From: a virus
DNA length: 59,724 bases
Direction: 5' to 3' (one strand)
IMG/VR virus record: IMGVR_UViG_3300014913_000014
Span: 1-59,724 of that record
A program made the translations under genes and the position numbers. The notes beneath the pieces were generated by a model. That model was not told the DNA's origin and did not search any database. It was given only the letters and a program-made list of their open reading frames with translations. This document shows positions 1 to 59,724 of this stretch, piece after piece (within the stretch, counting starts at the first letter, position 1; each line of letters starts with the position of its first letter).

Positions 1-123
1 ACGTAGCAGGACTCCCAGAACGTAGCAGGATTCCCGGGACGTAGCAGGACTCCCAGAACGTAGCAGGATTCCCGGGACGTAGCAGGACTCCCAGAACGTA
101 GCAGGATTCCCGGGACGTAGCAG
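1..123. repeat. 19-bp/38-bp tandem repeat at the window edge
   Basis: Two 19-bp variants alternate, ACGTAGCAGGACTCCCAGA and ACGTAGCAGGATTCCCGGG, giving three full 38-bp units (1-38, 39-76, 77-114) and a partial fourth ending near 123. The copies are identical, so the array is recent or partly an assembly effect. It lies at the very start of the window, 60 bp upstream of a strong promoter. It could be a genome-end or protein-binding iteron array, or a repeat on which the assembly broke; the sequence alone cannot separate these. Confidence 0.9.
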
Positions 124-137
124 ATTCGCCCAAGGTG

Positions 138-153
138 ATACCATGCATGGTAT
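138..153. promoter_or_regulatory. 16-bp perfect palindrome upstream of promoter
   Basis: ATACCATGCATGGTAT is a perfect 16-bp palindrome with no loop, about 30 bp upstream of the -35 box at 184. This is the form of a dimeric repressor or activator site. The binding protein is not known. Confidence 0.45.
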
Positions 154-183
154 AGGTTGCCATTCTGGTATTAAAGGAAGCAT

Positions 184-212
184 TTGACTCTCATACCGAA
201 GGATGATATACT
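184..212 (+). promoter_or_regulatory. sigma-70-type promoter with flanking dyad
   Basis: TTGACT (184-189), a 17-bp spacer and TATACT (207-212) form a near-consensus sigma-70 promoter, about 38 bp upstream of the first small gene at 250. The -35 region TTGACTC (184-190) is repeated inverted as GAGTCAA (214-220), spanning exactly 37 bp. The same geometry occurs at the promoter at 2891-2919, which suggests a shared operator. Confidence 0.8.
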
Positions 213-249
213 TGAGTCAAGGTCGGAATTCAGATAAAGGAGGTCAGAA

Positions 250-366
250 ATGGGAATAGATTTCGCCACTGCAATTCGGAGCCAGATTGTCCAAATTGGC
301 TGGCCGGTCTTGATAATTCTGATCGGTTTGGTCATATATCTAGTCAGGAGAGATTACCGTGTTTAA
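250..366 (+). CDS. small single-TM membrane protein (38 aa)
   Basis: A 38-residue protein starts at an ATG preceded by a strong Shine-Dalgarno (AAAGGAGGT, 237-245). It has a short polar N-terminus followed by one hydrophobic segment (about residues 17-32, WPVLIILIGLVIYLV) and a basic tail (RRDYRV), so it should sit in the inner membrane with the C-terminus inside by the positive-inside rule. It is the first gene after the promoter at 184-212 and overlaps the next gene by 8 bases. Function is unknown; short membrane proteins of this type in phages include superinfection-exclusion and lysis-modulating peptides, but nothing here decides. Confidence 0.6.
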   Translation: MGIDFATAIRSQIVQIGWPVLIILIGLVIYLVRRDYRV

Positions 367-976
367 GAAATTGGACGGAAATAGTCTGATTTCGCTCATG
401 TTTCGAGTCGTGAGCATGATTCGAATCAAGCGGAATCCGGTTACGTCCCGACCGTTGATCACGAATATTTGGACCCAGTTACTCGCAAATCGTATTTTGA
501 CGATTCGCGCGGAATGGAAGCAAAACGGAGTAAAGGAGCCTATTCGGATAGAATTAGACAACTTTGCTCCGACTCGTGACCCAAAAACTGGAGTATATGA
601 TCGAAATTTGACCGAAGATATCCGAAAACACTACCAAATGGGACTACCAGACTCCGAATTAGCCGTTAGGGAATTCGGATACCTGTTGTCCTATTTCACC
701 GCCTGCTTTACCACTGGCAAGCTCCCGACTCCATCCAAACCGTCAGGACAATCTACAATTATGGCAAAGATTGTCCAAATTTGGCGAGAGGAAGCAGGAG
801 TCAATCCGAATTGGATCGAAATTGTCAGCAAATCCGGAGTCGTGAAAAGAGTTAATCGAAACGTGATTGACTCAATTCAGACCGTATTTGTCGCAAATTT
901 CGATGAAATTGTGGAGACATGGGATACCGGAGATTCTCGACAAAAAAACTCCGGAAATCGCATCGAATGGCTCTAA
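359..976 (+). CDS. hypothetical protein, 205 aa
   Basis: I do not recognise this protein. It begins at GTG 359, with AGGAG about 8 bases upstream inside the preceding gene, and runs to a terminator at 1017. The C-terminal two thirds look like a normal soluble protein rich in charged residues. The first 70 or so residues are basic and hydrophobic, and the frame of the upstream small gene is also open over about 382-582, encoding a more hydrophilic peptide without a start, so the N-terminal frame is less certain and a sequencing or natural frameshift is possible. Codon use is richer in G+C and in TCC/CGA/CGG than in most of the window, which hints at a different origin. Confidence 0.6.
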   Translation: MFKKLDGNSLISLMFRVVSMIRIKRNPVTSRPLITNIWTQLLANRILTIRAEWKQNGVKEPIRIELDNFAPTRDPKTGVYDRNLTEDIRKHYQMGLPDSELAVREFGYLLSYFTACFTTGKLPTPSKPSGQSTIMAKIVQIWREEAGVNPNWIEIVSKSGVVKRVNRNVIDSIQTVFVANFDEIVETWDTGDSRQKNSGNRIEWL

Positions 977-1016
977 GCTGACCTAGTTACTCCAAAATCT
1001 GAATTCCGACCGAAAG

Positions 1017-1057
1017 ACTCCAGATTGTGCCAACACGGGCAATCTGGAGTTTATTTG
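1017..1057 (+). terminator. rho-independent terminator after the 205-aa gene
   Basis: ACTCCAGATTG (1017-1027) pairs perfectly over 11 bp with CAATCTGGAGT (1040-1050), with a 12-nt loop, followed by TTTATTTG. It closes the short rightward transcription unit and lies between it and the convergent leftward genes. Confidence 0.8.
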
Positions 1058-1153
1058 TCAACAATCCCCCGCCATTTCCGACAAAATTGATCCGAATTCG
1101 GTGGCCTGGCCGCCCTGTATACCCCAACGACGTCAAAAAAAATTTCGAAAATA

Positions 1154-1327
1154 TTAACGGTCTGTACGCTGGTGAATATCCTCGACAAGGTCATTCAATT
1201 CGTGCCAGCTGTCGAAAAGCCTTTGTATTAGATCACCAACATTATTTTCATCTGCAAAAACAGGAATAATTTCGGGGCAATCCGGACCGTTGAGTAGATC
1301 AATTATATCCTGCAGCGTCCATTTCAT
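1154..1327 (-). CDS. small acidic hypothetical protein (57 aa)
   Basis: A 57-residue acidic protein beginning MKWTLQDIIDLLNG. It starts 2 bases after the stop of the gene at 1329-1544 and is therefore the last member of the leftward small-gene operon. A weak ribosome site (GGTGA) lies about 8 bases upstream of the ATG. Residues 30-50 look helical (GDLIQRLFDSWHELNDLVED). Nothing identifies its function. Between its stop and the convergent terminator at 1057 there are about 96 bases in which I see no gene. Confidence 0.6.
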   Translation of the reverse strand: MKWTLQDIIDLLNGPDCPEIIPVFADENNVGDLIQRLFDSWHELNDLVEDIHQRTDR

Positions 1328-1328
1328 T

Positions 1329-1544
1329 TTATTTCACCAGATAGTTTTCTATTGGAATCCAAGTATTATTAACTTTTACACGACAATTGACAAGTGAAAA
1401 AATCCGATAATAATGTTCTACTTGTAACATGTCTGCTTTCGTAGCGCATTTTATTTGGTCTAGAACAACAACAATTGAAAGCAAGAGTACAATTATAAGT
1501 AAAATTCCCAATATGGGGGCCAAATCTCCCCACAGGCTTCTCAT
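1329..1544 (-). CDS. single-TM membrane protein (71 aa)
   Basis: A 71-residue protein with one long hydrophobic helix at about residues 9-30 (LAPILGILLIIVLLLSIVVV) and a mostly polar C-terminal part, so probably an N-anchored inner-membrane protein. Its ATG overlaps the stop of the preceding gene in ATGA (1541-1544), which supports translational coupling and the start. Function unknown. Confidence 0.65.
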   Translation of the reverse strand: MRSLWGDLAPILGILLIIVLLLSIVVVLDQIKCATKADMLQVEHYYRIFSLVNCRVKVNNTWIPIENYLVK

Positions 1545-1726
1545 TTCTGCTCCCTTTCATAACTTTTCAGCGTGTTTAAAATCATTTGAATATCCTCTTG
1601 ACTCAACGTAATCGTGCAATTGTTGCGATTGAGAGTCAAAAAAGTTCCTTTACTCGTTGTAAACGCATCGGCGGTAAGTCCGTTTGGTGTAACGATCTCC
1701 CACAACGTTCGAATTCTCTCTTCCAT
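1541..1726 (-). CDS. small hypothetical protein (61 aa)
   Basis: A 61-residue protein starting MEERIRTLWEIVTPNG, with TTGGAG a few bases upstream of the ATG. The central part looks like a beta-hairpin (TTSKGTFLTLNRNNCTITL) followed by a helix ending in the ATGA overlap with the next gene. Its first 77 bases overlap the end of the 115-aa gene in another frame. No family recognised. Confidence 0.6.
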   Translation of the reverse strand: MEERIRTLWEIVTPNGLTADAFTTSKGTFLTLNRNNCTITLSQEDIQMILNTLKSYEREQK

Positions 1727-1997
1727 GAAATTTCTCCAATTCTTTTTCTAATAGACGCAGTGCGTCATCCAAATCTTCGGCTGTAACAACAATATTTCCA
1801 TATCTATCGCCGGTTTTTATTCGATAGCCTGCTGACCAATTTTCATAATTGTGGTATGGGCGCGTATTGAAGAATTCAAAACCGCCAAACATTTCAATGG
1901 TCACTATAATCTCATCATTTTTCCACATTTGTGTGGGAAATAGCCGGCGAAGTTTTCTATCAATACAGGTAAGTTGGTCCCACTTTTTATTTGGCAT
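1650..1997 (-). CDS. hypothetical protein, 115 aa
   Basis: A 115-residue protein preceded by AAGGAG six bases from the ATG. The middle has aromatic-rich beta-like sequence, then an acidic helix (VTAEDLDDALRLLEKELEKF, about residues 70-89). The last 25 residues are encoded by DNA shared with the following gene, an overlap longer than usual in this genome. No family recognised. It belongs to the leftward operon headed by the promoter at 2891-2919. Confidence 0.6.
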   Translation of the reverse strand: MPNKKWDQLTCIDRKLRRLFPTQMWKNDEIIVTIEMFGGFEFFNTRPYHNYENWSAGYRIKTGDRYGNIVVTAEDLDDALRLLEKELEKFHGRENSNVVGDRYTKRTYRRCVYNE

Positions 1998-2062
1998 TCG
2001 ATAACTCCTTGTTTATTTTGGGTAGATTTTTAAACCCTTGTTTTTCCTTCGGCGGCCATCAC

Positions 2063-2584
2063 TCATTCTGGTTCACTTTCAAACATATCATATCTAGTTT
2101 TAGTGTACCATTTTTTATAGCCCTCAACCCAGGTTTCTGAACCCTCAGCAGAAGGTTTCAAATTATGTGGTCCAAAAGCATGGGGCAACAAGCCGGATAA
2201 ATTATGATAAACTATGTTATCTTGAGCATCAAAACTGATAATAGTCATGTTTGGATTGAGTTCATACTCCACCTGTCTACAGGCACCACAACTCGTACCG
2301 CCATCTTCGGTGACAATAACCATATATTGAATATCTTTAAAGCCAGCAGCTATTGCATTGTAAATAGCCACTCTTTCGGCACACATGGTCAATCCATAGC
2401 TTGCATTTTCCACATTGCAGCCACCAAAATAAAGCGCCGTACCAAATTCTGGATGAATGGCAACGGCACAAGCACCTACTTTATAATTTGAATATGGAGC
2501 ATACGCTCTTTCTCTGAGTATCTTAGCGAGCGCGATGGCAGTGTGAATTACACTTGCTCTATGATCTTCTGTATATTTTTCCAT
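2063..2584 (-). CDS. cdd: cytidine/dCMP deaminase family
   Basis: A zinc-dependent nucleoside/nucleotide deaminase of 173 residues. The catalytic signature is complete: C68-A-E70 (TMCAERVAI) supplies one zinc ligand and the proton-shuttling glutamate, and SCGACRQ supplies C99 and C102. GGCNVENASYG before it is the substrate loop of tetrameric cytidine deaminases, so the substrate is more likely free (deoxy)cytidine than dCMP. It would feed the pyrimidine pool for DNA synthesis, together with the dNMP kinase at 54792. It carries about 35 residues beyond a typical 130-140-residue enzyme at the C-terminus. The start overlaps the preceding gene by 37 bases. Confidence 0.9.
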   Translation of the reverse strand: MEKYTEDHRASVIHTAIALAKILRERAYAPYSNYKVGACAVAIHPEFGTALYFGGCNVENASYGLTMCAERVAIYNAIAAGFKDIQYMVIVTEDGGTSCGACRQVEYELNPNMTIISFDAQDNIVYHNLSGLLPHAFGPHNLKPSAEGSETWVEGYKKWYTKTRYDMFESEPE

Positions 2585-2739
2585 GCCTTTTTAGCCCTTT
2601 CCCCTTGAAAATCAAAAGTGGTTTCTTCCGTATAAATTCTCAAGAATGTATGATCTAGCAACTCAGATATTACTATTTCTACTGCTTTGATCGCATCTAC
2701 TTTCAAGTAGAATCCACTTCCTAGATTAACAAATTTCAT
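2548..2739 (-). CDS. small hypothetical protein (63 aa)
   Basis: A 63-residue protein that reads as a compact alpha/beta fold: MKFVNLGSGFYLKVDAIKAV, then a strand pair (HTFLRIYTEETTFDF) and a C-terminal basic helix. It sits between the 39-aa membrane peptide and the deaminase and overlaps the latter. GGAGAGG lies upstream of the ATG. No family recognised. Confidence 0.65.
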   Translation of the reverse strand: MKFVNLGSGFYLKVDAIKAVEIVISELLDHTFLRIYTEETTFDFQGERAKKAWKNIQKIIEQV

Positions 2740-2753
2740 TTCCCTCTCCTAAG

Positions 2754-2873
2754 TCATTTCAAAACAAATATAGCTGTACAGGCACCGAGTATGAAACCAC
2801 ATATGCCTACTATTACAAGTAGTACCAAATAATAGAATTGGGGCGTTGCACATCCGTATTTGTTTTCGTCCAT
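2754..2873 (-). CDS. 39-aa single-TM peptide, first gene of the operon
   Basis: A 39-residue protein with a polar N-terminus (MDENKYGCATPQ) and one hydrophobic segment (residues 13-37, containing LVLLVIVGICGFILG). An excellent ribosome site, AAGGAGGCGG, lies just before the ATG, and a consensus promoter (2891-2919) lies about 18 bases further upstream, so it should be strongly expressed. It contains three cysteines. Function unknown. Confidence 0.7.
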   Translation of the reverse strand: MDENKYGCATPQFYYLVLLVIVGICGFILGACTAIFVLK

Positions 2874-2890
2874 TCCGCCTCCTTGACAAT

Positions 2891-2919
2891 ATTATACCAT
2901 ACTTTTGAACTATTGTCAA
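2891..2919 (-). promoter_or_regulatory. consensus sigma-70 promoter inside a perfect dyad
   Basis: Read on the minus strand: TTGACA (2919-2914), 17 bp, TATAAT (2896-2891), a perfect consensus with TG one base before the -10. TTGACAATA at 2883-2891 and TATTGTCAA at 2911-2919 are perfect 9-bp inverted repeats spanning 37 bp and enclosing the promoter, so it is probably under repressor control. It drives the small-gene/deaminase operon leftward. Confidence 0.9.
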
Positions 2920-3018
2920 GTATCGTATAGCAAACATCACAGATCAAGCAATAAGCCACTTGATGCTCACATCGACCATATTTGTGTGAATATTTACCTA
3001 TTTCACGCCTTCTAAATG

Positions 3019-3393
3019 TTATGGGATTAGCGGCGGCAATCCAAACCAGTCTATAAACTTTGGAAATAGTCCATATTCCCAAAGAACTTCTAACGATAAA
3101 AAGGTTAGAATTAGAGCTCCAAATATAATTACCACCGTTTTTCTTGGACTAGAGTGCAGCAAGCTTAGCAATGATGGATGTCTCTGTGATTTGGCTGCCG
3201 CCGCCTCGACTTTTTTTAGCCGACCATTTATTGCTTTGACCTCATTATGTGTATCTAATGCAATAATTAATGACATCTTCTTGAAAAGTTTATCTGATAA
3301 TTCTTCTCCATTTTCTAATGATTCATGCAACTCTTCTATTAAAATTTTAGTCATATCGCTTTCTTTTAATTGTTTTATATTATTCTCTTCCAT
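3019..3393 (-). CDS. holin/XhlA-like membrane protein next to the lysozyme
   Basis: A 124-residue protein with a long helical, charged N-terminal part (about residues 1-75, coiled-coil-like, NEVKAINGRLKKVEAAAAK) and one strong TM helix at about residues 87-107 (TVVIIFGALILTFLSLEVLW). This layout resembles XhlA-type lysis-associated proteins, and it begins 3 bases after the endolysin gene ends. A role in lysis (holin or holin partner) is inferred from topology and place only. A second holin candidate is encoded at 55340. Confidence 0.6.
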   Translation of the reverse strand: MEENNIKQLKESDMTKILIEELHESLENGEELSDKLFKKMSLIIALDTHNEVKAINGRLKKVEAAAAKSQRHPSLLSLLHSSPRKTVVIIFGALILTFLSLEVLWEYGLFPKFIDWFGLPPLIP

Positions 3394-3396
3394 AAT

Positions 3397-4176
3397 TTAT
3401 CCTAGAGCATTTTCCAACTCTTTATGTAAAAGAATGGCCACTTTTTTTGAAATTTCTATGGTATCTGTAGAAGGGGGTTCTGGTAATTCTAATATACCAG
3501 CATACTTATATAAATCATCCTTTGTGCCATTGAAATAATTCAAGTCAATAGAATCACTTCCTACGCCATATTTAGAGCCAAGATTATTACCATCTGCTGA
3601 ATACTGCCACAATTTCCATGTATTCCAACCTGCTGGTTTAAACTTTCCATCACTCCAAGGCCCTGTCAAATCTGGCTCAAGATTCGAATTCAAAGGTCTA
3701 TAGCGAGCACACCATAAATCATAATTACTTGCCCAATTTAGATTTCCTATCGCCAGATTCCAGAAAGAAGCTCGTGTATAAATAAGCGGTTTTTTACCAG
3801 TTTCTGCTTGCAAAGTATCTAGAAAAATTTTCAGCCTTGGAACTAGAATACTTGCTGGAATATTGTTTGAAGTTTCTACATCAGCTATTGGAGGCAGGTT
3901 CCATTTCTTATACTTGATTAAATTAGCAAAAAATTCTGCTTGTGTGCGAGGGTCTTGATTAGCTCGCCAGAACCAATAAAAACCTAAAACATCAAAATGC
4001 TCTGCACATTTGTCAGAGTTTATCTCAAATTTATAGTCTGCGTATGGTATGCCAGTAATATAATTTATACTGCCTGCCCTTATTATAACACCATTTAGGT
4101 CTTGATTGCTAAATTTCACAAAGTTAATGTCTTTTTGCCAATGTGAAATATCGGCTAATTTTGCATAGTTAAACAT
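3397..4176 (-). CDS. endolysin, GH25 muramidase
   Basis: A 259-residue glycoside hydrolase family 25 lysozyme, which cuts the MurNAc-GlcNAc beta-1,4 bond of peptidoglycan. Family landmarks are present: ADISHWQ with D9 at the N-terminus, the catalytic strand IADVET with D99 and E101, and WQYSADG...DLNYFNG near residues 205-230. There is no signal peptide, so export needs a holin. The last 30 residues are a short linker and helix, not a recognisable wall-binding domain. It is the last gene of the tail block, with the TM protein directly downstream. Confidence 0.92.
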   Translation of the reverse strand: MFNYAKLADISHWQKDINFVKFSNQDLNGVIIRAGSINYITGIPYADYKFEINSDKCAEHFDVLGFYWFWRANQDPRTQAEFFANLIKYKKWNLPPIADVETSNNIPASILVPRLKIFLDTLQAETGKKPLIYTRASFWNLAIGNLNWASNYDLWCARYRPLNSNLEPDLTGPWSDGKFKPAGWNTWKLWQYSADGNNLGSKYGVGSDSIDLNYFNGTKDDLYKYAGILELPEPPSTDTIEISKKVAILLHKELENALG

Positions 4177-4187
4177 TTTATCTCCTT

Positions 4188-5246
4188 TTAGGCTCTCCAG
4201 AACTTCACTCTATCTCCATAAAGCATGTCATCAACGCCGTCATTGGTAGAAAATCTAAAGAATTTAAAGTGAAATAGATTAGAATTATTTGTGGTATTCT
4301 TTCTCTGACCCAGTCCTATGCCATCAACCGCCCATTTTCTTGTAACGTTATCTACATCCATCCAGTGATACCCATCAATAGAATAGCCAAAATACCATGT
4401 AGTTCCAGATTGACGTAATCTCAAAAAGTAGCCAGGTTCATAGCCGCCTGGTCCAGTAGTTCTATTAGACAAAGTACTATTCCAACTATTATATTGATTT
4501 AACCATGCTGCCCTAAGACCAACAGAGCCCCCTCTATAAATTCCCCAAATAACAGCATCTGATGTACTTAGATTTGCTGTGTCTTCTAAAATAAGCAGTC
4601 CCCCAATATCATCGCCAGTTGAAGCATTTAATGCGCCTACATATGTATAAATTACAAAATCTTGATCTGTTATATCTATAAAGATGCCTTGCCCGTCATT
4701 TACAGTTCCACCAGTAAAATATAGCCCGTGCTCAGCTTCATTTACAGTGAGAGTGCTAGAAACATCCCACTCTGTCCATAAGCTCGTGTCAAAAGAGGCA
4801 TCATCAAACTCATCATCATATGAACTTGGAGACGCTGGTGGGGCCTCTGGCATCCAAATTGTAAAATCGCTCTCGCCTGGACCGCCTCCACCTCCTCCAC
4901 TTATAGTAATATCTGCTGTATTTTCACCACCACCACTAACAGTAGCGCCAATGAAATTTAATGTTGTAGCTCCTTGTACCTTTAGAGTACCAGATTCTTT
5001 TACATTAATTCCACTACTGGTGGTTTCAGTAAACTCTAATGCATCTCCTGCAGTATTAACTCTAACAAATTTTGAGGCGTTTCCAGAATATGAACTAGGA
5101 GTATCTGTCAAGTCTAAAAATGTAACAGACCCTTGAGTTATACCAGATGCTATAATATTTCCAGCAGAAGTAACAGTTAATACATATCCAGCTGTCTGCC
5201 CCTCTGCTCCAATATCTGCAATTGTAATTCTTGTTCTATTTTCCAT
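4188..5246 (-). CDS. tail fibre / receptor-binding protein with lectin-like domain
   Basis: A 352-residue virion protein. Residues 1-130 are fibre-like beta repeats (LDLTDTPSSYSG, LNFIGATVSGGG) ending in a glycine run. Residues about 140-345 resemble a concanavalin/LamG-type jelly roll: YDDEFDDASFDTSLWTEW at the start, then alternating strands and YFGYSIDGYHWMDV. Such domains bind glycans, so it is a candidate adhesin. Its LNFxG and glycine-rich modules match those of the next fibre gene, with which it is nearly contiguous. Confidence 0.7.
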   Translation of the reverse strand: MENRTRITIADIGAEGQTAGYVLTVTSAGNIIASGITQGSVTFLDLTDTPSSYSGNASKFVRVNTAGDALEFTETTSSGINVKESGTLKVQGATTLNFIGATVSGGGENTADITISGGGGGGPGESDFTIWMPEAPPASPSSYDDEFDDASFDTSLWTEWDVSSTLTVNEAEHGLYFTGGTVNDGQGIFIDITDQDFVIYTYVGALNASTGDDIGGLLILEDTANLSTSDAVIWGIYRGGSVGLRAAWLNQYNSWNSTLSNRTTGPGGYEPGYFLRLRQSGTTWYFGYSIDGYHWMDVDNVTRKWAVDGIGLGQRKNTTNNSNLFHFKFFRFSTNDGVDDMLYGDRVKFWRA

Positions 5247-5247
5247 T

Positions 5248-7479
5248 TTAGCTGCCTATTTTTGTAATTTCTACATATGTATTCTGTCCTTCTGGACCTT
5301 GTCCATCAAGATTTACTGCGGTACCACTATTCTGCCAAACCGTTACTTCTATGTAATCATCGGCATTAAAATAATTCATTGTTGAGACACTTTGTGAAAA
5401 GTCCGTACCGCTCTTTGTTGGAGTTCTAGAGTATGCAATCGTAGTTGTTGCATTTTTTAGAATCAAAAGCCGGCGCTCCCCAGAAGAATTAGAAAACCAC
5501 CTAATCATAGAGTTTATATGATAATACCCATCTTCAGGAATTACTATCCTTGTAGGATTTGGACTAGATGCCCAAAAATCATCAGTATCAAACTTTTCAG
5601 AATCCCAGGAAATATAAGTATATGTACTATTTGGAATAGATGGATCGCTCGTTAGAATAATTCTGGCACCAATAAATTCTAATTCTACTGGAATTTGAAG
5701 TTTTTGCCACTCGATAAAAGTATTTGCAACGCCCGATAAACAATAATATTGTCCACCGCCGCCGTTTACAGTTTTAATAGCATATTCTTGATCTTTTGTA
5801 AACTCTTGAAGAGTTTCTATAGAAAGGGTTCTAACACCAGATGTAGTCCAATACCCCGATTTATATATAATCCATGGAGTATACCCTTGAAAAAGTCCAA
5901 CTTCAAAGGAATTAGATGATGGTAAATTTCCACTAACAGTTACTTGAGCATGAAATCTATAATATCCGGTTTCTGGAACTTTGAAAACATGATATCCATC
6001 ATAATAATAAGTTCCATCATCAACTGTATCAAAATCCTTATTATAGCTTTGCTGATTTCCATTATGCAGGTCATTCCAACCTGTTCCAGAGTGAGAACTA
6101 TTAGCATTCAAGTGCCAACGAGCCCCCTCAAATGGATTATCTGTAACAACAGTTACTGTAACGGCAGTTCCAGACGCGGTCGCTGTAACGCTGTTTCCTT
6201 TGAAATTTAATGATGTTATTCCACTAGCAATTGGTACATCTTCATCATAAGCATCAATAGCATTTCCGCCATTACCCGAACCAGTTCCACCACTAATTGT
6301 AACTTTTCCATTGCCCTCATCGGTTACAACTACCCCCTCAAAATTTAATATACTAACATTTTGTGCTACAGTTGAATCATTATCTTGAACTTCGAGAGAT
6401 AAAGCTAGAATATTTTCTGAGGGCACGTCTGTGTAGTATTCAACAACTAATTCGTCGCCTGAAACTGGAGAGAATAATGTATGAAATCCTCCTGAAGTAG
6501 TCGTATAGTTGTTAGGTTGTTGTGTCAAACCATTATAGTGAACAACAAGAGAACCGCTAGCAGGTGCTGCAGCAAGAGTAAAGTTATCGCCCGCTGCTGG
6601 AATTTGTGATGTTACGTCTTCTAAAATATATGTATATGGACTTCCACCACCGCTGCCACCCGAAATCAAAATAGTTGCCTTTCCACTACCTTCGTCTGTA
6701 ACAGAAACGCCGCCCTCGAAATTCAAAATTGTTGCACTAGAAACTTTGGGAGTGTCATCTTCTTGTATCTCGATCTCACCGCCCACAGTGCCAGGCGCAT
6801 AAATTGTACCATCAAATACCAATGCTTGACCAGATGCTGGAGCTATGCCAGAAATATCGTCTCCACGAATTTTTACAGCGTCGTGGCTAAGATCAGTAAT
6901 TTCTGATTCTGTATGAGTATGACCTTCTGCCGCAAGTCCTGATGCTGCTATTTCAAGGTCTTCATTACCCCCATCATTCAAGACCGAAATCACTATATTG
7001 GTTCCAGCTGTGATTTTATCCTCTAGATAACCAGCTGTAGTATCATTTACTGATACTTTTACTTGTTTAGTATCAGTTTCGCCTCCTCCACCACCAGAAG
7101 CAGTTCCTGGTGCATAGGCATTTCCATCAAATACTAACACTTGACCTGATACAGATGGTGGCCAGCCCACAACATCAATTCCTCTAATAGCAACAGCATC
7201 ATGAGGGGCATTTTCTACATTTTTAATTCTATAGCGGATTCTGTTTAAATTATCAACTAAAGAAATACCACTTGATGGGGGGTCCCATGTCTCTGCCTCT
7301 GTTGTATCATAAGTAACTTTACTCTGAATTAATTGACCAGTAAAACCACCAAGAGGTATGCCGCTACCACCATATTCTCCAGGCACACCGCCCAAGTTAA
7401 CACCAACAGTAAACCATTGATATTTATTCGCTCTAATTAGTTGAAGTATTTTATCTTCGAGATTTGTAATAATTGGCAT
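5248..7479 (-). CDS. tail fibre with two C1q-like C-terminal domains
   Basis: A 743-residue fibre. It contains repeated modules of the form GxxISG..PASGQALVFDG..YAPGT (about residues 100-130 and 200-230) and several LNFEGxVxVTDEGxGKxTI repeats, the pattern of trimeric phage fibres. Two jelly-roll, C1q/TNF-like domains follow at the C-terminus (about residues 455-605 and 610-743); the second has the typical FDTDDFWASS and IPEDGYYHINSMIRW strands. C1q-like tips are common phage receptor-binding domains. It lies between the lectin-like fibre and an unidentified tail protein. Confidence 0.75.
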   Translation of the reverse strand: MPIITNLEDKILQLIRANKYQWFTVGVNLGGVPGEYGGSGIPLGGFTGQLIQSKVTYDTTEAETWDPPSSGISLVDNLNRIRYRIKNVENAPHDAVAIRGIDVVGWPPSVSGQVLVFDGNAYAPGTASGGGGGETDTKQVKVSVNDTTAGYLEDKITAGTNIVISVLNDGGNEDLEIAASGLAAEGHTHTESEITDLSHDAVKIRGDDISGIAPASGQALVFDGTIYAPGTVGGEIEIQEDDTPKVSSATILNFEGGVSVTDEGSGKATILISGGSGGGSPYTYILEDVTSQIPAAGDNFTLAAAPASGSLVVHYNGLTQQPNNYTTTSGGFHTLFSPVSGDELVVEYYTDVPSENILALSLEVQDNDSTVAQNVSILNFEGVVVTDEGNGKVTISGGTGSGNGGNAIDAYDEDVPIASGITSLNFKGNSVTATASGTAVTVTVVTDNPFEGARWHLNANSSHSGTGWNDLHNGNQQSYNKDFDTVDDGTYYYDGYHVFKVPETGYYRFHAQVTVSGNLPSSNSFEVGLFQGYTPWIIYKSGYWTTSGVRTLSIETLQEFTKDQEYAIKTVNGGGGQYYCLSGVANTFIEWQKLQIPVELEFIGARIILTSDPSIPNSTYTYISWDSEKFDTDDFWASSPNPTRIVIPEDGYYHINSMIRWFSNSSGERRLLILKNATTTIAYSRTPTKSGTDFSQSVSTMNYFNADDYIEVTVWQNSGTAVNLDGQGPEGQNTYVEITKIGS

Positions 7480-8127
7480 TTATAAATACCTCTGTGCTTC
7501 TAAATCAGTAAAAGTTATTCCAGAAGGAAGTAATGCAAGATAAGATGGTACTTGTGAGCCTTGAGCCATTCCGCTTACTACGTGTACTTCTATTACAACA
7601 ATTCCTGTGCTTTGATCTGGATACTGCTCGCTCGATGATACTAAGATTCTTGGTGATTCTGGGTAGTCTACTCCAATTACATCATTCATAAAATAACCGA
7701 TTCCAGAGGCACTGTCCCACCCAACTGGATACATTGGATAGCCCTCATAATAATGAATATTACCCTTTCCGCCTCCAGACATAGTTTTCATTTCAATATA
7801 AGCAGTTCCTAATTCCTCGCCCCACTCATTCAAATAATGCGCTATTTTAGCATTTTGTACATATGTTACTGGACCATTTACAGAATAAGATATACCATTT
7901 CCACCAGAATATTCTGCTATAGCATATACTCCTGAACCCATTATGAGCCTACATGTTTTATATGCCTGGCCCCCATATTTAGATAATGAAGAAGTATGTT
8001 CTCCAACAATATAATGAGAATAGGCATCTGCAAATAATGTCAAATCTGCACCATATACTATACCAGAATGAAGAATTCGGTGCGTATCCCACTGATTATT
8101 TGTATGAAATAATACAGTAATTCCCAT
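7480..8127 (-). CDS. tail-associated protein, 215 aa, unknown
   Basis: I do not recognise this protein by family. Its sequence is beta-rich with many G, S, Y and T residues, as in virion surface proteins, and it is sandwiched within 1-3 bases of the C1q-type fibre and the large hub/propeller protein. A structural baseplate or fibre-attachment role is inferred from position. Confidence 0.55.
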   Translation of the reverse strand: MGITVLFHTNNQWDTHRILHSGIVYGADLTLFADAYSHYIVGEHTSSLSKYGGQAYKTCRLIMGSGVYAIAEYSGGNGISYSVNGPVTYVQNAKIAHYLNEWGEELGTAYIEMKTMSGGGKGNIHYYEGYPMYPVGWDSASGIGYFMNDVIGVDYPESPRILVSSSEQYPDQSTGIVVIEVHVVSGMAQGSQVPSYLALLPSGITFTDLEAQRYL

Positions 8128-8130
8128 GAT

Positions 8131-11100
8131 CTAATCCAAAAAATTCCAATTTGCTGATGAACCACCATTTTCCATTCCAGTACTACCAGACGCAGTTCTG
8201 AAATCCCATACCCAAATAACGAACTGTCCCTGACTTGCCCACTTACTTCCAATTGGTTTAGATGGATAAGGGTCAAGAACACCCATATCACTGCCTAATA
8301 CAGTATAATTTCCAGGAGTAGCTCGTTGAGCTTTCCACATAAAGTGGTAATCATATTGTGTTGGATCATAATAAACGGGTTTATTAGGATCGCCGCCCTC
8401 ATAGTATTGTATAACACCGCTTGCCATTGCTCGATTTTCGTTTGTACAAATACCAAAGCTGGGATGTTGCCTTGTAAAAGGTGCCCAACCGCTTGGAGAT
8501 GCTGGTGGTGGTTTTACATCGGCCCACGTAAATGATGGACCAACATGCCACAGGTGCGTTTCTCCGCCCCATGTTTGTGGATCATCCCCCGCTACTCTAA
8601 TATCCCTAGCAGTAGCAAGCAAAGTATTTTCATAAAATGGTACTTTATAAACACCATGCTTACTTGCACCGCCAGCCTGCCCTCCTATTGGATTAGTATC
8701 CTTTGAAACACTAAAACCTGGATATGTTATCCAATAATGATAAACACCACCATGATCTGGCCAATTACTTCTGGTCCATATCAAATCTGTATTCATCATC
8801 ATAATTTGGCTTGGATTACCAGCCGTGGCGAAATCCTCCAGATCATCATCCCTATCTGGTTGTGATTCTGCTGGAGGCGGATTATGTCCCTCTGCAAAAT
8901 TAAAATTCTTACAAGTAATTTTACTAATTTCTTTGGCATCAAAATCTAATTCCACAACATAAATACCAATATTCACATGTTCTCCCCAATCTCTAGGATG
9001 TTTTTCATCAGGCCATCCCTGGTCCCTACTATCATGGTGCCAGTGTCCATGTTCTCCAACTGAAAATGCAAAATAACCTGTATTACTACTTGTCTTATAA
9101 GTAGTTGTAGCAGAATATGCAGCACCTGCTGGTAAAGGTTGTGGTGCTGTCCATTCACGGGGTACTGGGGATGCCGTACTATCATCAATAGCCTGCCATC
9201 CGAAAAGGCCATCACCATAATATGTTGGTTGATCTTCTGAATAATAGTCATCAACTGGAACACCAATATTTACTGTGTCACGATAAGTAGTCAAACTATT
9301 ATCTGGACTTTCTGTAATATCATCTTCAAAGAATATGGCATCCACAGAAATATACGTACTTGTTGGATAATCATCTCCACCAACCGTGCCTTTATGTCGT
9401 TGTGCATAGACCACAACCCATCTTACTATATCATTATTATTCAACGATGAATAATCTAATAAAGTATAATAATGAGTTGATGGTACGGCAGATGATCCGC
9501 CTTCTGTACAAGTTACTACCTCCCAATCAGGAATATCAGTTTCATCCCATCCCAGATAATCTGTCCAGTAATTTCCAATAGTTCTTGCTATATAGAATTG
9601 ATATGCTGTGTAATGTGTTGTAGTTATTATATAAGCAACTTCTCTATTATTTGGAATCGAGAATAAACAATTTGGTGCATGTAACAAACGAAGTTGATCA
9701 AACGGATTTGTTAGAATAATAACATTTTCAGCATATGCTTTATTTGCTGCCGCAACATTTCCACCAGCGTATCCATCCATATACCAAGTACCACATCTCA
9801 GATATGACCACCCGATTTTTCCAGGTGTCTCTGATACAAATACATAACCAAGATAAAATGTTTCTGCGGCAGATGTATCTGGCGGAGAATAAACTCCTGG
9901 CTCTCCTTCTACAAGTACGGTTACATTTCCACTAATATCACCGACTATGTCATGTGCATGTACATTCCATATAATTGCACCAGATGCTAATGTATTAGAA
10001 AGCATTCTTAATTGTGCCGGGGTCATGCCGTTTCCATTTATCAATGCTGATGGTAAACCAGAGGCCGTTCCAACTGCAATTCCTGTTCCTGGTATATATA
10101 GTTGCATTGAACTCCATGTATATCCAAAATCCGGTGTAAAATATACCCACCATCTTTCCTGTCCCAAAGGAAGTGCCCCACCGCCTCCAGAAACATATCC
10201 AAGAAGATGAAAGCGGTTCATAAATCCTGTTTCTTTTGTTACCTTTGAGAAAGTAATATCAGTTGGAAGAAATTGCCACTCGCCCTCATCATTTGATGGG
10301 TAAGTTTCATCCAAAACTGTAACTCTATTCCATACATCAGCAATTCCAGAGCGTCTGTAAACACCGGATATAGTTACCATCATTAATTGATTGTATGCAT
10401 TTGCAGCAATACTTTGTGCTGGAATGCCTGAAGCTGGTAATCCTTCATTAAACTCTAAGAACGATGTTCCAGCATCGTATGAAACTGCTGCTCCTCCACT
10501 ATCCCCCTCATAAGTAGCATAAACAAAGAACGGTGGTGGTGAAATTGTAATTCTAGGGCACTTCTCTCCAAAAGTAAATGTGGTCTGGGCCCCGCCACCC
10601 TTTGTTACTGAAACACCCTTGCTTGTAATCATTCTATCTGCACGGTACGATATTTCTCCTTGAGAAATATTGATTATAGCGTTATTAGTGATATCCACAC
10701 TTGGATACAAACCTGCACATTCTGCTATAACGATATCATCAAGTGTTCCGGTAATCGACAAAATTCTTGCTGCTACAATATTTGCAAATGTTTGACTTCT
10801 GATTTCAGGACTGGCCAGCACGAATGTCTGATCAGTGGGCAATTCATCCATGGTTGTCCGTGCCACGGCGTTGTATGCATGAGACTGCTGTGTTGTCCAG
10901 TCATAGTCATGTCCGCCCCAAACTTTTACCACATTCCGTGTTGTCTTAGTTCCAAGAGTTTGATCAAAATCAACCAAATTACTAGAATTTATTGTAATTT
11001 TTGGCTCTGCGTCATTTAGTGTATATACAACAATCTTATCTGCATCAGAATCGTAGCGGGTATATACGGCTCCCTTCCTTTCTAGCGTAGCAATGGCCTC

Positions 11101-11571
11101 TGAGGCTCTTTGCATTCCAAGCGGCGTTCCACCATTACCATCTGCACCAGTTGTTGCTATTCCTGGATATGTATCAAACTGTACGTCTAGATTTACAAGT
11201 CCACAAATATATGAAATCCAATAAGCAACGCTTTGTCCTGCTGTTTCCAAGCGAGTGTCAATAAAATAATCTGAAAGAAGAATGTACTTATCCATACCTT
11301 GTACACGCATTTCAGAATTATTTGCATTTACATTTATATTGGTAATATAGCCGCGTAGAACCAAGTCTGATGAAGGATACTTTTCATAAATGGTTACAGG
11401 ATCAGAAACAGTAAATTCTAGTATATCCCCATTTGGTTTCTTTCTAGTGAAGCCTAGTGCAAAACTTGTGCCGGGTTCACAAATAGAATTATTTTTCTGA
11501 TATGATAAAACATAATCAGAAACATCAACTCCATCTATTATAACTTGCAAAAAATCTTCAAAAAGTGCCAT
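8131..11571 (-). CDS. large tail hub/tip protein, 1146 aa
   Basis: Residues 1-300 read as a tail-hub (gp27/Dit-Tal-like) module: FEDFLQVIIDGVDVSDYV at the start, beta-barrel sequence, then VKVWGGHDYDW. From about residue 345 there are blade-like repeats with aromatic and Asp-rich turns (VYATYEGDSGGAAVSYDAG, VWVYFTPDFGYTWSSM), consistent with a beta-propeller (BNR/sialidase-like fold). I see no convincing catalytic set, so binding rather than cleavage is as likely. It follows the 337-aa hub protein and probably forms the tail tip. Confidence 0.6.
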   Translation of the reverse strand: MALFEDFLQVIIDGVDVSDYVLSYQKNNSICEPGTSFALGFTRKKPNGDILEFTVSDPVTIYEKYPSSDLVLRGYITNINVNANNSEMRVQGMDKYILLSDYFIDTRLETAGQSVAYWISYICGLVNLDVQFDTYPGIATTGADGNGGTPLGMQRASEAIATLERKGAVYTRYDSDADKIVVYTLNDAEPKITINSSNLVDFDQTLGTKTTRNVVKVWGGHDYDWTTQQSHAYNAVARTTMDELPTDQTFVLASPEIRSQTFANIVAARILSITGTLDDIVIAECAGLYPSVDITNNAIINISQGEISYRADRMITSKGVSVTKGGGAQTTFTFGEKCPRITISPPPFFVYATYEGDSGGAAVSYDAGTSFLEFNEGLPASGIPAQSIAANAYNQLMMVTISGVYRRSGIADVWNRVTVLDETYPSNDEGEWQFLPTDITFSKVTKETGFMNRFHLLGYVSGGGGALPLGQERWWVYFTPDFGYTWSSMQLYIPGTGIAVGTASGLPSALINGNGMTPAQLRMLSNTLASGAIIWNVHAHDIVGDISGNVTVLVEGEPGVYSPPDTSAAETFYLGYVFVSETPGKIGWSYLRCGTWYMDGYAGGNVAAANKAYAENVIILTNPFDQLRLLHAPNCLFSIPNNREVAYIITTTHYTAYQFYIARTIGNYWTDYLGWDETDIPDWEVVTCTEGGSSAVPSTHYYTLLDYSSLNNNDIVRWVVVYAQRHKGTVGGDDYPTSTYISVDAIFFEDDITESPDNSLTTYRDTVNIGVPVDDYYSEDQPTYYGDGLFGWQAIDDSTASPVPREWTAPQPLPAGAAYSATTTYKTSSNTGYFAFSVGEHGHWHHDSRDQGWPDEKHPRDWGEHVNIGIYVVELDFDAKEISKITCKNFNFAEGHNPPPAESQPDRDDDLEDFATAGNPSQIMMMNTDLIWTRSNWPDHGGVYHYWITYPGFSVSKDTNPIGGQAGGASKHGVYKVPFYENTLLATARDIRVAGDDPQTWGGETHLWHVGPSFTWADVKPPPASPSGWAPFTRQHPSFGICTNENRAMASGVIQYYEGGDPNKPVYYDPTQYDYHFMWKAQRATPGNYTVLGSDMGVLDPYPSKPIGSKWASQGQFVIWVWDFRTASGSTGMENGGSSANWNFLD

Positions 11572-11579
11572 CGCCGTCC

Positions 11580-12593
11580 CTATTTAGTCAAAACCATATT
11601 AGTAGTAAATCCTCTCTGCCCAAACTGATGTTGTACCTGGTAGATAAACCAATCATCAGTTGTACCTCCACCAACTCCACTTGTAAACTCGCTCATTGTA
11701 AGTTCAGCAATTTCTCTACAGGTAACATTTGGATTACCTTCAATTGTCAAATTTACTGTTTCCGTCAATCTATTATAAAGTGCTAAGTTATAATCCGCTG
11801 TAGTTTGTGCTTGTGCCTGTGTTTGAATCAATGGGTGCCCAATAACGGCGGTCTTATAGTAATCTGCTGCATATAAGTCTGATCTAGATGCACTTGCCGT
11901 AGCAGTAATACCAGCACGTCCATATACAACCACTCTATTTCTGGTTTCCTCTGTTGATACAGTATAATCTAAAGAGATAACATTCGTACCCGCCTCTTCG
12001 TCCCATGAATAATTAGCAGAATCTCCTCCCATAACATATGGTTTTCTATCCACAAACCAAATCTTACCGTTTCTGTCAGCATAAATGTGCCATGCCAAAA
12101 GCTGTGCTAATTCATTTGCTCCTTGCCATGCAGATACAAGATTTACTTCCGCAGGGAGGTCTGTAGCCCAGTAATAAGTAAGTGGTACGTCTGCTTCAAA
12201 ATTGAAATTGCCTGTATCATTATACCAAGCCTGTTTTAGTACATTTTCAACATAATATTCCGATGTAACATTAGAAAATGTTAATGGATTTTCTGGATCA
12301 TCAGCTGCAATAAAAAAATTTGTCGCTCTTGCTAATACATCTTCACAAACAATTGAAATAAGATGTTTTGGAATATTTCTATTTATTTGTGATACATATC
12401 CTTGAAAAACTTTTGTATTTGATCCATCATATCCAATGTTTATAGTAATAGCATCTCCTAAACCCAAAGTTGTATCAGCAACTTCCAAAACAGCTGAGGC
12501 CACTGGAGAATTATATTGTTCTCTAATAGTAAGATTATCCAAATCTCCTGCGGATACACCAGTAATACTGTAAGTAAGCTGCTTTGTTGCCAT
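11580..12593 (-). CDS. tail hub / baseplate protein
   Basis: A 337-residue protein with a beta-barrel start (LTYSITGVSAGDLDNLTIREQ), a central segment with VLARATNFFIAADD and the pattern DRNGKIWFVDRKPY, and a last domain with VTCREIAELTMSEF. This order resembles gpD/gp27-type hub proteins that cap the tail tube. It overlaps the start of the small tail gene downstream of the tape measure by one base, the usual place for hub genes. Confidence 0.65.
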   Translation of the reverse strand: MATKQLTYSITGVSAGDLDNLTIREQYNSPVASAVLEVADTTLGLGDAITINIGYDGSNTKVFQGYVSQINRNIPKHLISIVCEDVLARATNFFIAADDPENPLTFSNVTSEYYVENVLKQAWYNDTGNFNFEADVPLTYYWATDLPAEVNLVSAWQGANELAQLLAWHIYADRNGKIWFVDRKPYVMGGDSANYSWDEEAGTNVISLDYTVSTEETRNRVVVYGRAGITATASASRSDLYAADYYKTAVIGHPLIQTQAQAQTTADYNLALYNRLTETVNLTIEGNPNVTCREIAELTMSEFTSGVGGGTTDDWFIYQVQHQFGQRGFTTNMVLTK

Positions 12594-12958
12594 TATACTA
12601 CCTTAGCTGTAACAGTTACTCTATAAACGGGTGCCTCGGCATCCTGTGAGGTATCAATTTTTTGTGTCAAAGTGGGCTGCCTAACGGATTGAATTTCCAG
12701 GACTTGAATAGAAAATCCGCTGGGAAGCAAGTCGCTTATGAGAGTAACTTCATTTCCCCAAGTAGCACGAATATTAGATTCATATGTTTCTCCAACAACA
12801 GTGCCGGCAAATTGTATTTCGTCATCTGCCACAAATATTTTATGGTATATAGATGCAGTACTGTTGATAGGATTTAATTCAACAATCTCGCCTTTTGGAT
12901 TTTGTTGAAACGTGTCAACATATATATCTTGTCCATCAAGTTTCCAAATAGATGCCAT
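12593..12958 (-). CDS. small tail protein (distal-tail type), 121 aa
   Basis: A 121-residue, almost all-beta protein starting MASIWKLDGQDIYVD. It lies between the tape measure gene and the hub gene, the position of distal tail or LysM-type connector proteins in many siphoviruses. No definite family match. The gene is 8 bases after the tape measure stop and its own stop overlaps the hub ATG. Confidence 0.55.
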   Translation of the reverse strand: MASIWKLDGQDIYVDTFQQNPKGEIVELNPINSTASIYHKIFVADDEIQFAGTVVGETYESNIRATWGNEVTLISDLLPSGFSIQVLEIQSVRQPTLTQKIDTSQDAEAPVYRVTVTAKVV

Positions 12959-12966
12959 ATTTACCT

Positions 12967-15900
12967 CTAATGTCCAAGTACATAATCGCCGCTACCAGTT
13001 CCAGAAACTTTATCTGCGGCTGATACAAGGTCTTCAAATAGATATTGTTTTACGATATTAGCAAGTGTTCTACCGTCTACGACCAAACGAATATTAGCAT
13101 TCAACTCGATCTTATTTTGAATTGTCAATGCCTCTCTCAGTTGATCCAATGTATTTACATCACCCGTCGGTGTCAAGCCAAGGCCACCACTTAATTGAGC
13201 CATAGCAATTTGTTCAAGTAATGCTGTTTTTTGTAATTCCGCCTGCTGTAATTCGTCTTGTGTTGCAAGATATTCATGCATTCCAAGTGCTTCTGGTCCC
13301 ATTTCCAACAGTTGTTTATAACCAGCAATGGCCTCATTCAATTCTAATAAACTTGCCTCTAATAATGCAAGTGTATTAGTTTCTTCTATTGCAACAGCTT
13401 TGTCTTTTCTTTCTTCTGTGAAAACGTTTTCAAAAGCAGATGTAGTGGTTCCTGCTACAATTTCTCTTGAGAACAACGAACTCCATGCAACCATGGCAGT
13501 CATTCCTGCTGGTATATTCCAAACGCCCTCTAATTGTTGTTCGTTTATATCAATTAAATCCTGCATAGCAAGGTTCAAAAGTGTTAAATCTGCATGAACG
13601 GTTGTTAGGCCATCTTTTGTAATAAGACCGAGATCAGATTCTTCTACCTCATATTGTGGAAAATAAGTTTGAAATGTTCCAACTACTTTACTGTATCTTT
13701 CCATTAACTCTGGAATCTGTCCCATAGTTAGAGAATCTCTTAGGTCTTGAAATTGAAATTGAATATTCTTTAGTAAATCATCAAATCCCAGTGCCTCCAT
13801 CGCCTCGGTCATAAATTGGGCGCCAACAGCAAAGCGCTCGCCGAAGCGTCGCCCAAATCCCTCTCCATAACGCAATAGAATTGGTTCAACTTGCTCTTCC
13901 ATCAAATCCGCAAGTTCTTCATTTCCATCTGCTATGGCTAGGAAGTACTCTCTTTGAAATTGCTTCGCAAGATTTGCTGCCATTTCTGCTTGTTGCGGTG
14001 TCGCTCTTCCAACATCAAATACTTGAAGTCTTGGTACTTGTGCTAATTGCTGCTGTTGCTGAATGGCCGGAATCATTTCTTTATAAAATTGAAGTTTTTT
14101 ATTATAATCTTCTTGTAATTCTGCAGCACGTTGAGTATAATAGCCATTCAGGTTAATCTCTTCCTTATATGCCGCCAATGCTTTAATGACATCATATGAT
14201 ACTGTTACTACATAATCACGTGTGGCATTATCCAATTCCATTATAAAACGAGAAAATTCTTGAATATCCAAACTTAGGCCAGCAAAATCTGCAGCTGTTG
14301 TTAATGTGGCTAGCTGGGTTGCAAGTTGATTAATATTCATTGTCTGGGGTATCTTAATAAACTCTGTAAGAGAGATGTCGCCCAAAACCAATTTTCTTTG
14401 CATATCCTGTATAAAATCATCGAAAACGGGACCCACGGTACCCTTTAAGTTTTCAATGACCTCTGTCATAGAGTCTTCTAGACCAACACCCTCCAATTTT
14501 AGATCAACAAGCTGCCGATTAAGCTCATCCATCACTTGCTCAGCTAAATCTTCTGGAACTAACCAACGCAAAAGTGGATTATCCCCAAGTCCAACATCAA
14601 TTCCTGCTCGTTGCATCGCCAACCCAGTCAAAAATGCCCGCGGGTCTACTTCTTCTTGTCCTCGTCTGCTAAGCACACCGGTTCCAAATAATCCGCCCTG
14701 ACCAGTAGCACTCAGCCACTGGAATCCTTCAACAAGCATTGATGATACTCCCGCTATCAATCTTGCACCAAAACCGAACGAATCCTCAATAGCTTTTCCC
14801 GCCTCTTCACCAGATTCGGCCTCCTCCTCTCCTTTTCTAACTATTTCTGCCCACCAAGCAGCCAGATCATCATCAAATTGAATTAATCCTTGATAAAACG
14901 AAGATGCCATTGCCGAACCTGCAGCAATTCCTAGTGGATTTCCAGCTGTTACAATACCGCCGACAATAGCACCAACAATAGATGTTGCCGCTCTACCAAA
15001 TTCTAGTGGTTCTTCTTCAGTGATTCCAGTTCGTATTGCACTTCCGGCAATAAGTGCTGGTGCAATTAAACTTAGAGGATCAAGTCCCCCTAATCTTGCA
15101 CCAAGACCCGTTCGTAATGACTGAAAAGCCCCGCCAACTGTATAGGCTCCGGCAATTCCTGGCCCGCCCGTAACGCCTGCAAGCCTTGCAGATAGAAGCT
15201 GCTGCTCTGTTAGAGGGACACCAAATCTCATTGCAGCGCCGGTCATAAATCCAGGTGCCGGAGCACCAATAAGTCCTTTGAAGATATCCTGTCCTCTATT
15301 TGATGCAAGAACGGCCCACGCTGCTCCAAATGCTAAAACCGCTGGTGTAGCTTTACCCAACCCTCCAACTAGCTCAGTTATAACATTTAGAAATCCAGTC
15401 ATCGCATCAACTATAGTAGTTATTACATTTAAGAAACCGCCCTCTTCTCCAAGAGTTTGAGCAAACTTTGTAAATGCATTTCCTAAACGTGTAATAGCTG
15501 ATTCAAGCGTTGCCATTTTGATTTCTAGAGCTTCTGTTGCTGCGCCGCCAGCCTGTGCTTGTTCAGCAGTTAATTGTAATACTCTTTGATTATTCTTGAA
15601 CAAAGTCTCTACTTGTGCTGCTCTACGATATCCACCACCAACTGCTTGAGCAATTTCGGAAATATCACGGTCTGATAGAACACCGCTCTGTGTAAGCTTT
15701 GCTAATTCTAAGTATAAGTCCATGAAGTCGCGTAATTGGCCGGTTGCATCTCTTGTAGCCAGACCAAATCTTGCGAGAGTTTGTTCCGCTGTTGCTGATT
15801 GAAAACCTGAAATAATACCACGGATAGCATTACCTGTTTCTGTTGCTGATAATCCTGTTGCTTCTGCTAATGTTGCTGCAAGAGCATTCAACTCTTCCAT

Positions 15901-17460
15901 CTCAATGCCAACGCCTTGAGCAGTAGAACCAACAATTGAATAAGTTTGTGCTAGCGTATCTAGTGAAACATTTGCTTGCCTTGATACAAAAACCCACTTA
16001 TCTAATAGATCACGGCCTTGATCTAGCTCCATTCCAACTTGTCTTAAAGCGCCGGTCAGCGTATCCAAAGCAGTTGCTTGATCAACGCCCGCCAATTTAG
16101 ACAAAATCATTGATTCCTGAAGTAGATTATTTGTTACTGCTAATCGTTCTGCTTCGTTTGTATAAGAACCTGTGGCTCTATAAGCAAGTGCATAGGCTTC
16201 TACAACTCCGCCTACGCTGGAACTTGTTAGATTGGCAATGTTTAGTGCTTCTTCAAATACAGTATTTAAATTGCCCTGGCTTGCTCCCAAAGCAACTTGT
16301 ACATCAGCAAGTTGGCGCTGAATTTGAATGATCTCTTTGAACACTTGATTTAATTGTCTAATTATACCATATACAACACCAGTGGCAGCGGCCCACTGAG
16401 TTACTTTGATAATATTGGTACCAACAGCATCTGCAAAACCTCTAAATCTTCTGCTGGTATCTCGCAGCACATTTCCAAAACGGTCCATATGAACAGTACC
16501 ACGTACTACTGCTCCGCTGGATTCCGTCATGCTAACAGACATGCTAGTTATACCATTTGACAATTCTCTTGTAGCTCTAATACTATTTACTTGAGTAACG
16601 CCTAAAGATTCTAGTCGAGTCTGAAGATTCTTTATTCCTGTTTCACCCCCAGGAATAAATGCCTCATATGGAGCAAGTGCCTCTCTTAGTGGAACGGGTT
16701 CTGGAATTTGTACCTGCCGCCCTTTTGCAGCAAGGTCTTCTCGTTGCTGCTGTAGAGAGCGTTCGAGAGCCAGTTGACGCAATTGTTGAAGTTTTCCTTC
16801 CGGCGTTTGAGCAAATGCGGCTTCTTCACGAATTCGAGCGAGTTCTCTTTCGGCCTCAACTTCAGCTTTTATTTGATTAACTAATTCACGAAATGCATCT
16901 CTCTGTGCTTGTACTTCAAGGGTTGCCTGCCGCTCATTAACAGCAATTTGAAGCACTCGGCGCTGCATTTCGTCAGCAAGGCGTAATGCTGTGGCCCTGG
17001 CTCCAATTTCATCCCGAATTTGATCTGCTGTCATTCTTCCGGCTTGTTCTGGAGTAATTGTCATCGCCGCCTTTCTGTAATATTCTTCTTGAATATTCCG
17101 CTGGCGACGAAATTCCATCATGCCGGCCATACGTTCGGCTGGCGGCAATCCTGCTAATTTTTGAAGTTGTCGCTGTGCCGCACCAAATTTATCATATTCT
17201 CTTGTCAGCTCAAATAGTGTATTTCTTAATCTATTAATATATGACTCAGATGCACCAACATTTGCCAAAGCTCCTGCTACCTGATTGATAACAGTAGCAA
17301 CCTTTGACAACTTTGGTGCAAATTGACCACTAATGCCGCCAATAGCCTCAAGAACCTGAGTAAAACGTTTTAGTTGATCTTCAGTAATATTAGAGGCTTC
17401 GGCTATTTTATTTAGTTCTGTAACAAGAACTTTTATACGTTGTTCTATGTCTCCGGCCAT
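12967..17460 (-). CDS. tail tape measure protein
   Basis: At 1497 residues this is the longest gene in the window and fits the tape measure in size, composition and place. Residues 1-330 are alpha-helical and Gln/Ala/Arg-rich coiled coil; residues about 340-640 match the conserved TP901-type tape-measure core (VVRGTVHMDRFGNVL, LTGALRQVGMELDQG, TGNAIRGIISGF); a hydrophobic Gly/Ala-rich part (about 690-850) may enter the membrane during DNA injection. At roughly 1.5 angstrom per residue the tail would be about 220 nm, an inference from known tape measures. The ATG overlaps the stop of the chaperone extension in TAATG. Confidence 0.9.
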   Translation of the reverse strand: MAGDIEQRIKVLVTELNKIAEASNITEDQLKRFTQVLEAIGGISGQFAPKLSKVATVINQVAGALANVGASESYINRLRNTLFELTREYDKFGAAQRQLQKLAGLPPAERMAGMMEFRRQRNIQEEYYRKAAMTITPEQAGRMTADQIRDEIGARATALRLADEMQRRVLQIAVNERQATLEVQAQRDAFRELVNQIKAEVEAERELARIREEAAFAQTPEGKLQQLRQLALERSLQQQREDLAAKGRQVQIPEPVPLREALAPYEAFIPGGETGIKNLQTRLESLGVTQVNSIRATRELSNGITSMSVSMTESSGAVVRGTVHMDRFGNVLRDTSRRFRGFADAVGTNIIKVTQWAAATGVVYGIIRQLNQVFKEIIQIQRQLADVQVALGASQGNLNTVFEEALNIANLTSSSVGGVVEAYALAYRATGSYTNEAERLAVTNNLLQESMILSKLAGVDQATALDTLTGALRQVGMELDQGRDLLDKWVFVSRQANVSLDTLAQTYSIVGSTAQGVGIEMEELNALAATLAEATGLSATETGNAIRGIISGFQSATAEQTLARFGLATRDATGQLRDFMDLYLELAKLTQSGVLSDRDISEIAQAVGGGYRRAAQVETLFKNNQRVLQLTAEQAQAGGAATEALEIKMATLESAITRLGNAFTKFAQTLGEEGGFLNVITTIVDAMTGFLNVITELVGGLGKATPAVLAFGAAWAVLASNRGQDIFKGLIGAPAPGFMTGAAMRFGVPLTEQQLLSARLAGVTGGPGIAGAYTVGGAFQSLRTGLGARLGGLDPLSLIAPALIAGSAIRTGITEEEPLEFGRAATSIVGAIVGGIVTAGNPLGIAAGSAMASSFYQGLIQFDDDLAAWWAEIVRKGEEEAESGEEAGKAIEDSFGFGARLIAGVSSMLVEGFQWLSATGQGGLFGTGVLSRRGQEEVDPRAFLTGLAMQRAGIDVGLGDNPLLRWLVPEDLAEQVMDELNRQLVDLKLEGVGLEDSMTEVIENLKGTVGPVFDDFIQDMQRKLVLGDISLTEFIKIPQTMNINQLATQLATLTTAADFAGLSLDIQEFSRFIMELDNATRDYVVTVSYDVIKALAAYKEEINLNGYYTQRAAELQEDYNKKLQFYKEMIPAIQQQQQLAQVPRLQVFDVGRATPQQAEMAANLAKQFQREYFLAIADGNEELADLMEEQVEPILLRYGEGFGRRFGERFAVGAQFMTEAMEALGFDDLLKNIQFQFQDLRDSLTMGQIPELMERYSKVVGTFQTYFPQYEVEESDLGLITKDGLTTVHADLTLLNLAMQDLIDINEQQLEGVWNIPAGMTAMVAWSSLFSREIVAGTTTSAFENVFTEERKDKAVAIEETNTLALLEASLLELNEAIAGYKQLLEMGPEALGMHEYLATQDELQQAELQKTALLEQIAMAQLSGGLGLTPTGDVNTLDQLREALTIQNKIELNANIRLVVDGRTLANIVKQYLFEDLVSAADKVSGTGSGDYVLGH

Positions 17461-17762
17461 TATTCAATCTCTTTGGGGTCTATAGTAAATACGAATTCAT
17501 CATCTTCTTTTGTTCCTTTCCTTTTGAATACTTTATCAAACCATTTATCAATATCGTCGGCAGTGCCATACCAAATAAGCTTATCCGGCGGTCGCTTCTC
17601 TTTCGGAAGTTCCGCATAAGAATCAAGCTCTAAACGCTTTCTTATTACATAGCTGATTGTCCACGGCATTTCGTCTGCCGCCGTCGGTAAGCCGTCGTGC
17701 AACGGTAGATTAGTAGCTTTTGCTACTGACCAGATGGCTGCGAGTCCGTTGCACCTTGCAAT
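17460..17762 (-). CDS. tail assembly chaperone, -1 frameshift extension (gpT-like part of gpGT)
   Basis: This 100-residue frame has no ATG near its 5' end; the only start in it is a TTG at 17702 without a good ribosome site. It is open and stop-free back to the heptamer A AAA AAA at 17762-17768 in the upstream chaperone gene, so it is best read as the -1 frameshift extension giving a 341-residue fusion (18484 to 17460). This is the lambda G/GT arrangement, in which the fusion helps load tube subunits on the tape measure. The tape measure gene starts at its stop (TAATG). Confidence 0.75.
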   Translation of the reverse strand: MARCNGLAAIWSVAKATNLPLHDGLPTAADEMPWTISYVIRKRLELDSYAELPKEKRPPDKLIWYGTADDIDKWFDKVFKRKGTKEDDEFVFTIDPKEIE

Positions 17763-18484
17763 TTTTTTAGCTCATCCATTCCAAACTCAAGAAGTCTGTA
17801 TTCGTCAATCAAACGTTCTTTCAGTTGAGGAGCAATATTATCAAATTCTTCAAAGCTTTTGAAGGCGGGTTTCTTATAATTTGGGTCAGAGTATAAGGAT
17901 TTATATACGCACATCTGATAATAGTTGTTAGCCATTTCACTTGAACATAGCTGTTCAATAACTAGAGATTCATACATATTATATAATTCTTTTTCATCAA
18001 GTTTCTCTAATCTTTTTCTTTCTGATTTACGAATTTTATTCATTTCTTTTTCAATGGCTTTAGAATATTTTTGTGAATAATTGTCAACATCTTCTTGATA
18101 TTTCTCTAGGGCTTCTAGGGAAGCATCCCCTTTTGGCGGTGTTGGTTCTGGAACATCAATATTATTGATTGCTTGTTTTTGGATGTCCCCAATTCCAAGA
18201 AGAATGATTGCTCCAATAAGAGTATCTTTATCTTGAAATTCTGGAATCTCATTAACGAAAGCCTCTCTCATATCAGAACCGGGCGTTCTTAACTCTCTTC
18301 GCAGTCGTCCAGATTTTCTAAGTCCAAATACTCTTGCTTGTGCTAAATCAGCGTCACCGATTAATCGCATATAAAATGTTGCTGAATTACCGGTAAGATA
18401 GTCCGTTACCTTAACCTCTTTCTTATATTTGAATAGTTGAGTAATATCAACATCATTCCGTTCTGCACTTCTTTTTGTACTCAT
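17723..18484 (-). CDS. tail assembly chaperone (gpG-like)
   Basis: A 253-residue, largely helical, charged protein between the tail tube and tape measure genes, the standard place for tail assembly chaperones. The start is set at ATG 18484 (MSTKRSAERN) because GGAG precedes it by a few bases; an upstream in-frame ATG at 18523 lies inside a terminator hairpin and is unlikely. Near its end the codons CTA-AAA-AAA form a -1 slippery site; without slippage it ends at TAG about 13 codons later. Confidence 0.75.
   Translation of the reverse strand: MSTKRSAERNDVDITQLFKYKKEVKVTDYLTGNSATFYMRLIGDADLAQARVFGLRKSGRLRRELRTPGSDMREAFVNEIPEFQDKDTLIGAIILLGIGDIQKQAINNIDVPEPTPPKGDASLEALEKYQEDVDNYSQKYSKAIEKEMNKIRKSERKRLEKLDEKELYNMYESLVIEQLCSSEMANNYYQMCVYKSLYSDPNYKKPAFKSFEEFDNIAPQLKERLIDEYRLLEFGMDELKKLQGATDSQPSGQ
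17762..17768 (-). promoter_or_regulatory. -1 ribosomal frameshift site A_AAA_AAA
   Basis: On the minus strand the codons CTA AAA AAA TTG give the in-phase heptamer A_AAA_AAA, the strongest class of bacterial -1 slippery sequence. After slippage the reading frame runs without a stop through 100 codons to the tape measure gene. The position between the tail tube and tape measure genes is where this recoding is conserved in long-tailed phages. Confidence 0.8.
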
Positions 18485-18500
18485 CTTTTCTCCATAATTG

Positions 18501-18549
18501 AAAGGGACTACATTCAATATCATTAAAATATTGAGTATGTAGCCCCTTT
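18501..18549 (-). terminator. terminator/attenuator after the tail tube gene
   Basis: AAAGGG and CTACAT...CAATAT (18501-18520) pair with ATATTG...ATGTAG and CCCTTT (18529-18549) as a long, slightly interrupted hairpin ending in a short T run on the minus strand. It lies between the highly expressed tail tube gene and the chaperone gene and should reduce downstream transcription. Confidence 0.65.
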
Positions 18550-18580
18550 GTTAGTTATCCTTTTGGCTAATTTAATTTAG

Positions 18581-19771
18581 TTACGTTCGCTCGCCTTCAT
18601 ATATTCTTACTTCACCGGTTGTTGATTTGAAGTCAAATGTTTGCTGTGCGTTGGCATTAACATTTGAAGTAAATCCTTCACTAGTGATTGATAGTGAAGG
18701 CACATATACTGTTTTCAAAATAGTATATGGTAGCGTCTTATCTGCTGGGTCTTGTAACTTGATGTCCACATAGATTCCAGTTGCAGTAAATTCTGATACA
18801 CTAAATTCAGTATCAGAACTACTAAATTCACCTGTAGTAAACAGGCTAATAAGTTCTGTATCAGTATCCAAAACAGTGATAGTTCCGGTCACACTCGGTA
18901 CTTGTAACTGATATCCAACTACGTCTCGATTGCCCATTTCACGGACTGTTTCGGGATTGAATGTACCATTGATAGTAATAGATTGTACTCTATCAATACC
19001 ATTTGCAAGCAATTGTACCGGAACATCAGTTCCACGAATAGCCGCAGGCATTGAAGTATCGCTGGTATCTGACCAAACATCATCCGTTGATGGTGATTGA
19101 TAAATAGCAATACATTGATTTACACGGCTATCGCCGGTTGTCAAAGTTGTACCCGAGACTGAATATTCACCAGTGCTTGGGTTAGAAGCAACTTCATCAA
19201 GATATACGCCGTCCAAGATTACAGAAATACACTCATTTCCATTTTTCAGGGTTTCTGGTGTTTCTGACAAAGTAAATGTTGTTGTACCGGATGTAAATTT
19301 TTCTACAACAATATCATTTTTGAACCATCTTTTCTGAGTACCTATAATAGTATACTCTTCTGTTGATTCACCATCAACACTATAGTTGAATGAGAAGTCA
19401 CGAACCGTACATTTACGGGCATGTGCCATTTTCACGTAATCGTCTGTAGAATAGTCCCGAATGTGAACAAGCAGGTCCACATCGCCAATATCCGTAATGC
19501 TTACACCAGATGCAGGATATGCACTATAGTCTGTTCCTGTTAGAACTGAGAACAACTTAATTCCTGTGTCCATAGCCTGAAATGTAGCTGTTACGGCTGG
19601 TACGTCTTCAGTTGTACCAGCATGTAGACGGTTTCCCAACTCATCAATATCTGTTGATGGCCTGTCAGCAGTCAAGGTTAGACGCTGAACTCTTGGAATT
19701 ACCAACGCATCCCTTGCACCAACTAGTTTCAATTGGACATGCTTAGATGGAATAGCAACTCTTCTTGCCAT
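18581..19771 (-). CDS. major tail tube protein
   Basis: A 396-residue beta-rich protein with many Thr, Ser, Val and Asp residues (LTLTADRPSTDIDELGNRLH, SVTGTITVLDTDTELISLF). Length, composition, the terminator directly after it and its location before the chaperones and tape measure fit the tube subunit of a long tail. It could be argued as a sheath, but a separate smaller tube gene is absent, so a non-contractile tail is more likely. A GGAGA ribosome site precedes the ATG. Confidence 0.75.
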   Translation of the reverse strand: MARRVAIPSKHVQLKLVGARDALVIPRVQRLTLTADRPSTDIDELGNRLHAGTTEDVPAVTATFQAMDTGIKLFSVLTGTDYSAYPASGVSITDIGDVDLLVHIRDYSTDDYVKMAHARKCTVRDFSFNYSVDGESTEEYTIIGTQKRWFKNDIVVEKFTSGTTTFTLSETPETLKNGNECISVILDGVYLDEVASNPSTGEYSVSGTTLTTGDSRVNQCIAIYQSPSTDDVWSDTSDTSMPAAIRGTDVPVQLLANGIDRVQSITINGTFNPETVREMGNRDVVGYQLQVPSVTGTITVLDTDTELISLFTTGEFSSSDTEFSVSEFTATGIYVDIKLQDPADKTLPYTILKTVYVPSLSITSEGFTSNVNANAQQTFDFKSTTGEVRIYEGERT

Positions 19772-19782
19772 TTCGTTTTCTC

Positions 19783-20223
19783 CTAGGTTGCGTTATACTC
19801 TGTATAAAATCTGATTGTATTTCTCCAATACATCTTCTCTACCAAAGATGGAAAAATACGCACGGTAGCCACACTTATATCGAAGGGGCGTAAAAGCCCA
19901 ATTTGCGTTGGAGAGTCAAAGCCTTCATCATAATTATATACTGGAATGCCCGTTTCGATGTTATTCATGATAATAGACGTAATTTCATCCCTTTGTGCTT
20001 TGTTTAACGCAAGAATGTCAACTACCCAAAATCTTTCCCTTCTGCCGGTCCTACTTCCCAATTCATATTCACGAAATCTAATGCTTTGTGATTCTACCGT
20101 TACTGATGGCAGTTGCAAATCCTCGTCTGGATAACCATCATTAACTGTTATCATTGGATAGGGAGCCATCAGTCCTTTTAGCCAATAATATATGCTTAAA
20201 TCTTGCTTTCTCTCAATATACAT
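19783..20223 (-). CDS. tail terminator / completion protein-like
   Basis: A 146-residue alpha/beta protein directly upstream of the tail tube gene, where tail terminator (gpU/gp17-like) genes lie. Sequence features are modest: an N-terminal helix (YYWLKGLMAPYPMITV), then strands around LPSVTVESQSIRF and RFWVVDILALN. The assignment rests on position and size. Its start overlaps the stop of the gene before it. Confidence 0.5.
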   Translation of the reverse strand: MYIERKQDLSIYYWLKGLMAPYPMITVNDGYPDEDLQLPSVTVESQSIRFREYELGSRTGRRERFWVVDILALNKAQRDEITSIIMNNIETGIPVYNYDEGFDSPTQIGLLRPFDISVATVRIFPSLVEKMYWRNTIRFYTEYNAT

Positions 20224-21095
20224 TAGGTCCTTCGTACTCGCAATGCTACGCCAATTCGTCTTGTTTTTGTTACATACACATTGTATTTTTTAGAATCTGC
20301 GTAAAATTGAGCTAATATATCATATGGTTCATACGAATCTGGATTATCCAAAAACTTTTCAACCTCTCTAAGAACAATATTTTCTACTTGATTTTCAATA
20401 TTCAAAAGCTCTCGTGTATATATTAGCTGTGCTTCTCTTCTTGATTTTTCCAGGAAGAAGGTTCCCCTAAATCTTGGAAATGCTAAATTATTATCATGAT
20501 TTCCATATTCCAAGATAAGCCAATATGGTGCTCCACCTTCCCACTCCATAAGTCGGGCCTGTATGGTGGTTTTGTACAATTCTTGAGCATTAAGGCGCCC
20601 GCCTTCAGTATATTTATCTTCGTTTGCATATAAGTGTTCATCCATACCTATTCTTGCAGGCCCATAAATGAAGTCTCGCCAAAATTTTGCTCTTTGTGTT
20701 TTTGTAAAATTGCCACCACCTAAACCCAACGCTTCTCTTGCTGCCTCAATTCCATCTGCCCAATCTTCCCATGTTCCAGCATATAGCAGAGCTCCCTCTT
20801 CCAGATCAATTTGATCATCCATTACTTGAACTATTTTCTCATTATTAAATGTTCGAAGTAGCGGGTCTCTAAATTCTGGTATATCAAACTCTCCAGGTCC
20901 ATGACCGCCAGCCGGGGCCGCAATTGCTTCTTTAAGATTACCAAGTAATACCCGCATTATTTTTGGCATTGCTACCGAAAGTGCTTTAGCACGTACATCT
21001 TCATAAGGACGGTTGGTTACGTGTTCCTCAATCATCGCTGCCCATTGCTGAGCATTGTAGGTCATAGATTTCAGATCAGTTTCTAACTCTGGCAT
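20223..21095 (-). CDS. neck / head-tail joining protein, 290 aa
   Basis: A 290-residue charged protein without a clear family signature. A long first helix (VRAKALSVAMPKIMRVLLGNLKEAI) is followed by Trp-rich segments and a basic C-terminus (RRIGVALRVRRT). HK97 gp10-type neck proteins usually lie here, before the tail terminator, but are shorter (about 130 residues), so this may be an extended version. Start and stop overlap the neighbouring genes by one base each. Confidence 0.45.
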   Translation of the reverse strand: MPELETDLKSMTYNAQQWAAMIEEHVTNRPYEDVRAKALSVAMPKIMRVLLGNLKEAIAAPAGGHGPGEFDIPEFRDPLLRTFNNEKIVQVMDDQIDLEEGALLYAGTWEDWADGIEAAREALGLGGGNFTKTQRAKFWRDFIYGPARIGMDEHLYANEDKYTEGGRLNAQELYKTTIQARLMEWEGGAPYWLILEYGNHDNNLAFPRFRGTFFLEKSRREAQLIYTRELLNIENQVENIVLREVEKFLDNPDSYEPYDILAQFYADSKKYNVYVTKTRRIGVALRVRRT

Positions 21096-21328
21096 TATTT
21101 CATAGTTAGTCCTTCAATGTTTCCAAAGAAGGCTCTTAGAATTGAGCGGGTGTAATCATTGAAAGCGTCCAGAAATACTTTTCTAACAAATTTGTATTCG
21201 TTGCTTTCTTTATCCATGGTATCTTCTAGCTCCGCCAAGGCAATTGCTAGAAATTTATCCTTTTTTCTAGTAATAAAGCGAACAACGTCAATAACATCCA
21301 AACCCTCAATTATAACTTCCGGTTCCAT
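21095..21328 (-). CDS. small connector-region protein (77 aa)
   Basis: A 77-residue helical protein (VRFITRKKDKFLAIALAELEDTMD) lying between the Cys-containing connector gene and the neck protein, in TAATG overlap with the latter. No family recognised. GGAA sequence before the ATG could serve as a weak ribosome site. Confidence 0.5.
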   Translation of the reverse strand: MEPEVIIEGLDVIDVVRFITRKKDKFLAIALAELEDTMDKESNEYKFVRKVFLDAFNDYTRSILRAFFGNIEGLTMK

Positions 21329-21329
21329 A

Positions 21330-21776
21330 TTATTCTTCCTTTTCTTCTAGTGCCACCACAATTCTATTTACTGTAGGCACTCCTCTTAAGCTAATATCCT
21401 TCTTTACAAAAGTTTTTCCGTCCATTACAACATATTCCATGTTATTAATGGCATTAATATTAGCAGTAGTATACTTTATTTGGAATTGAGCATCGCCCTC
21501 TACCAAAAATCCACCCACAGTCCATATTGGTGTATCTACATTTCTCAACCGTACATGGGCTTTAACTGTCAAGCCTGATACTGTATTTATCCAATAAAAT
21601 CCACTACATGTCGGGCAAAGAGAGTTTACAGATAAATTAGTAACTGGGTCTAAACTACAACCAGATGCAGGACACGGAATTCCTGAAATAGTAACATATA
21701 TAGTAATATCTCTGCCAATAGCATCTCGTATTTCATCTATTACAGTTGTAGTATTAGGTGGCCACGTAATTGACAT
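21330..21776 (-). CDS. head-tail connector candidate with a four-cysteine motif
   Basis: A 148-residue protein with C-P-x2-G-C near residue 35 and L-C-P-x-C near residue 53, a plausible zinc or disulfide knuckle, followed by beta strands (GLTVKAHVRLRNVD, FQIKYTTANINAINN). Place in the order MCP, two adaptors, glycosyltransferase, this gene, neck protein suggests a head-closure or stopper role. Its start lies 23 bases inside the end of the glycosyltransferase gene. Confidence 0.45.
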   Translation of the reverse strand: MSITWPPNTTTVIDEIRDAIGRDITIYVTISGIPCPASGCSLDPVTNLSVNSLCPTCSGFYWINTVSGLTVKAHVRLRNVDTPIWTVGGFLVEGDAQFQIKYTTANINAINNMEYVVMDGKTFVKKDISLRGVPTVNRIVVALEEKEE

Positions 21777-23037
21777 TTATTTCCTCAAAAACCTTTTCAA
21801 ATTGTTTAGCAACGTTTTTCCAATCATACTTATTCTGTCTTACTAACCTGTAGGAATTTTGCCCCAACTTACGCAGCATCTCTCCGCCCTTTAACCAATC
21901 TTGATAAGCTAGTTCTAGCGCCTCTACTGTTCCATCCACGCTTACAACTTTTCCGCATGTATGAGTTATCTCATATAAATGGTCTGCGATAGTTGGAATG
22001 TATATTGCATTATCGCCCCACAATTCACGGGATACAGAGTGATCTCCTACAATTTGTGGTCGTCCGGTGGCGGCATGTTCCCAGCTGCATAGCCCCCAAC
22101 CCTCGCCCATACTTGTATTCAACCCAACATCGCAGGCATTATAAATCATATTCAATTTTTCATCTGGAACCCATGACAATGATGGACTGTTTGATGTGAT
22201 AATTAGCCGCTCATCGAATGAATATCTGACAGCCAGCTTTACAATATCCCACCCCATGTCCTGTGTACCCATATGAAGATATAATTTTACATTTTTAGGT
22301 TTATCTTTTACAAATTTTGCAAAAGCTTTTATAGTAATATCAATACGCTTTCTTGGTTGATTTCTATTAGCATTTAGTACAATGAAAGAGTTCAAAAGTT
22401 CTGGTTTTTGCGTAATTGGTAAAATTGCTTCTCTAGCAAGCTGCATTCCAGTTTTTATAATATTACCTTTTGCATCCTTAATATCTTTTATTGGATAAAA
22501 TGTATCTTTAGCCGTACCATGTGGAATTATTTCAATAATTGATGGATTGACGGCCCCCGTTTCTAAAATAACTCGTTTACCAAATTCTGTGTAAACACAT
22601 ACCTTTTTTACAAGTTCATTATAATCTCGAAACCAGTAAGCGTCATGTTCTGTGGCATCAACTGGAAAATACACAACAACAGGTATTTTCTCAATATTTG
22701 GAATTCTTCCTTTTGCTTCAATAATAAGTGCAAGATATTGTTGTATCACCCATGGGTCATTCAGAATAAAAATGATGTCGGGTCTAATTACCGCAATCAA
22801 ATTCACAAATCGTGCAAATCCCCACACATCTTGCATATTGGCTGTCGGAACAGCCGCAGGATAAATCTTATGGGCATACTCATGAGGATCGCCCCGATAA
22901 TTAATTGCTAGATGGTGTACTTCATAATTCTCACTTAAATTCTTAATTATATTATGATTTACTCTAGCAAATCCTGTTGGTGCAACGCCATCTCCTACCC
23001 AAAGAATTTTGGTCTTTTTTCCATTCCCTTTAGACAT
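21754..23037 (-). CDS. glycosyltransferase, GT4/GT-B family, inside the connector genes
   Basis: A 427-residue GT-B enzyme. The N-terminal Rossmann half begins KILWVGDGVAPTGFARV; the C-terminal half has the nucleotide-sugar motif of GT4 enzymes, GEGWGLCSWEHAATG (about residues 320-335, EX7E-like), and LNANRNQPRKRIDI linking the halves. It would transfer a sugar from a nucleotide donor. It is unusual among the head-tail connector genes; it overlaps the next gene by 23 bases, so it is cotranscribed with virion genes and might decorate capsid or tail proteins, or host surface glycans. Confidence 0.85.
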   Translation of the reverse strand: MSKGNGKKTKILWVGDGVAPTGFARVNHNIIKNLSENYEVHHLAINYRGDPHEYAHKIYPAAVPTANMQDVWGFARFVNLIAVIRPDIIFILNDPWVIQQYLALIIEAKGRIPNIEKIPVVVYFPVDATEHDAYWFRDYNELVKKVCVYTEFGKRVILETGAVNPSIIEIIPHGTAKDTFYPIKDIKDAKGNIIKTGMQLAREAILPITQKPELLNSFIVLNANRNQPRKRIDITIKAFAKFVKDKPKNVKLYLHMGTQDMGWDIVKLAVRYSFDERLIITSNSPSLSWVPDEKLNMIYNACDVGLNTSMGEGWGLCSWEHAATGRPQIVGDHSVSRELWGDNAIYIPTIADHLYEITHTCGKVVSVDGTVEALELAYQDWLKGGEMLRKLGQNSYRLVRQNKYDWKNVAKQFEKVFEEINVNYVAT

Positions 23038-23048
23038 TTTTGTCTCCT

Positions 23049-23540
23049 TTAGTCATATTCTCTCACACTGCCAACATAACCTGGCAAGTGACCTTTATTA
23101 GAGCTAGCTAGTCTTTTTTGTGGCGGCTTCAGAATGTTGGTCAGTTCAGTCCAATCTCTTTGAAGCATTTCGTCTTTTCTTCGGCTGGCTTCAATATTAG
23201 AATAAGATATTTCTGCATCTCTCCAAGCCCCGACACTCCAAGATAAGTTTTCCAGTTGTCCAGATTTTATAATAATAGCGGCCATCAAAATTATTGGTCT
23301 AATATCGCCTCTCTCAATTACTGGTGGCTCACTATGTAAAAATCTTACTGTCATATTACGGTACACATCATCATTTTCATCAACCAAGTATTTATAATTC
23401 CACCAGGGCTGTAATGTTTCGATGGCCGCTATTAATGATAGCCTCAACCACTCATCCAAATATCTATAACTAGTTGCATCTATATCGCCTAAATGAAGCC
23501 TTAACCGAGGAATCAAATATGAAAGATTCACAGTAGCCAT
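23049..23540 (-). CDS. head-tail adaptor-like protein, 163 aa
   Basis: A 163-residue helical protein, starting MATVNLSYLIPRLRLHLGD, a pattern seen in adaptor (gp6/gp15-like) proteins that extend the portal. It lies two genes after the capsid gene, the usual place. Assignment is from position and helical character. Confidence 0.55.
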   Translation of the reverse strand: MATVNLSYLIPRLRLHLGDIDATSYRYLDEWLRLSLIAAIETLQPWWNYKYLVDENDDVYRNMTVRFLHSEPPVIERGDIRPIILMAAIIIKSGQLENLSWSVGAWRDAEISYSNIEASRRKDEMLQRDWTELTNILKPPQKRLASSNKGHLPGYVGSVREYD

Positions 23541-23542
23541 TA

Positions 23543-24058
23543 TTATTCCTCAGATGTGGATTCTTTAGATGGAAGGTAGCCCTCCATTTGTAACTCAGTA
23601 AGCCTTTCCTCAATATGTTTGATGTATTTTTCTGATACATCTAATTCTCTAGCACGATTTAGTAGTCTAAATACAGGTGCTGGGTCTGTGAATTTATTGA
23701 GTCTATTCTTTAGAGCAAGAAACTTGCTTGCCAAAATTTCATCAATTTCTTCATCGGTTAGCACATTTGGTGATTTTTGTTGAGGCACCACTTTGCTTGT
23801 TAGAGCAAGTCTTCCAGCATCGAGGTGCTTTTTATTCATTTTCTCAAAAAATACGACTTGTTTATTTGTCCACAAGTCTACCACCATATTTGGAAGATCA
23901 TCCATATTTCCTGGTCTTCCTTCTAGAATAACCCCTTCTGGTTCTTCCGAGAAGGGATTAAGTACAACAACGTGAACCTTGCCCAAAATAGTCTTAATGT
24001 ATCGCTTAATCGGCTCGCCCTCTTGCATAGCAGAATAAGCATCGTAGTCCTTAACCAT
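23543..24058 (-). CDS. hypothetical protein after the capsid gene, 171 aa
   Basis: A 171-residue protein with an N-terminal beta part (GKVHVVVLNPFSEEPEGVILEG) and a helical C-terminus (DEEIDEILASKFLALKNRLN). A GGAG-like ribosome site precedes the ATG and a strong hairpin separates it from the capsid gene. Function unknown; a head-completion role is possible from position. Confidence 0.5.
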   Translation of the reverse strand: MVKDYDAYSAMQEGEPIKRYIKTILGKVHVVVLNPFSEEPEGVILEGRPGNMDDLPNMVVDLWTNKQVVFFEKMNKKHLDAGRLALTSKVVPQQKSPNVLTDEEIDEILASKFLALKNRLNKFTDPAPVFRLLNRARELDVSEKYIKHIEERLTELQMEGYLPSKESTSEE

Positions 24059-24090
24059 AATACTCTCCTTATTGATTTTAAAGGTTCTAA

Positions 24091-24115
24091 GGGGGGCAGA
24101 CCAAGTCCACCCCCC
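24091..24115 (-). terminator. GC-rich hairpin after the major capsid gene
   Basis: GGGGGG (24091-24096) pairs with CCCCCC (24110-24115), with an inner GAC/GTC pair and a 3-nt loop. It is 11 bases after the capsid stop on the minus strand. The T run is weak, so it may act as a partial terminator or an mRNA-end stabiliser. Confidence 0.6.
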
Positions 24116-24125
24116 ATATATTCAA

Positions 24126-25037
24126 TTATGACAAATCACCAAGAACAAAAATGCCCATAGCATTGTCAATGATTAAACCAAATTGCTGATAAATTTCCAA
24201 CATCCACTGTGGAGGAGTTGGGTTCATATCTGACCATTGCTTAGTTTTCACATCACCATAAGTGATGAATTCACCGACATTCTCACCAATAACAAGAATC
24301 TTATCGGTAGGTACTAAAGCATTGTAATCTTCTGGATTGTCCCAAACTTGTTCAACAACTTTGATCGGAACGCCATAATATTTTCCAAGCCATCCTGTTT
24401 GGCGAATGGCCTGAATATCATCTGGACTATAACCAACATTTGTGCCGTCACTCCAAAATGCAGCAAACTTAGTAATTGGAGTTACTGCGACACGAGAACC
24501 AACAATAGCTTTTGCTCCGCCGGTTGTTTGGTTAATAGTATTAATTGCATTTTCAAGCGAAGTTGCATCAATGGTTCCACCTACTGATGTAAAGTTGCTT
24601 GGAGTATTTGAGGCTGTCCAGATAGTTAAAAGGGCTGTAAACACCTTATTGATATAATAATCATTCAACTTTGCGGCCATTTCACGGCGAATCTCTTGAA
24701 TCGTACCAATTTCTCCGCTCTCAAGTTCCCACTGATTGTAGGTAACTTTCACATCGGCACCGTCAAGAACATAGTTCATACGTTCAGAAACGGTGATTTC
24801 GCTGGCTAGGTGCACTGCCCCTGGTACCAATGTACGTACCTTGATGCCCTTACGGACCTTCTTAACAAGAGAATCACCTGGCTTTAATCTTCGAGTATTT
24901 AGCAACCCTGAAATAAAATCAGTAGTAAGGTGATTTGGTTGTACATACTCTACGATAATCTCAGCCAATGCATCTCTCTTTAGAGGATCGGACATCATAG
25001 AAGCAATTGCTTCGGCTACTTTCTTTTCGTCTTTCAT
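24126..25037 (-). CDS. major capsid protein, HK97-fold type
   Basis: A 303-residue protein in the canonical position after protease/scaffold and decoration genes and before adaptors. Sequence fits an encapsulin/HK97-like capsid protein: an E-loop region around VRTLVPGAVHLASEITVS, a spine-helix segment (SGEIGTIQEIRREMAAKLND, about residues 108-127), and a P-domain with AKAIVGSRVAVTPI and FGLIIDNAMGIFVL at the end. No large delta domain is needed, as scaffold is supplied by the gene at 25656. Strong ribosome site GGGAGAT precedes the ATG. Confidence 0.8.
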   Translation of the reverse strand: MKDEKKVAEAIASMMSDPLKRDALAEIIVEYVQPNHLTTDFISGLLNTRRLKPGDSLVKKVRKGIKVRTLVPGAVHLASEITVSERMNYVLDGADVKVTYNQWELESGEIGTIQEIRREMAAKLNDYYINKVFTALLTIWTASNTPSNFTSVGGTIDATSLENAINTINQTTGGAKAIVGSRVAVTPITKFAAFWSDGTNVGYSPDDIQAIRQTGWLGKYYGVPIKVVEQVWDNPEDYNALVPTDKILVIGENVGEFITYGDVKTKQWSDMNPTPPQWMLEIYQQFGLIIDNAMGIFVLGDLS

Positions 25038-25056
25038 GGCTAGTTATCTCCCTAGT

Positions 25057-25635
25057 TTATAAAGTCCTAAATGTTAGTGAGTATTCTTCTAAATCGAATC
25101 TCTCAACTACCGCAATAGCACCTGAAGCGCTATATGCCAGCTTCCCTGCTTCTGACGCACCATCGTCTGCTTTATTTAATACTTCTAGTTTTGCACCAGG
25201 AGTAGCCAGTTCAGCACTGTAAACAAAGTGACCTGATGGAACGGTGAATACACCACGATCAAAAGCTAATGCCTGATATCCAGATGGGATTATAACGCCC
25301 TCTTTGTGACCAGGATATGTCAAATGCACATAGGCTGAAAATGGAACATTGCTGTTTTGGTCCCATCCGCCTCTACGTAGTGCATAAGTAAAACTTGGAG
25401 TCGGGATGAACATCTTGATTGGGCCTTCTGCGTTAGCGTTACTTACTGGCCATGTTAGGCAGTATTTAGCACTGGCCGCCTCTGTTGAGTCCGCAGGTAG
25501 TCTAACGCCAGGAAGGTCAACCTTGCTTCCAAAGTCGTAGTTTTCTGAATGACCTGTCAAGATAACCATACGACCTTCTGGAATGTCTTCTCCTGTTACA
25601 ACTCCAATAATGTCGGTATATTTATTGATTTCCAT
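25057..25635 (-). CDS. capsid decoration / stabilisation protein
   Basis: A 192-residue beta-rich protein between protease/scaffold and capsid genes, the location of lambda gpD-like decoration proteins. Beginning IIGVVTGEDIPEGRMVILTG resembles DUF2190-type beta-tandem capsid accessory proteins (early GEDIxxGxVV motif). The role is inferred from this motif and place. Confidence 0.55.
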   Translation of the reverse strand: MEINKYTDIIGVVTGEDIPEGRMVILTGHSENYDFGSKVDLPGVRLPADSTEAASAKYCLTWPVSNANAEGPIKMFIPTPSFTYALRRGGWDQNSNVPFSAYVHLTYPGHKEGVIIPSGYQALAFDRGVFTVPSGHFVYSAELATPGAKLEVLNKADDGASEAGKLAYSASGAIAVVERFDLEEYSLTFRTL

Positions 25636-25655
25636 CTCTTATTTCTCCAAAGTAA

Positions 25656-26729
25656 TTACTTACTCTTGTCTAGACTATGTAGAAATTCTACAACGTCTTT
25701 CTTTTCTACATCACCCTGAGTCTTCCCTTTTACATCAGGAAGTTTTGATGTGATGCTAATTGATGCTTCTGCCGAAGCGTCTTCTTCATCAGATTCCTGC
25801 TTGAAAGCAATAAGCTCCTGAATGAAAAAGTCTACTTGTTCATCACTCATAGCAAGAAGTTTTTCTTCACGCTCAGCAAAATATTCATCTGTGGCCTCAA
25901 GACCAGCTTCAGCAAATTTGCTACGAATAGCCGCCAATTTCTCTTCTTTTTCTTTCTCTGCGTCAATGGTTGCTTTGAAAGTAGCAAGCTCTTCATACTT
26001 TGGCTTTAGGTCATCCAGTTCTGATTTCAAGCCTGCCAACTCTTCTTCCATAGGACGAAGTTTTTCTATTTCGGCGGTAGCTGCTTTTAGCTCATCTTTT
26101 AGCTCATTAATCTCTTTATTTAGACCGGCAACGATTTTGTCGTGGTCTTCTCGATTAATGGTGTCCATAGTATTATTGTCTCCTTGATGATCTTCTTTTG
26201 ATGCTATCGCTGTAACAGGAGTTCTTCCCATGTATGAGGGCAGGCCCACAATTGTTACAGCATTCATCTCTATATTTCTTAGTTCCAATATACCCGATTC
26301 GTCTTTTTGAGATGCCTCAACGTCATAATTAAGTTCCCAAGAGACATCAATAGATTGTCCATTAGTATATCTTTCTTTTAGATATTTAATATCCTCTGGA
26401 CGTTCTTTTGTCCAAAGTGCTGCCAATGCAACAACATGATCATCCTTTTCGACTAAATGGGCAATTGAACCTAGAGGAAAAGTTTCATCATGTCCTTCGC
26501 TGATGTTACCCCTTGCCATTTTAATTGGCATATAAACAGCAGTTTTTAGAACATTTCCGAATTCCTCTTTAGGAATACGCATAGCATTGGCATTTGGCTT
26601 ATCATCAGTGATAACCATTTTCAGCCAAGCCACGTTGGGATTTAGAGAAATTGAAGCAACAGCTTCACCTAATTTCTCATCATCTACCATTAATTGTACA
26701 TCTTTTGCGATTATGTTGACAGTTTTCAT
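25656..26729 (-). CDS. prohead protease-scaffold fusion
   Basis: 357 residues in two parts. Residues 1-185 form an alpha/beta domain (LKMVITDDKPNANAMRIPKE, MNAVTIVGLPSYMGRTPV) in the position of a prohead protease. Residues about 190-320 are a continuous charged coiled coil (INELKDELKAATAEIEKL), the form of a scaffold, followed by a flexible tail. I cannot point out a certain Ser-His-Asp set, so the domain might be protease-like without activity. ATG 26729 is chosen: GAGGG lies 9 bases upstream, and an ATG at 26768 would overlap the previous gene by 17 bases. Confidence 0.65.
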   Translation of the reverse strand: MKTVNIIAKDVQLMVDDEKLGEAVASISLNPNVAWLKMVITDDKPNANAMRIPKEEFGNVLKTAVYMPIKMARGNISEGHDETFPLGSIAHLVEKDDHVVALAALWTKERPEDIKYLKERYTNGQSIDVSWELNYDVEASQKDESGILELRNIEMNAVTIVGLPSYMGRTPVTAIASKEDHQGDNNTMDTINREDHDKIVAGLNKEINELKDELKAATAEIEKLRPMEEELAGLKSELDDLKPKYEELATFKATIDAEKEKEEKLAAIRSKFAEAGLEATDEYFAEREEKLLAMSDEQVDFFIQELIAFKQESDEEDASAEASISITSKLPDVKGKTQGDVEKKDVVEFLHSLDKSK

Positions 26730-26751
26730 CGTATTTTGCCCTCTTTTTGCC

Positions 26752-26979
26752 CTAATTTTGGTCTTCATTTGAGGATTTCTCTGTCAATGCGTCACCAATA
26801 AGTAACAACACTTCAAACAAAGCCAATTCAAAGCCATCAAAGGCTGCCTTGCCCTCATCCTGTTGAGGAGTTCTTCCATGCCTCTTATAATAAGCAATTG
26901 CACAAATTCTCTGCGCATCTTTTAGTTTTCTACCTTTAGCGACTTCTGATTTTACACACTCTTCATATTCTTTAGGCAT
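26752..26979 (-). CDS. small conserved phage protein between portal and protease (75 aa)
   Basis: MPKEYEECVKSEVAKGRKLK followed by DAQRICAIAYYKRHGRTPQQ is a motif I recognise from many phage genomes, where a short protein of this kind lies by the portal gene. It has two cysteines in the helical N-terminus and a hydrophobic helix later (FELALFEVLLLIGDAL). Biochemical function is not known. Confidence 0.65.
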   Translation of the reverse strand: MPKEYEECVKSEVAKGRKLKDAQRICAIAYYKRHGRTPQQDEGKAAFDGFELALFEVLLLIGDALTEKSSNEDQN

Positions 26980-26984
26980 GATAT

Positions 26985-28499
26985 CTACTCCTTAGGCGAT
27001 TTGCCTTTAGATTCTGGTGGACTTGAAGGTCTTCCTTCAGGTTTTTTTTGTCCAGGTTGGCCTGCTCCAGGTACATTTGAAGGTGCAACTGGTTCTACGC
27101 CCAACTTTTTCATTAATTCTTCTTCTTTGGCACGCTTTTCCTGTGTCTCCAAGAAGTCATAACCATAAGCCTCGTTATAATCTGTACGTGATAGATTACC
27201 ACTTTCATACATAGCTGTAAGACCATCATAAAATAGCTGTAAACTCATCAAATTGATTGGCTTGAATTTTACAATCGGATATGTGGTCATAACTTTATTG
27301 TATCTTCTCATCTCCAAAAGCACTTTTTCAGCAATAGGTAATAATTGTCTTTGTAACTGTTGCATTGTCTGAAGTGGTGATAATGTAGCAATCTGCGGAT
27401 CAGATGCAAATGATCGCTCTGTTTCTCCCGTGATCAGAATTCTTGGAAATCCAAGGGCTACCATAATATCCTGGTTCACTGTATCATATTTCTTGTCATT
27501 CAAAAGTGTTTCAACTTCTGGAAATACCCAATTTAATTCTACCGTATGATTAGTAAAAAAAGCAAAAACTCTTTCGATGTCATCAGCCGATAATGTCTCC
27601 CGCCACTTGAATTTATTTTCCAAGTCCGTTAGCTCATCTTCTTGATCTTCTGTAAGCGGAAAATCATCATTACCTACTTTTACATGCAAAATAGCGCTAA
27701 TAACTCTGGCTGCAACTGAATAGTCCATTCTACGTAAATTTCTTTTATGCTTTAATGCCTCTAATGCCGGATAAAGGTAAGGAATTGGATAGGCCGAATC
27801 TGCCAACGATAAACTTTTGATTACCAGAGGATTTTCCAATAATACTTTTGTAGCGCCTTCTTTGATCTGTTTTACAAAGTCTGGATAAAGTTTAACGATC
27901 TCTCTGTAAAGTTCTATATCTCTTTCGCCATCCGGATATTCGCCTCCACTTTGAATAAAGAATAGCACTTCTTCAGGAATTCTCAAAAAATATGATTCTC
28001 GTTCAGTAATAAGTGGACGCTTTATTTCAATGTCTTTTGAATCTCGCAACCACATACTTGTAGGATACATAAGGGTATCCAGTCGTTTTATATTCTTATT
28101 AAGCAAATCTTGCTTTTTGATTCGAGTCAGCTTAATTTCTGGAACCAATAAACCCGTAATTAGAAACTCAAAAGCCGCCTTTCTCAAAAATACCATCAAA
28201 TCTTTTTCAAGAGCAGCATAAATTGCCTTTTCTGTAACATTAGCTGTTCCGTCTGCTTGTATAAATAGACCATTAATAGCAATATCAACCAGTTTATGAA
28301 TTACTGTTGATGCTAGTGGATCGTGTCTAAAGTAAAATCTACAATCCTTAACGACTTGTTCATATTTATCGTGATCATCAAAGGCTAATCTATCAACTGT
28401 TGAAACCCAAGGATTATCTGCCCAAGTTCGAGTCATTGATTGGTAGATGGTATATGAACCCGCAAGAGCGCTTGCTAGTTTCTTTGTTTTGTCAACCAT
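26985..28499 (-). CDS. portal protein
   Basis: A 504-residue protein immediately after the terminase gene. Portal-like features are the segment VLFFIQSGGEYPDGERDIEL, the stem/wing region AARVISAILHVKVGNDDFPL (about residues 265-285), and a Pro/Gly-rich C-terminal tail. Twelve copies would form the channel at one capsid vertex. The start is ATG 28499, 4 bases after the terminase stop. Confidence 0.8.
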   Translation of the reverse strand: MVDKTKKLASALAGSYTIYQSMTRTWADNPWVSTVDRLAFDDHDKYEQVVKDCRFYFRHDPLASTVIHKLVDIAINGLFIQADGTANVTEKAIYAALEKDLMVFLRKAAFEFLITGLLVPEIKLTRIKKQDLLNKNIKRLDTLMYPTSMWLRDSKDIEIKRPLITERESYFLRIPEEVLFFIQSGGEYPDGERDIELYREIVKLYPDFVKQIKEGATKVLLENPLVIKSLSLADSAYPIPYLYPALEALKHKRNLRRMDYSVAARVISAILHVKVGNDDFPLTEDQEDELTDLENKFKWRETLSADDIERVFAFFTNHTVELNWVFPEVETLLNDKKYDTVNQDIMVALGFPRILITGETERSFASDPQIATLSPLQTMQQLQRQLLPIAEKVLLEMRRYNKVMTTYPIVKFKPINLMSLQLFYDGLTAMYESGNLSRTDYNEAYGYDFLETQEKRAKEEELMKKLGVEPVAPSNVPGAGQPGQKKPEGRPSSPPESKGKSPKE

Positions 28500-28503
28500 T
28501 TGT

Positions 28504-30051
28504 TTATCCTCTCACCCATCTAGCCGCCGCAAGTGTGGGCCGTTTTTGTGTAAATAATCTTCCATCAACTAACAAGAAATATGTAATCATTGCACATAAT
28601 AATGCTGCTGTAAAGTGATCAGCGCCCCTTTTACCGCCTTTTTGAGTTAAAGTTCTATATACAACTTCCCCAGTTGGCGTTTTTGTATATGTCATCCTTT
28701 CCATTTCTGTAATCATTTCTAAGTCAGTAGATGAGTAAATAATTTTATGAGAATTACTATATTCTTGCAACAAACTTACACTATATGGTTTTGTTTTAGT
28801 TTTTATTTCTTCTCCGTCTGGAGTGTGCCCTAAACTTAACCATGCCCCAAATTTCACTGGAAAAAGTCGTTTGTCGTACTTCTTGTGCACATAATTATCA
28901 TCATGTAGCAAATGCTGTACAAGTCCCTGCTCATTTCCAGCATCTATTCCTATAACTTCTGGGCGTCCAAATTTGTCGTCTAGATAATCAATTATTTTTT
29001 CTTGTAGCGGATATTCCACTTTGGTAAGCTGTATTCTACAGTGGAATTTTATTTTATCATTCTTTTCATATAAAAGTACAATTGCTGTTGGTTCTGTATA
29101 TCCGAGGTCAACACCCATTATTGCTAAGTCGTGTTCTGGAAGCGGCGGTATCAATGCTAGCTTATTTATAATGTCTGAATAGCCATCCTCGATTCCATTT
29201 ACTTTGACTTTATAAATGCTGTAAGTTTGAATGTCTAGTAATCTTCTATCAAATACAGCGAAGGTTGGCGAACCGTGTCGTCCCAAAACCAAATGAGTAT
29301 AGTCTTCACTATCTTTTCCACCATATTGCTTTATATTTCGTTGTTCATCCTCTTCTGTATATCGTGGATTATCATGAGCAGAAGTTCTATGATGACTGAA
29401 CTTATCATCGACCTCATCTGCATAGTAAAGAACATTATTTTCTCTAAGTCCTGTTGGAACTCCAGATACGAATAGTTTATGTCCTTCCTGCCATGAGTTT
29501 AATACGGGCTGAAGCTCTACCCATGTACCCCAGGGATAATAACCTGCCTCATCCAAAATAATAACTGGTGTGTGAAGGCCCACAACATTGGCTCCGGTAC
29601 CACTCTGTCCTGCAATACGACAAATCAATTCTGCAGAATTCAACAGGCGTATAGTATTATTAGAGGCGTTGATGCCCTTTTTTGGCTCAATAAAGTGCTT
29701 CAATAGCTCGTTGTTTCTGAACACTTTTGTCAGATTAAAGAATACTGGCTCTAGATGTGCTTTACTTGGAACAGTGTATACAATATATTCCTGTGGAAAT
29801 AAATTATTAATCAGAATCCATACGATATAATCCGTAAGCGATACCGTCTTGCCTACTGCACGCCCGCAACATAAAGATACATAATGCGAAAAATCGGCTA
29901 GATATTCTTTTTGATATTTTGAATATATCCATTTTTCATCTGACCAACTTGGTATGTCAAGACTCCGATAAAATTCACCACATAATACTGGGTGTCTTAA
30001 TATTTCATAAAGTATCAGGTCCTCTCTTTTTACTTTTTCAGTTATCGCCAT
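28504..30051 (-). CDS. terL: terminase large subunit
   Basis: A 515-residue DNA-packaging motor. ATPase part: Walker A variant GRAVGKT (residues 63-69) and Walker B PVIILDEAG (162-170). Nuclease part, RNase H fold: VDLGY with D315, IGIDAG with D370, and GADHFTAALL near residue 487. The gene precedes the portal gene as usual. Its ATG overlaps the stop of the first sugar-cassette gene (30051). The small terminase is not obvious; the helical protein at 42230 is one candidate. Confidence 0.92.
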   Translation of the reverse strand: MAITEKVKREDLILYEILRHPVLCGEFYRSLDIPSWSDEKWIYSKYQKEYLADFSHYVSLCCGRAVGKTVSLTDYIVWILINNLFPQEYIVYTVPSKAHLEPVFFNLTKVFRNNELLKHFIEPKKGINASNNTIRLLNSAELICRIAGQSGTGANVVGLHTPVIILDEAGYYPWGTWVELQPVLNSWQEGHKLFVSGVPTGLRENNVLYYADEVDDKFSHHRTSAHDNPRYTEEDEQRNIKQYGGKDSEDYTHLVLGRHGSPTFAVFDRRLLDIQTYSIYKVKVNGIEDGYSDIINKLALIPPLPEHDLAIMGVDLGYTEPTAIVLLYEKNDKIKFHCRIQLTKVEYPLQEKIIDYLDDKFGRPEVIGIDAGNEQGLVQHLLHDDNYVHKKYDKRLFPVKFGAWLSLGHTPDGEEIKTKTKPYSVSLLQEYSNSHKIIYSSTDLEMITEMERMTYTKTPTGEVVYRTLTQKGGKRGADHFTAALLCAMITYFLLVDGRLFTQKRPTLAAARWVRG

Positions 30052-30956
30052 TATCGTTTAGACATCCACCATCTAATTATAGTTTCTTCATTGTTTCTAT
30101 CTTGAATATTTATTGTGGGTTGATTATCTACACCCGCAAAATGATAAATCTGTCCGTTGAATGGGACATCCCATTTTTCATGTCCAAAGTCGCCGCCCCA
30201 TTTTGTGTGATAGAAGTTTCTATTCATTTCAAAATATCTACTAGTTGAACCGCCGCTTCCTTGATGAATTGTTCTGCTCCAGAAGTGAAAATAAACTGCG
30301 TTCGTTACTCTACAAGATTTTAGATTAGCATGTATTGCCCGTCGAACATAATCATTATCTTCATAATAAGCTGGATAAAAATTTACATCAATGTAACCAA
30401 TTTTTTCCATGACTTCTTTTTTGAAAAGTGCTAGATTATGTACATCACTCAATCCGGCTCCATTTGTAACTATTTCAGAAGTTCTAAATTTATCTCCAAC
30501 TCTCCAAGGTTCAGCCTCACCAAAATCCACAAATTGATAGCTACTTCCATGAAAGTATTTTCGAGCTTCAGGAAAGTCTCTGCATAAAGATTTTACATCA
30601 TATTCTTGAGCACATACCCACGCATTATCTGTAACATTTGCGACCTTTATCAAAGAATCAATTGCATAAGGATATGGAATTACATCATTTCCCATTACGA
30701 TTAGATTATCATAATCGTGCTCTTTCCAAGCATAATCATAAATGTCATTCAATGATTTTGGAAAGCCCCAATTCAAATTATGAACAATAAATGGAATTCC
30801 CTCTGACTGTAAGTACATTACCGTTCCTGTATCATATGGCTTACCAACAACTAGAAACATATCATATGGTTCAGTAACAGTTCGCCTAATTCCATCTACT
30901 GCCAATTTTGTAAATTCCAGGTTTCCAAACGTAACCATTCCTATAAGCGTTTTCAT
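30051..30956 (-). CDS. glycosyltransferase, GT2-like (GT-A)
   Basis: A 301-residue protein that begins KTLIGMVTFGNLEFTKLAVD, the start of the GT2 nucleotide-binding fold, has a DxD-like NLIVMGNDVIPY (about residue 95) and a later acceptor-loop segment with YYEDNDYVRRA (about 200). ATG 30956 is chosen since it overlaps the upstream gene in ATGA; an earlier ATG at 31016 lies inside that gene. It joins terminase to the sugar cassette. Confidence 0.8.
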   Translation of the reverse strand: MKTLIGMVTFGNLEFTKLAVDGIRRTVTEPYDMFLVVGKPYDTGTVMYLQSEGIPFIVHNLNWGFPKSLNDIYDYAWKEHDYDNLIVMGNDVIPYPYAIDSLIKVANVTDNAWVCAQEYDVKSLCRDFPEARKYFHGSSYQFVDFGEAEPWRVGDKFRTSEIVTNGAGLSDVHNLALFKKEVMEKIGYIDVNFYPAYYEDNDYVRRAIHANLKSCRVTNAVYFHFWSRTIHQGSGGSTSRYFEMNRNFYHTKWGGDFGHEKWDVPFNGQIYHFAGVDNQPTINIQDRNNEETIIRWWMSKR

Positions 30957-31855
30957 CTGTTGAGTGCCTCCTTGACTGTAAATACCACTGCTTCGACATC
31001 TGTCAGATTTGTCCAAAATTTTCTAGCGGGTGTCCCGTGTTCGTGGATAAAGAAACTACCAGGCAGACTATACGAAAAGGCCACAAAAGCTTTTTCTTTA
31101 TCAAAGTGATTATCAAATGTCAAACAAAATGTGTATGGTGCTGAACTTCTTCCAACAATTGTATCGCAAAATCTACTTAGCAACGAAATTTCATTTAGAT
31201 CAGTTCCAGTGGCTGTATGAATAATGTCATTAGTAAAAAACACATTATCTTTGCAAATTGGCGCTCGATGCGTAAGTACAAAAGCCACATCCTCATAACC
31301 ATAGGCCAGTAATTTTATTGCCGGCGTCATATCAAAGTTTTCTGCTTGATTTGATTGTACATTCCCGTTAGAAATTAGAACAATTCTTCCAGGCCATATA
31401 TTATCTTTGAAGTTATAAATTCTTTCTACATGTTTAGGGTGAAATTCTTTTATCTTGTCGAAATCGATTCTAGGCAGATATTCTGGAATAGGTTTCTCAA
31501 GCTTTATATTTAGCCCAAAACTAATATTAAGATTATCCAATATTTCAGTATACATCAGATGATAGTTTTCTAAAGTACAACCAACTCCTGGTAACACATG
31601 TCTAGGATTCAATCCAATCCAGGTATTGATATATAAATCATTGCCGTATACTTTGGTTCTCCAACGACCCTCCATTCGTGGTGTGATCTTGGAATAATGT
31701 AATCCATCAATATCTTCTAGTAAACGCGGATGTTTTCCATGTGCAAACCAAAATTTATTTGCCGGAATTTTCTCCATAAGCTCTTTTACAAAAGCCCTGT
31801 TATTGAACACGTCTCCATTACCAAACCAATTGAAAAATACTACATTATCGAACAT
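30953..31855 (-). CDS. glycosyltransferase-like protein (GT-B/GT9-like)
   Basis: A 300-residue protein with MFDNVVFFNWFGNGDVFNNR at the start and a second half with GRIVLISNGNVQSNQAENF, FVLTHRAP and FCDTIVGRSSAPYTF. The late GxSS..P motif recalls ADP-heptose-type (GT9) transferases, in which two Rossmann halves bind donor and acceptor. The match is partial, so substrate cannot be stated. It overlaps genes on both sides. Confidence 0.6.
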   Translation of the reverse strand: MFDNVVFFNWFGNGDVFNNRAFVKELMEKIPANKFWFAHGKHPRLLEDIDGLHYSKITPRMEGRWRTKVYGNDLYINTWIGLNPRHVLPGVGCTLENYHLMYTEILDNLNISFGLNIKLEKPIPEYLPRIDFDKIKEFHPKHVERIYNFKDNIWPGRIVLISNGNVQSNQAENFDMTPAIKLLAYGYEDVAFVLTHRAPICKDNVFFTNDIIHTATGTDLNEISLLSRFCDTIVGRSSAPYTFCLTFDNHFDKEKAFVAFSYSLPGSFFIHEHGTPARKFWTNLTDVEAVVFTVKEALNR

Positions 31856-32939
31856 AGTCCTTTACCGCCTTTATAATATGGTTTTGTTCTTCCTCTGTTA
31901 ATCCTGGAAATGAGGGTAGAACAACGACCTCCTTTGCTAATAATTCTGCCACTTGTATTTTGCCTCCAAATCTTTTCAGATGTCCGTGATAATTCATTGG
32001 ATAAAACATTGGTCTGGTTTCTATGCCCCTTTCACTGAAAAATTTGTTGGCCGTTTCATAGGAATCCTGCCCAAGAACTCGAATTCCATACATCCAGTGT
32101 GATGGGATAGTGTCATTATCTTTTTTCTGAAGAACAAGCCCATTTATTTCAGAAAATGCTTCATAATAGCGGTCCCAGATTACAGCTTTTTGCAGCATTA
32201 TTTCTGTCCAATTATCTAGCTGTCCAAGAAGAATGGCCGCTTCGACATTTGTCATACGATAATTATGACCAATATCATCGTGAATAAATTTTTTATGGTT
32301 GCCAATAGAAACTCCTTGTCCCCAATATCTATAGGCAATCTCATACAATTCTTTATCATATGTAACAAATGCACCGCCTTCCCCACTAGTAACATTCTTA
32401 TTTCCGAAAAAAGACACCGTAAAAATATCAGATGCAGTTCCAGATTCTAGGTTCTGGTATGATCCTCCGAAACCTTCGCAATTATCTTCCACGACAATTG
32501 CTTTTGGATATTTCTCACGAAATGCTGGAACATTTACAATGTTTCCAAGATTATGCACAATCAAAACAATTGAGCTCCAGTGTTCCGGAAATATAATATT
32601 GTTAAGGTCCATATTCCATGTATCTATATTAGCATCAAAGAACTCTATTCTAAAAGTATCATCAAATAGAAATGGATTCCATGCCGCTACATATACATTA
32701 TTTGGAGCAAAAATTGTTCTTCTATCTACATACTTGGCCTCTAATGCAATTCGCATTAGATGGTTAGCGGCAGTACCGCTATTTGTAAGAATTATATATT
32801 TTGTTCTCCAAAACTCTTCTAATCTATCCTTCAACTCTTCCAAGTAGGGACCTTTTGATGACACCCATGAAGATTCTAGAGCATCATGTGCATAATCTAA
32901 GGACCCCTTTGGAAAATATGGTTTGTAAACTGGTATCAT
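31845..32939 (-). CDS. DegT/DnrJ/EryC1 sugar aminotransferase
   Basis: A 364-residue PLP enzyme of the nucleotide-sugar aminotransferase family. TNSGTAANHL (residues 52-61) holds the phosphate, VVEDNCEGFG places D152 on the pyridine N, and SFFGNKNVTSGEGGA has the Schiff-base lysine K181. Members turn keto sugars into amino sugars such as perosamine (RfbE type). In this cassette it would make an amino sugar for the adjoining glycosyltransferases. Host enzymes would have to supply the keto sugar, as no dehydratase is in the window. Confidence 0.9.
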   Translation of the reverse strand: MIPVYKPYFPKGSLDYAHDALESSWVSSKGPYLEELKDRLEEFWRTKYIILTNSGTAANHLMRIALEAKYVDRRTIFAPNNVYVAAWNPFLFDDTFRIEFFDANIDTWNMDLNNIIFPEHWSSIVLIVHNLGNIVNVPAFREKYPKAIVVEDNCEGFGGSYQNLESGTASDIFTVSFFGNKNVTSGEGGAFVTYDKELYEIAYRYWGQGVSIGNHKKFIHDDIGHNYRMTNVEAAILLGQLDNWTEIMLQKAVIWDRYYEAFSEINGLVLQKKDNDTIPSHWMYGIRVLGQDSYETANKFFSERGIETRPMFYPMNYHGHLKRFGGKIQVAELLAKEVVVLPSFPGLTEEEQNHIIKAVKDYVR

Positions 32940-32943
32940 CGCC

Positions 32944-33564
32944 TCACCTTATTCTAAACTTTTTATAGCATCTAGCTTCCTCTGGAATTTCTAGATAATC
33001 AAAAAGTCTATCTAAACCTTTCCTTATATTTAATTCTTCAATATTCATAAGATAAACATTTTCTAATTCGGCAGCCCGCTTCATATAATAATCCCAATAT
33101 TTTCTATAGGAGTCAATTACACTATTTGCATCAATTGCTGGGAATATTGAGCCGCTTCCAGCCAAAGGATGAAGTCCTGGCCAATATCTTATCATTCTTG
33201 TGCTATGCCAGTTTGCTAATTTCTTTGACTGCGGCAAAATTCTAGAAATATTTTGATGCGCTTTTATAAATGATTTTGCAACTTGCTCTTTATTTCTCCA
33301 TATATGTACCACTTTCAAATTTGGTATTTTTTTACGTAATGGTACAATCTTTGGTAAATTATTTAGTGAAATATCTCCAAGTGCAATAAGATTATATTTT
33401 TCATGGGCGGTGAACCAATTCAAAAGTTCTTTTATGTCCACTGATTCCCAGGGCGTTAGAAATGCTTCGTGTGTTGCTTTACAATTTTGACAGCTATTTA
33501 TGACAGCCATTAGACTTTTAGTTCCACAGCGCCCGGTTCCAATTCCTAAGAACTTTGTTGTCAT
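32944..33564 (-). CDS. sulfotransferase-like protein
   Basis: A 206-residue protein with a P-loop-like PAPS-binding start, IGTGRCGTKSLMAVI (residues 8-22), and the 3'-phosphate segment VVHIWRNKEQVAKSF (about 85-99), both typical of the sulfotransferase family. It would move sulfate from PAPS to a hydroxyl of a glycan or other small acceptor. A cytoplasmic enzyme, as no signal or TM helix is visible. It overlaps the FkbM gene by 4 bases. Confidence 0.8.
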   Translation of the reverse strand: MTTKFLGIGTGRCGTKSLMAVINSCQNCKATHEAFLTPWESVDIKELLNWFTAHEKYNLIALGDISLNNLPKIVPLRKKIPNLKVVHIWRNKEQVAKSFIKAHQNISRILPQSKKLANWHSTRMIRYWPGLHPLAGSGSIFPAIDANSVIDSYRKYWDYYMKRAAELENVYLMNIEELNIRKGLDRLFDYLEIPEEARCYKKFRIR

Positions 33565-34247
33565 AATTCTTCCAACTTATCCGTGGCCCCCCACCATGAA
33601 TCTTTCTGTATATGAGAAAAGAACGCATTATTAAAGCTTACAAAATTATAAGTATATCCAAGATTCTCTAGAGCTATTCTTATATTATCTAGACCTGATA
33701 CTGTATATTCTACACAGATCACATCTGGTAATACAACTGAGCCCGCCATTCCTTCAATAACTTGTAGTTCATGTCCTTCAACATCCAAAGAAAGATATGT
33801 TACATATGGAATGTGGCCCAGATAATACAAATCATCAAATAAATCTCTATATCTCCAAATCTCTACCTCGATATCTTCATAAGTACAACCATAGCCATCT
33901 AAAATCTTCTTGTGTTTTGGATGATGAGAGAAAGAACCATTGCCCCCTCCTCCACCAGGCGCCCTGATTATATCTGTAAATATAGCAGTGCCACTTCTAT
34001 TGGATAGACCGCAATGCAAATTTAATGATTTTTTACTAGTCCTGGATTCATTTAGATTCTTAAACATTCTTGGTGATGCCTCTAAATTTAGCCCTTTCCA
34101 GCCTAACGTTTCTTCGAAAAAGCGACATGCCGACCCATAATTACCCGCCCCACATTCTATGAAAAATCCATCCTCAGGCCCATTCTGAAAATAATTTCTG
34201 TATGCTACTTCATCTTCTGGTGGATTCCACTGCCCATAAAATTTCAT
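33561..34247 (-). CDS. FkbM-family methyltransferase
   Basis: A 228-residue SAM-dependent methyltransferase of FkbM type. FFIECGAGNYGS (about residues 28-39) is the SAM-binding loop and YLSLDVEGHELQVIEGM (about 149-165) is the characteristic FkbM strand. Such enzymes O-methylate sugars or small metabolites. ATGA overlaps join it to the genes before and after, so the modification genes are translationally coupled. Confidence 0.88.
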   Translation of the reverse strand: MKFYGQWNPPEDEVAYRNYFQNGPEDGFFIECGAGNYGSACRFFEETLGWKGLNLEASPRMFKNLNESRTSKKSLNLHCGLSNRSGTAIFTDIIRAPGGGGGNGSFSHHPKHKKILDGYGCTYEDIEVEIWRYRDLFDDLYYLGHIPYVTYLSLDVEGHELQVIEGMAGSVVLPDVICVEYTVSGLDNIRIALENLGYTYNFVSFNNAFFSHIQKDSWWGATDKLEEL

Positions 34248-34810
34248 TGCGGCCTCGCTACAATAATATCTTGTTCATCGTTTTTAGAATCCTGGTATTC
34301 TATGATATAATTTGGATTTATTTCCAGAAGTTTATTTACCACGGCTGATTCTTTTATTTCTTTCCACTTTGGGGACATCCAGCCACCAGTTAATTTTCTG
34401 GCCGCCATCATTCTTCTGTCATCAACTAGAATAGTATGTGTTTTGATCGGATGTCTTTTAATTATATCAAGCTCTAGCATAAGTGGAACTTGATCTATAT
34501 AGCCCTCAAAATCCATATTTTCTTCTACAATGTGACTGTCCAGCCAGAATGTAATGGGCTCATGAATGTCCTTTATTACATTCCAGAGAACTAGTGCTGA
34601 ATCTCCCAAAATTAATTTTACATTTGGTTTCTCTTCATATATCTTAAGTGCTATCTTATATAGCTCTGGGTCTATTTCAATACTGATAATGTGTTCAAAC
34701 CCGACATCCAAGGCTACTTGTATTCCGCCACCTTTATAGGTCCCAGTTTCTACGAAATACTTATTATATGCATAGAATGCTAGTCCATCTTCTGTTAAAC
34801 TTAATGACAT
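34244..34810 (-). CDS. SAM-dependent methyltransferase-like protein
   Basis: A 188-residue protein with FVETGTYKGGGIQVALDVG (residues 18-36), the glycine-rich SAM loop; ISIEIDP (42-48) with the ribose-binding acid; and NVKLILGDSALVL. This is a class I methyltransferase core, similar to those that follow FkbM genes in polysaccharide loci. Acceptor unknown. Confidence 0.75.
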   Translation of the reverse strand: MSLSLTEDGLAFYAYNKYFVETGTYKGGGIQVALDVGFEHIISIEIDPELYKIALKIYEEKPNVKLILGDSALVLWNVIKDIHEPITFWLDSHIVEENMDFEGYIDQVPLMLELDIIKRHPIKTHTILVDDRRMMAARKLTGGWMSPKWKEIKESAVVNKLLEINPNYIIEYQDSKNDEQDIIVARPQ

Positions 34811-34819
34811 CCGTATCCT

Positions 34820-35104
34820 CTAATATGTTTTGTGTTTACGTTGAACAACTCTACCATCATCTTCAGCATCCGTCAGTTTCAATAGTAACTCATCTATCTC
34901 GTCAATTAAAGCATTCCTTTGAAGATTTAGATCGATTCCTTTTTGGAACTGTTTCCATAATTTACGCATTCCATCCTTGCCTGAATATGTCTCAAAAAAT
35001 TCTTCAAAAGTCATGCCCCGTATTTTGTAGAAATCCTCTTGGGCATACCACATTTTCATATCTACAGTAATAAGTTTGTCAATTAACCCTCCAAGCGTGT
35101 CCAT
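34820..35104 (-). CDS. cassette protein of unknown function (94 aa)
   Basis: A 94-residue helical protein; MDTLGGLIDKLITVDMKMWY at the start resembles small proteins that occur in polysaccharide gene clusters, but I cannot name a family with confidence. ATG 35104 is preferred over the ATG at 35116 because GGGAGG precedes it. It overlaps the HAD gene by 22 bases. Confidence 0.55.
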   Translation of the reverse strand: MDTLGGLIDKLITVDMKMWYAQEDFYKIRGMTFEEFFETYSGKDGMRKLWKQFQKGIDLNLQRNALIDEIDELLLKLTDAEDDGRVVQRKHKTY

Positions 35105-35397
35105 ACGTCCTCCCAATCTTTGAACTCGATTGCTCTATCATCTATCCATACATCACCAACCGGTTTACCCATAATTAACTGATGAAATAGAATACCATTC
35201 TTTACGAGCCAATCCTTTGTCATCTCATACTCAGCCCAACCGCGTCCCGTATAAATAAGTATTTTATAGCCTCTTGAATATAATAGATTTATAATCTCTC
35301 TACTACCGGCTATGGGCTTGGCTAATGCTCTTTCAAATGTTGGACGTTCTTCACAGATTACACCATCTAGATCAAATACTAAAGTAGTGGTCTTCAT
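35083..35397 (-). CDS. HAD-superfamily phosphatase, small
   Basis: A 104-residue HAD hydrolase: motif I FDLDGVIC (nucleophile D9, acid D11), motif II region YTGRG (about residue 49), Lys loop and motif III/IV GDVWIDDRA (about 80-88). Size and motifs match small capsule-biosynthesis phosphatases. It probably removes phosphate from a sugar phosphate. Overlaps its neighbours on both sides. Confidence 0.85.
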   Translation of the reverse strand: MKTTTLVFDLDGVICEERPTFERALAKPIAGSREIINLLYSRGYKILIYTGRGWAEYEMTKDWLVKNGILFHQLIMGKPVGDVWIDDRAIEFKDWEDVWTRLEG

Positions 35398-36274
35398 AAC
35401 TCCGCTCCATCAACAAACCCTCTTGCCATTTTCCAGCTTCATATTTGAATTCTTTTCCAAAATAATCTCTTTCTATCAAAGAAATTACATCAAGTCCTGC
35501 TTTCATACTTAATGTAAAACCGCCGCCAAATCGTGCATTTGCCTCAATGAAAAACACCTTTCTAGTATTATCTTCAATAATAAACTGTATGTTGCAAGGA
35601 CCAACTATTTGTAGCCGCTCTCCAATAGTCTTTGCCCAAGTAATCAATTCTTCATTTCTTACCGTCAAGCTCGTAATTACTTCCCCGCTACCAACTCTGA
35701 TTCTCTCTCTGGGTACAGAGTCAACCCAATTCCCGTGTTTGTCGAAATATGAATCAACTGAATACTCCTTTCCGATAATTTTCTTCTGAACAACATAATC
35801 TTCAACGTCATCTCTCTCAAGAAACTCGCTTACATCGTATTTGTTGTTCATTACGATTAGATTTCTAGAGCCGAAACCATAACGAGGCTTGGCAATAAGC
35901 GGCGGCATAATATCAAGCTCTGGATATAGATTGGGAAAATTTTTTACCATGAAAGATTCCAGAGCCAGCTTATCAAAGCAAAGTTCCGCCGTTTTCACAC
36001 TAGAGCATAATGTTCTCTTTCTAGGTAACAGGGCACATACTCTTACTCCCGCATCCATTAATGGAATCACTAATTTAATTTTGTGTGTCTCCATTTCAGC
36101 CATTATATCCCAAAGAATATTCTCATGCTGCCACGGCAGACCCTTTATAACTTTTGCCACTGAACTGATTGGTACATTTTTATCTAGTTCATATGAGAAG
36201 ATATTGTGCCCCCGTTCAATAAACCTTCTGGCAAGAAGAACGCGTCTTCCGCCACCTAAGAATAGTATATTCAT
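35372..36274 (-). CDS. ATP-grasp ligase-like enzyme
   Basis: A 300-residue ATP-grasp protein. NILFLGGGRRVLLARRF is the N-terminal Rossmann motif; PLIAKPRYGFGSRN (about residues 128-141) is the ATP-binding strand-loop; VFFIEANARFGGG (about 250) is the metal-binding motif. It resembles carbamoyl-phosphate-synthase-like ligases from polysaccharide loci that join a carboxylate to an amine. Here it may acylate the amino sugar made by the DegT enzyme, which is an inference from the cassette. Confidence 0.8.
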   Translation of the reverse strand: MNILFLGGGRRVLLARRFIERGHNIFSYELDKNVPISSVAKVIKGLPWQHENILWDIMAEMETHKIKLVIPLMDAGVRVCALLPRKRTLCSSVKTAELCFDKLALESFMVKNFPNLYPELDIMPPLIAKPRYGFGSRNLIVMNNKYDVSEFLERDDVEDYVVQKKIIGKEYSVDSYFDKHGNWVDSVPRERIRVGSGEVITSLTVRNEELITWAKTIGERLQIVGPCNIQFIIEDNTRKVFFIEANARFGGGFTLSMKAGLDVISLIERDYFGKEFKYEAGKWQEGLLMERSYEDHYFSI

Positions 36275-36283
36275 TTCCTCTCC

Positions 36284-36571
36284 TTATTCAAACAAGGCAT
36301 AAATTGTTTGTGTTGCTGTTTCTCCATGCCCTGTCCATCCTCCGAGGGTCATATAGGCTTGAAACTTCCATGTTCCCGCTTCATCAAGATCATCTGCTTG
36401 AGTTTGATACTGAAGATATCTATTATCAACAACTGTAGCAGTCCAATAACCGGTCGTTCCGCTGGGTTTTTGATATTTTATCTGAGTATTTGTAGCGCCT
36501 GCAATATTGCTTACACAATCAACCTTGATTAGCGGTAAGTCCCCAATATAAATTTTATATTCTACGCTCAT
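36284..36571 (-). CDS. beta-sandwich virion protein (BppU N-domain-like), 95 aa
   Basis: A 95-residue protein: IKYQKPSGTTGYWTATVVD and DLDEAGTWKFQAYMTLGGW match the pattern of Ig-like baseplate upper protein domains, in which a Gly-Thr-Trp turn precedes an edge strand. It forms a chain of TAATG overlaps with the next three genes, so it is probably made together with the virion surface proteins upstream. Confidence 0.6.
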   Translation of the reverse strand: MSVEYKIYIGDLPLIKVDCVSNIAGATNTQIKYQKPSGTTGYWTATVVDNRYLQYQTQADDLDEAGTWKFQAYMTLGGWTGHGETATQTIYALFE

Positions 36572-36741
36572 TATAATTCTTCCAGTTCAAACTCAGACAC
36601 TAACTTAAGTGTCATTTTGATTTTACTAAATAAATTTAGAATCGTGCTAATACCAGAATGTAAGTCCATCTGAGTATTGATGACAGACTGTTTAATTGCT
36701 ATAGGCTGTATTGCAGATACCAATTTTAGTGTTTCTCCCAT
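36571..36741 (-). CDS. small helical protein (56 aa)
   Basis: A 56-residue protein starting MGETLKLVSAIQPIAIKQSV, amphipathic throughout with a repeated TLKLVS motif near both ends. Start and stop each overlap a neighbour in TAATG, which argues strongly that it is a true gene despite its size. Function unknown. Confidence 0.65.
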   Translation of the reverse strand: MGETLKLVSAIQPIAIKQSVINTQMDLHSGISTILNLFSKIKMTLKLVSEFELEEL

Positions 36742-36923
36742 TATTCTATCCTCGACTGTACATCAAGAACAGTTCTAACTCTAGACACAAGATTCATTAT
36801 CTCAGCAATCGTTACTTCTATAATTTCTGAAATAATGCCTCGATAAAGTCTTCCCCAAGAACTTATTGACATGGCCGATACTTTACCGGCCCTACCATGT
36901 GCTGCAATACTCATTCCACTCAT
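36741..36923 (-). CDS. small hypothetical protein (60 aa)
   Basis: A 60-residue protein with a Ser/Met/Gly-rich N-terminus (MSGMSIAAHGRAGKVSAMSI) and a helical C-terminus. Linked by TAATG overlaps to the genes on both sides. No family recognised. Confidence 0.6.
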   Translation of the reverse strand: MSGMSIAAHGRAGKVSAMSISSWGRLYRGIISEIIEVTIAEIMNLVSRVRTVLDVQSRIE

Positions 36924-38269
36924 TAATTCTCCACCATTTGATAAGCCGTTAACTCATTATTTGCATTATAAGTTGCTGTCAAAGTCCAAGATTTCATCAC
37001 TGTTGTTAATGTATTATCTGTATAACGTGTTATTGTAGCACTTGTTAAATTATGATTAGCATCAAAGGATAAATTCGACCATTTGACATTTTCGCCCGTT
37101 AAACCGGCTATTGAAAACAACATTGCACCAAATGTTCCATATGTCTCATGATTAACCGTTGGTTCGCTCCAAACGGATGTTGCTATTGTTGGGGGGTTTA
37201 TCAAATTAGTTAGATCAACGGTTGTTCCACTACTGTTGTCTATTACTTTTCCGATACCGCGAATTACAATCGTGCCGTTTGTAATTGTTGAATCCAATTC
37301 AACCTGACCGCTGTTTAGATCAATACTAATATTTTCAGGGCCAGTTTTATTTATTAGTTTTATATCGCCGTTGTAATTTCTTATGTTGACGGCTTGACCT
37401 GAGCCCCCACAATCTAGAACGGGCATTGTCTGGCCTGGAACCCCTGACCAGCAATCTAAGATATAAGCCGGATTCCCTCCGCTTAATATGATAGTGCCTT
37501 CTCCAAGTATACATGCTTGTATATATCCATTAATATAATTTAAGTCTGTTATCAGACAGTCTTGTAAAGTAACATTTCCATCTAAATATCCTTTTATATG
37601 TGCATTATAAAATTCAGCATTAAAAACATTTGCTCCAGATGAAATTGTTAGAGTACTTTTCACCGGTGATTCGCCAATAAAAATTAATCCAGAGTAATCT
37701 CCTGCTACATCGATAAGAGCGTCTCCCATAACGTAAAATGTAGTAAAACCGCGCTCTGTTAATATTGACAAAGCATCTGCAAAATTATTTACGGGTTGTC
37801 TAGGAGTTCCGACTGGATAAGTTGTTCCACTATAGGAACTAGTTACATCTACAGTAACTCCACCATTAAAAGAACTATATTGAATGGCTGCTAATTCTTG
37901 CAATGTCGCTGAAGATGACGCCGTTAATGTAACAGTAACATAAGCTGCTGGTTCTATTGGACTTGTATATTGATCAAGAACAGTATCGTATCTAACAAGG
38001 TTTCCACCAGTAACATTACAAATAATAAAATCCGGGCCTGGCCTATCCTCGAACTTCAGCTTCCAATCAATCAATGTCACAGTTATTCCTACTAAAACCC
38101 CACCACCCAAGTCCTGTTTTCCAGAGGCATTTGCAATTTTAGCAAAACTCATTCCCAAATTATCATCTTCAAAATCACGAATGCCATTGATTAACTCTTG
38201 CATTGTAATTTCTGTGGCCGGTGCTTCAACCTCGATAATCTGATTGATCGTATCGAATACTAATCCCAT
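36923..38269 (-). CDS. virion surface protein, beta-helix-like, 448 aa
   Basis: An unidentified protein with a helical N-terminal anchor-like part (EITMQELINGIRDFEDDN), then short repeated strands of about residues 170-345 (SGLIFIGES, GNVTLQDCLITDLNYING, GNPAYILDC) that suggest a right-handed beta-helix, and a C-terminal domain with repeated NNELTAYQMVEN-type strands. Place and composition indicate a fibre, spike or head decoration. It has no recognisable catalytic motif. Confidence 0.6.
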   Translation of the reverse strand: MGLVFDTINQIIEVEAPATEITMQELINGIRDFEDDNLGMSFAKIANASGKQDLGGGVLVGITVTLIDWKLKFEDRPGPDFIICNVTGGNLVRYDTVLDQYTSPIEPAAYVTVTLTASSSATLQELAAIQYSSFNGGVTVDVTSSYSGTTYPVGTPRQPVNNFADALSILTERGFTTFYVMGDALIDVAGDYSGLIFIGESPVKSTLTISSGANVFNAEFYNAHIKGYLDGNVTLQDCLITDLNYINGYIQACILGEGTIILSGGNPAYILDCWSGVPGQTMPVLDCGGSGQAVNIRNYNGDIKLINKTGPENISIDLNSGQVELDSTITNGTIVIRGIGKVIDNSSGTTVDLTNLINPPTIATSVWSEPTVNHETYGTFGAMLFSIAGLTGENVKWSNLSFDANHNLTSATITRYTDNTLTTVMKSWTLTATYNANNELTAYQMVEN

Positions 38270-38287
38270 GCCGACCTCCTCAGATTA

Positions 38288-40021
38288 TTACGCTACAATT
38301 GTATCTTCTGTTCTAATAGCAGTAATGGTTACTCCACCTGTTACTAGTGTAGCCACGGTTTCAAATGGTAAAATACCATACTTTCTTACTCTTGCTACAA
38401 GATTTCTATCAGTCACATAAATTAACGGTTGAACAATTGAGGTTGAAGTGGCTTCATTATCAATATATGGCACCCAGGCTGTATCGGTTGGTCCGACATA
38501 TTCCTTAGTTGTAGTTACATTCAAACCAAATGTATGATCTGTCCAGCCTGAGAAAGTATATCTCTCTTCGCTTACTCCAGTATCAACTACGCGAATAAAG
38601 CCCGATGTTGGAGTGTCATTTGGAATTGGAACAGTTACATGAATATAATCAGCACCAGAAGGAATTGTGCCTGATATAGTAAACTGTGTTTTATCAATTA
38701 CCGTTGAGGCAGCACCTGTTGATTTAGCAACAAGTACTCTATCTCCGGCAACAACAGAGCTAACTGTAATGGGTGCTTGTGTTGGCGGGTTACGAGTTAC
38801 GCCGGCACTGTCGATTAGCTGATATTTCTCGGCATCTGCACCAGCCATGTTCTCAATCCAAATACCTCTCGCGCCGAAGAAAATACCACCGGCGAAAGTT
38901 CCAAAAGGTGCCTGTTTAGACGGAGCATAAGTTCCCTCTTGTCCAACAACAACTGTATATTGCTGTCCTTCAACACCATCAATTAGAGATGTCTCGCCAT
39001 CTCTTGTTATATACTTTAGTCGTTCATATACCTGACTTAATGCTCTGCCGCCGCAGTCAATACTATAATCATAGTTTTGAGGACCACTACCATCACCAAT
39101 ATCTTTAGAATAAGGACCTGCTGTTCCAACTGTTATATCAGTCCATGTAGCGACGGTAGATGCTGCAGTAGTATTATTTAAGTCAGAGAATGTAGCCAAT
39201 GGTACAGCCTGCCTACCTCCAGGACCAAGGTCAACTTCAAACCAATCCCAAAGAGACCCATCACCATCAGTCCAATCACGATCAAATACTTGCACCCAAC
39301 CCGTGTCTCCGCCAGCTAGCTTGTCTCCAATTTCAGTACCACCTTCTTTGATTAGAATAAGGATATCAATATGTCCTGTGTCCCACCAAGCGGCGGTGCC
39401 AGTTCCGGACTGTGAAAGTCTTTCATCATCTCTGGTTATATACAGTGTTGGTGTTCCATATAAAGTACCAAGTGTATATAGGTTGGTCCAAAGATTATTA
39501 CCACTTGTAGATGCGCCATTGGCAGTGCCGTCAGCAGAGCTTCCATCAATGGTCATTGTTGAACCATCGCCGATAGTGGATGATGATCTAATCCACCATT
39601 TGGCTTCGGTAGAACTAATTTCTTCTGCATAAAGAAGCTCTCCAACTGGCGATGCATCATCGTTTACTGTTTTACCAACATCCGCTGGTATAGATGCATG
39701 TGTAGTAATACCGTCTACATTTAGAATTTGAATTTCGTTGGTCCAGCCGTTAGTTGTAATTGCTCCGCCCTTTAGACATTGAATGCTCTTTTCATCAATG
39801 AACCAACCATTGATAAGCGTATAGTCTGTAGGTGTTTGGGCGCTCATAGGAATGTCATCATCCATTTGATTTAGTTCATCAAATGTATCCTGCAAATATG
39901 AATAGAGTGCATTTACACTCAACATCTCTGAGAGTAAATATGGTGGCGTTTCTGATCCATCATATCTAATTAATTTATTAACATAATCGACCGTAAAATC
40001 GTTAACATTAATGTTAGCCAT
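38288..40021 (-). CDS. virion structural protein, 577 aa
   Basis: A 577-residue Gly/Thr/Asp-rich protein, beginning MANINVNDFTVDYVNKLIRY. The last 35 residues (VARVRKYGILPF, then TLVTGGVTITAIRTEDTIVA) resemble the end of the 537-aa protein encoded next, pointing to a shared C-terminal domain. Several GDGSxW and DxDxW turns recall calcium-binding or adhesin repeats. A virion surface role is probable; exact function unknown. Confidence 0.6.
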   Translation of the reverse strand: MANINVNDFTVDYVNKLIRYDGSETPPYLLSEMLSVNALYSYLQDTFDELNQMDDDIPMSAQTPTDYTLINGWFIDEKSIQCLKGGAITTNGWTNEIQILNVDGITTHASIPADVGKTVNDDASPVGELLYAEEISSTEAKWWIRSSSTIGDGSTMTIDGSSADGTANGASTSGNNLWTNLYTLGTLYGTPTLYITRDDERLSQSGTGTAAWWDTGHIDILILIKEGGTEIGDKLAGGDTGWVQVFDRDWTDGDGSLWDWFEVDLGPGGRQAVPLATFSDLNNTTAASTVATWTDITVGTAGPYSKDIGDGSGPQNYDYSIDCGGRALSQVYERLKYITRDGETSLIDGVEGQQYTVVVGQEGTYAPSKQAPFGTFAGGIFFGARGIWIENMAGADAEKYQLIDSAGVTRNPPTQAPITVSSVVAGDRVLVAKSTGAASTVIDKTQFTISGTIPSGADYIHVTVPIPNDTPTSGFIRVVDTGVSEERYTFSGWTDHTFGLNVTTTKEYVGPTDTAWVPYIDNEATSTSIVQPLIYVTDRNLVARVRKYGILPFETVATLVTGGVTITAIRTEDTIVA

Positions 40022-40063
40022 CTAATTTTCTCCAATTATTTATAAGTATGGCCTTACCAATCC

Positions 40064-41677
40064 TTATTGTGCAACGGTATCCTCTATCAAAACAGCTGAT
40101 AAAGTATATCCAGCTGACGTTATTGTTCCGGTAGTCAAATAAGGTAAATATCTAGTTGAACCAGGAGATGATTTTCGAACTCTTACATAGATATTTGTAT
40201 CTCCAGTATAATTATAAGATTCTTGGGCAATGCCTGCAGCTGTTGCATATTCAAGCATAAGTGCAGCATTGTCTGATTGACGATAGACCCCCACTCTTCC
40301 ACTAGGAACCGGATTTCCAGCAGCATCTTCCAATGTAATTGTAATTAATACAGCATTTATAATATCTACCCAACCACCAATTGTATCCCAAGTACCCGGA
40401 TTTGCACCATTTAAGGCATTAACTGTTATATTTCCGGACGGTACTACATAGTTATAAATATCATAATCATTACCAATAAATGTTAATCCGTCATAATCAA
40501 ATACACCTGATGCCGGATGCTGTATAGCATGTAAACTTGTGTTAGTATTAGCATTAAATGAACAATTTTTTATATTTACATTGTCATTCCATAATACAGC
40601 ACTTCCACTGGTTGTAAGATGGGTGGTGCCTGAAAATACACAATTTCGTATAATCGGCTGTGCTAATGAAACAATTCCACACTGATCAACAGTATTACCA
40701 ATAAATTCATGAGATGAACTAGAACTCAATGTTATTCCGTTGGCAATTTTATAAAATTTACATCCGTAAATATTGATTGTATTAAAATTTGTAGCATCCA
40801 GCTTTACAAGAACTCCTGGACCAGCAGATTGAATAGTGCACCCATTAGAACCAACTGCTGTATCTCCAGACCCTACTTTATTTCCAAGTACAAAGCTGTT
40901 GGTACCAGTACTATTACCTACCAAATCAAACACATAATAAGTATCTGTAATAGGTACTACGGGATTCTCAAAAACAAGAACAGCATCTTTGTCTTCAAAG
41001 TAACTATCACTTGTTCCAGCATCTCCAAATCTTAATGCGCCCTGAGCACCATAAACACCAGCTTGAAGTTCTCTAACTATTCCCCAACCATTTGTAGTAG
41101 ATGCATCTTCTGCAACAATTTCAGAAAAAACTCCTGGATCACCACTAGTTCCCCCACCAATAAGCAGAGCATAGGTATCGTTAGCTACATAATCTATGCT
41201 GTCCCAGAAGAAGTTAGGTGAGTTACCAACAGCCTTTGTTGCCTGAAGTCCACCAACCCCTATCAAAGTTATTGCAGAAAAATTCGGTTCAGATGATCCT
41301 GCTATTTGATCGTAACTTGTTGGTGGATTAGATGTATCTAATATAAATCTAAACCAGCCCTGTCTGCTAAATGCTTCAGCATCACTTCCACCTACATAAT
41401 AGCCCCGCTGATTGGTACCGTCTCCAAGAACAAATCTATAACCACCATTTGCCTGTGTTTCCGGACTAGCCAGTTTCATCCATATATATATAATTGAATT
41501 AGATACATTTGTACTACTTATTGTTTTTGTAAAATATGAAGCAGATGTACTTATCTGATCTCCTAAGCAGGCGCTTCCTTCTCTTTGAAAACCAGAATAG
41601 GCAGTACCATCAGACCAGCCAGTATTTGCATCACAACTATCTATTTGTGTCAAATTTGAAGTAATAGAAACTGTCAT
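40064..41677 (-). CDS. beta-helix virion protein, 537 aa
   Basis: Residues 1-170 look like a jelly-roll carbohydrate-binding domain (IYIWMKLASPETQANGGYRF). Residues about 250-420 contain repeats with inward Asn and short strands (FNTINIYGCKFYKIANGITL, NVNIKNCSFNANTNTS), typical of a parallel beta-helix. The end (VRVRKSSPGSTRYLPY, VLIEDTVAQ) matches the neighbour's C-terminus. No pectate-lyase-like acid cluster is certain, so binding is as likely as cleavage. Confidence 0.65.
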   Translation of the reverse strand: MTVSITSNLTQIDSCDANTGWSDGTAYSGFQREGSACLGDQISTSASYFTKTISSTNVSNSIIYIWMKLASPETQANGGYRFVLGDGTNQRGYYVGGSDAEAFSRQGWFRFILDTSNPPTSYDQIAGSSEPNFSAITLIGVGGLQATKAVGNSPNFFWDSIDYVANDTYALLIGGGTSGDPGVFSEIVAEDASTTNGWGIVRELQAGVYGAQGALRFGDAGTSDSYFEDKDAVLVFENPVVPITDTYYVFDLVGNSTGTNSFVLGNKVGSGDTAVGSNGCTIQSAGPGVLVKLDATNFNTINIYGCKFYKIANGITLSSSSSHEFIGNTVDQCGIVSLAQPIIRNCVFSGTTHLTTSGSAVLWNDNVNIKNCSFNANTNTSLHAIQHPASGVFDYDGLTFIGNDYDIYNYVVPSGNITVNALNGANPGTWDTIGGWVDIINAVLITITLEDAAGNPVPSGRVGVYRQSDNAALMLEYATAAGIAQESYNYTGDTNIYVRVRKSSPGSTRYLPYLTTGTITSAGYTLSAVLIEDTVAQ

Positions 41678-42036
41678 TTATCAAATCTATCCTTTAGAAC
41701 AATTCCACACGCTACACATCCAAACAATGGGTGTTTATTTGGAGTCTGTATGCGCACAGATGTTAAATTAGGGAATAATAATTTCAAATCCTGGCCAGAC
41801 CTTCCAAAAACATAAACAGCATCTTTGGGATGCTCAAATTCTTCTAGAGAGAGTAGTCCATCTTCATCAAATATTATTACAGGGACATCAAAATTTGGAA
41901 AAGGGTCTCTGTCATTTAACATGATAAGATTAGCACCATATGCAGAACACGTCTGCTCGTAAAGTGCTCGATCAGTATTGTTCTCAAATTCTTTTCCAAA
42001 CCAGCCTTTGTCTCTATACGCTACAACTGTTATCAT
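41674..42036 (-). CDS. hypothetical protein, weak SPOUT-methyltransferase resemblance (120 aa)
   Basis: A 120-residue protein with AVYVFGRSGQDL and SVRIQTPNKHPLFGCVACGI near the C-terminus; these recall motifs 2 and 3 of SpoU/TrmH RNA methyltransferases (FG.E..GL and N..VA.A). The protein is shorter than active enzymes (about 150 or more) and lacks the usual N-terminal motif, so it may be a remnant or an unrelated protein. ATGA overlaps link it to both neighbours. Confidence 0.45.
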   Translation of the reverse strand: MITVVAYRDKGWFGKEFENNTDRALYEQTCSAYGANLIMLNDRDPFPNFDVPVIIFDEDGLLSLEEFEHPKDAVYVFGRSGQDLKLLFPNLTSVRIQTPNKHPLFGCVACGIVLKDRFDK

Positions 42037-42233
42037 ATATCTACATCTGGATTAGCTTTTCTAAATTCATCCAATGGATACCAATTTATCCACTGGCGAT
42101 ACTTTCCTAAAACTGTAACTTGGACATATTCAATTTGAATTGGTTCACCAGTAACAGCATCCATATTATTATGGACTATGACTTTCAAATCCTCTACCTC
42201 TCGTTCTTTGCCCTCTAGATCAACTATCATCAT
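42033..42233 (-). CDS. small hypothetical protein (66 aa)
   Basis: A 66-residue beta-rich protein (DLKVIVHNNMDAVTGEPIQI, VTVLGKYRQWINWYPLDEF). ATGA overlap upstream and downstream. No family recognised. Confidence 0.55.
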   Translation of the reverse strand: MMIVDLEGKEREVEDLKVIVHNNMDAVTGEPIQIEYVQVTVLGKYRQWINWYPLDEFRKANPDVDI

Positions 42234-42889
42234 GGCAGTATTACATCCTCTAGATTCTTATTGTCTGTTTTATAAAGTGAAGATAATTCCTGTTTTAGTT
42301 CATGTCCACATCTATCACAAGTAACTTGCAAATAACTTTCTATATCTGGATATTGAAGCCATAAAGTAGATAAAAGCATTTTGCATTCTGGACAGAAAAT
42401 ATAAAGCATTCTCTCTTTATAGAATTTATGGGCCTTTATCTTAAGATCATTAAGAGCATCTATTACGCTGGCCTCTTTACTTTGCTTTCGTATTTTTCGA
42501 GTAAGCTGAAGATCATTAGAAATTTCTGAAATGTCTTTACGTAGACCACCGAGAATGCGATTTACCTTCTCAAGTATCTGAACGGATTGGTGGTCTACCT
42601 CTTGCCTAAGAGTAAAAGCCGTTTGTTCTAAATCCTCTAATTGAATCTGTGCCAGCACAAGTGCCCGTATTTGAATCATGTCATTTGACTTCATATCATC
42701 CATGTCATAATCATCTGCCAATTTTGCCAGAGTTTCGTTGACACGGGCTTCGAGAGTCTCTGGAGAAATAGAAAGGGCTCTTTCACGTTCGGCCCACATT
42801 TCCTCGAACTCTTCATCAGTCAAATTTTGATACTGCTTCAGATTCCGCATCTTTGCCTTATTAGGCAAAGTCAATCGTTCCTTTCCCAT
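42230..42889 (-). CDS. helical protein with C-terminal zinc ribbon, possible small terminase
   Basis: A 219-residue protein. Residues 1-165 are helical and highly charged (KQYQNLTDEEFEEMWAERER, a likely HTH or coiled-coil region). CPEC near residue 175 and CDRCGH near residue 200 form a C2-C2 zinc ribbon. Small terminases are helical oligomers of about this size, but this gene is 12 kb from the large subunit, so the assignment is only a candidate; a DNA-binding regulator is equally possible. Confidence 0.45.
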   Translation of the reverse strand: MGKERLTLPNKAKMRNLKQYQNLTDEEFEEMWAERERALSISPETLEARVNETLAKLADDYDMDDMKSNDMIQIRALVLAQIQLEDLEQTAFTLRQEVDHQSVQILEKVNRILGGLRKDISEISNDLQLTRKIRKQSKEASVIDALNDLKIKAHKFYKERMLYIFCPECKMLLSTLWLQYPDIESYLQVTCDRCGHELKQELSSLYKTDNKNLEDVILP

Positions 42890-42896
42890 AATTTAC

Positions 42897-43085
42897 CTAT
42901 AAATCACAAGATGACCAGCCGCATTCTGTACAAATTTTACATCTTCCATTCAATTCCATAATTGTTCCACAATTTGGACAATAAATCTCTCTCTTTGCTT
43001 CAGCAAGTTTTATGACATCTGTATTCATGTCAGCATATACAAGCAAGCCCCCTTCTTCGACAATAATAACTTCTTCTTTTTCCAC
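42897..43085 (-). CDS. small zinc-ribbon protein (62 aa)
   Basis: A 62-residue protein whose C-terminal half is CPNCGTIMELNGRCKICTEC followed by GWSSC, close to the zinc ribbon at the end of B12-dependent ribonucleotide reductases (NrdJ). No reductase is seen in the window, so this is a stand-alone ribbon. The N-terminus is acidic. Confidence 0.6.
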   Translation of the reverse strand: MEKEEVIIVEEGGLLVYADMNTDVIKLAEAKREIYCPNCGTIMELNGRCKICTECGWSSCDL

Positions 43086-43104
43086 TGTTTCCTCTCTAAT
43101 TATA

Positions 43105-43308
43105 TCATAAAAGTCCCTGAATATGCTGAATTACAGCATTTTTCAGGCTGTTTTCGTCAAATTTTTTCAAACAATCGCGGTGTACAATAATGTTCAAATA
43201 TATTGGTCTATCTATTGGTATAATCATTCTTGGCTGGTTCTTCAAAACTTTTTTGTTACAAAGGATGCACACAATATCTTTTGGTCGTCCTACTTTTCTT
43301 TTACTCAT
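43105..43308 (-). CDS. small AT-hook-like / zinc protein (67 aa)
   Basis: A 67-residue protein starting MSKRKVGRPKD, an AT-hook-like GRP motif, followed by CILC and later HRDC, which could bind one metal. These features suggest a small DNA-binding protein. It overlaps the next zinc-knuckle gene by 8 bases. Confidence 0.55.
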   Translation of the reverse strand: MSKRKVGRPKDIVCILCNKKVLKNQPRMIIPIDRPIYLNIIVHRDCLKKFDENSLKNAVIQHIQGLL

Positions 43309-43522
43309 CTATTGAAGCCCTAGTGTATCTAAAAAGTGTTTTAGAAAGTCGCTCGGTCAAAAGTGTCCTATCGCCCGTGGCGATAAAATTCAACAGTCTG
43401 TTCAAATCTTCTCTAAGAATTGGAACAAATAAAACATCATGCCCATTCTCACATTTTCTGGCATCCTCTGGATCAGCGTACCATTTCTCACAATAAAAAC
43501 AAAGATTTTTATCTATTTTCAT
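43301..43522 (-). CDS. small zinc-finger protein (73 aa)
   Basis: A 73-residue protein with CFYC and C-E-N-G-H in the first 30 residues, a plausible CCCH zinc site, then a helical basic tail (REDLNRLLNFIATGDRTLL). It begins 14 bases inside the end of the methyltransferase gene. Function unknown. Confidence 0.6.
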   Translation of the reverse strand: MKIDKNLCFYCEKWYADPEDARKCENGHDVLFVPILREDLNRLLNFIATGDRTLLTERLSKTLFRYTRASIDE

Positions 43523-44789
43523 TTTTCCAATACTCTAGCCTTTTGACGGCAATCTCACAAACACTGTCTTCAATTTCAATACCAACAATCTCATCCCAAC
43601 CTGCCAATAGACCGCCAATCATTTCTGATCCTGAACCAGAAAATGGAACAAGCAATCTTCTAGGAGAATACTCATCAGGCGGTAATAATAATCGAGTCAA
43701 ATGTTTTGTAAGTTTTATTGGCTTTACTGTAGGATGTGTATTCTTTACGACGGATTTTCCAACCGGTATTGATTTTTGGTTTTTACCAGCATTTTTTCTA
43801 TCTCCGCTAATGCCAGTCATTCCTTGCTTAACAGTAAATCTCTCTTTATCTGGAAATTCTTCTAAGCCAGCATCGCGTTCTTCTTTTCTTGGTTTAGCGC
43901 AGTAGAAAAATTTTTCATAGGGCAGACCAACATCGCCACTCAAAATAACATTTGCTGGCCATCTACCACTATTTTCTGTTCTGGTGTAAGAATGGCCAGC
44001 GCCGTGTCCAAATGGTTTCATTCCATCATCAAACTGATTACTTGGAACGGCATCTATTCCGACCCTATTTCCATCAATCCACATCGTGCCGGCACCAGTT
44101 TCAACAATGCTATCAAGAGGCACTTTATCATAAGGTTTCTGAAAAACACAAATGGGCTCAAATGCCGGCTTCAATGCCTGTAGCCCATATCTATGCTCTT
44201 GCCAAATTTTTGCCAAATCTGTTGCTGGACCTCTCAATTCTATTTGATCTCGTATTTCTGCTGTTTCATAACCATCATGTGAAGCACTTGAGTGTGTTCC
44301 TATCTTGCCCTTTATTCTGGCTGTTCCGGTCAATTTTTGAACTCCAACTACTGGTCCTTCAACACCAGCACGTTTATCTAATAATTTACTTATATTGGTA
44401 GCCTTTGGGAAACCCTGTGCTTGTATCCATCCGATCATGGGATGAATAATAAAACCGGCGCTCTCAATTGCTGTAGCCATTCTATGATAAGTTCGTGTAG
44501 AACTGAAGGCCATGCATAGAGCACCAGGGTATAGCACCTCTCCAAGTAACTCCCACGTGAGCGGTTGAAATGCAATGTCTGTATCCCACTCTTGCCCCAT
44601 GAACCCTCTAGAAGAACGTTGAAAAACTCCATCCGTACCATACTTGGCTGGAGCAGCATTTTTATTTCCAAATCTTTTTTTGATAGTATCTAAATTATAG
44701 GGTGGGTCACACACGATGGCATGAAATAAAGGGCCGTCATAAGAACGTGCCCAACTAATAACGTCTTGGTTAATTATTTTCCAATCCAT
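43509..44789 (-). CDS. DNA (N4/N6) methyltransferase
   Basis: A 426-residue amino-methyltransferase acting on adenine-N6 or cytosine-N4 in DNA. Motif IV is VCDPPY (residues 27-31) and the SAM motif is VPFSGSGSEMIGG near the C-terminus, preceded by THPTVKP; the order IV before I marks the beta class. About 100 residues between are insert that should carry target recognition. No matching restriction enzyme is visible, so defence evasion is likely. ATG 44789 is preferred; the longer ORF from 44828 starts inside the preceding gene. Confidence 0.88.
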   Translation of the reverse strand: MDWKIINQDVISWARSYDGPLFHAIVCDPPYNLDTIKKRFGNKNAAPAKYGTDGVFQRSSRGFMGQEWDTDIAFQPLTWELLGEVLYPGALCMAFSSTRTYHRMATAIESAGFIIHPMIGWIQAQGFPKATNISKLLDKRAGVEGPVVGVQKLTGTARIKGKIGTHSSASHDGYETAEIRDQIELRGPATDLAKIWQEHRYGLQALKPAFEPICVFQKPYDKVPLDSIVETGAGTMWIDGNRVGIDAVPSNQFDDGMKPFGHGAGHSYTRTENSGRWPANVILSGDVGLPYEKFFYCAKPRKEERDAGLEEFPDKERFTVKQGMTGISGDRKNAGKNQKSIPVGKSVVKNTHPTVKPIKLTKHLTRLLLPPDEYSPRRLLVPFSGSGSEMIGGLLAGWDEIVGIEIEDSVCEIAVKRLEYWKNENR

Positions 44790-44967
44790 CCTTGACAAAC
44801 CTCTCAAAGTGATGTATAATGTCTTCAAGCTGATCTCTAAGCAATCGCTGCCGCTCTAGCTCGGCATCGTTGTTGCTGTGCTGAATGACAGCAATCATGG
44901 ATTCATGGAAGCGTAGGCGGCGCTTGAGATAAGTATAAAACAAAGAGAGTGGGTCATAATTAGTCAT
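44770..44967 (-). CDS. small helical protein from a leaderless start (65 aa)
   Basis: A 65-residue charged helical protein (MTNYDPLSLFYTYLKRRLRF). An open frame extends to 45033, but that stretch is the promoter at 44974-45002. The ATG at 44967 lies about seven bases after the -10 box, where transcription should begin, and no ribosome site is seen, so the mRNA is probably leaderless. The stop overlaps the methyltransferase gene by 20 bases. First gene of the leftward unit. Confidence 0.55.
   Translation of the reverse strand: MTNYDPLSLFYTYLKRRLRFHESMIAVIQHSNNDAELERQRLLRDQLEDIIHHFERFVKDGLENN
44792..44820 (+). promoter_or_regulatory. consensus promoter, antisense to the leftward start
   Basis: TTGACA (44792-44797), 17 bp, TATAAT (44815-44820). 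It points rightward across the leftward 65-aa gene and toward the polymerase gene, so it could make antisense RNA and readthrough into the replication block. It shares CTTGACAAACCT with the promoter at 45027. Confidence 0.65.
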
Positions 44968-44973
44968 GTATAC

Positions 44974-45002
44974 ATTATACCATATTTGGCTCCGTTTGTC
45001 AA
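44974..45002 (-). promoter_or_regulatory. consensus leftward promoter
   Basis: On the minus strand TTGACA (45002-44997), 17 bp, TATAAT (44979-44974), with TG one base before the -10. It faces away from the rightward promoter at 45027 and should start the leftward unit with the 65-aa protein and the methyltransferase. Confidence 0.9.
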
Positions 45003-45026
45003 GGTTCAATTTAGGAAATTTGGTAC

Positions 45027-45055
45027 TTGACAAACCTTTTTATTTATGGTATAAT
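45027..45055 (+). promoter_or_regulatory. consensus rightward promoter of the replication block
   Basis: TTGACA (45027-45032), 17 bp, TATAAT (45050-45055), TG one base before the -10. It lies 37 bases upstream of the DNA polymerase ATG and is back to back with the leftward promoter. Confidence 0.92.
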
Positions 45056-45091
45056 CCTAGAGCGAACGCGAGGGGGAGGAGTATTAATTAA

Positions 45092-46981
45092 ATGATATTA
45101 ATAGAATCTAAAGAATCTTTAATTAACTTAACTACTAAAGTAGAATCAGTTAATACAATAGGATTAGATATAGAAGGTAGCGGACTTGATCCCTATACAT
45201 CCAAGATACTTTTGATTCAGATAGCTCTGCCAGAAGAAGTATATGTAATAAATGCCGGAAGAGTGGACAATGACGCTCTTCTTTCTCTTTTTCAATTGAT
45301 ACAAGACAGAAAAATTGTATGTGTTAGCCATAATTCCAAATATGAAATCAAGATGATATATCATAATTATGGCGTACTGCTTACCAATGTCTTTGATACA
45401 ATGATTGCTGAAACAATGCAATTTGCTGGTGTAGCCAGACCATATAATAATCTTGCTTTTGTTGCTTATAAATATCTTGGGCTTGATCTCAAAAAGGATG
45501 TACGTAAAGAATTTGAGGGCAAGAAAGATTTTGAATTTACTCAAGAACAGCTTGAATATGCGGCCAGAGATGCGGCTATACTTCTACCAATTTGTGAGGC
45601 TCAGAAAAAACTTTTGCAAAAGAATCAAAGTCCGCAAGTTTGGAATTTGGAAATGATGCTTTTACCCGTTGTAGCTCTGATGGAGTACCATGGCGTACTT
45701 CTTGATGCCGAGGCATGGGTTAAGTTAGCACGAGAATCAGAAGAAAAAGCGGCACACTATGCTATGACAATTAGTAATCATTTGGCTGAAAAATTTGATA
45801 TTATTGCTGGCAAGTATAAAAATGCACTAGAGGCAGCAACCAATTTATGTATGCCAGTAAAACAGATGCGTAAAGCAGAGAAACAAAGGCTAGAGGCTAT
45901 TACGGCTCCCGCTGAAATAGTCAACACGTTAGTGCCCATGATTAATCTCAATAGTAGTAAACAAGCATTACATGTGCTACAAAAACTGGGCGTAAAGACC
46001 AAAAGTTCTTCGCAAAAAGAACTACAGAAATTTAAAGGGCATGAATTTGTAGATATGCTTTTTGATTATAGAAAAGCTATAAAAGCAGGAACCGCTTTCG
46101 GAGAGGAATTTATTTCTGCTATTAATCCAGTCAGCGGACGTATTCATAGCGAATTCAATCAAATACGTGCAGCCACCGGACGTTTTGGTAGTAGTAATCC
46201 TAATCTTCAAAATATTATTGCACTGCTCAAGTATCGAAAATGTTTTCTGGCTAGAGATGGTTTCAAGATAGCCACTGCCGATTATTCTCAAATTGAGTTG
46301 CGTATCATGGCCGAGGTAAGCGGCGAACCACTTATGATTGATGCTTTCAAGAATGGCGACGACCTTCATAAATTGACCGCATCTATTATTTTTGAGACAC
46401 CATTAACGCGTGTTACGGCGGCACAGAGACGTCGGGCGAAAAATGTAAATTTTGCTGTGATTTACGGAACTACTGAATATGGTCTACGACGTAACTTTGG
46501 TTGGCCACTTGATGTCGGCAAAGGTTATTTGAAAAGATACTTTTCACAGTATGTTGTTTTGAAAAGTTTTATTAATGCCGTAGGAAGTAAGGTATTACAA
46601 CTAGGATATAGTAATACATTATATGGCAGAAAACGCTATTTTACCGTACCTTATAAGGTTACAAAACAAAATATCTACGAGATAAATAGAATAAAGCGGC
46701 AAGGAGTAAATCATATTATCCAGGGCACTTCTGCTGATATGATAAAACTTGCTATGGTAAAAATGTTCTATGAAAACCCATTTGATAAGGATTACACGCA
46801 TCCTGATAACTTTAGATTTTTGCTAACAGTACATGATGAAATTGCAATCGAATACAGAGAAGATTTAGAAGACGAAGTAGAGGCATTTATTGGTGCTAAA
46901 ATGACAGAAGCAGCTGCACCATTTCTAAAACAAGTACCAGTAGAATTTAAGATCAAAAAGGAATATTATTGGAGTAAATAA
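45092..46981 (+). CDS. polA: DNA polymerase, family A, with 3'-5' exonuclease
   Basis: A 629-residue replicative polymerase. Exonuclease acids: D26 and E28 in LDIEGSGLD, N81 region SHNSKYE, and Y156-x3-D160. Polymerase motifs: ATGRFGSSNPNLQNI (361-375), motif A DYSQIELR (D397), motif B RRRAKNVNFAVIYG with K450 and F454, motif C HDE (581-583). F454 at the site of E. coli F762 predicts poor use of dideoxynucleotides. There is no 5' nuclease domain. GGAGGAG lies about 10 bases upstream of the ATG. RecA starts at its stop (TAATG). Confidence 0.95.
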   Translation: MILIESKESLINLTTKVESVNTIGLDIEGSGLDPYTSKILLIQIALPEEVYVINAGRVDNDALLSLFQLIQDRKIVCVSHNSKYEIKMIYHNYGVLLTNVFDTMIAETMQFAGVARPYNNLAFVAYKYLGLDLKKDVRKEFEGKKDFEFTQEQLEYAARDAAILLPICEAQKKLLQKNQSPQVWNLEMMLLPVVALMEYHGVLLDAEAWVKLARESEEKAAHYAMTISNHLAEKFDIIAGKYKNALEAATNLCMPVKQMRKAEKQRLEAITAPAEIVNTLVPMINLNSSKQALHVLQKLGVKTKSSSQKELQKFKGHEFVDMLFDYRKAIKAGTAFGEEFISAINPVSGRIHSEFNQIRAATGRFGSSNPNLQNIIALLKYRKCFLARDGFKIATADYSQIELRIMAEVSGEPLMIDAFKNGDDLHKLTASIIFETPLTRVTAAQRRRAKNVNFAVIYGTTEYGLRRNFGWPLDVGKGYLKRYFSQYVVLKSFINAVGSKVLQLGYSNTLYGRKRYFTVPYKVTKQNIYEINRIKRQGVNHIIQGTSADMIKLAMVKMFYENPFDKDYTHPDNFRFLLTVHDEIAIEYREDLEDEVEAFIGAKMTEAAAPFLKQVPVEFKIKKEYYWSK

Positions 46982-48024
46982 TGGTCAAAAAGAAAGAAAT
47001 CAGTTTCTTAGATGAAATTTTGGACAGATACGGTGAGGAAGTAGCAATACGAAAATACAAAAAGGGCATACCAGCCATTTCTACGGGCTCTTTGGGAATT
47101 GATGTATCTACTGGTATTGGTGGTATACCAAAGGGGCGCTTCACGGAAATTTATGGTGCAGATGGCAGCGGCAAGACCACATTATTATTAAATATTGCTA
47201 AACAAGCATTATTAGCTGGAGAACGTGTAGCATTTATTGATACAGAAAATAGTCTTGATTATGCCTATGCTCACGATATCATTGGAGATTTTGATAGTGA
47301 CAGCCTTATTATTATTCAACCAGAAAGTGCGGAAGATTCTTTTGAAATTGCACTGAGTGCTATAGATCATGACTATGGAGTTATATTATTTGATTCAGTG
47401 GCAGCACTATCACCAGAAAAAGAGCTTGAAAATAGAATGGATAAGGCACAGGTTGCTTTGGCACCGCGTCTTACGTCAAAGTTCTTGAGAAAGGTTGCCT
47501 TTAAGGTTCGTCAAAAAGAGGTTGCATTTGTATTCACAAATCAAGTTCGTGCTAACATGGGCAGTTATGTTGGTGGGTGGACAACGCCTGCTGGTTATGC
47601 CCTGAAACATTATGTCTCACTTAAAATTTTTCTACAACGTAGTGATGAAATCAAAGATGGTGAAGATGTAATAGGGCACTTTATAAAATTTACTATCAAG
47701 AAGAATAAAGTTGGTAAACCATATAGACAGGCTACTACAAATATTATTTGGGGTAAGGGAATTGATTTTTATAGAGATGTACTTTCATTTGGAACATTGC
47801 TGGGCGTGATAAAAAATCGGGGGTCTTACTTTGGTTTTGAAGAAGAAACCATTGGAAATAAGCCCGGTGCGGCTAACACAGCGATAGCGCTTAAAGAAGA
47901 TAAAGAGCTACTTGACAAGATTGTAGAAATGTGTTATAATGTAGCCGGTTCTAAAAGATATCAGAAGGAGGAACAAAAAAGTGTCGAAAAAGAAAATGGT
48001 GACGGGAAAAATGACAGTGGTTGA
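46981..48024 (+). CDS. recA: RecA-like recombinase
   Basis: A 347-residue strand-exchange ATPase. GADGSGKT (59-66) is Walker A, VILFDSVAAL (about 135) is Walker B, TNQVRANMGSYVGG (about 181) is the DNA-binding loop 2 region and KNKVGKP is the typical following turn. It starts by a one-base overlap with the polymerase and would act in recombination-dependent replication and repair. A promoter for the next gene lies within its 3' end. Confidence 0.92.
   Translation: MVKKKEISFLDEILDRYGEEVAIRKYKKGIPAISTGSLGIDVSTGIGGIPKGRFTEIYGADGSGKTTLLLNIAKQALLAGERVAFIDTENSLDYAYAHDIIGDFDSDSLIIIQPESAEDSFEIALSAIDHDYGVILFDSVAALSPEKELENRMDKAQVALAPRLTSKFLRKVAFKVRQKEVAFVFTNQVRANMGSYVGGWTTPAGYALKHYVSLKIFLQRSDEIKDGEDVIGHFIKFTIKKNKVGKPYRQATTNIIWGKGIDFYRDVLSFGTLLGVIKNRGSYFGFEEETIGNKPGAANTAIALKEDKELLDKIVEMCYNVAGSKRYQKEEQKSVEKENGDGKNDSG
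47912..47940 (+). promoter_or_regulatory. internal promoter in the 3' end of recA
   Basis: TTGACA (47912-47917), 17 bp, TATAAT (47935-47940), inside the recA coding sequence and 40 bases upstream of the GTG start at 47981. It would raise expression of the small genes and ssb. Confidence 0.8.
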
Positions 48025-48277
48025 GAATGACAATGAAGCTGTTGCTACCTTTGATATGGATGAAGCAGGTAATCTTGTAGTGGGCGCAGACCTCAGCAAA
48101 TTTATTGAAAGCATGAAAATTGATGAGATCGTTGCTCAGCCTATAATTGATAGATATAATAGCATGTTTGGTAAATTAATCTTAAATAAAGGCACATTTT
48201 CAGCCTATGAGCAAGCATTCTTTGATCTATTCATCTATGCACTTGCACTCAAGGTAAAATATGAGGGAGAACTATGA
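47981..48277 (+). CDS. hypothetical replication-block protein (98 aa)
   Basis: A 98-residue protein from a GTG with AGGAGG about 9 bases upstream; it overlaps recA by 44 bases in another frame. Basic start (MSKKKMVTGK), then acidic, then a helical C-terminus. No family recognised. Likely expressed from the promoter at 47912. Confidence 0.65.
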   Translation: MSKKKMVTGKMTVVENDNEAVATFDMDEAGNLVVGADLSKFIESMKIDEIVAQPIIDRYNSMFGKLILNKGTFSAYEQAFFDLFIYALALKVKYEGEL

Positions 48278-48570
48278 AAAGGGAAATTGGAACGGAAAGA
48301 CTTTATTCTTTGGGCGACTTCAAGAACATCAAGTTCATGGATATTATTGTCGAAGTTCCACAAGAACTTGCATTAAATGATGACCTAGTGAATGAAGTCA
48401 AATTCCTTCAACTAGTTAGCATTGAATTGGCGTTTCGACGCTACATGAGACTGATGGAGGAGGTTCCCTTGGCTTGGGGTCAAAAATCAATTGAGGCACT
48501 AGAAAAGATTCGCCAAGATACTATTAACTCCATTACGTCATTACTAAAAAACGGAGACACGGAGGCTTAA
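48274..48570 (+). CDS. hypothetical protein (98 aa)
   Basis: A 98-residue mainly helical protein (MDIIVEVPQELALNDDLVNE), overlapping the previous gene by ATGA and followed within one base by ssb. No family recognised; position suggests a replication accessory role. Confidence 0.6.
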   Translation: MKREIGTERLYSLGDFKNIKFMDIIVEVPQELALNDDLVNEVKFLQLVSIELAFRRYMRLMEEVPLAWGQKSIEALEKIRQDTINSITSLLKNGDTEA

Positions 48571-48571
48571 T

Positions 48572-49369
48572 ATGCCATTTGCAGAAATTCCAGAGTTTGA
48601 ATCTTCATTCAAACCAACAGAATATGTAAAACTTATTTCAGGTGTACCACTAACTATCAGAGTTCTTGATAAAAAGGCAGTCCATCTTGAAAAGCACTAT
48701 ATTCCGGCAAGTAAAATCAGTGTGCTTTGCTTGGGTGAGGATATCTGTCCAATTTGTCAGAATAATCAAAAATTGATGCGAGAAAATCCTGACGTGTCAC
48801 CACGACAAATTCGTGGCTTTTTGGCACGTCAAAATCGTTACATGGTGAATGTCTTGAATCGTACCGTTGTAAAGGTAGCACCTAGCGGAAATATTACTTA
48901 TCCAATTCAAGGCCAATTTCCGGCCAACGACCCACAGACTGGAGAATTACTTGTTAATATTGAGGCTAAGCCTCTTAACAAAGTACAGGTTCTAGAACGT
49001 GGGCCGACACTTTTTTCGCAGTTAAACGCAATTAATGATGCCGTTGTTGATCCAGAAACCGGTAATCCAATTGGTCTGTGGAATTATGATATTGTAATCA
49101 CCGCTACTGGTAGTGGTCGTAAAATGACCACCAATGTCATTCCTTATCCAAATAAGAATGACGAAGTGAATGTACCAGACGAAGAGAAATTTGCTCTCGA
49201 AACTTTGGGCATTCGACTATCTCCAGAGGAAATGCTGAAAGCCCTTCAAGGAGTTTCGTTGAGAGATATCTTTGAAGCTCGAAGGGCCATGGATGACACT
49301 CTTGCTGCTGCTGAAACAGCAGTTAGTGAGGATGTTCAACGAAAACTTGATGAGCTATTTCCTCAGTAA
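48572..49369 (+). CDS. single-stranded DNA-binding protein, gp32-like
   Basis: A 265-residue protein with a zinc site H42, C53, C59, C62 (in LCLGEDICPICQ) like that of T4 gp32, a beta-barrel middle (MVNVLNRTVVKVAPSGN) and an acidic helical tail ending in KLDELFPQ. It would coat single-stranded DNA during replication. GGAG precedes the ATG and a strong terminator follows the stop, in line with high expression. Confidence 0.75.
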   Translation: MPFAEIPEFESSFKPTEYVKLISGVPLTIRVLDKKAVHLEKHYIPASKISVLCLGEDICPICQNNQKLMRENPDVSPRQIRGFLARQNRYMVNVLNRTVVKVAPSGNITYPIQGQFPANDPQTGELLVNIEAKPLNKVQVLERGPTLFSQLNAINDAVVDPETGNPIGLWNYDIVITATGSGRKMTTNVIPYPNKNDEVNVPDEEKFALETLGIRLSPEEMLKALQGVSLRDIFEARRAMDDTLAAAETAVSEDVQRKLDELFPQ

Positions 49370-49372
49370 AAT

Positions 49373-49394
49373 GTAGGGGGTTTCGGCCCCCTAC
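49373..49394 (+). terminator. strong terminator hairpin after ssb
   Basis: GTAGGGGG (49373-49380) pairs perfectly with CCCCCTAC (49387-49394) round the loop TTTCGG. No long T run follows, so it may also act as the 5' boundary of the tRNA-like RNA that starts at 49400. Confidence 0.7.
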
Positions 49395-49399
49395 TATCA

Positions 49400-49482
49400 T
49401 GGATGGGTGGGCATGGTTGCCCCTTGATACTATAGTTCGTTGCTAGTGTCGAGTAGCTGAGGTTCGATTCCTCACCATCCGC
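49400..49482 (+). ncRNA. tRNA-like RNA with elongated anticodon-like arm
   Basis: TGGATGG (49400-49406) pairs with CCATCCG (49475-49481) as an acceptor-like stem; GGGC/GCCC (49409-49412, 49419-49422) is a D-like arm; TGAGG-TTCGATT-CCTCA (49458-49474) is a perfect T arm. The arm in place of the anticodon is CTTGATACTA/TAGTGTCGAG, 10 bp with an 11-nt loop (49433-49443), instead of 5 bp and 7 nt. It is therefore not a standard tRNA. It could be a decayed tRNA, a tRNA mimic or a decoy. It lies in the 150-base gap between ssb and the helicase gene. Confidence 0.6.
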
Positions 49483-49502
49483 TTAGCCTTATGGCTAAAT
49501 TT
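49483..49502 (+). terminator. hairpin after the tRNA-like RNA
   Basis: TTAGCC (49483-49488) pairs with GGCTAA (49493-49498), with loop TTAT and a following ATTT. It begins one base after the tRNA-like RNA and may end that transcript. Confidence 0.5.
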
Positions 49503-49520
49503 ATAAAGTTGGGGTAAAAC

Positions 49521-50855
49521 ATGGAAGAACTCTTTAACAGTGGCGTTGAAGAAGCAGTTTTGGGTTTATTGTTGACAGATGGATATATAATATATGATAT
49601 AAAAAACAAACTCAGTCCACGTAGATTTAGTGTACGGCACAATGAGATTATTTATCGGGCCATAGAAAGTTTGGCCGATGGACGAATTGAGCCAAATTTT
49701 GCGCTTGTGAAAATGAAGCTGGAAGATACTAATTTATTAGACGAGGCTGGTGGTGTAAAATATCTTGAATATCTTTGTCAGCACCATGAAAATGTAAAGA
49801 ATATTCATGAGTACGTAAGAAGATTGAATGATGATTATAAAATTAGAAGTCTTCTTTCAATTAATGCAAAAATTCCTCATTATCTCAAGAAGAATAAGGG
49901 CGCAGTAAATGAAGTAATATCTCAACTTGATAAAGAATTGGATGATCTTATTATGGAAATAGATCGTCCAGATGTTGTGCTACTTAGCGACGCAGTTGAT
50001 GAAACATTTGAACTTATTCTAAGAAAAAAAGATGAGCCTGGAATTGATGGCATGTCCACTGGTTTCACAGACATTGATCATATGACAGGGGGTTTTCTTA
50101 GCGGTGAAATATGGTATATTGGAGCCAGACCATCACACGGAAAATCAGCGTGGTTGATAAAAGTGGCATTAAATGTTGCAAAGAAAGGAAACCCTGTTCT
50201 TCTATTCAATCGTGAAATGAGTCTTAGAAGTATACAACAGCGTATGTTTGCAATAGTTAGCGGCGTTCCTCTTGAAAAGATACGCAGTGGTAATGGTCTT
50301 ACAGAACAGGATATCAAGAAATTAGAAGCTGCAAAAGCAGAACTGAAGGAACTTCCGATTCATATTGATAGTAATTTTCAAGGCGACATTGATTATATCA
50401 TAGCCACAATAAGAAAATACCACCAGCTTTATGGTATTAAGTTGGTTGGAGTAGACTACATCGGTATTGTAGTTGAACGTACTGCTGGCGAAGCAACTCA
50501 TCTTTTGGGCGCTGCATCTAGAAAATTGAAGTTACTTTCCAATGAGCTTGGTATTACAACAATTATTCTTTCACAAATGAATAGACAGTGTGAGTTGCGA
50601 GAGAATAAAAGACCGCTTATGGCCGATTTGAGACAGAGCGGCAATCTCGAAGAGGATGCAGATATTATGGTAGCGCTGTATCGAGAAGCTGTTTATAATA
50701 ATAACCACCCTGATAGGGATGTATTGGAATTTATTATACGAAAAGCTAGAAATGGCCCTATTGGGCAAATAAATTTGAAATTTGAAGATGAGACTGTGAA
50801 TATAATAAATCAAGATTTAAGTGATCTATGGAAAGATAAAAAAGGTTTTATTTGA
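49521..50855 (+). CDS. dnaB: replicative DNA helicase, DnaB-like
   Basis: A 444-residue hexameric helicase. The N-terminal helical collar has EEAVLGLLLTDG and the primase-contact region; Walker A is GARPSHGKSA (201-210); Walker B is KLVGVDYIGIV (about 310); SGNLEEDADIMVALYR (about 375) is the conserved arginine-finger region. No separate primase is seen, so host primase or another factor may be used. GGGGTAAAAC precedes the ATG. The next gene starts at its stop (TGATG). Confidence 0.93.
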   Translation: MEELFNSGVEEAVLGLLLTDGYIIYDIKNKLSPRRFSVRHNEIIYRAIESLADGRIEPNFALVKMKLEDTNLLDEAGGVKYLEYLCQHHENVKNIHEYVRRLNDDYKIRSLLSINAKIPHYLKKNKGAVNEVISQLDKELDDLIMEIDRPDVVLLSDAVDETFELILRKKDEPGIDGMSTGFTDIDHMTGGFLSGEIWYIGARPSHGKSAWLIKVALNVAKKGNPVLLFNREMSLRSIQQRMFAIVSGVPLEKIRSGNGLTEQDIKKLEAAKAELKELPIHIDSNFQGDIDYIIATIRKYHQLYGIKLVGVDYIGIVVERTAGEATHLLGAASRKLKLLSNELGITTIILSQMNRQCELRENKRPLMADLRQSGNLEEDADIMVALYREAVYNNNHPDRDVLEFIIRKARNGPIGQINLKFEDETVNIINQDLSDLWKDKKGFI

Positions 50856-51292
50856 TGGGTAATCCACAGAAAGAAAAGGGCTCACGATGGGAACGGGATG
50901 CTTGTAAATTATTAAATGAAGATTTTCCAGGCACATGGAAAAGAATCGCTCTGTCTGGTGCCATTGGCACGCAATTAGATATTCCCATGCTGAGGCCAGA
51001 CGCTATTGGAAAATATGCCCACCTATCTAGAAAATTTGTTGGTGAGGCAAAAGTCGGTTATGGCGGTAAATCAATGACCATTAAGAAAGATTGGTTTGAT
51101 GGTATTGATGAAATAGCTGAAGAAAATTATGCATTGCCAGTTGTTCTTCTGAAGTTTGAAAAAGCACGTACCGGCGTACGACATATTATATGTTTAAGTT
51201 TTGAAACTTGGAATGAACTTATGCGAGAAATGGCAGACATGTATCATGAATTACTGTTGGCTTATGAGAGATTAAATGGACACGACAAATGA
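50855..51292 (+). CDS. PD-(D/E)XK nuclease, Holliday-junction-resolvase-like
   Basis: A 145-residue protein with KGSRWERDACKLLNEDFP (E in the first helix), TQLDIPML (catalytic D) and FVGEAKVGYGG (E-x-K). This is the pattern of small resolvase-type or VRR-like nucleases that resolve branched DNA. ATG 50855 is used since it overlaps the helicase stop; a TTG at 50852 is less likely. Confidence 0.75.
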   Translation: MGNPQKEKGSRWERDACKLLNEDFPGTWKRIALSGAIGTQLDIPMLRPDAIGKYAHLSRKFVGEAKVGYGGKSMTIKKDWFDGIDEIAEENYALPVVLLKFEKARTGVRHIICLSFETWNELMREMADMYHELLLAYERLNGHDK

Positions 51293-51725
51293 CATACGCT
51301 CTATTCTATTAAAAGAATGGCATAAATTAAAAGATACTACTGGAGAAGATGTATCATTATGGGACGTTTTCATTTCACTGATAAAAGATAAAGTTCCGGT
51401 GTACTTGGTAACTTTAAAAGCCGATATTTTTATTCTAAAATATATTGCTAGCGGTCTGTCAATAAATACAATTTTTCAAAGAACAGGTATCCCTAGCAAG
51501 GCCATCCGAAAGGTCGCCTTTACATGGGGTTTGACGCCCCTTGAAGAAACACTTGACTTTAATCCTCTTTTGGTGTATAATACGGGCATGAGTCCAGAAT
51601 CGCTCAAGGCACACATGGATGAGATTTTACCTAGACCAATAAGTTTAGAGCTTTGTGAAATTGCTATAAACAATATTGAACGATATTTTGAACTGGACAG
51701 GATATTAAGGGAGGAAGACATATGA
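51276..51725 (+). CDS. hypothetical protein with HTH-like segment (149 aa)
   Basis: A 149-residue helical protein. ASGLSINTIFQRTGIPSKAI (about residues 58-77) reads as a helix-turn-helix. It overlaps the nuclease gene by 17 bases and holds an internal promoter at 51553. Might be a regulator or a helicase-loading partner; not known. Confidence 0.55.
   Translation: MDTTNDIRSILLKEWHKLKDTTGEDVSLWDVFISLIKDKVPVYLVTLKADIFILKYIASGLSINTIFQRTGIPSKAIRKVAFTWGLTPLEETLDFNPLLVYNTGMSPESLKAHMDEILPRPISLELCEIAINNIERYFELDRILREEDI
51553..51581 (+). promoter_or_regulatory. internal promoter before the coiled-coil gene
   Basis: TTGACT (51553-51558), 17 bp, TATAAT (51576-51581), TG one base before the -10. It lies inside the HTH-like gene, about 140 bases upstream of the gene at 51722. 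Confidence 0.65.
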
Positions 51726-52099
51726 ACATCGAGGACCTTCCCGATTTTGATGAGTTAGCTAATTTAACTACAGAAATCGGGGGGCTGAAAACCCAGATCA
51801 TGCTAGACAAGGTCGCTTTAGAGCGACTGGAGGCCGAGATCACTGAGAAAGTCACATCTTTACCTCAATACCATATTGGTGGTAAACCACCCAGCATGGC
51901 ATATATAAAATCACACTATCATGTACTCGGTTGCGATGAAGAAACAGCCCAAGAATTGGCAGAAATCAAGGGCATTTTAGCTGAGAATGAGGGCAAGCTA
52001 AAAGAGAAAGAGTTGCTGTTTCAAGTATATCGAGATATGATTGATGTTTGGAGAACGGAGAGTGCTAATAAACGCGGAGCATTCTTTGAGGGTTCTTGA
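51722..52099 (+). CDS. coiled-coil protein (125 aa)
   Basis: A 125-residue protein with two charged heptad-rich stretches (about residues 15-45 and 75-105) flanking a short YHIGGKPPSMAYIKSHYHVL segment. Starts by an ATGA overlap and ends in TGATG overlap with the RecB-like nuclease, which may be its partner. No family recognised. Confidence 0.6.
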   Translation: MNIEDLPDFDELANLTTEIGGLKTQIMLDKVALERLEAEITEKVTSLPQYHIGGKPPSMAYIKSHYHVLGCDEETAQELAEIKGILAENEGKLKEKELLFQVYRDMIDVWRTESANKRGAFFEGS

Positions 52100-52809
52100 T
52101 GAAACGTCTTAGTGCGACTAGTATTGGTGACTTTTTAGAATGCCCTCAACGATTTTGGTACAGGACACATCATCCTGAGGCGGCCAAATTATCAGATCAT
52201 GTAATATTTGGTGGTATAGTACACGAGGCCATAGAGAAATTTGACAATTTTGATGATGCTCTTGCTTGGGCACTGAAAGAATGGGAACTTCGTAGTCAGG
52301 ATGGTAATTTTATGCCTGACAAGCAAGTAAAGAAACCTCCCAAAAGCTTTAAGCGCATGTTAGAAAATTACTATAAACAAATAGAACCAATGATAAATGG
52401 CGGCGAAAAGGAAATGTTCTTTTCGTTTCCGTGGAATGGTAGAACAGAAGAGATAAAAATAATTGGTAAGATGGACCGTGTTACTGATACTGCTGTCTAT
52501 GACTGGAAAACTAGTGGTAGAAAGCCATCCAAGTATCAATTACACAGCATTCAATTTTATATATATGCATGGGCGTATAGAAATATTTATGGCAGAGATG
52601 CCGAAGTTTATTATGGATATCTTAATGGCGGCGATCTAATTCGAATTGATATTAAGCCAGCATTAGTAGATAATGTTACTGAGACTATTGAATATGTAAT
52701 TGAGAACATGGATAAAAAGCCCATTAGAATTTGCGGATATCAGTGTAGTAATTGTTTCTATAGAGAAATTTGCTTTGCTCAATTAGAAGGAGCTTGGACA
52801 CAGTTTTAA
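52099..52809 (+). CDS. Cas4/RecB-like exonuclease with Fe-S cysteines
   Basis: A 236-residue PD-(D/E)XK nuclease of the Cas4/AddB type. GGIVHEAIE (H42), GKMDRV (D126), VYDWKTSG (D135, K137) and LHSIQFYIYAW (Q152 region) are the RecB motifs. C15 together with C216, C219 and C225 (C212 is also near) match the four-cysteine iron-sulfur cluster. It should degrade or trim DNA ends. ATG 52099 overlaps the previous stop. Confidence 0.9.
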   Translation: MKRLSATSIGDFLECPQRFWYRTHHPEAAKLSDHVIFGGIVHEAIEKFDNFDDALAWALKEWELRSQDGNFMPDKQVKKPPKSFKRMLENYYKQIEPMINGGEKEMFFSFPWNGRTEEIKIIGKMDRVTDTAVYDWKTSGRKPSKYQLHSIQFYIYAWAYRNIYGRDAEVYYGYLNGGDLIRIDIKPALVDNVTETIEYVIENMDKKPIRICGYQCSNCFYREICFAQLEGAWTQF

Positions 52810-53189
52810 TGAGTTGGATTATCGGAGAATACATCAGACAATTACCTTATATCAAGGAAAGGGCCGACGTTAACAGTGATTCATATAATAATGCTATAAT
52901 GATAGAGATGGTCATTGAAAAAATGGCAAAAGATGGCTTACTATCTGAGCAAGAAAGCAATATTATGTGGGCGGTTTCTGCTGGCTATAGCTATTCCGAA
53001 ATAGGACGATTACTTGGTTTACATCGTTTGACTGTTTCTCAGATATTTAAAACCGTTACAGATCGAATATCATATATTATAGGCGGGGAATTAACAGACG
53101 AGGCTTTTATTGAACGTATACAAGATATTGAGCCCCTAAATAAAGATGATATATCAATACGATTTAGAAAAGGAATATCTAAAGCATGA
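52809..53189 (+). CDS. sigma-factor region 4-like transcription regulator
   Basis: A 126-residue protein. LSEQESNIMWAVSAGYSYSE followed by IGRLLGLHRLTVSQIF (about residues 45-80) is a helix-turn-helix as in sigma region 4/ECF proteins, with recognition helix LHRLTVSQIFKTV. Region 2 is absent, so it is more probably a regulator than a full sigma factor. ATG 52809 overlaps the nuclease stop (TAATG). It is a candidate for switching on the late leftward genes, whose own promoter is not visible. Confidence 0.7.
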   Translation: MSWIIGEYIRQLPYIKERADVNSDSYNNAIMIEMVIEKMAKDGLLSEQESNIMWAVSAGYSYSEIGRLLGLHRLTVSQIFKTVTDRISYIIGGELTDEAFIERIQDIEPLNKDDISIRFRKGISKA

Positions 53190-53374
53190 TAAAAGCAAGA
53201 AGATGTTTTATGTGCAATACTCTTCTAAATAGTAAAGAGAGAGAAATTTGTTTTGACTGTGCGGTATTATTACTAAGGAGGTCTGATGACCGAAAAAGAA
53301 TTACGATGTATTCATCGCCACACGATAGAGACACATCCAAATTGTTTTCGAAAGGGCTTAATAAAAAGGGATGA
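53186..53374 (+). CDS. small zinc-knuckle protein (62 aa)
   Basis: A 62-residue basic protein with CFMC (residues 8-11) and CFDC (22-25), a likely treble-clef or zinc knuckle. It begins by ATGA overlap with the regulator. Its last 89 bases overlap the exonuclease gene in another frame. Confidence 0.55.
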   Translation: MIKARRCFMCNTLLNSKEREICFDCAVLLLRRSDDRKRITMYSSPHDRDTSKLFSKGLNKKG

Positions 53375-53933
53375 TTGGTGGCACGATAAGTGCATTGCCT
53401 ATTTGGATATTGAAGCATCTAATCTTGATGCCAATTGGGGCTTCGTTTTAACATGGTGCATCAAATATCGTGGCGAGGATAAAATTGTTAGTGACACCAT
53501 CACACAGAAAGAACTTTATAACGGAATTTTTGATAAACGGATTATAAAAAGCTTGTTAGAAGAACTTAAGAATGTAGATATTGTCGTAACTTATTATGGA
53601 ACTGGATTTGATATTCCATATATAAGGACCAGGGCTACTTTTTGGGGATTAGAAGAAGAATTTCCAGCATTTGGAAAAATGTATCACTGGGACCTTTACT
53701 ATAAGGTTAGACGTGCATTCAAATTGAATAGTAATAGATTGGGCACGGTCACAAAATTTTTTGGTATCGAGGGTAAAACACATTTGGACCCTCAATGGTT
53801 TATGCGTGCAAAATATGGGCATAAGAAAGCTCTGAAAGAGCTTCTATATCATAATGAAGAGGATGTTATAATTCTGGAGAAATTGCACGACTTGTTATGG
53901 AGGCACGCTAAATGGATAAGAAAGAGCATTTAA
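53286..53933 (+). CDS. DnaQ-like 3'-5' exonuclease (RNase H fold)
   Basis: A 215-residue protein. AYLDIEASNLD (D41, E43), VTYYGTGFDIPYI (Exo II Asp) and YHNEEDVIILEKL (Exo III Asp, about residue 197) define a DEDD exonuclease, closest in pattern to YprB-like stand-alone proteins. A strong AGGAGG lies just before the ATG, which decides the start despite the overlap with the preceding gene. Confidence 0.8.
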   Translation: MTEKELRCIHRHTIETHPNCFRKGLIKRDDWWHDKCIAYLDIEASNLDANWGFVLTWCIKYRGEDKIVSDTITQKELYNGIFDKRIIKSLLEELKNVDIVVTYYGTGFDIPYIRTRATFWGLEEEFPAFGKMYHWDLYYKVRRAFKLNSNRLGTVTKFFGIEGKTHLDPQWFMRAKYGHKKALKELLYHNEEDVIILEKLHDLLWRHAKWIRKSI

Positions 53934-54262
53934 CAGACAAAGAATTTGAAAAAATGTTAAAGGAGGGCTATGATTTTGATGATGTAGTAGGACAACGTGT
54001 ATCATTCAGTGTTATTGGTATGCGTGATGTTGATGGCAGATGGAAAGTTGATGCCAAAGCAAACTTTGCTCTATCTGTTGATGGAGTGTCATGGGCAGAT
54101 AAAGATATTCCTGTTTCAACTGTAGATGATGACTATGATTCAGCGCTTGCTACTACTATGTTGGCAATGGCCAATGCAATCAATAGCCCTAGATTTTTAG
54201 CAAGTCTAAGGCGAGAGCTTGATTTACACAGTGCTCTACCAAAGGCAAAGGATATTCAATGA
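53912..54262 (+). CDS. hypothetical protein (116 aa)
   Basis: A 116-residue alpha/beta protein (VVGQRVSFSVIGMRDVDGRW, ALATTMLAMANAINS), overlapping the exonuclease gene by 22 bases and the next gene by ATGA. No family recognised. Confidence 0.6.
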   Translation: MDKKEHLTDKEFEKMLKEGYDFDDVVGQRVSFSVIGMRDVDGRWKVDAKANFALSVDGVSWADKDIPVSTVDDDYDSALATTMLAMANAINSPRFLASLRRELDLHSALPKAKDIQ

Positions 54263-54474
54263 GCAACGAGGAAAAACTTAGCGTTCTTTCTCTAGCGGGC
54301 TCGGATACATATGTGATTAGAAAGAGCAAAAATTCACGTTTTTTCATTACGACACCTGACACTATAATTATAGGAAAGGACGGTTTAGTTTTTCTTGTAA
54401 ACTTTCTAGTAAAACATGGTTTTATCAGTTCGAGAGTGCTAGAGGGAATACTTGAAGAGGCAAATACAGAGTAG
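54259..54474 (+). CDS. hypothetical protein (71 aa)
   Basis: A 71-residue protein with strands around TYVIRKSKNSRFFITTPDTI and a helical end (SSRVLEGILEEANTE). Starts by ATGA overlap. No family recognised. Confidence 0.6.
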   Translation: MSNEEKLSVLSLAGSDTYVIRKSKNSRFFITTPDTIIIGKDGLVFLVNFLVKHGFISSRVLEGILEEANTE

Positions 54475-54483
54475 GAGGTAATT

Positions 54484-54795
54484 ATGCATTGCCCCACACA
54501 TCCAAGATATACTGCAAAACGTATGCCTAAGAGCAATTGTTTTTCTTGTTGGCGACTTTACATAGAGAAAAAGGGTATTAGTGTTTTAGAGCTTTTAGAA
54601 CAGTCAGCAGTAACTGACACCAGAGCCGCATGGCTAAAAGAGCATATTGATAATATTACTTATGCTCCATTAAAATCGGCTGCAGAAGACGAGAAAGAGG
54701 TAGCTGTCGCAACATTTATTACACCAGCAAAATTTGTTGAAGAGAAAGACCTTGAAGATGATGATACAAAACCAGTTAGAGGAGTTAGAATATGA
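54484..54795 (+). CDS. hypothetical Cys/His-containing protein (103 aa)
   Basis: A 103-residue protein. The N-terminus CPTHPRY...NCFSCWRLY holds a CH...CxxC arrangement that could bind zinc, and the C-terminus is acidic. GGAGG precedes the ATG. ATGA overlap with the kinase gene suggests coupling to nucleotide metabolism. Confidence 0.6.
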   Translation: MHCPTHPRYTAKRMPKSNCFSCWRLYIEKKGISVLELLEQSAVTDTRAAWLKEHIDNITYAPLKSAAEDEKEVAVATFITPAKFVEEKDLEDDDTKPVRGVRI

Positions 54796-55340
54796 TAATC
54801 CTCATTGGTGGTCGTGCCGGTGAAGGTAAATCTACTTTTGCTGCGTTTTGTGGTGATTATCTATTGAAAGACCTTGATATAAGTTCTGTTGTAGTTCCAT
54901 TTGCGGCAAAAGTGAAAGACACTGCTTTTGAAATGGGCTGGGACGGTAATAAAGATGAAAAAGGCCGAAAACTTCTGCAGGAAATTGGACGAATCGGACG
55001 AGAATATGACATTGATCTTTGGGCTAATCATGCTATTGAGTATATAAAAGATTGCGATGCCCAAGGCTTTGAATATTACTTTATTGACGATTGGAGATTT
55101 CCCAATGAAGCAAAAGCCGTAAAAGATCATTTTCATCCAGTAGTGCTAGTTAGAATGCGAAGACCAGAAGAATACCACACTCTTTTTGGCACGGCTATGT
55201 ATAATGATGTAAGTGAAGCATCTTTACCAGATGAAGATAGTTACTATGATTACGTAATCAATAATAACAAAAGTTTAGACGACTTGAAAGCTAAAGCTAA
55301 AGAGTTCGTTGACGAAATTCTCAAAAAAAGGAGAGTATAA
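54792..55340 (+). CDS. deoxynucleoside monophosphate kinase
   Basis: A 182-residue P-loop kinase like T4 gp1. ILIGGRAGEGKST (residues 3-15) is Walker A; FIDDWRFPNEAKAV (about 98-111) is the dNMP kinase motif that binds the base and phosphate; MRRPEE holds lid arginines. It would make dNDPs for the phage polymerase, alongside the deaminase at 2063. Confidence 0.85.
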   Translation: MIILIGGRAGEGKSTFAAFCGDYLLKDLDISSVVVPFAAKVKDTAFEMGWDGNKDEKGRKLLQEIGRIGREYDIDLWANHAIEYIKDCDAQGFEYYFIDDWRFPNEAKAVKDHFHPVVLVRMRRPEEYHTLFGTAMYNDVSEASLPDEDSYYDYVINNNKSLDDLKAKAKEFVDEILKKRRV

Positions 55341-55654
55341 TGTTAACAATTACAGTTGAACAAATTTTTACATTTGCAGTAGCAGGTACACTGTGGTCAC
55401 TAGTTCTTGAGTATTTTCCAGCATTAAATAGCTGGTATAATGCTCTGAGTGACCGCGTTCAGCAACTAGTCATTCTTGGTTCAGGTTTAGTGGTAGTGCT
55501 TGGTGCCTTTGGTTTCAATTGTTTGCAATTGTTTTTTGATCTTCCATGGGCTTGCACCTGGCTTGGCCTAAAAAATGCAGCAGTTGCATACTTGACCTTT
55601 GTATTTGCAACACAGGGTACATATCTAGTTACTCCAAAGGCATCTGATGAATAA
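55340..55654 (+). CDS. holin-like multi-TM protein (104 aa)
   Basis: A 104-residue protein with three hydrophobic segments: residues about 7-26, 41-62 and 72-94, short loops between and a charged C-terminal tail (TPKASDE). Size and topology fit a class I holin, and the LVILGSGLVVVLGAFG segment resembles annotated phage holins. It is far from the endolysin, so the role is tentative; the 124-aa protein at 3019 is the other candidate. TAATG overlap with the kinase gene. Confidence 0.6.
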   Translation: MLTITVEQIFTFAVAGTLWSLVLEYFPALNSWYNALSDRVQQLVILGSGLVVVLGAFGFNCLQLFFDLPWACTWLGLKNAAVAYLTFVFATQGTYLVTPKASDE

Positions 55655-55925
55655 AGATGAAATCAAATACCATGATGTATTAGATGCTGGTTTGATTTCA
55701 TTCTGTAAAAACAATTTATCACCAAATGCACTGGTCATTTTGGGCGTATTCATTGATAGTGATGGTACTGTGAAAGTAGATACTGAGCAATATGCTTATT
55801 TGGTGCAACTATATTTGGAAATTGGCGCCCGTACTGGGGGCGAATTTAATGGTGTGCTAGATTTTGATCTGGGCGATGGCCCTTCGGCCATTCGACCTGG
55901 GGCTGAAACTGACACGTTGCTGTAG
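55647..55925 (+). CDS. hypothetical protein (92 aa)
   Basis: A 92-residue acidic protein (VLDAGLISFCKNNLSPNALV, VDTEQYAYLVQLYLEIGART), the last gene of the rightward block, overlapping the holin-like gene by 8 bases and followed by a terminator. No family recognised. Confidence 0.6.
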   Translation: MNKDEIKYHDVLDAGLISFCKNNLSPNALVILGVFIDSDGTVKVDTEQYAYLVQLYLEIGARTGGEFNGVLDFDLGDGPSAIRPGAETDTLL

Positions 55926-55950
55926 ATTTTTGATATAATTAATAAACCAA

Positions 55951-55976
55951 GTGGGGGAGGGTGACTCCTCCCCCAC
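55951..55976 (+). terminator. terminator at the end of the replication block
   Basis: GTGGGGGAGG (55951-55960) pairs perfectly with CCTCCCCCAC (55967-55976) round GTGACT. No T run follows, so it may be a partial or factor-assisted terminator. It separates the replication block from the tRNA region promoter at 55997. Confidence 0.65.
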
Positions 55977-55996
55977 ACAATCTCATCAAATAGCGC

Positions 55997-56025
55997 TTGA
56001 CAAAAAAGCCGTTTTATGCTATAAT
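55997..56025 (+). promoter_or_regulatory. consensus promoter of the tRNA array
   Basis: TTGACA (55997-56002), 17 bp, TATAAT (56020-56025), TG one base before the -10, about 20 bases before the first tRNA. TGACA (55998-56002) is repeated inverted as TGTCA (56028-56032) in the same 37-bp geometry as the promoters at 184 and 2891. Confidence 0.92.
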
Positions 56026-56045
56026 ACTGTCACTTGGAGCTATAT

Positions 56046-56118
56046 TGTCGAGTAACTCAACTGGTAGAGTGGCTCCCTGTTAAGGAGATGGTTGGGGGTT
56101 CGAGTCCCTCCTCGACAG
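56046..56118 (+). tRNA. tRNA-Asn (GTT)
   Basis: Acceptor TGTCGAG/CTCGACA, anticodon loop CTGTTAA, T loop TTCGAGT, discriminator G. 73 nt. Followed by CCT, so CCA must be added after transcription. Confidence 0.95.
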
Positions 56119-56159
56119 CCTGAAGATATGCACATTAACAATTGTACTATAATATATGC

Positions 56160-56231
56160 GGGGGATTAGGTTAGTGGCTAAACCAGCAGTCTCCAAAACT
56201 GCCACCGGAGGTTCGAGTCCTTCATCCCCTG
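56160..56231 (+). tRNA. tRNA-Trp (CCA)
   Basis: Acceptor GGGGGAT/ATCCCCT, D stem GGTT/AACC, anticodon stem GCAGT/ACTGC with loop CTCCAAA, discriminator G. The anticodon is the standard CCA, not a suppressor. Confidence 0.95.
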
Positions 56232-56235
56232 CCTA

Positions 56236-56333
56236 TGCCCTGTACCCCTTACGTTGGTTTACACCGTAGTAAATCAAAGACGCTGTTTGAACAGGCAGGG
56301 CTGGGAGTGTCAAAAGGGGTTGAATGGCACTCC
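56236..56333 (+). ncRNA. structured spacer RNA between tRNA-Trp and tRNA-Gln
   Basis: GCCCTG (56237-56242) closes with CAGGGC (56296-56301) around two hairpins, GGTTTAC/GTAAATC (56256-56262, 56269-56275) and CTGTT/AACAG (56283-56294); a third hairpin GGAGTG/CACTCC follows (56304-56333). An open frame also begins at 56235 but runs on through two tRNAs and has no ribosome site, so RNA is the better reading. Function unknown. Confidence 0.45.
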
Positions 56334-56337
56334 GTGC

Positions 56338-56408
56338 TGCAGAGTCGTCTAGTGGTAGGACAGCGGACTCTGAATCCGCTTACGGAGGTTCGAATCCTTC
56401 CTCTGCAA
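56338..56408 (+). tRNA. tRNA-Gln (CTG)
   Basis: Acceptor TGCAGAG/CTCTGCA, anticodon stem GCGGA/TCCGC with loop CTCTGAA, T loop TTCGAAT, discriminator A. Confidence 0.95.
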
Positions 56409-56413
56409 CCTGA

Positions 56414-56484
56414 AGCTAGGTCGTCTAATGGTAGGACACGGGCCTTTGAAGCCCACGATGGCGGTTCGAATCCTCCCCTAGCTG
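56414..56484 (+). tRNA. tRNA-Gln (TTG)
   Basis: Acceptor AGCTAGG/CCTAGCT, anticodon loop CTTTGAA, discriminator G. One mismatch in the T stem and one at the base of the anticodon stem. With the CTG species it covers both Gln codons. Confidence 0.9.
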
Positions 56485-56497
56485 CCTAGGAGGTGCT

Positions 56498-56674
56498 ATG
56501 TCAATACCAACATTGACTCTTTTATCTACAATTTTAGCCATCGTTGATGATGAACAAGAAGAAATAGATCATGTCTATTATTATGATGATAAAGACGGCC
56601 CAATCAGCGAATCGGATAAAATGGATGAAGAGCTAGAAGATATCGAATATCGAACAAAATTTGATAGGAGGTAG
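56498..56674 (+). CDS. small acidic protein inside the tRNA array (58 aa)
   Basis: A 58-residue protein with a perfect ribosome site (TAGGAGGTG) before its ATG. The first 16 residues are hydrophobic (SIPTLTLLSTILAIV) and the rest very acidic (DDEQEEIDHVYYYDDKDG). Its last 10 bases, including the stop TAG, form the start of the following tRNA-His gene, so translation and tRNA processing compete for the same RNA. Function unknown. Confidence 0.7.
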   Translation: MSIPTLTLLSTILAIVDDEQEEIDHVYYYDDKDGPISESDKMDEELEDIEYRTKFDRR

Positions 56675-56736
56675 GTTATGCGGTAAACCGTCGGGTTGTG
56701 GCCCCGATAAAGAGGGTTCGAATCCCTTCCTCCTGA
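56665..56736 (+). tRNA. tRNA-His (GTG)
   Basis: Acceptor TAGGAGG/CCTCCTG (first pair T-G), D stem GGTT/AACC, anticodon stem TCGGG/CCCGA, loop TTGTGGC, discriminator A. The G(-1):C73 pair of bacterial tRNA-His is not encoded (base -1 is A, base 73 is A), which is odd. The 5' end overlaps the stop of the 58-aa gene. Confidence 0.85.
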
Positions 56737-56740
56737 CCTT

Positions 56741-56816
56741 GGTCTTGTGGTGTAGTTTGGTCTAACATGCTTCCCTGTCAAGGAAGAGATCGAGGGTTCA
56801 AATCCCTTCAAGACCG
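56741..56816 (+). tRNA. tRNA-Asp (GTC)
   Basis: Acceptor GGTCTTG/CAAGACC, anticodon stem CTTCC/GGAAG with loop CTGTCAA, T loop TTCAAAT, discriminator G. Confidence 0.95.
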
Positions 56817-56821
56817 CCTTT

Positions 56822-56903
56822 GCCGATATGGTGAAATTGGTAGACACAGTTGCCTCAAGAGCAATCGCCGAAAGGCATGTAGGTTCGAATCCTACTATCG
56901 GCA
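56822..56903 (+). tRNA. tRNA-Leu (CAA)
   Basis: Acceptor GCCGATA/TATCGGC, anticodon loop CTCAAGA, long variable arm (class II), T stem GTAGG/CCTAC, discriminator A. Confidence 0.95.
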
Positions 56904-56908
56904 CTTAT

Positions 56909-56994
56909 GGAGACATGGCCGAACAGGATAAGGCGCTAGTCTTGAAAACTAGTGAGGCCGTCAGGCTGTGCAGGTTCGAGTCCTGCTGTCTCCG
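56909..56994 (+). tRNA. tRNA-Ser (TGA)
   Basis: Acceptor GGAGACA/TGTCTCC, anticodon stem CTAGT/ACTAG with loop CTTGAAA, long variable arm, discriminator G. Confidence 0.95.
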
Positions 56995-56997
56995 CCT

Positions 56998-57135
56998 ATG
57001 GTGATACCTTTTATTGGCTTTGATTTATTATTGCATGCGCCCTTTGGATATGACCGTATACCATTTGCAGGGCATGTATGGGGGATTTGTTTCCATCCTC
57101 CACTTGATTTTCATGTACTTATATGGATAAGTTAG
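56998..57135 (+). CDS. possible small hydrophobic protein (45 aa)
   Basis: An open frame of 45 residues from ATG to TAG fills the space between tRNA-Ser and tRNA-Cys; its last base is the first base of tRNA-Cys. The protein is hydrophobic and rich in His, Phe and Pro (MVIPFIGFDLLLHAPFGYD). There is no ribosome site, the upstream bases being tRNA-Ser, so translation is doubtful. Confidence 0.3.
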   Translation: MVIPFIGFDLLLHAPFGYDRIPFAGHVWGICFHPPLDFHVLIWIS

Positions 57136-57206
57136 GTCAGAAACCCAATCGGCTAGGGAAGCGTCTGCAAAACGTTTTTTGGTGGGTTCGATTCCCACTC
57201 TGACCT
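57135..57206 (+). tRNA. tRNA-Cys (GCA)
   Basis: Acceptor GGTCAGA/TCTGACC, anticodon loop CTGCAAA, T stem GTGGG/CCCAC, discriminator T, as expected for Cys. Position 8 is A rather than T and the D stem is short (CCC/GGG). Confidence 0.88.
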
Positions 57207-57210
57207 CCTT

Positions 57211-57503
57211 GTGACGGCTTGAGCCCACGCTGTACAATTGTGCAGAGGAAACTCAGGACTACTCCGCTTAAGGTGGGAGGACTATCAGTAGGCAGGGGCC
57301 ACGGTGAACATAAGAAACCACCCCCGAAATTTAGTCCGATTTACCACCGAGGTAGCAATCCTAAATTGCCTAGTGGGTGAGCGGCACTATGATGGCGTGG
57401 TTGGAGCAGTAACTCATAAAGAGTTACCACCGCAAGGTGAGATAGATGTGGGCAGGTTTCTAACATTAGAAATCTAACAGAATTCTGGTTACGGAGCCGT
57501 CAC
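57211..57503 (+). ncRNA. rnpB: RNase P RNA (phage-encoded), 293 nt
   Basis: The catalytic RNA that cuts tRNA 5' leaders. Visible: P1 GTGACGGCT/AGCCGTCAC (57211-57219, 57495-57503); P2 GCCCAC/GTGGGC (57223-57228, 57448-57453); P3 CTGTAC/GTGCAG; region I AGAGGAAAC; P4 formed by 57250-57258 and 57483-57490 with one bulged T (57253), the place of the universally conserved bulged U; region V AGATAGATG before P2' and ACAGAA before P4'. GCCAC (57299-57303) recalls region II, and CACC-GCAA-GGTG is a GNRA-capped P18-like hairpin. At 293 nt it is compact versus 350-400 nt in bacteria. It lies 4 nt after tRNA-Cys. Confidence 0.88.
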
Positions 57504-57713
57504 ATGCATAAACTTAATTATCGTAAGACGTGGAAAGAATTTGGCAAGAGAATCCGAATAATTAATGGTTATCCCGCTTGTAGATGGCCCAGAAGAGGTT
57601 GTGGTCGATATTGGAAACGGCAATTGAGCAAGGCTCGTCGCAGAGCGTGGAAAGACCCACATCAAAGAGGTCTTCTACGTTGGGAACGTGAATGCAATTG
57701 GAAAAATTGGTGA
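57504..57713 (+). CDS. very basic Trp-rich protein next to RNase P RNA (69 aa)
   Basis: A 69-residue protein with 22 Arg/Lys and 7 Trp (e.g. RWPRRGCGRYWKRQLSKARR), strongly suggesting RNA binding. Its ATG directly follows the last base of the RNase P RNA, and the best ribosome site, GGAG (57493-57496), lies within the 3' strand of P4-P1, so folding of that RNA would hide it. It does not match the RnpA fold signature closely, but a protein partner of the RNA is a natural guess. It could be unrelated. Confidence 0.6.
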   Translation: MHKLNYRKTWKEFGKRIRIINGYPACRWPRRGCGRYWKRQLSKARRRAWKDPHQRGLLRWERECNWKNW

Positions 57714-57717
57714 AAAG

Positions 57718-57948
57718 ATGACAGATATATCACTTACTGGCGGAGTCAAATTAGTAGAAAAGGCTCCAGAAAATTTAGAAATTGGAGAGGGTACATTTCC
57801 AGCCCATGGTGGAAAATTTAGAGGAGTAAGTGTCGGAAGAAACGACTATGGTTACTTCGTCTTTACTCATAGAACTAATTCCAAAGAGTACAACTCTCCA
57901 GCAGATATACCTGACGAAACTATTACATTTGTCAGAAGTACAGGATAA
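57718..57948 (+). CDS. hypothetical protein (76 aa)
   Basis: A 76-residue beta-rich protein (MTDISLTGGVKLVEKAPENL, GVSVGRNDYGYFVFTHRTNS). ATG 57718 is chosen because GGTGA lies before it and it starts 4 bases after the basic protein; an in-frame ATG at 57688 would overlap that gene. No family recognised. Confidence 0.6.
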   Translation: MTDISLTGGVKLVEKAPENLEIGEGTFPAHGGKFRGVSVGRNDYGYFVFTHRTNSKEYNSPADIPDETITFVRSTG

Positions 57949-57963
57949 TAAATTATAGCATTG

Positions 57964-58052
57964 TGGAATGTTGGCTGAGTGGCTGAAAGCGCCTCCCTGC
58001 TAAGGAGGTAGACGGTAGTACTGTCTCGAAGGTTCGAATCCTTCACATTCCG
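57964..58052 (+). tRNA. tRNA-Ser (GCT)
   Basis: Acceptor GGAATGT/ACATTCC, anticodon stem CCTCC/GGAGG with loop CTGCTAA, long variable arm, discriminator G. CCA is encoded (58053-58055) and the next tRNA starts at once. Confidence 0.95.
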
Positions 58053-58055
58053 CCA

Positions 58056-58130
58056 GCCGATGTAGCTTTAATTGGATAGAGCGACCGCCTTGTAAGCGGA
58101 GGGTTGTGGGTTCGAGTCCCACCTTCGGCT
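58056..58130 (+). tRNA. tRNA-Thr (TGT)
   Basis: Acceptor GCCGATG/CTTCGGC (one T-T mismatch), anticodon loop CTTGTAA, T stem GTGGG/CCCAC, discriminator T. Followed by CCA (58131-58133). Confidence 0.9.
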
Positions 58131-58141
58131 CCAAAAAGTAC

Positions 58142-58170
58142 TTGACAAATCATAGATTTTCTGCTATAAT
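58142..58170 (+). promoter_or_regulatory. second consensus promoter within the tRNA array
   Basis: TTGACA (58142-58147), 17 bp, TATAAT (58165-58170). It drives the distal tRNAs from tRNA-Arg(ACG) onward. GCACATTAACAAT shortly after it is also found after the first tRNA (about 56129). Confidence 0.9.
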
Positions 58171-58201
58171 ATGACAGCACATTAACAATAGAGGGCTTTT
58201 A

Positions 58202-58273
58202 GCACCTGTAGGCTAATGGATAAACCGCTTGGCTACGGACCAAGAGTTGGAGGTTCGAATCCTCTTAGGTGCT
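58202..58273 (+). tRNA. tRNA-Arg (ACG)
   Basis: Acceptor GCACCTG/TAGGTGC, anticodon stem CTTGG/CCAAG with loop CTACGGA, discriminator T. A34 needs host TadA to become inosine. Confidence 0.92.
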
Positions 58274-58278
58274 CCTTT

Positions 58279-58366
58279 GGACGTATGGCTGAGTCTGGTT
58301 GAAAGCACCGGTCTGTAGAACCGGCGAGGTTTGTCCTCCACGGTGGTTCAAATCCATCTGCGTCCA
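58279..58366 (+). tRNA. tRNA-Tyr (GTA)
   Basis: Acceptor GGACGTA/TGCGTCC, anticodon stem CCGGT/ACCGG with loop CTGTAGA, long variable arm as in bacterial tRNA-Tyr, discriminator A. Confidence 0.95.
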
Positions 58367-58370
58367 CAAT

Positions 58371-58453
58371 GCCGGTGTGGTGAAACTTGGTAGCCACGCA
58401 CGCCTTAGAAGCGTGTGCCTTCGGGCGTAGAGGTTCGAATCCTCTCATCGGCA
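58371..58453 (+). tRNA. tRNA-Leu (TAG)
   Basis: Acceptor GCCGGTG/CATCGGC, anticodon stem CACGC/GCGTG with loop CTTAGAA, long variable arm, discriminator A. The first structured repeat RNA starts 3 nt after it. Confidence 0.95.
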
Positions 58454-58456
58454 CTT

Positions 58457-58532
58457 GGGGCTGGATATAGCGATTACATAGCAAACAACTATACTTTGTT
58501 TATACGTTTTATATCGCTATAGTTTTTGCCTC
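58457..58532 (+). ncRNA. tRNA-linked structured RNA repeat, copy 1
   Basis: P1 GGGGC/GCCTC (58457-58461, 58528-58532), conserved TGGAT, P2 ATAGCGAT/ATCGCTAT (58467-58474, 58513-58520), conserved TACATAGC, a variable apical hairpin (AAACAA/TTGTTT) and AGTTTTT before P1'. It lies 3 nt after tRNA-Leu(TAG) and 8 nt before tRNA-Phe. Copies 2 and 3 share the conserved bases and change the paired bases together. Confidence 0.75.
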
Positions 58533-58540
58533 TTTGATTT

Positions 58541-58613
58541 GTGCCTGTAGCTCAGTCGGTAGAGCATCTGTCTGAAGAACAGAGGGTCATGGGTTCAACT
58601 CCCATTGGGCACA
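58541..58613 (+). tRNA. tRNA-Phe (GAA)
   Basis: Acceptor GTGCCTG/TGGGCAC, anticodon stem TCTGT/ACAGA with loop CTGAAGA, T stem ATGGG/CCCAT, discriminator A. Confidence 0.95.
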
Positions 58614-58616
58614 CTG

Positions 58617-58684
58617 AGGGCTGGATGTGATGATTACATAGCCAAAGGTTATCACACAATCTATATCATTGCAGCTTTTGCCCT
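58617..58684 (+). ncRNA. tRNA-linked structured RNA repeat, copy 2
   Basis: P1 AGGGC/GCCCT (58617-58621, 58680-58684), TGGAT, P2 GTGATGAT/ATCATTGC (58627-58634, 58665-58672), TACATAGC, apical ATAGCC/GGTTAT hairpin, AGCTTTT before P1'. Placed 3 nt after tRNA-Phe and 8 nt before tRNA-Ala, as copy 1 is placed between its tRNAs. Confidence 0.75.
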
Positions 58685-58692
58685 GATATATT

Positions 58693-58765
58693 GGGGCTAT
58701 GATAGTAATGGGGAACTATCCTCGTTTGCACCGAGGCATTCTGGGTTCGAATCCCAGTAGCTCCA
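58693..58765 (+). tRNA. tRNA-Ala (TGC)
   Basis: Acceptor GGGGCTA/TAGCTCC, D stem ATAG/CTAT, anticodon stem CCTCG/CGAGG with loop TTTGCAC, discriminator A. G3-T70 is the identity wobble pair of tRNA-Ala. Confidence 0.93.
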
Positions 58766-58767
58766 CA

Positions 58768-58891
58768 AGGACCAGCCGTAATTTATAGGATTATGGGCTG
58801 GGACCTGCCGTGGTTTTGACGATTGTACCATAAACAAGCGTCCTCTGGTCCCCTTAACGGGAACTCGAACCCGCATGGCAGTTTCTGGTCC
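58768..58891 (+). ncRNA. structured spacer RNA between tRNA-Ala and tRNA-Pro
   Basis: CCAGCC/GGCTGG (58772-58777, 58796-58801) is a first hairpin. CTGCCGTG/CATGGCAG (58805-58812, 58874-58881) closes a larger domain, with GGACC/GGTCC possibly extending it. Inside, GACG-A-TTGT/ACAA-G-CGTC (58818-58842) makes a long hairpin with the 7-nt loop ACCATAA, and CCC/GGG (58850-58861) a short one. No coding frame fits. It resembles none of the three repeats. Role unknown. Confidence 0.5.
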
Positions 58892-58921
58892 ATGCCTGCC
58901 TTATCAAAAATGGGCCACATT

Positions 58922-58994
58922 CGGGGTGTGGTCGAGTGGTTAAGGCGCGCGGTTTGGGGCCGCGAAATCGCTGGTTCGAATCCAGCCATCCCGA
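58922..58994 (+). tRNA. tRNA-Pro (TGG)
   Basis: Acceptor CGGGGTG/CATCCCG (C1-G72 as in tRNA-Pro), anticodon stem CGCGG/CCGCG with loop TTTGGGG, T stem GCTGG/CCAGC, discriminator A. Confidence 0.95.
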
Positions 58995-59029
58995 CCTTGA
59001 TTTCTAATTAAGCCCTTTAACATTTATAT

Positions 59030-59102
59030 AGCGGGGTGGACAAGTGGTTAAGTCGCTCGCCTCATAAGCAAGAGATCGAGGGTTCGAATCCCTCCCCCGC
59101 CA
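59030..59102 (+). tRNA. tRNA-Met (CAT)
   Basis: Acceptor AGCGGGG/CCCCGCC with an unpaired A1-C72 end, anticodon loop CTCATAA, T stem GAGGG/CCCTC, discriminator A. A mismatched first pair is a mark of bacterial initiator tRNA (normally C1-A72), but the anticodon stem lacks the three G-C pairs of initiators, so elongator or Ile(lysidine) identity stays possible. Confidence 0.85.
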
Positions 59103-59107
59103 CCTTT

Positions 59108-59190
59108 GCCGGTGTGGTGAAATATGGTAGACACGCCTGACTTAAGATCAGGTTCCTTCGGGAGTGCAGGTTCGACTCCTGCCATCGGCA
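59108..59190 (+). tRNA. tRNA-Leu (TAA)
   Basis: Acceptor GCCGGTG/CATCGGC, anticodon stem CCTGA/TCAGG with loop CTTAAGA, long variable arm, discriminator A. Acceptor identical to tRNA-Leu(TAG). The third repeat RNA starts 3 nt after it. Confidence 0.95.
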
Positions 59191-59193
59191 CTT

Positions 59194-59279
59194 GGGGTTG
59201 GATGCCTTGATTACATAGCTTTGAAAAGTTTAATGAAACTTTTATCCATTTATCCATTTATCATGGCAGCTTTTACCTC
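59194..59279 (+). ncRNA. tRNA-linked structured RNA repeat, copy 3
   Basis: P1 GGGGT/ACCTC (59194-59198, 59275-59279), TGGAT, P2 GCCTTGAT/ATCATGGC (59204-59211, 59260-59267, one mismatch), TACATAGC, apical AAAAGTTT/AAACTTTT hairpin, AGCTTTT before P1'. It is 3 nt after tRNA-Leu(TAA) and 4 nt before tRNA-Arg(TCT). The last P1 pair is T-A instead of C-G in copies 1 and 2. Confidence 0.75.
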
Positions 59280-59283
59280 ATTT

Positions 59284-59357
59284 GCTTCTGTAGTTCAGTG
59301 GAATAGAACAACGGTCTTCTAAACCGGAGGTCGCAGGTTCAAATCCTGCCAGAAGCG
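59284..59357 (+). tRNA. tRNA-Arg (TCT)
   Basis: Acceptor GCTTCTG/CAGAAGC, anticodon loop CTTCTAA, T stem GCAGG/CCTGC, discriminator G. Last of the 20 tRNAs. Confidence 0.95.
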
Positions 59358-59371
59358 CCTAGGAGGGAACT

Positions 59372-59722
59372 GTGTACAAAGTAGCAATAGTAGGTAGTAG
59401 ACGTTTTAATGACTACAACTTTATGCGGCGTGTACTAGACCCCCATGTTAACGATATCTCAATGATTATCTCTGGAGGAGCAAAAGGTGCAGATACACTG
59501 GCACAAAGATATGCAAGAGATAATGGAATACCAATATATATTATATATCCTGACTATAGAAAATATGGAAAAGTGGCACCGTTTCGTAGAAATGTAATAA
59601 TTGCAAATCTTGCAGAGAAAATGATAGCATTTGCTTATTCAGATAGTCGGGGAACAAGGCATGCTGTCAACAAAATGAAGCAACTTAACAAACCAGTAGT
59701 AGTAATAGAATTGGACCAGTAG
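59372..59722 (+). CDS. SLOG-domain protein (YspA/DprA-like)
   Basis: A 116-residue Rossmann-like protein. VAIVGSRRFNDYN (residues 4-16) and MIISGGAKGADTLAQRYA (about 31-48) are the nucleotide-binding signatures of the SLOG superfamily, close to YspA. Such domains bind nucleotide-derived ligands and appear in DNA processing and in anti-phage signalling; in a phage it may bind or sense such a ligand, which is inference. It starts at GTG 59372 with AGGAGG 6 bases upstream and ends 2 bases before the window edge. Confidence 0.8.
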   Translation: MYKVAIVGSRRFNDYNFMRRVLDPHVNDISMIISGGAKGADTLAQRYARDNGIPIYIIYPDYRKYGKVAPFRRNVIIANLAEKMIAFAYSDSRGTRHAVNKMKQLNKPVVVIELDQ

Positions 59723-59724
59723 CT

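Follow-up and report, generated by a model that had tools for sequence, protein, structure and literature searches.

A tailed phage carries, inside an array of 20 tRNA genes, a compact gene for an RNase P RNA (P RNA) that, judged by its sequence, its predicted fold, and its relatives, has a type-A catalytic core without being a canonical type-A molecule. The gene lies in the IMG/VR record IMGVR_UViG_3300014913_000014, a linear virus contig whose full length of 59,724 nt was analyzed (here called the window). A permissive Rfam scan of a 721-nt stretch, covering 4,227 families, aligned positions 57211 to 57507 of the plus strand with the bacterial RNase P class A model (RF00010) over all of its 367 positions (model positions 1 to 367; 47.3 bits, E = 1.8e-13). 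This score is under the RF00010 gathering score of 100, so the window RNA fails the curated cut-off; a gathering-mode Rfam scan returned the 20 tRNAs only, with no RNase P RNA in its list. The gene was overlooked by standard annotation because of this low score.

The fold of the RNA is consistent with the covariance match. The minimum free energy of positions 57205 to 57505 was −109 kcal/mol (mean of 100 dinucleotide shuffles, −85.1; z = −4.3; 0/100 as low). Nine core helices form, all of them perfect except for one G-U pair in P4 (Table 1), and the first and last bases of P1 fix the extent of the RNA exactly, to the same bases that the original prediction, made without database searches, had assigned to an RNase P RNA. 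The criteria for membership in the RNase P RNA superfamily are met: P1, P2, and P3 are arranged with the P2/P4 pseudoknot topology (9/9, 6/6, and 6/6 pairs), P4 has a single bulged U between CR-I and CR-V, and a family covariance model (RF00010) matches significantly. The type-A criteria are met in part. The P6 pseudoknot between J5/7 and the P16/17 loop, a kind of pseudoknot that is missing from type B, forms with 7/7 pairs, and the L15 GGU is present; a full specificity domain (S-domain) with CR-II and CR-III (P8 to P14) is not, since only 67 nt lie inside P7. Because the S-domain and Rfam cut-off criteria are unmet, we did not file the RNA as canonical type A.

Table 1. Features of the RNase P RNA gene and its surroundings in the window
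Feature	Position	Strand	Basis
RNase P RNA gene (predicted), compact, type-A catalytic core	57211..57503	+	RF00010, helices, covariation in relatives
P1 5′ strand, partner 57495-57503, 9/9	57211..57219	+	helix pairing
P2 5′ strand, partner 57448-57453, 6/6	57223..57228	+	helix pairing; perfect and covarying in 15/15 distinct members tested
P3 hairpin CUGUAC/GUGCAG, 6/6	57230..57245	+	helix pairing
CR-I GAGGAAA and P4 5′ strand AAC(U)CAGGA, bulged U 57253	57245..57258	+	RF00010, pairing
P5 5′ strand CUAC, partner GUAG 57352-57355, 4/4	57259..57262	+	pairing, covariation
P6 pseudoknot 5′ strand CCGCUUA, partner UGAGCGG 57378-57384 in P16/17 loop, 7/7	57264..57270	+	pairing, covariation
Reduced specificity domain: P7 57272-57276/57344-57348 (5/5) around 67 nt	57272..57348	+	pairing
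Stem inside P7	57279-57283/57333-57337	+	pairing
P15 57359-57361/57403-57405 (3/3) and L15	57359..57405	+	pairing, covariation
P16/17 hairpin, 5/5	57371-57389	+	pairing, covariation
L15 GGU, tRNA 3′-CC(A)-binding motif	57399-57401	+	pairing; present in all 23 cores
Two P18-region hairpins, the second CACC-GCAA-GGUG	57409..57439	+	direct reading
AGAUAGAUG, P2 3′ strand, ACAGAA (57477-57482), and P4 3′ strand UUCUGGUU (57483-57490)	57440..57490	+	RF00010, pairing
Array of 20 tRNA genes surrounding the P RNA	56046..59359	+	ARAGORN, Rfam
tRNA-Cys, ends just before P1	57135-57206 plus CCU	+	tRNA prediction
Perfect TTGACA-17-TATAAT, extended −10, before the first tRNA (tRNA-Asn)	55997..56025	+	12/12 matches, consensus only
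Second perfect TTGACA-17-TATAAT, extended, ahead of tRNA-Arg	58142..58170	+	consensus match
69-aa strongly basic ORF with RYWKRQLSKARRRAWKD motif, starts directly after P1	57504..57713	+	ORF, homologues

Helices P1 to P4 had been predicted, and all of them form. The flanks that had been likened to bacterial RNase P (AGAGGAAA, AGATAGATG, and ACAGAA) are likewise all found in the window P RNA. The account of P4 needs one amendment: its strands (AAC(U)CAGGA with UUCUGGUU) are paired and the bulged U is kept, but the helix is not a textbook P4, as the near-invariant G after GAGGAAA is replaced by C and the opposite base is G. The replaced base is the equivalent of E. coli G68. This compensated G-to-C swap is seen again in relatives.

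The genomic context is that of a phage. The window encodes a large terminase, a tape measure protein, a family A DNA polymerase, UvsX/RecA, DnaB, and RusA, along with a weak major-head match, and is a tailed-phage contig; the terminase (phrog_2) is only supportive as a phage marker, as bacterial controls also match it. The late genes include glycosyltransferases and an aminotransferase (21754-23037, 30051-31016, and 31845-32939), which suggest sugar modification of the virion or the host surface. ARAGORN confirmed the 20 tRNAs counted in the original prediction, all on the plus strand. The P RNA follows tRNA-Cys, precedes the small basic ORF, and is located in the first of two putative transcripts of the array: from their match to the extended sigma-70-type promoter consensus alone, the element before tRNA-Asn likely promotes the transcript carrying the P RNA, and that ahead of tRNA-Arg likely promotes the second half of the array. 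CCA is encoded by only 2/20 of the tRNA genes, and CCU follows the discriminator in 12/20. Three intergenic elements (58452-58533, 58612-58686, and 59189-59280), each directly after a tRNA, share GGGGCUGGAU...GAUUACAUAGC...GCUUUUGCC and one common two-stem hairpin whose inner arms differ yet stay complementary; they may serve the array as structured spacers or as processing signals. A YspA-like SLOG-family ORF (59372-59722) lies at the end of the array.

To determine how widely such genes occur, we scanned IMG/VR with degenerate patterns built on GAGGAAANTCNGG...ACAGAANNCNG, leaving the P4 positions free. Complementarity of P4 among the motif matches was bimodal, with 87 matches at 8/8 pairs and a chance group at 2 to 5. 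RF00010 matched 88/91 tested records at E ≤ 0.001, and 70 of these exceeded the cut-off; the largest of the contigs measured 497 kb. In total, 113 P RNA loci (89 distinct) were collected. Most of them are not host rnpB: at least five tRNAs lie within 6 kb at 75/113 loci, and 1196/1205 tRNAs at those 75 share the strand of the P RNA; in 35 loci, a tRNA ends <70 nt before GAGGAAA. The original prediction had supposed that RNase P RNA is rarely if ever described in phages. This is consistent with the open literature searched, in which we found no report, but it understates the frequency of the gene in uncultured phages, where it is commoner (~75 IMG/VR contigs with tRNA arrays).

Several observations from this survey stand apart. 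In eight loci (L029, L064, L085, L098, L116, L024, L152, and the window), the tRNA immediately upstream of the P RNA is tRNA-Cys, the highest count for any tRNA. One record (L123, IMGVR_UViG_3300031227_008087) apparently carries two tandem P RNA-like copies on the minus strand near position 9740, among 35 tRNAs, and was excluded as atypical. A separate sequence group of reduced viral P RNAs (L069, L031, L046, L072, and L038) scored 81 to 127 bits, some with odd S-domains. We rejected L028 and L062 for poor homology and L154, L155, L158, L160, L167, L173, L176-L178, and L185 as chance or partial motif matches, and none of 17 loci from a region-V pattern scan of IMG/VR was confirmed by RF00010. 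Searches for relatives of the window through its DNA polymerase found none, and those through positions 26985-28499 found three contigs, all without an RNase P match. Among cultured phages, no carrier was established with the three queries used against INPHARED: blastn of the window region gave no match, a viral type-A P RNA retrieved Acinetobacter host rnpB beside a prophage, Microcystis phage MaAM05, and unannotated or bacterial records, and a second viral P RNA gave no match. The MaAM05 match (MW495066.1, 111320-119472) is rnpB-like and unannotated, surrounded by mtgA, glyS, fabI, and engB; this region looks like bacterial DNA despite its phage label.

Two sequences of the window, GCUUAAGG following P5 and GGUGAGC within the P16/17 loop, were shared by a few matches. 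Scanning with GAGGAAANTCNGGN8GCTNAAN4G, which leaves free both strands of P5, P15, and P2, nearly all of P7, and the outer P6 pairs, defined a compact subfamily of 29 loci, the window included, with 23 distinct cores. Across these cores, 97.4% of cells were paired, versus 82.8% in shuffles, the covariation score was 0.416 versus 0.138, and 0/500 shuffles reached any of the measures. Both sides changed in 15/27 pairs, and sliding the partners lowered pairing to 31 to 50%. By helix, pairing was 100% in P5 (four covarying pairs), 98.8% in P6 (two covarying pairs), 98.4% in P4, 98.3% in P7, and 87% in P15; in P2, the 15 distinct members tested averaged 6.0 pairs versus 3.7 in shuffles. Segments were cut by motif anchors and the best-paired cut was chosen among alternatives, which biases slightly toward structure; first-match segmentation gave the same picture. 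The L15 GGU, which the search pattern does not fix, was invariant among the 23 cores. This invariance is partly by construction because GGU anchored the segmentation expression, for lack of which no member failed. At the P4 pair adjoining the bulged U, 13 cores have C-G, 9 have G-C, and 1 has U-G; G occupies that position in those bacterial comparators where the motif was located (a spurious first match in L200 was disregarded).

RF00010 matched 18/26 subfamily records, 0/26 above the cut-off, over 189 to 293 nt. P7 encloses between 16 and 102 nt (16 to 21 nt in the smallest members), so a canonical S-domain is lacking. The 96-kb contig L152 shares with the window the order tRNA-Cys, P RNA, basic ORF, and second small ORF, but its P7 encloses 18 nt rather than 67. 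Together, the covariance match, the phage hallmark genes, the type-A helices, and the compensatory changes support the claim that a phage has an RNase P RNA of its own, encoded among its arrayed tRNAs. The prediction had proposed a covariance search, folding, and comparison with related contigs as checks; the first was significant, albeit under the gathering score, the second gave a lower energy than every shuffle, and the third revealed compensatory changes in P4, P5, P6, P7, P15, and P2. It would have been refuted by the lack of a covariance match or by P4 and regions I/V being unconserved in relatives, and neither applies. The sub-threshold score leaves room in principle for a chance resemblance in tRNA-rich sequence; we consider this practically negligible, given the E value, the nine paired core helices, the synteny conserved in L152, and the bimodal P4 pairing, and the covariation in 23 cores already refutes it.

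We then asked whether the compact form is viral or cellular. In 84,980 GTDB species genomes, a stricter subfamily motif found two loci, one of them a chance match. The sole true core (L184) comes from a Planctomycetia MAG, where its contig of 6.8 kb also carries three tRNAs. Members of that order carry rnpB genes of the usual kind (37/41 genomes above the cut-off, 131 to 300 bits), and we infer that the L184 contig is probably phage DNA that was binned with the MAG. These counts bear on the idea that the window gene is a captured or decaying remnant of host rnpB, or that it is host DNA binned as viral. Its low Rfam score would fit such an origin, and some IMG/VR and INPHARED matches are indeed host rnpB beside prophages, recognizable in IMG/VR as isolate-derived contigs with identical 334-bit matches and no tRNA array. 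However, the window has phage hallmark genes, the compact form occurs once in GTDB versus 29 loci that are nearly all from IMG/VR, strong covariation excludes decay, and 0/87 records have RnpA, which together make this origin highly improbable. As far as these data reach, the compact form is viral.

No gene for the protein subunit accompanies these RNAs. RnpA (PF00825) was found in 0/65 tRNA-array P RNA records and 0/27 compact-subfamily records, the window included, and in none of the 87 records searched overall, while 10 bacterial controls were positive. This absence is not absolute because some records are fragments. The basic ORF after P1 was considered as a dedicated protein subunit, a reading weakened by its homologues: one is in L152 in the same synteny, and the other is in a contig (L005) without an RNase P match. 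The 86-aa ORF that follows (57688-57948) matches phrog_3666, of unknown function, and lies likewise downstream of the basic ORF in L152. With RnpA missing from these records, the partner must be the host's RnpA unless the RNA acts without any protein.

We propose that the product of the gene, expressed from the phage tRNA operon, is probably a functional RNase P ribozyme. We observed homology, structure supported by covariation, same-strand linkage to tRNA arrays, and RnpA absence; catalysis, the host-protein partner, and the phage-tRNA substrate are inferred, and there are no activity or expression data for cleavage of pre-tRNA 5′ leaders by the window RNA. The RNA would be transcribed together with the tRNAs and would probably associate with host RnpA, since the phage has none. 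Its catalytic domain retains all that is required to hold the acceptor end of a pre-tRNA and to position the catalytic metals, namely P4 with the bulged U, the conserved flanking strands that line the active site, the P6/P16-17 pseudoknot, and the L15 GGU for the 3′ CC(A). It could thus remove 5′ leaders from densely packed, newly made phage tRNAs and add 5′-processing capacity during infection. Most of the specificity domain, whose chief contribution is to affinity for the T-loop region, has been shed. Against a working ribozyme stand the absence of canonical CR-II and CR-III and the replacement, though paired, of the near-invariant P4 G next to the metal site. The role of the L15 GGU before CCA addition is uncertain because most window tRNA genes lack an encoded CCA; CCU ends occur in 22/27 tRNA genes of L152, most other compact-subfamily arrays favor CAA, and CCA is encoded in many of the arrays that have a full-size P RNA. 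In favor of the proposal, the E. coli catalytic domain alone cleaves in trans, less efficiently (PMC5839562), RNase P processes T4 tRNAs (PMC11143913), and host rnpB is relatively stable during infection (PMC9697503).

A serious alternative, if an unlikely one, is that the P RNA works mainly in cis: being cotranscribed with its substrates, it would therefore cleave the tRNAs on its own transcript, with no high-affinity S-domain and perhaps no need of a protein. The 3′ end of tRNA-Cys adjoins P1, the S-domain is minimal and variable even between the syntenic window and L152, no RnpA was found, and a P RNA of catalytic domain only can be catalytic without protein (PMC5839562). However, P2, P3, and neighboring regions are kept, and many viral P RNAs with full S-domains are also in arrays. 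These kept regions are where bacterial RnpA docks. A ribozyme acting on phage tRNAs with host RnpA remains the preferred reading, also over a decoy that would shut down host RNase P by titrating its RnpA or its pre-tRNAs. Surplus P RNA without RnpA would compete for the host protein, and phages, we infer, commonly attack host RNA metabolism, but a decoy has no need to keep the active-site helix P4, the bulged U, and the L15 GGU, the helices are under compensatory constraint, and the gene lies in tRNA arrays. As the catalytic parts are constrained, we regard the decoy as very unlikely.

Compared with bacterial type A, the phage RNA has P1 to P5, P7, P15, P16/17, the bulged-U P4, the P6 pseudoknot, the L15 GGU, and the GAGGAAA, AGAUNNAUG, and ACAGAA strands, with a full-length covariance match. 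It differs in being viral, in a tRNA array, and without an RnpA gene alongside; in size (~190 to 300 nt versus ~340 to 420 nt); in its S-domain, which consists of P7 and a variable hairpin, and its score below the Rfam cut-off; and in the equivalent of E. coli G68, which is C or U in 14/23 distinct cores and still paired. Natural archaeal type P RNAs of Pyrobaculum likewise contain the catalytic domain but lack almost all of the specificity domain (PMC4919922); these work with archaeal proteins, whereas the phage RNA keeps the bacterial type-A P6, P16/17, and L15 GGU; we infer that the two reductions are independent. T4 also has closely spaced tRNAs needing 5′ maturation but uses host M1 RNA, while the window phage brings its own P RNA. 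Huge phages share phage tRNAs, synthetases, and CCA-adding and modification enzymes, but RNase P is unmentioned in the main text of that report (Al-Shayeb 2020). More tentatively, and with considerable doubt, the subfamily may be a minimal phage ribozyme that evolved independently, a P RNA cut to its catalytic domain (~190 to 300 nt), cotranscribed with its tRNA substrates and processing them in cis or with little protein. If so, the bacterial world would have a natural RNase P that does without a specificity domain.

RNase P RNA is regarded as a cellular housekeeping ribozyme, and neither the reviews nor the phage survey examined here count it as a phage gene. We found no report of a phage-encoded one in the open full-text literature; priority is not proved because subscription papers and preprints were mostly outside the search. 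A T4 study suggested host rnpB for phage tRNA processing (PMC9697503), and phage tRNAs appear only as substrates in a review of RNase P (PMC11143913). The results presented here show that dozens of uncultured phages carry P RNA, in most cases within a tRNA array, and that the standard Rfam cut-off hides a compact subfamily; they suggest that some phages supply the tRNA 5′-processing step themselves. Compact phage P RNAs are natural minimal forms for asking what the specificity domain does, and natural compensated variants at the P4 metal-site base pair are now available.
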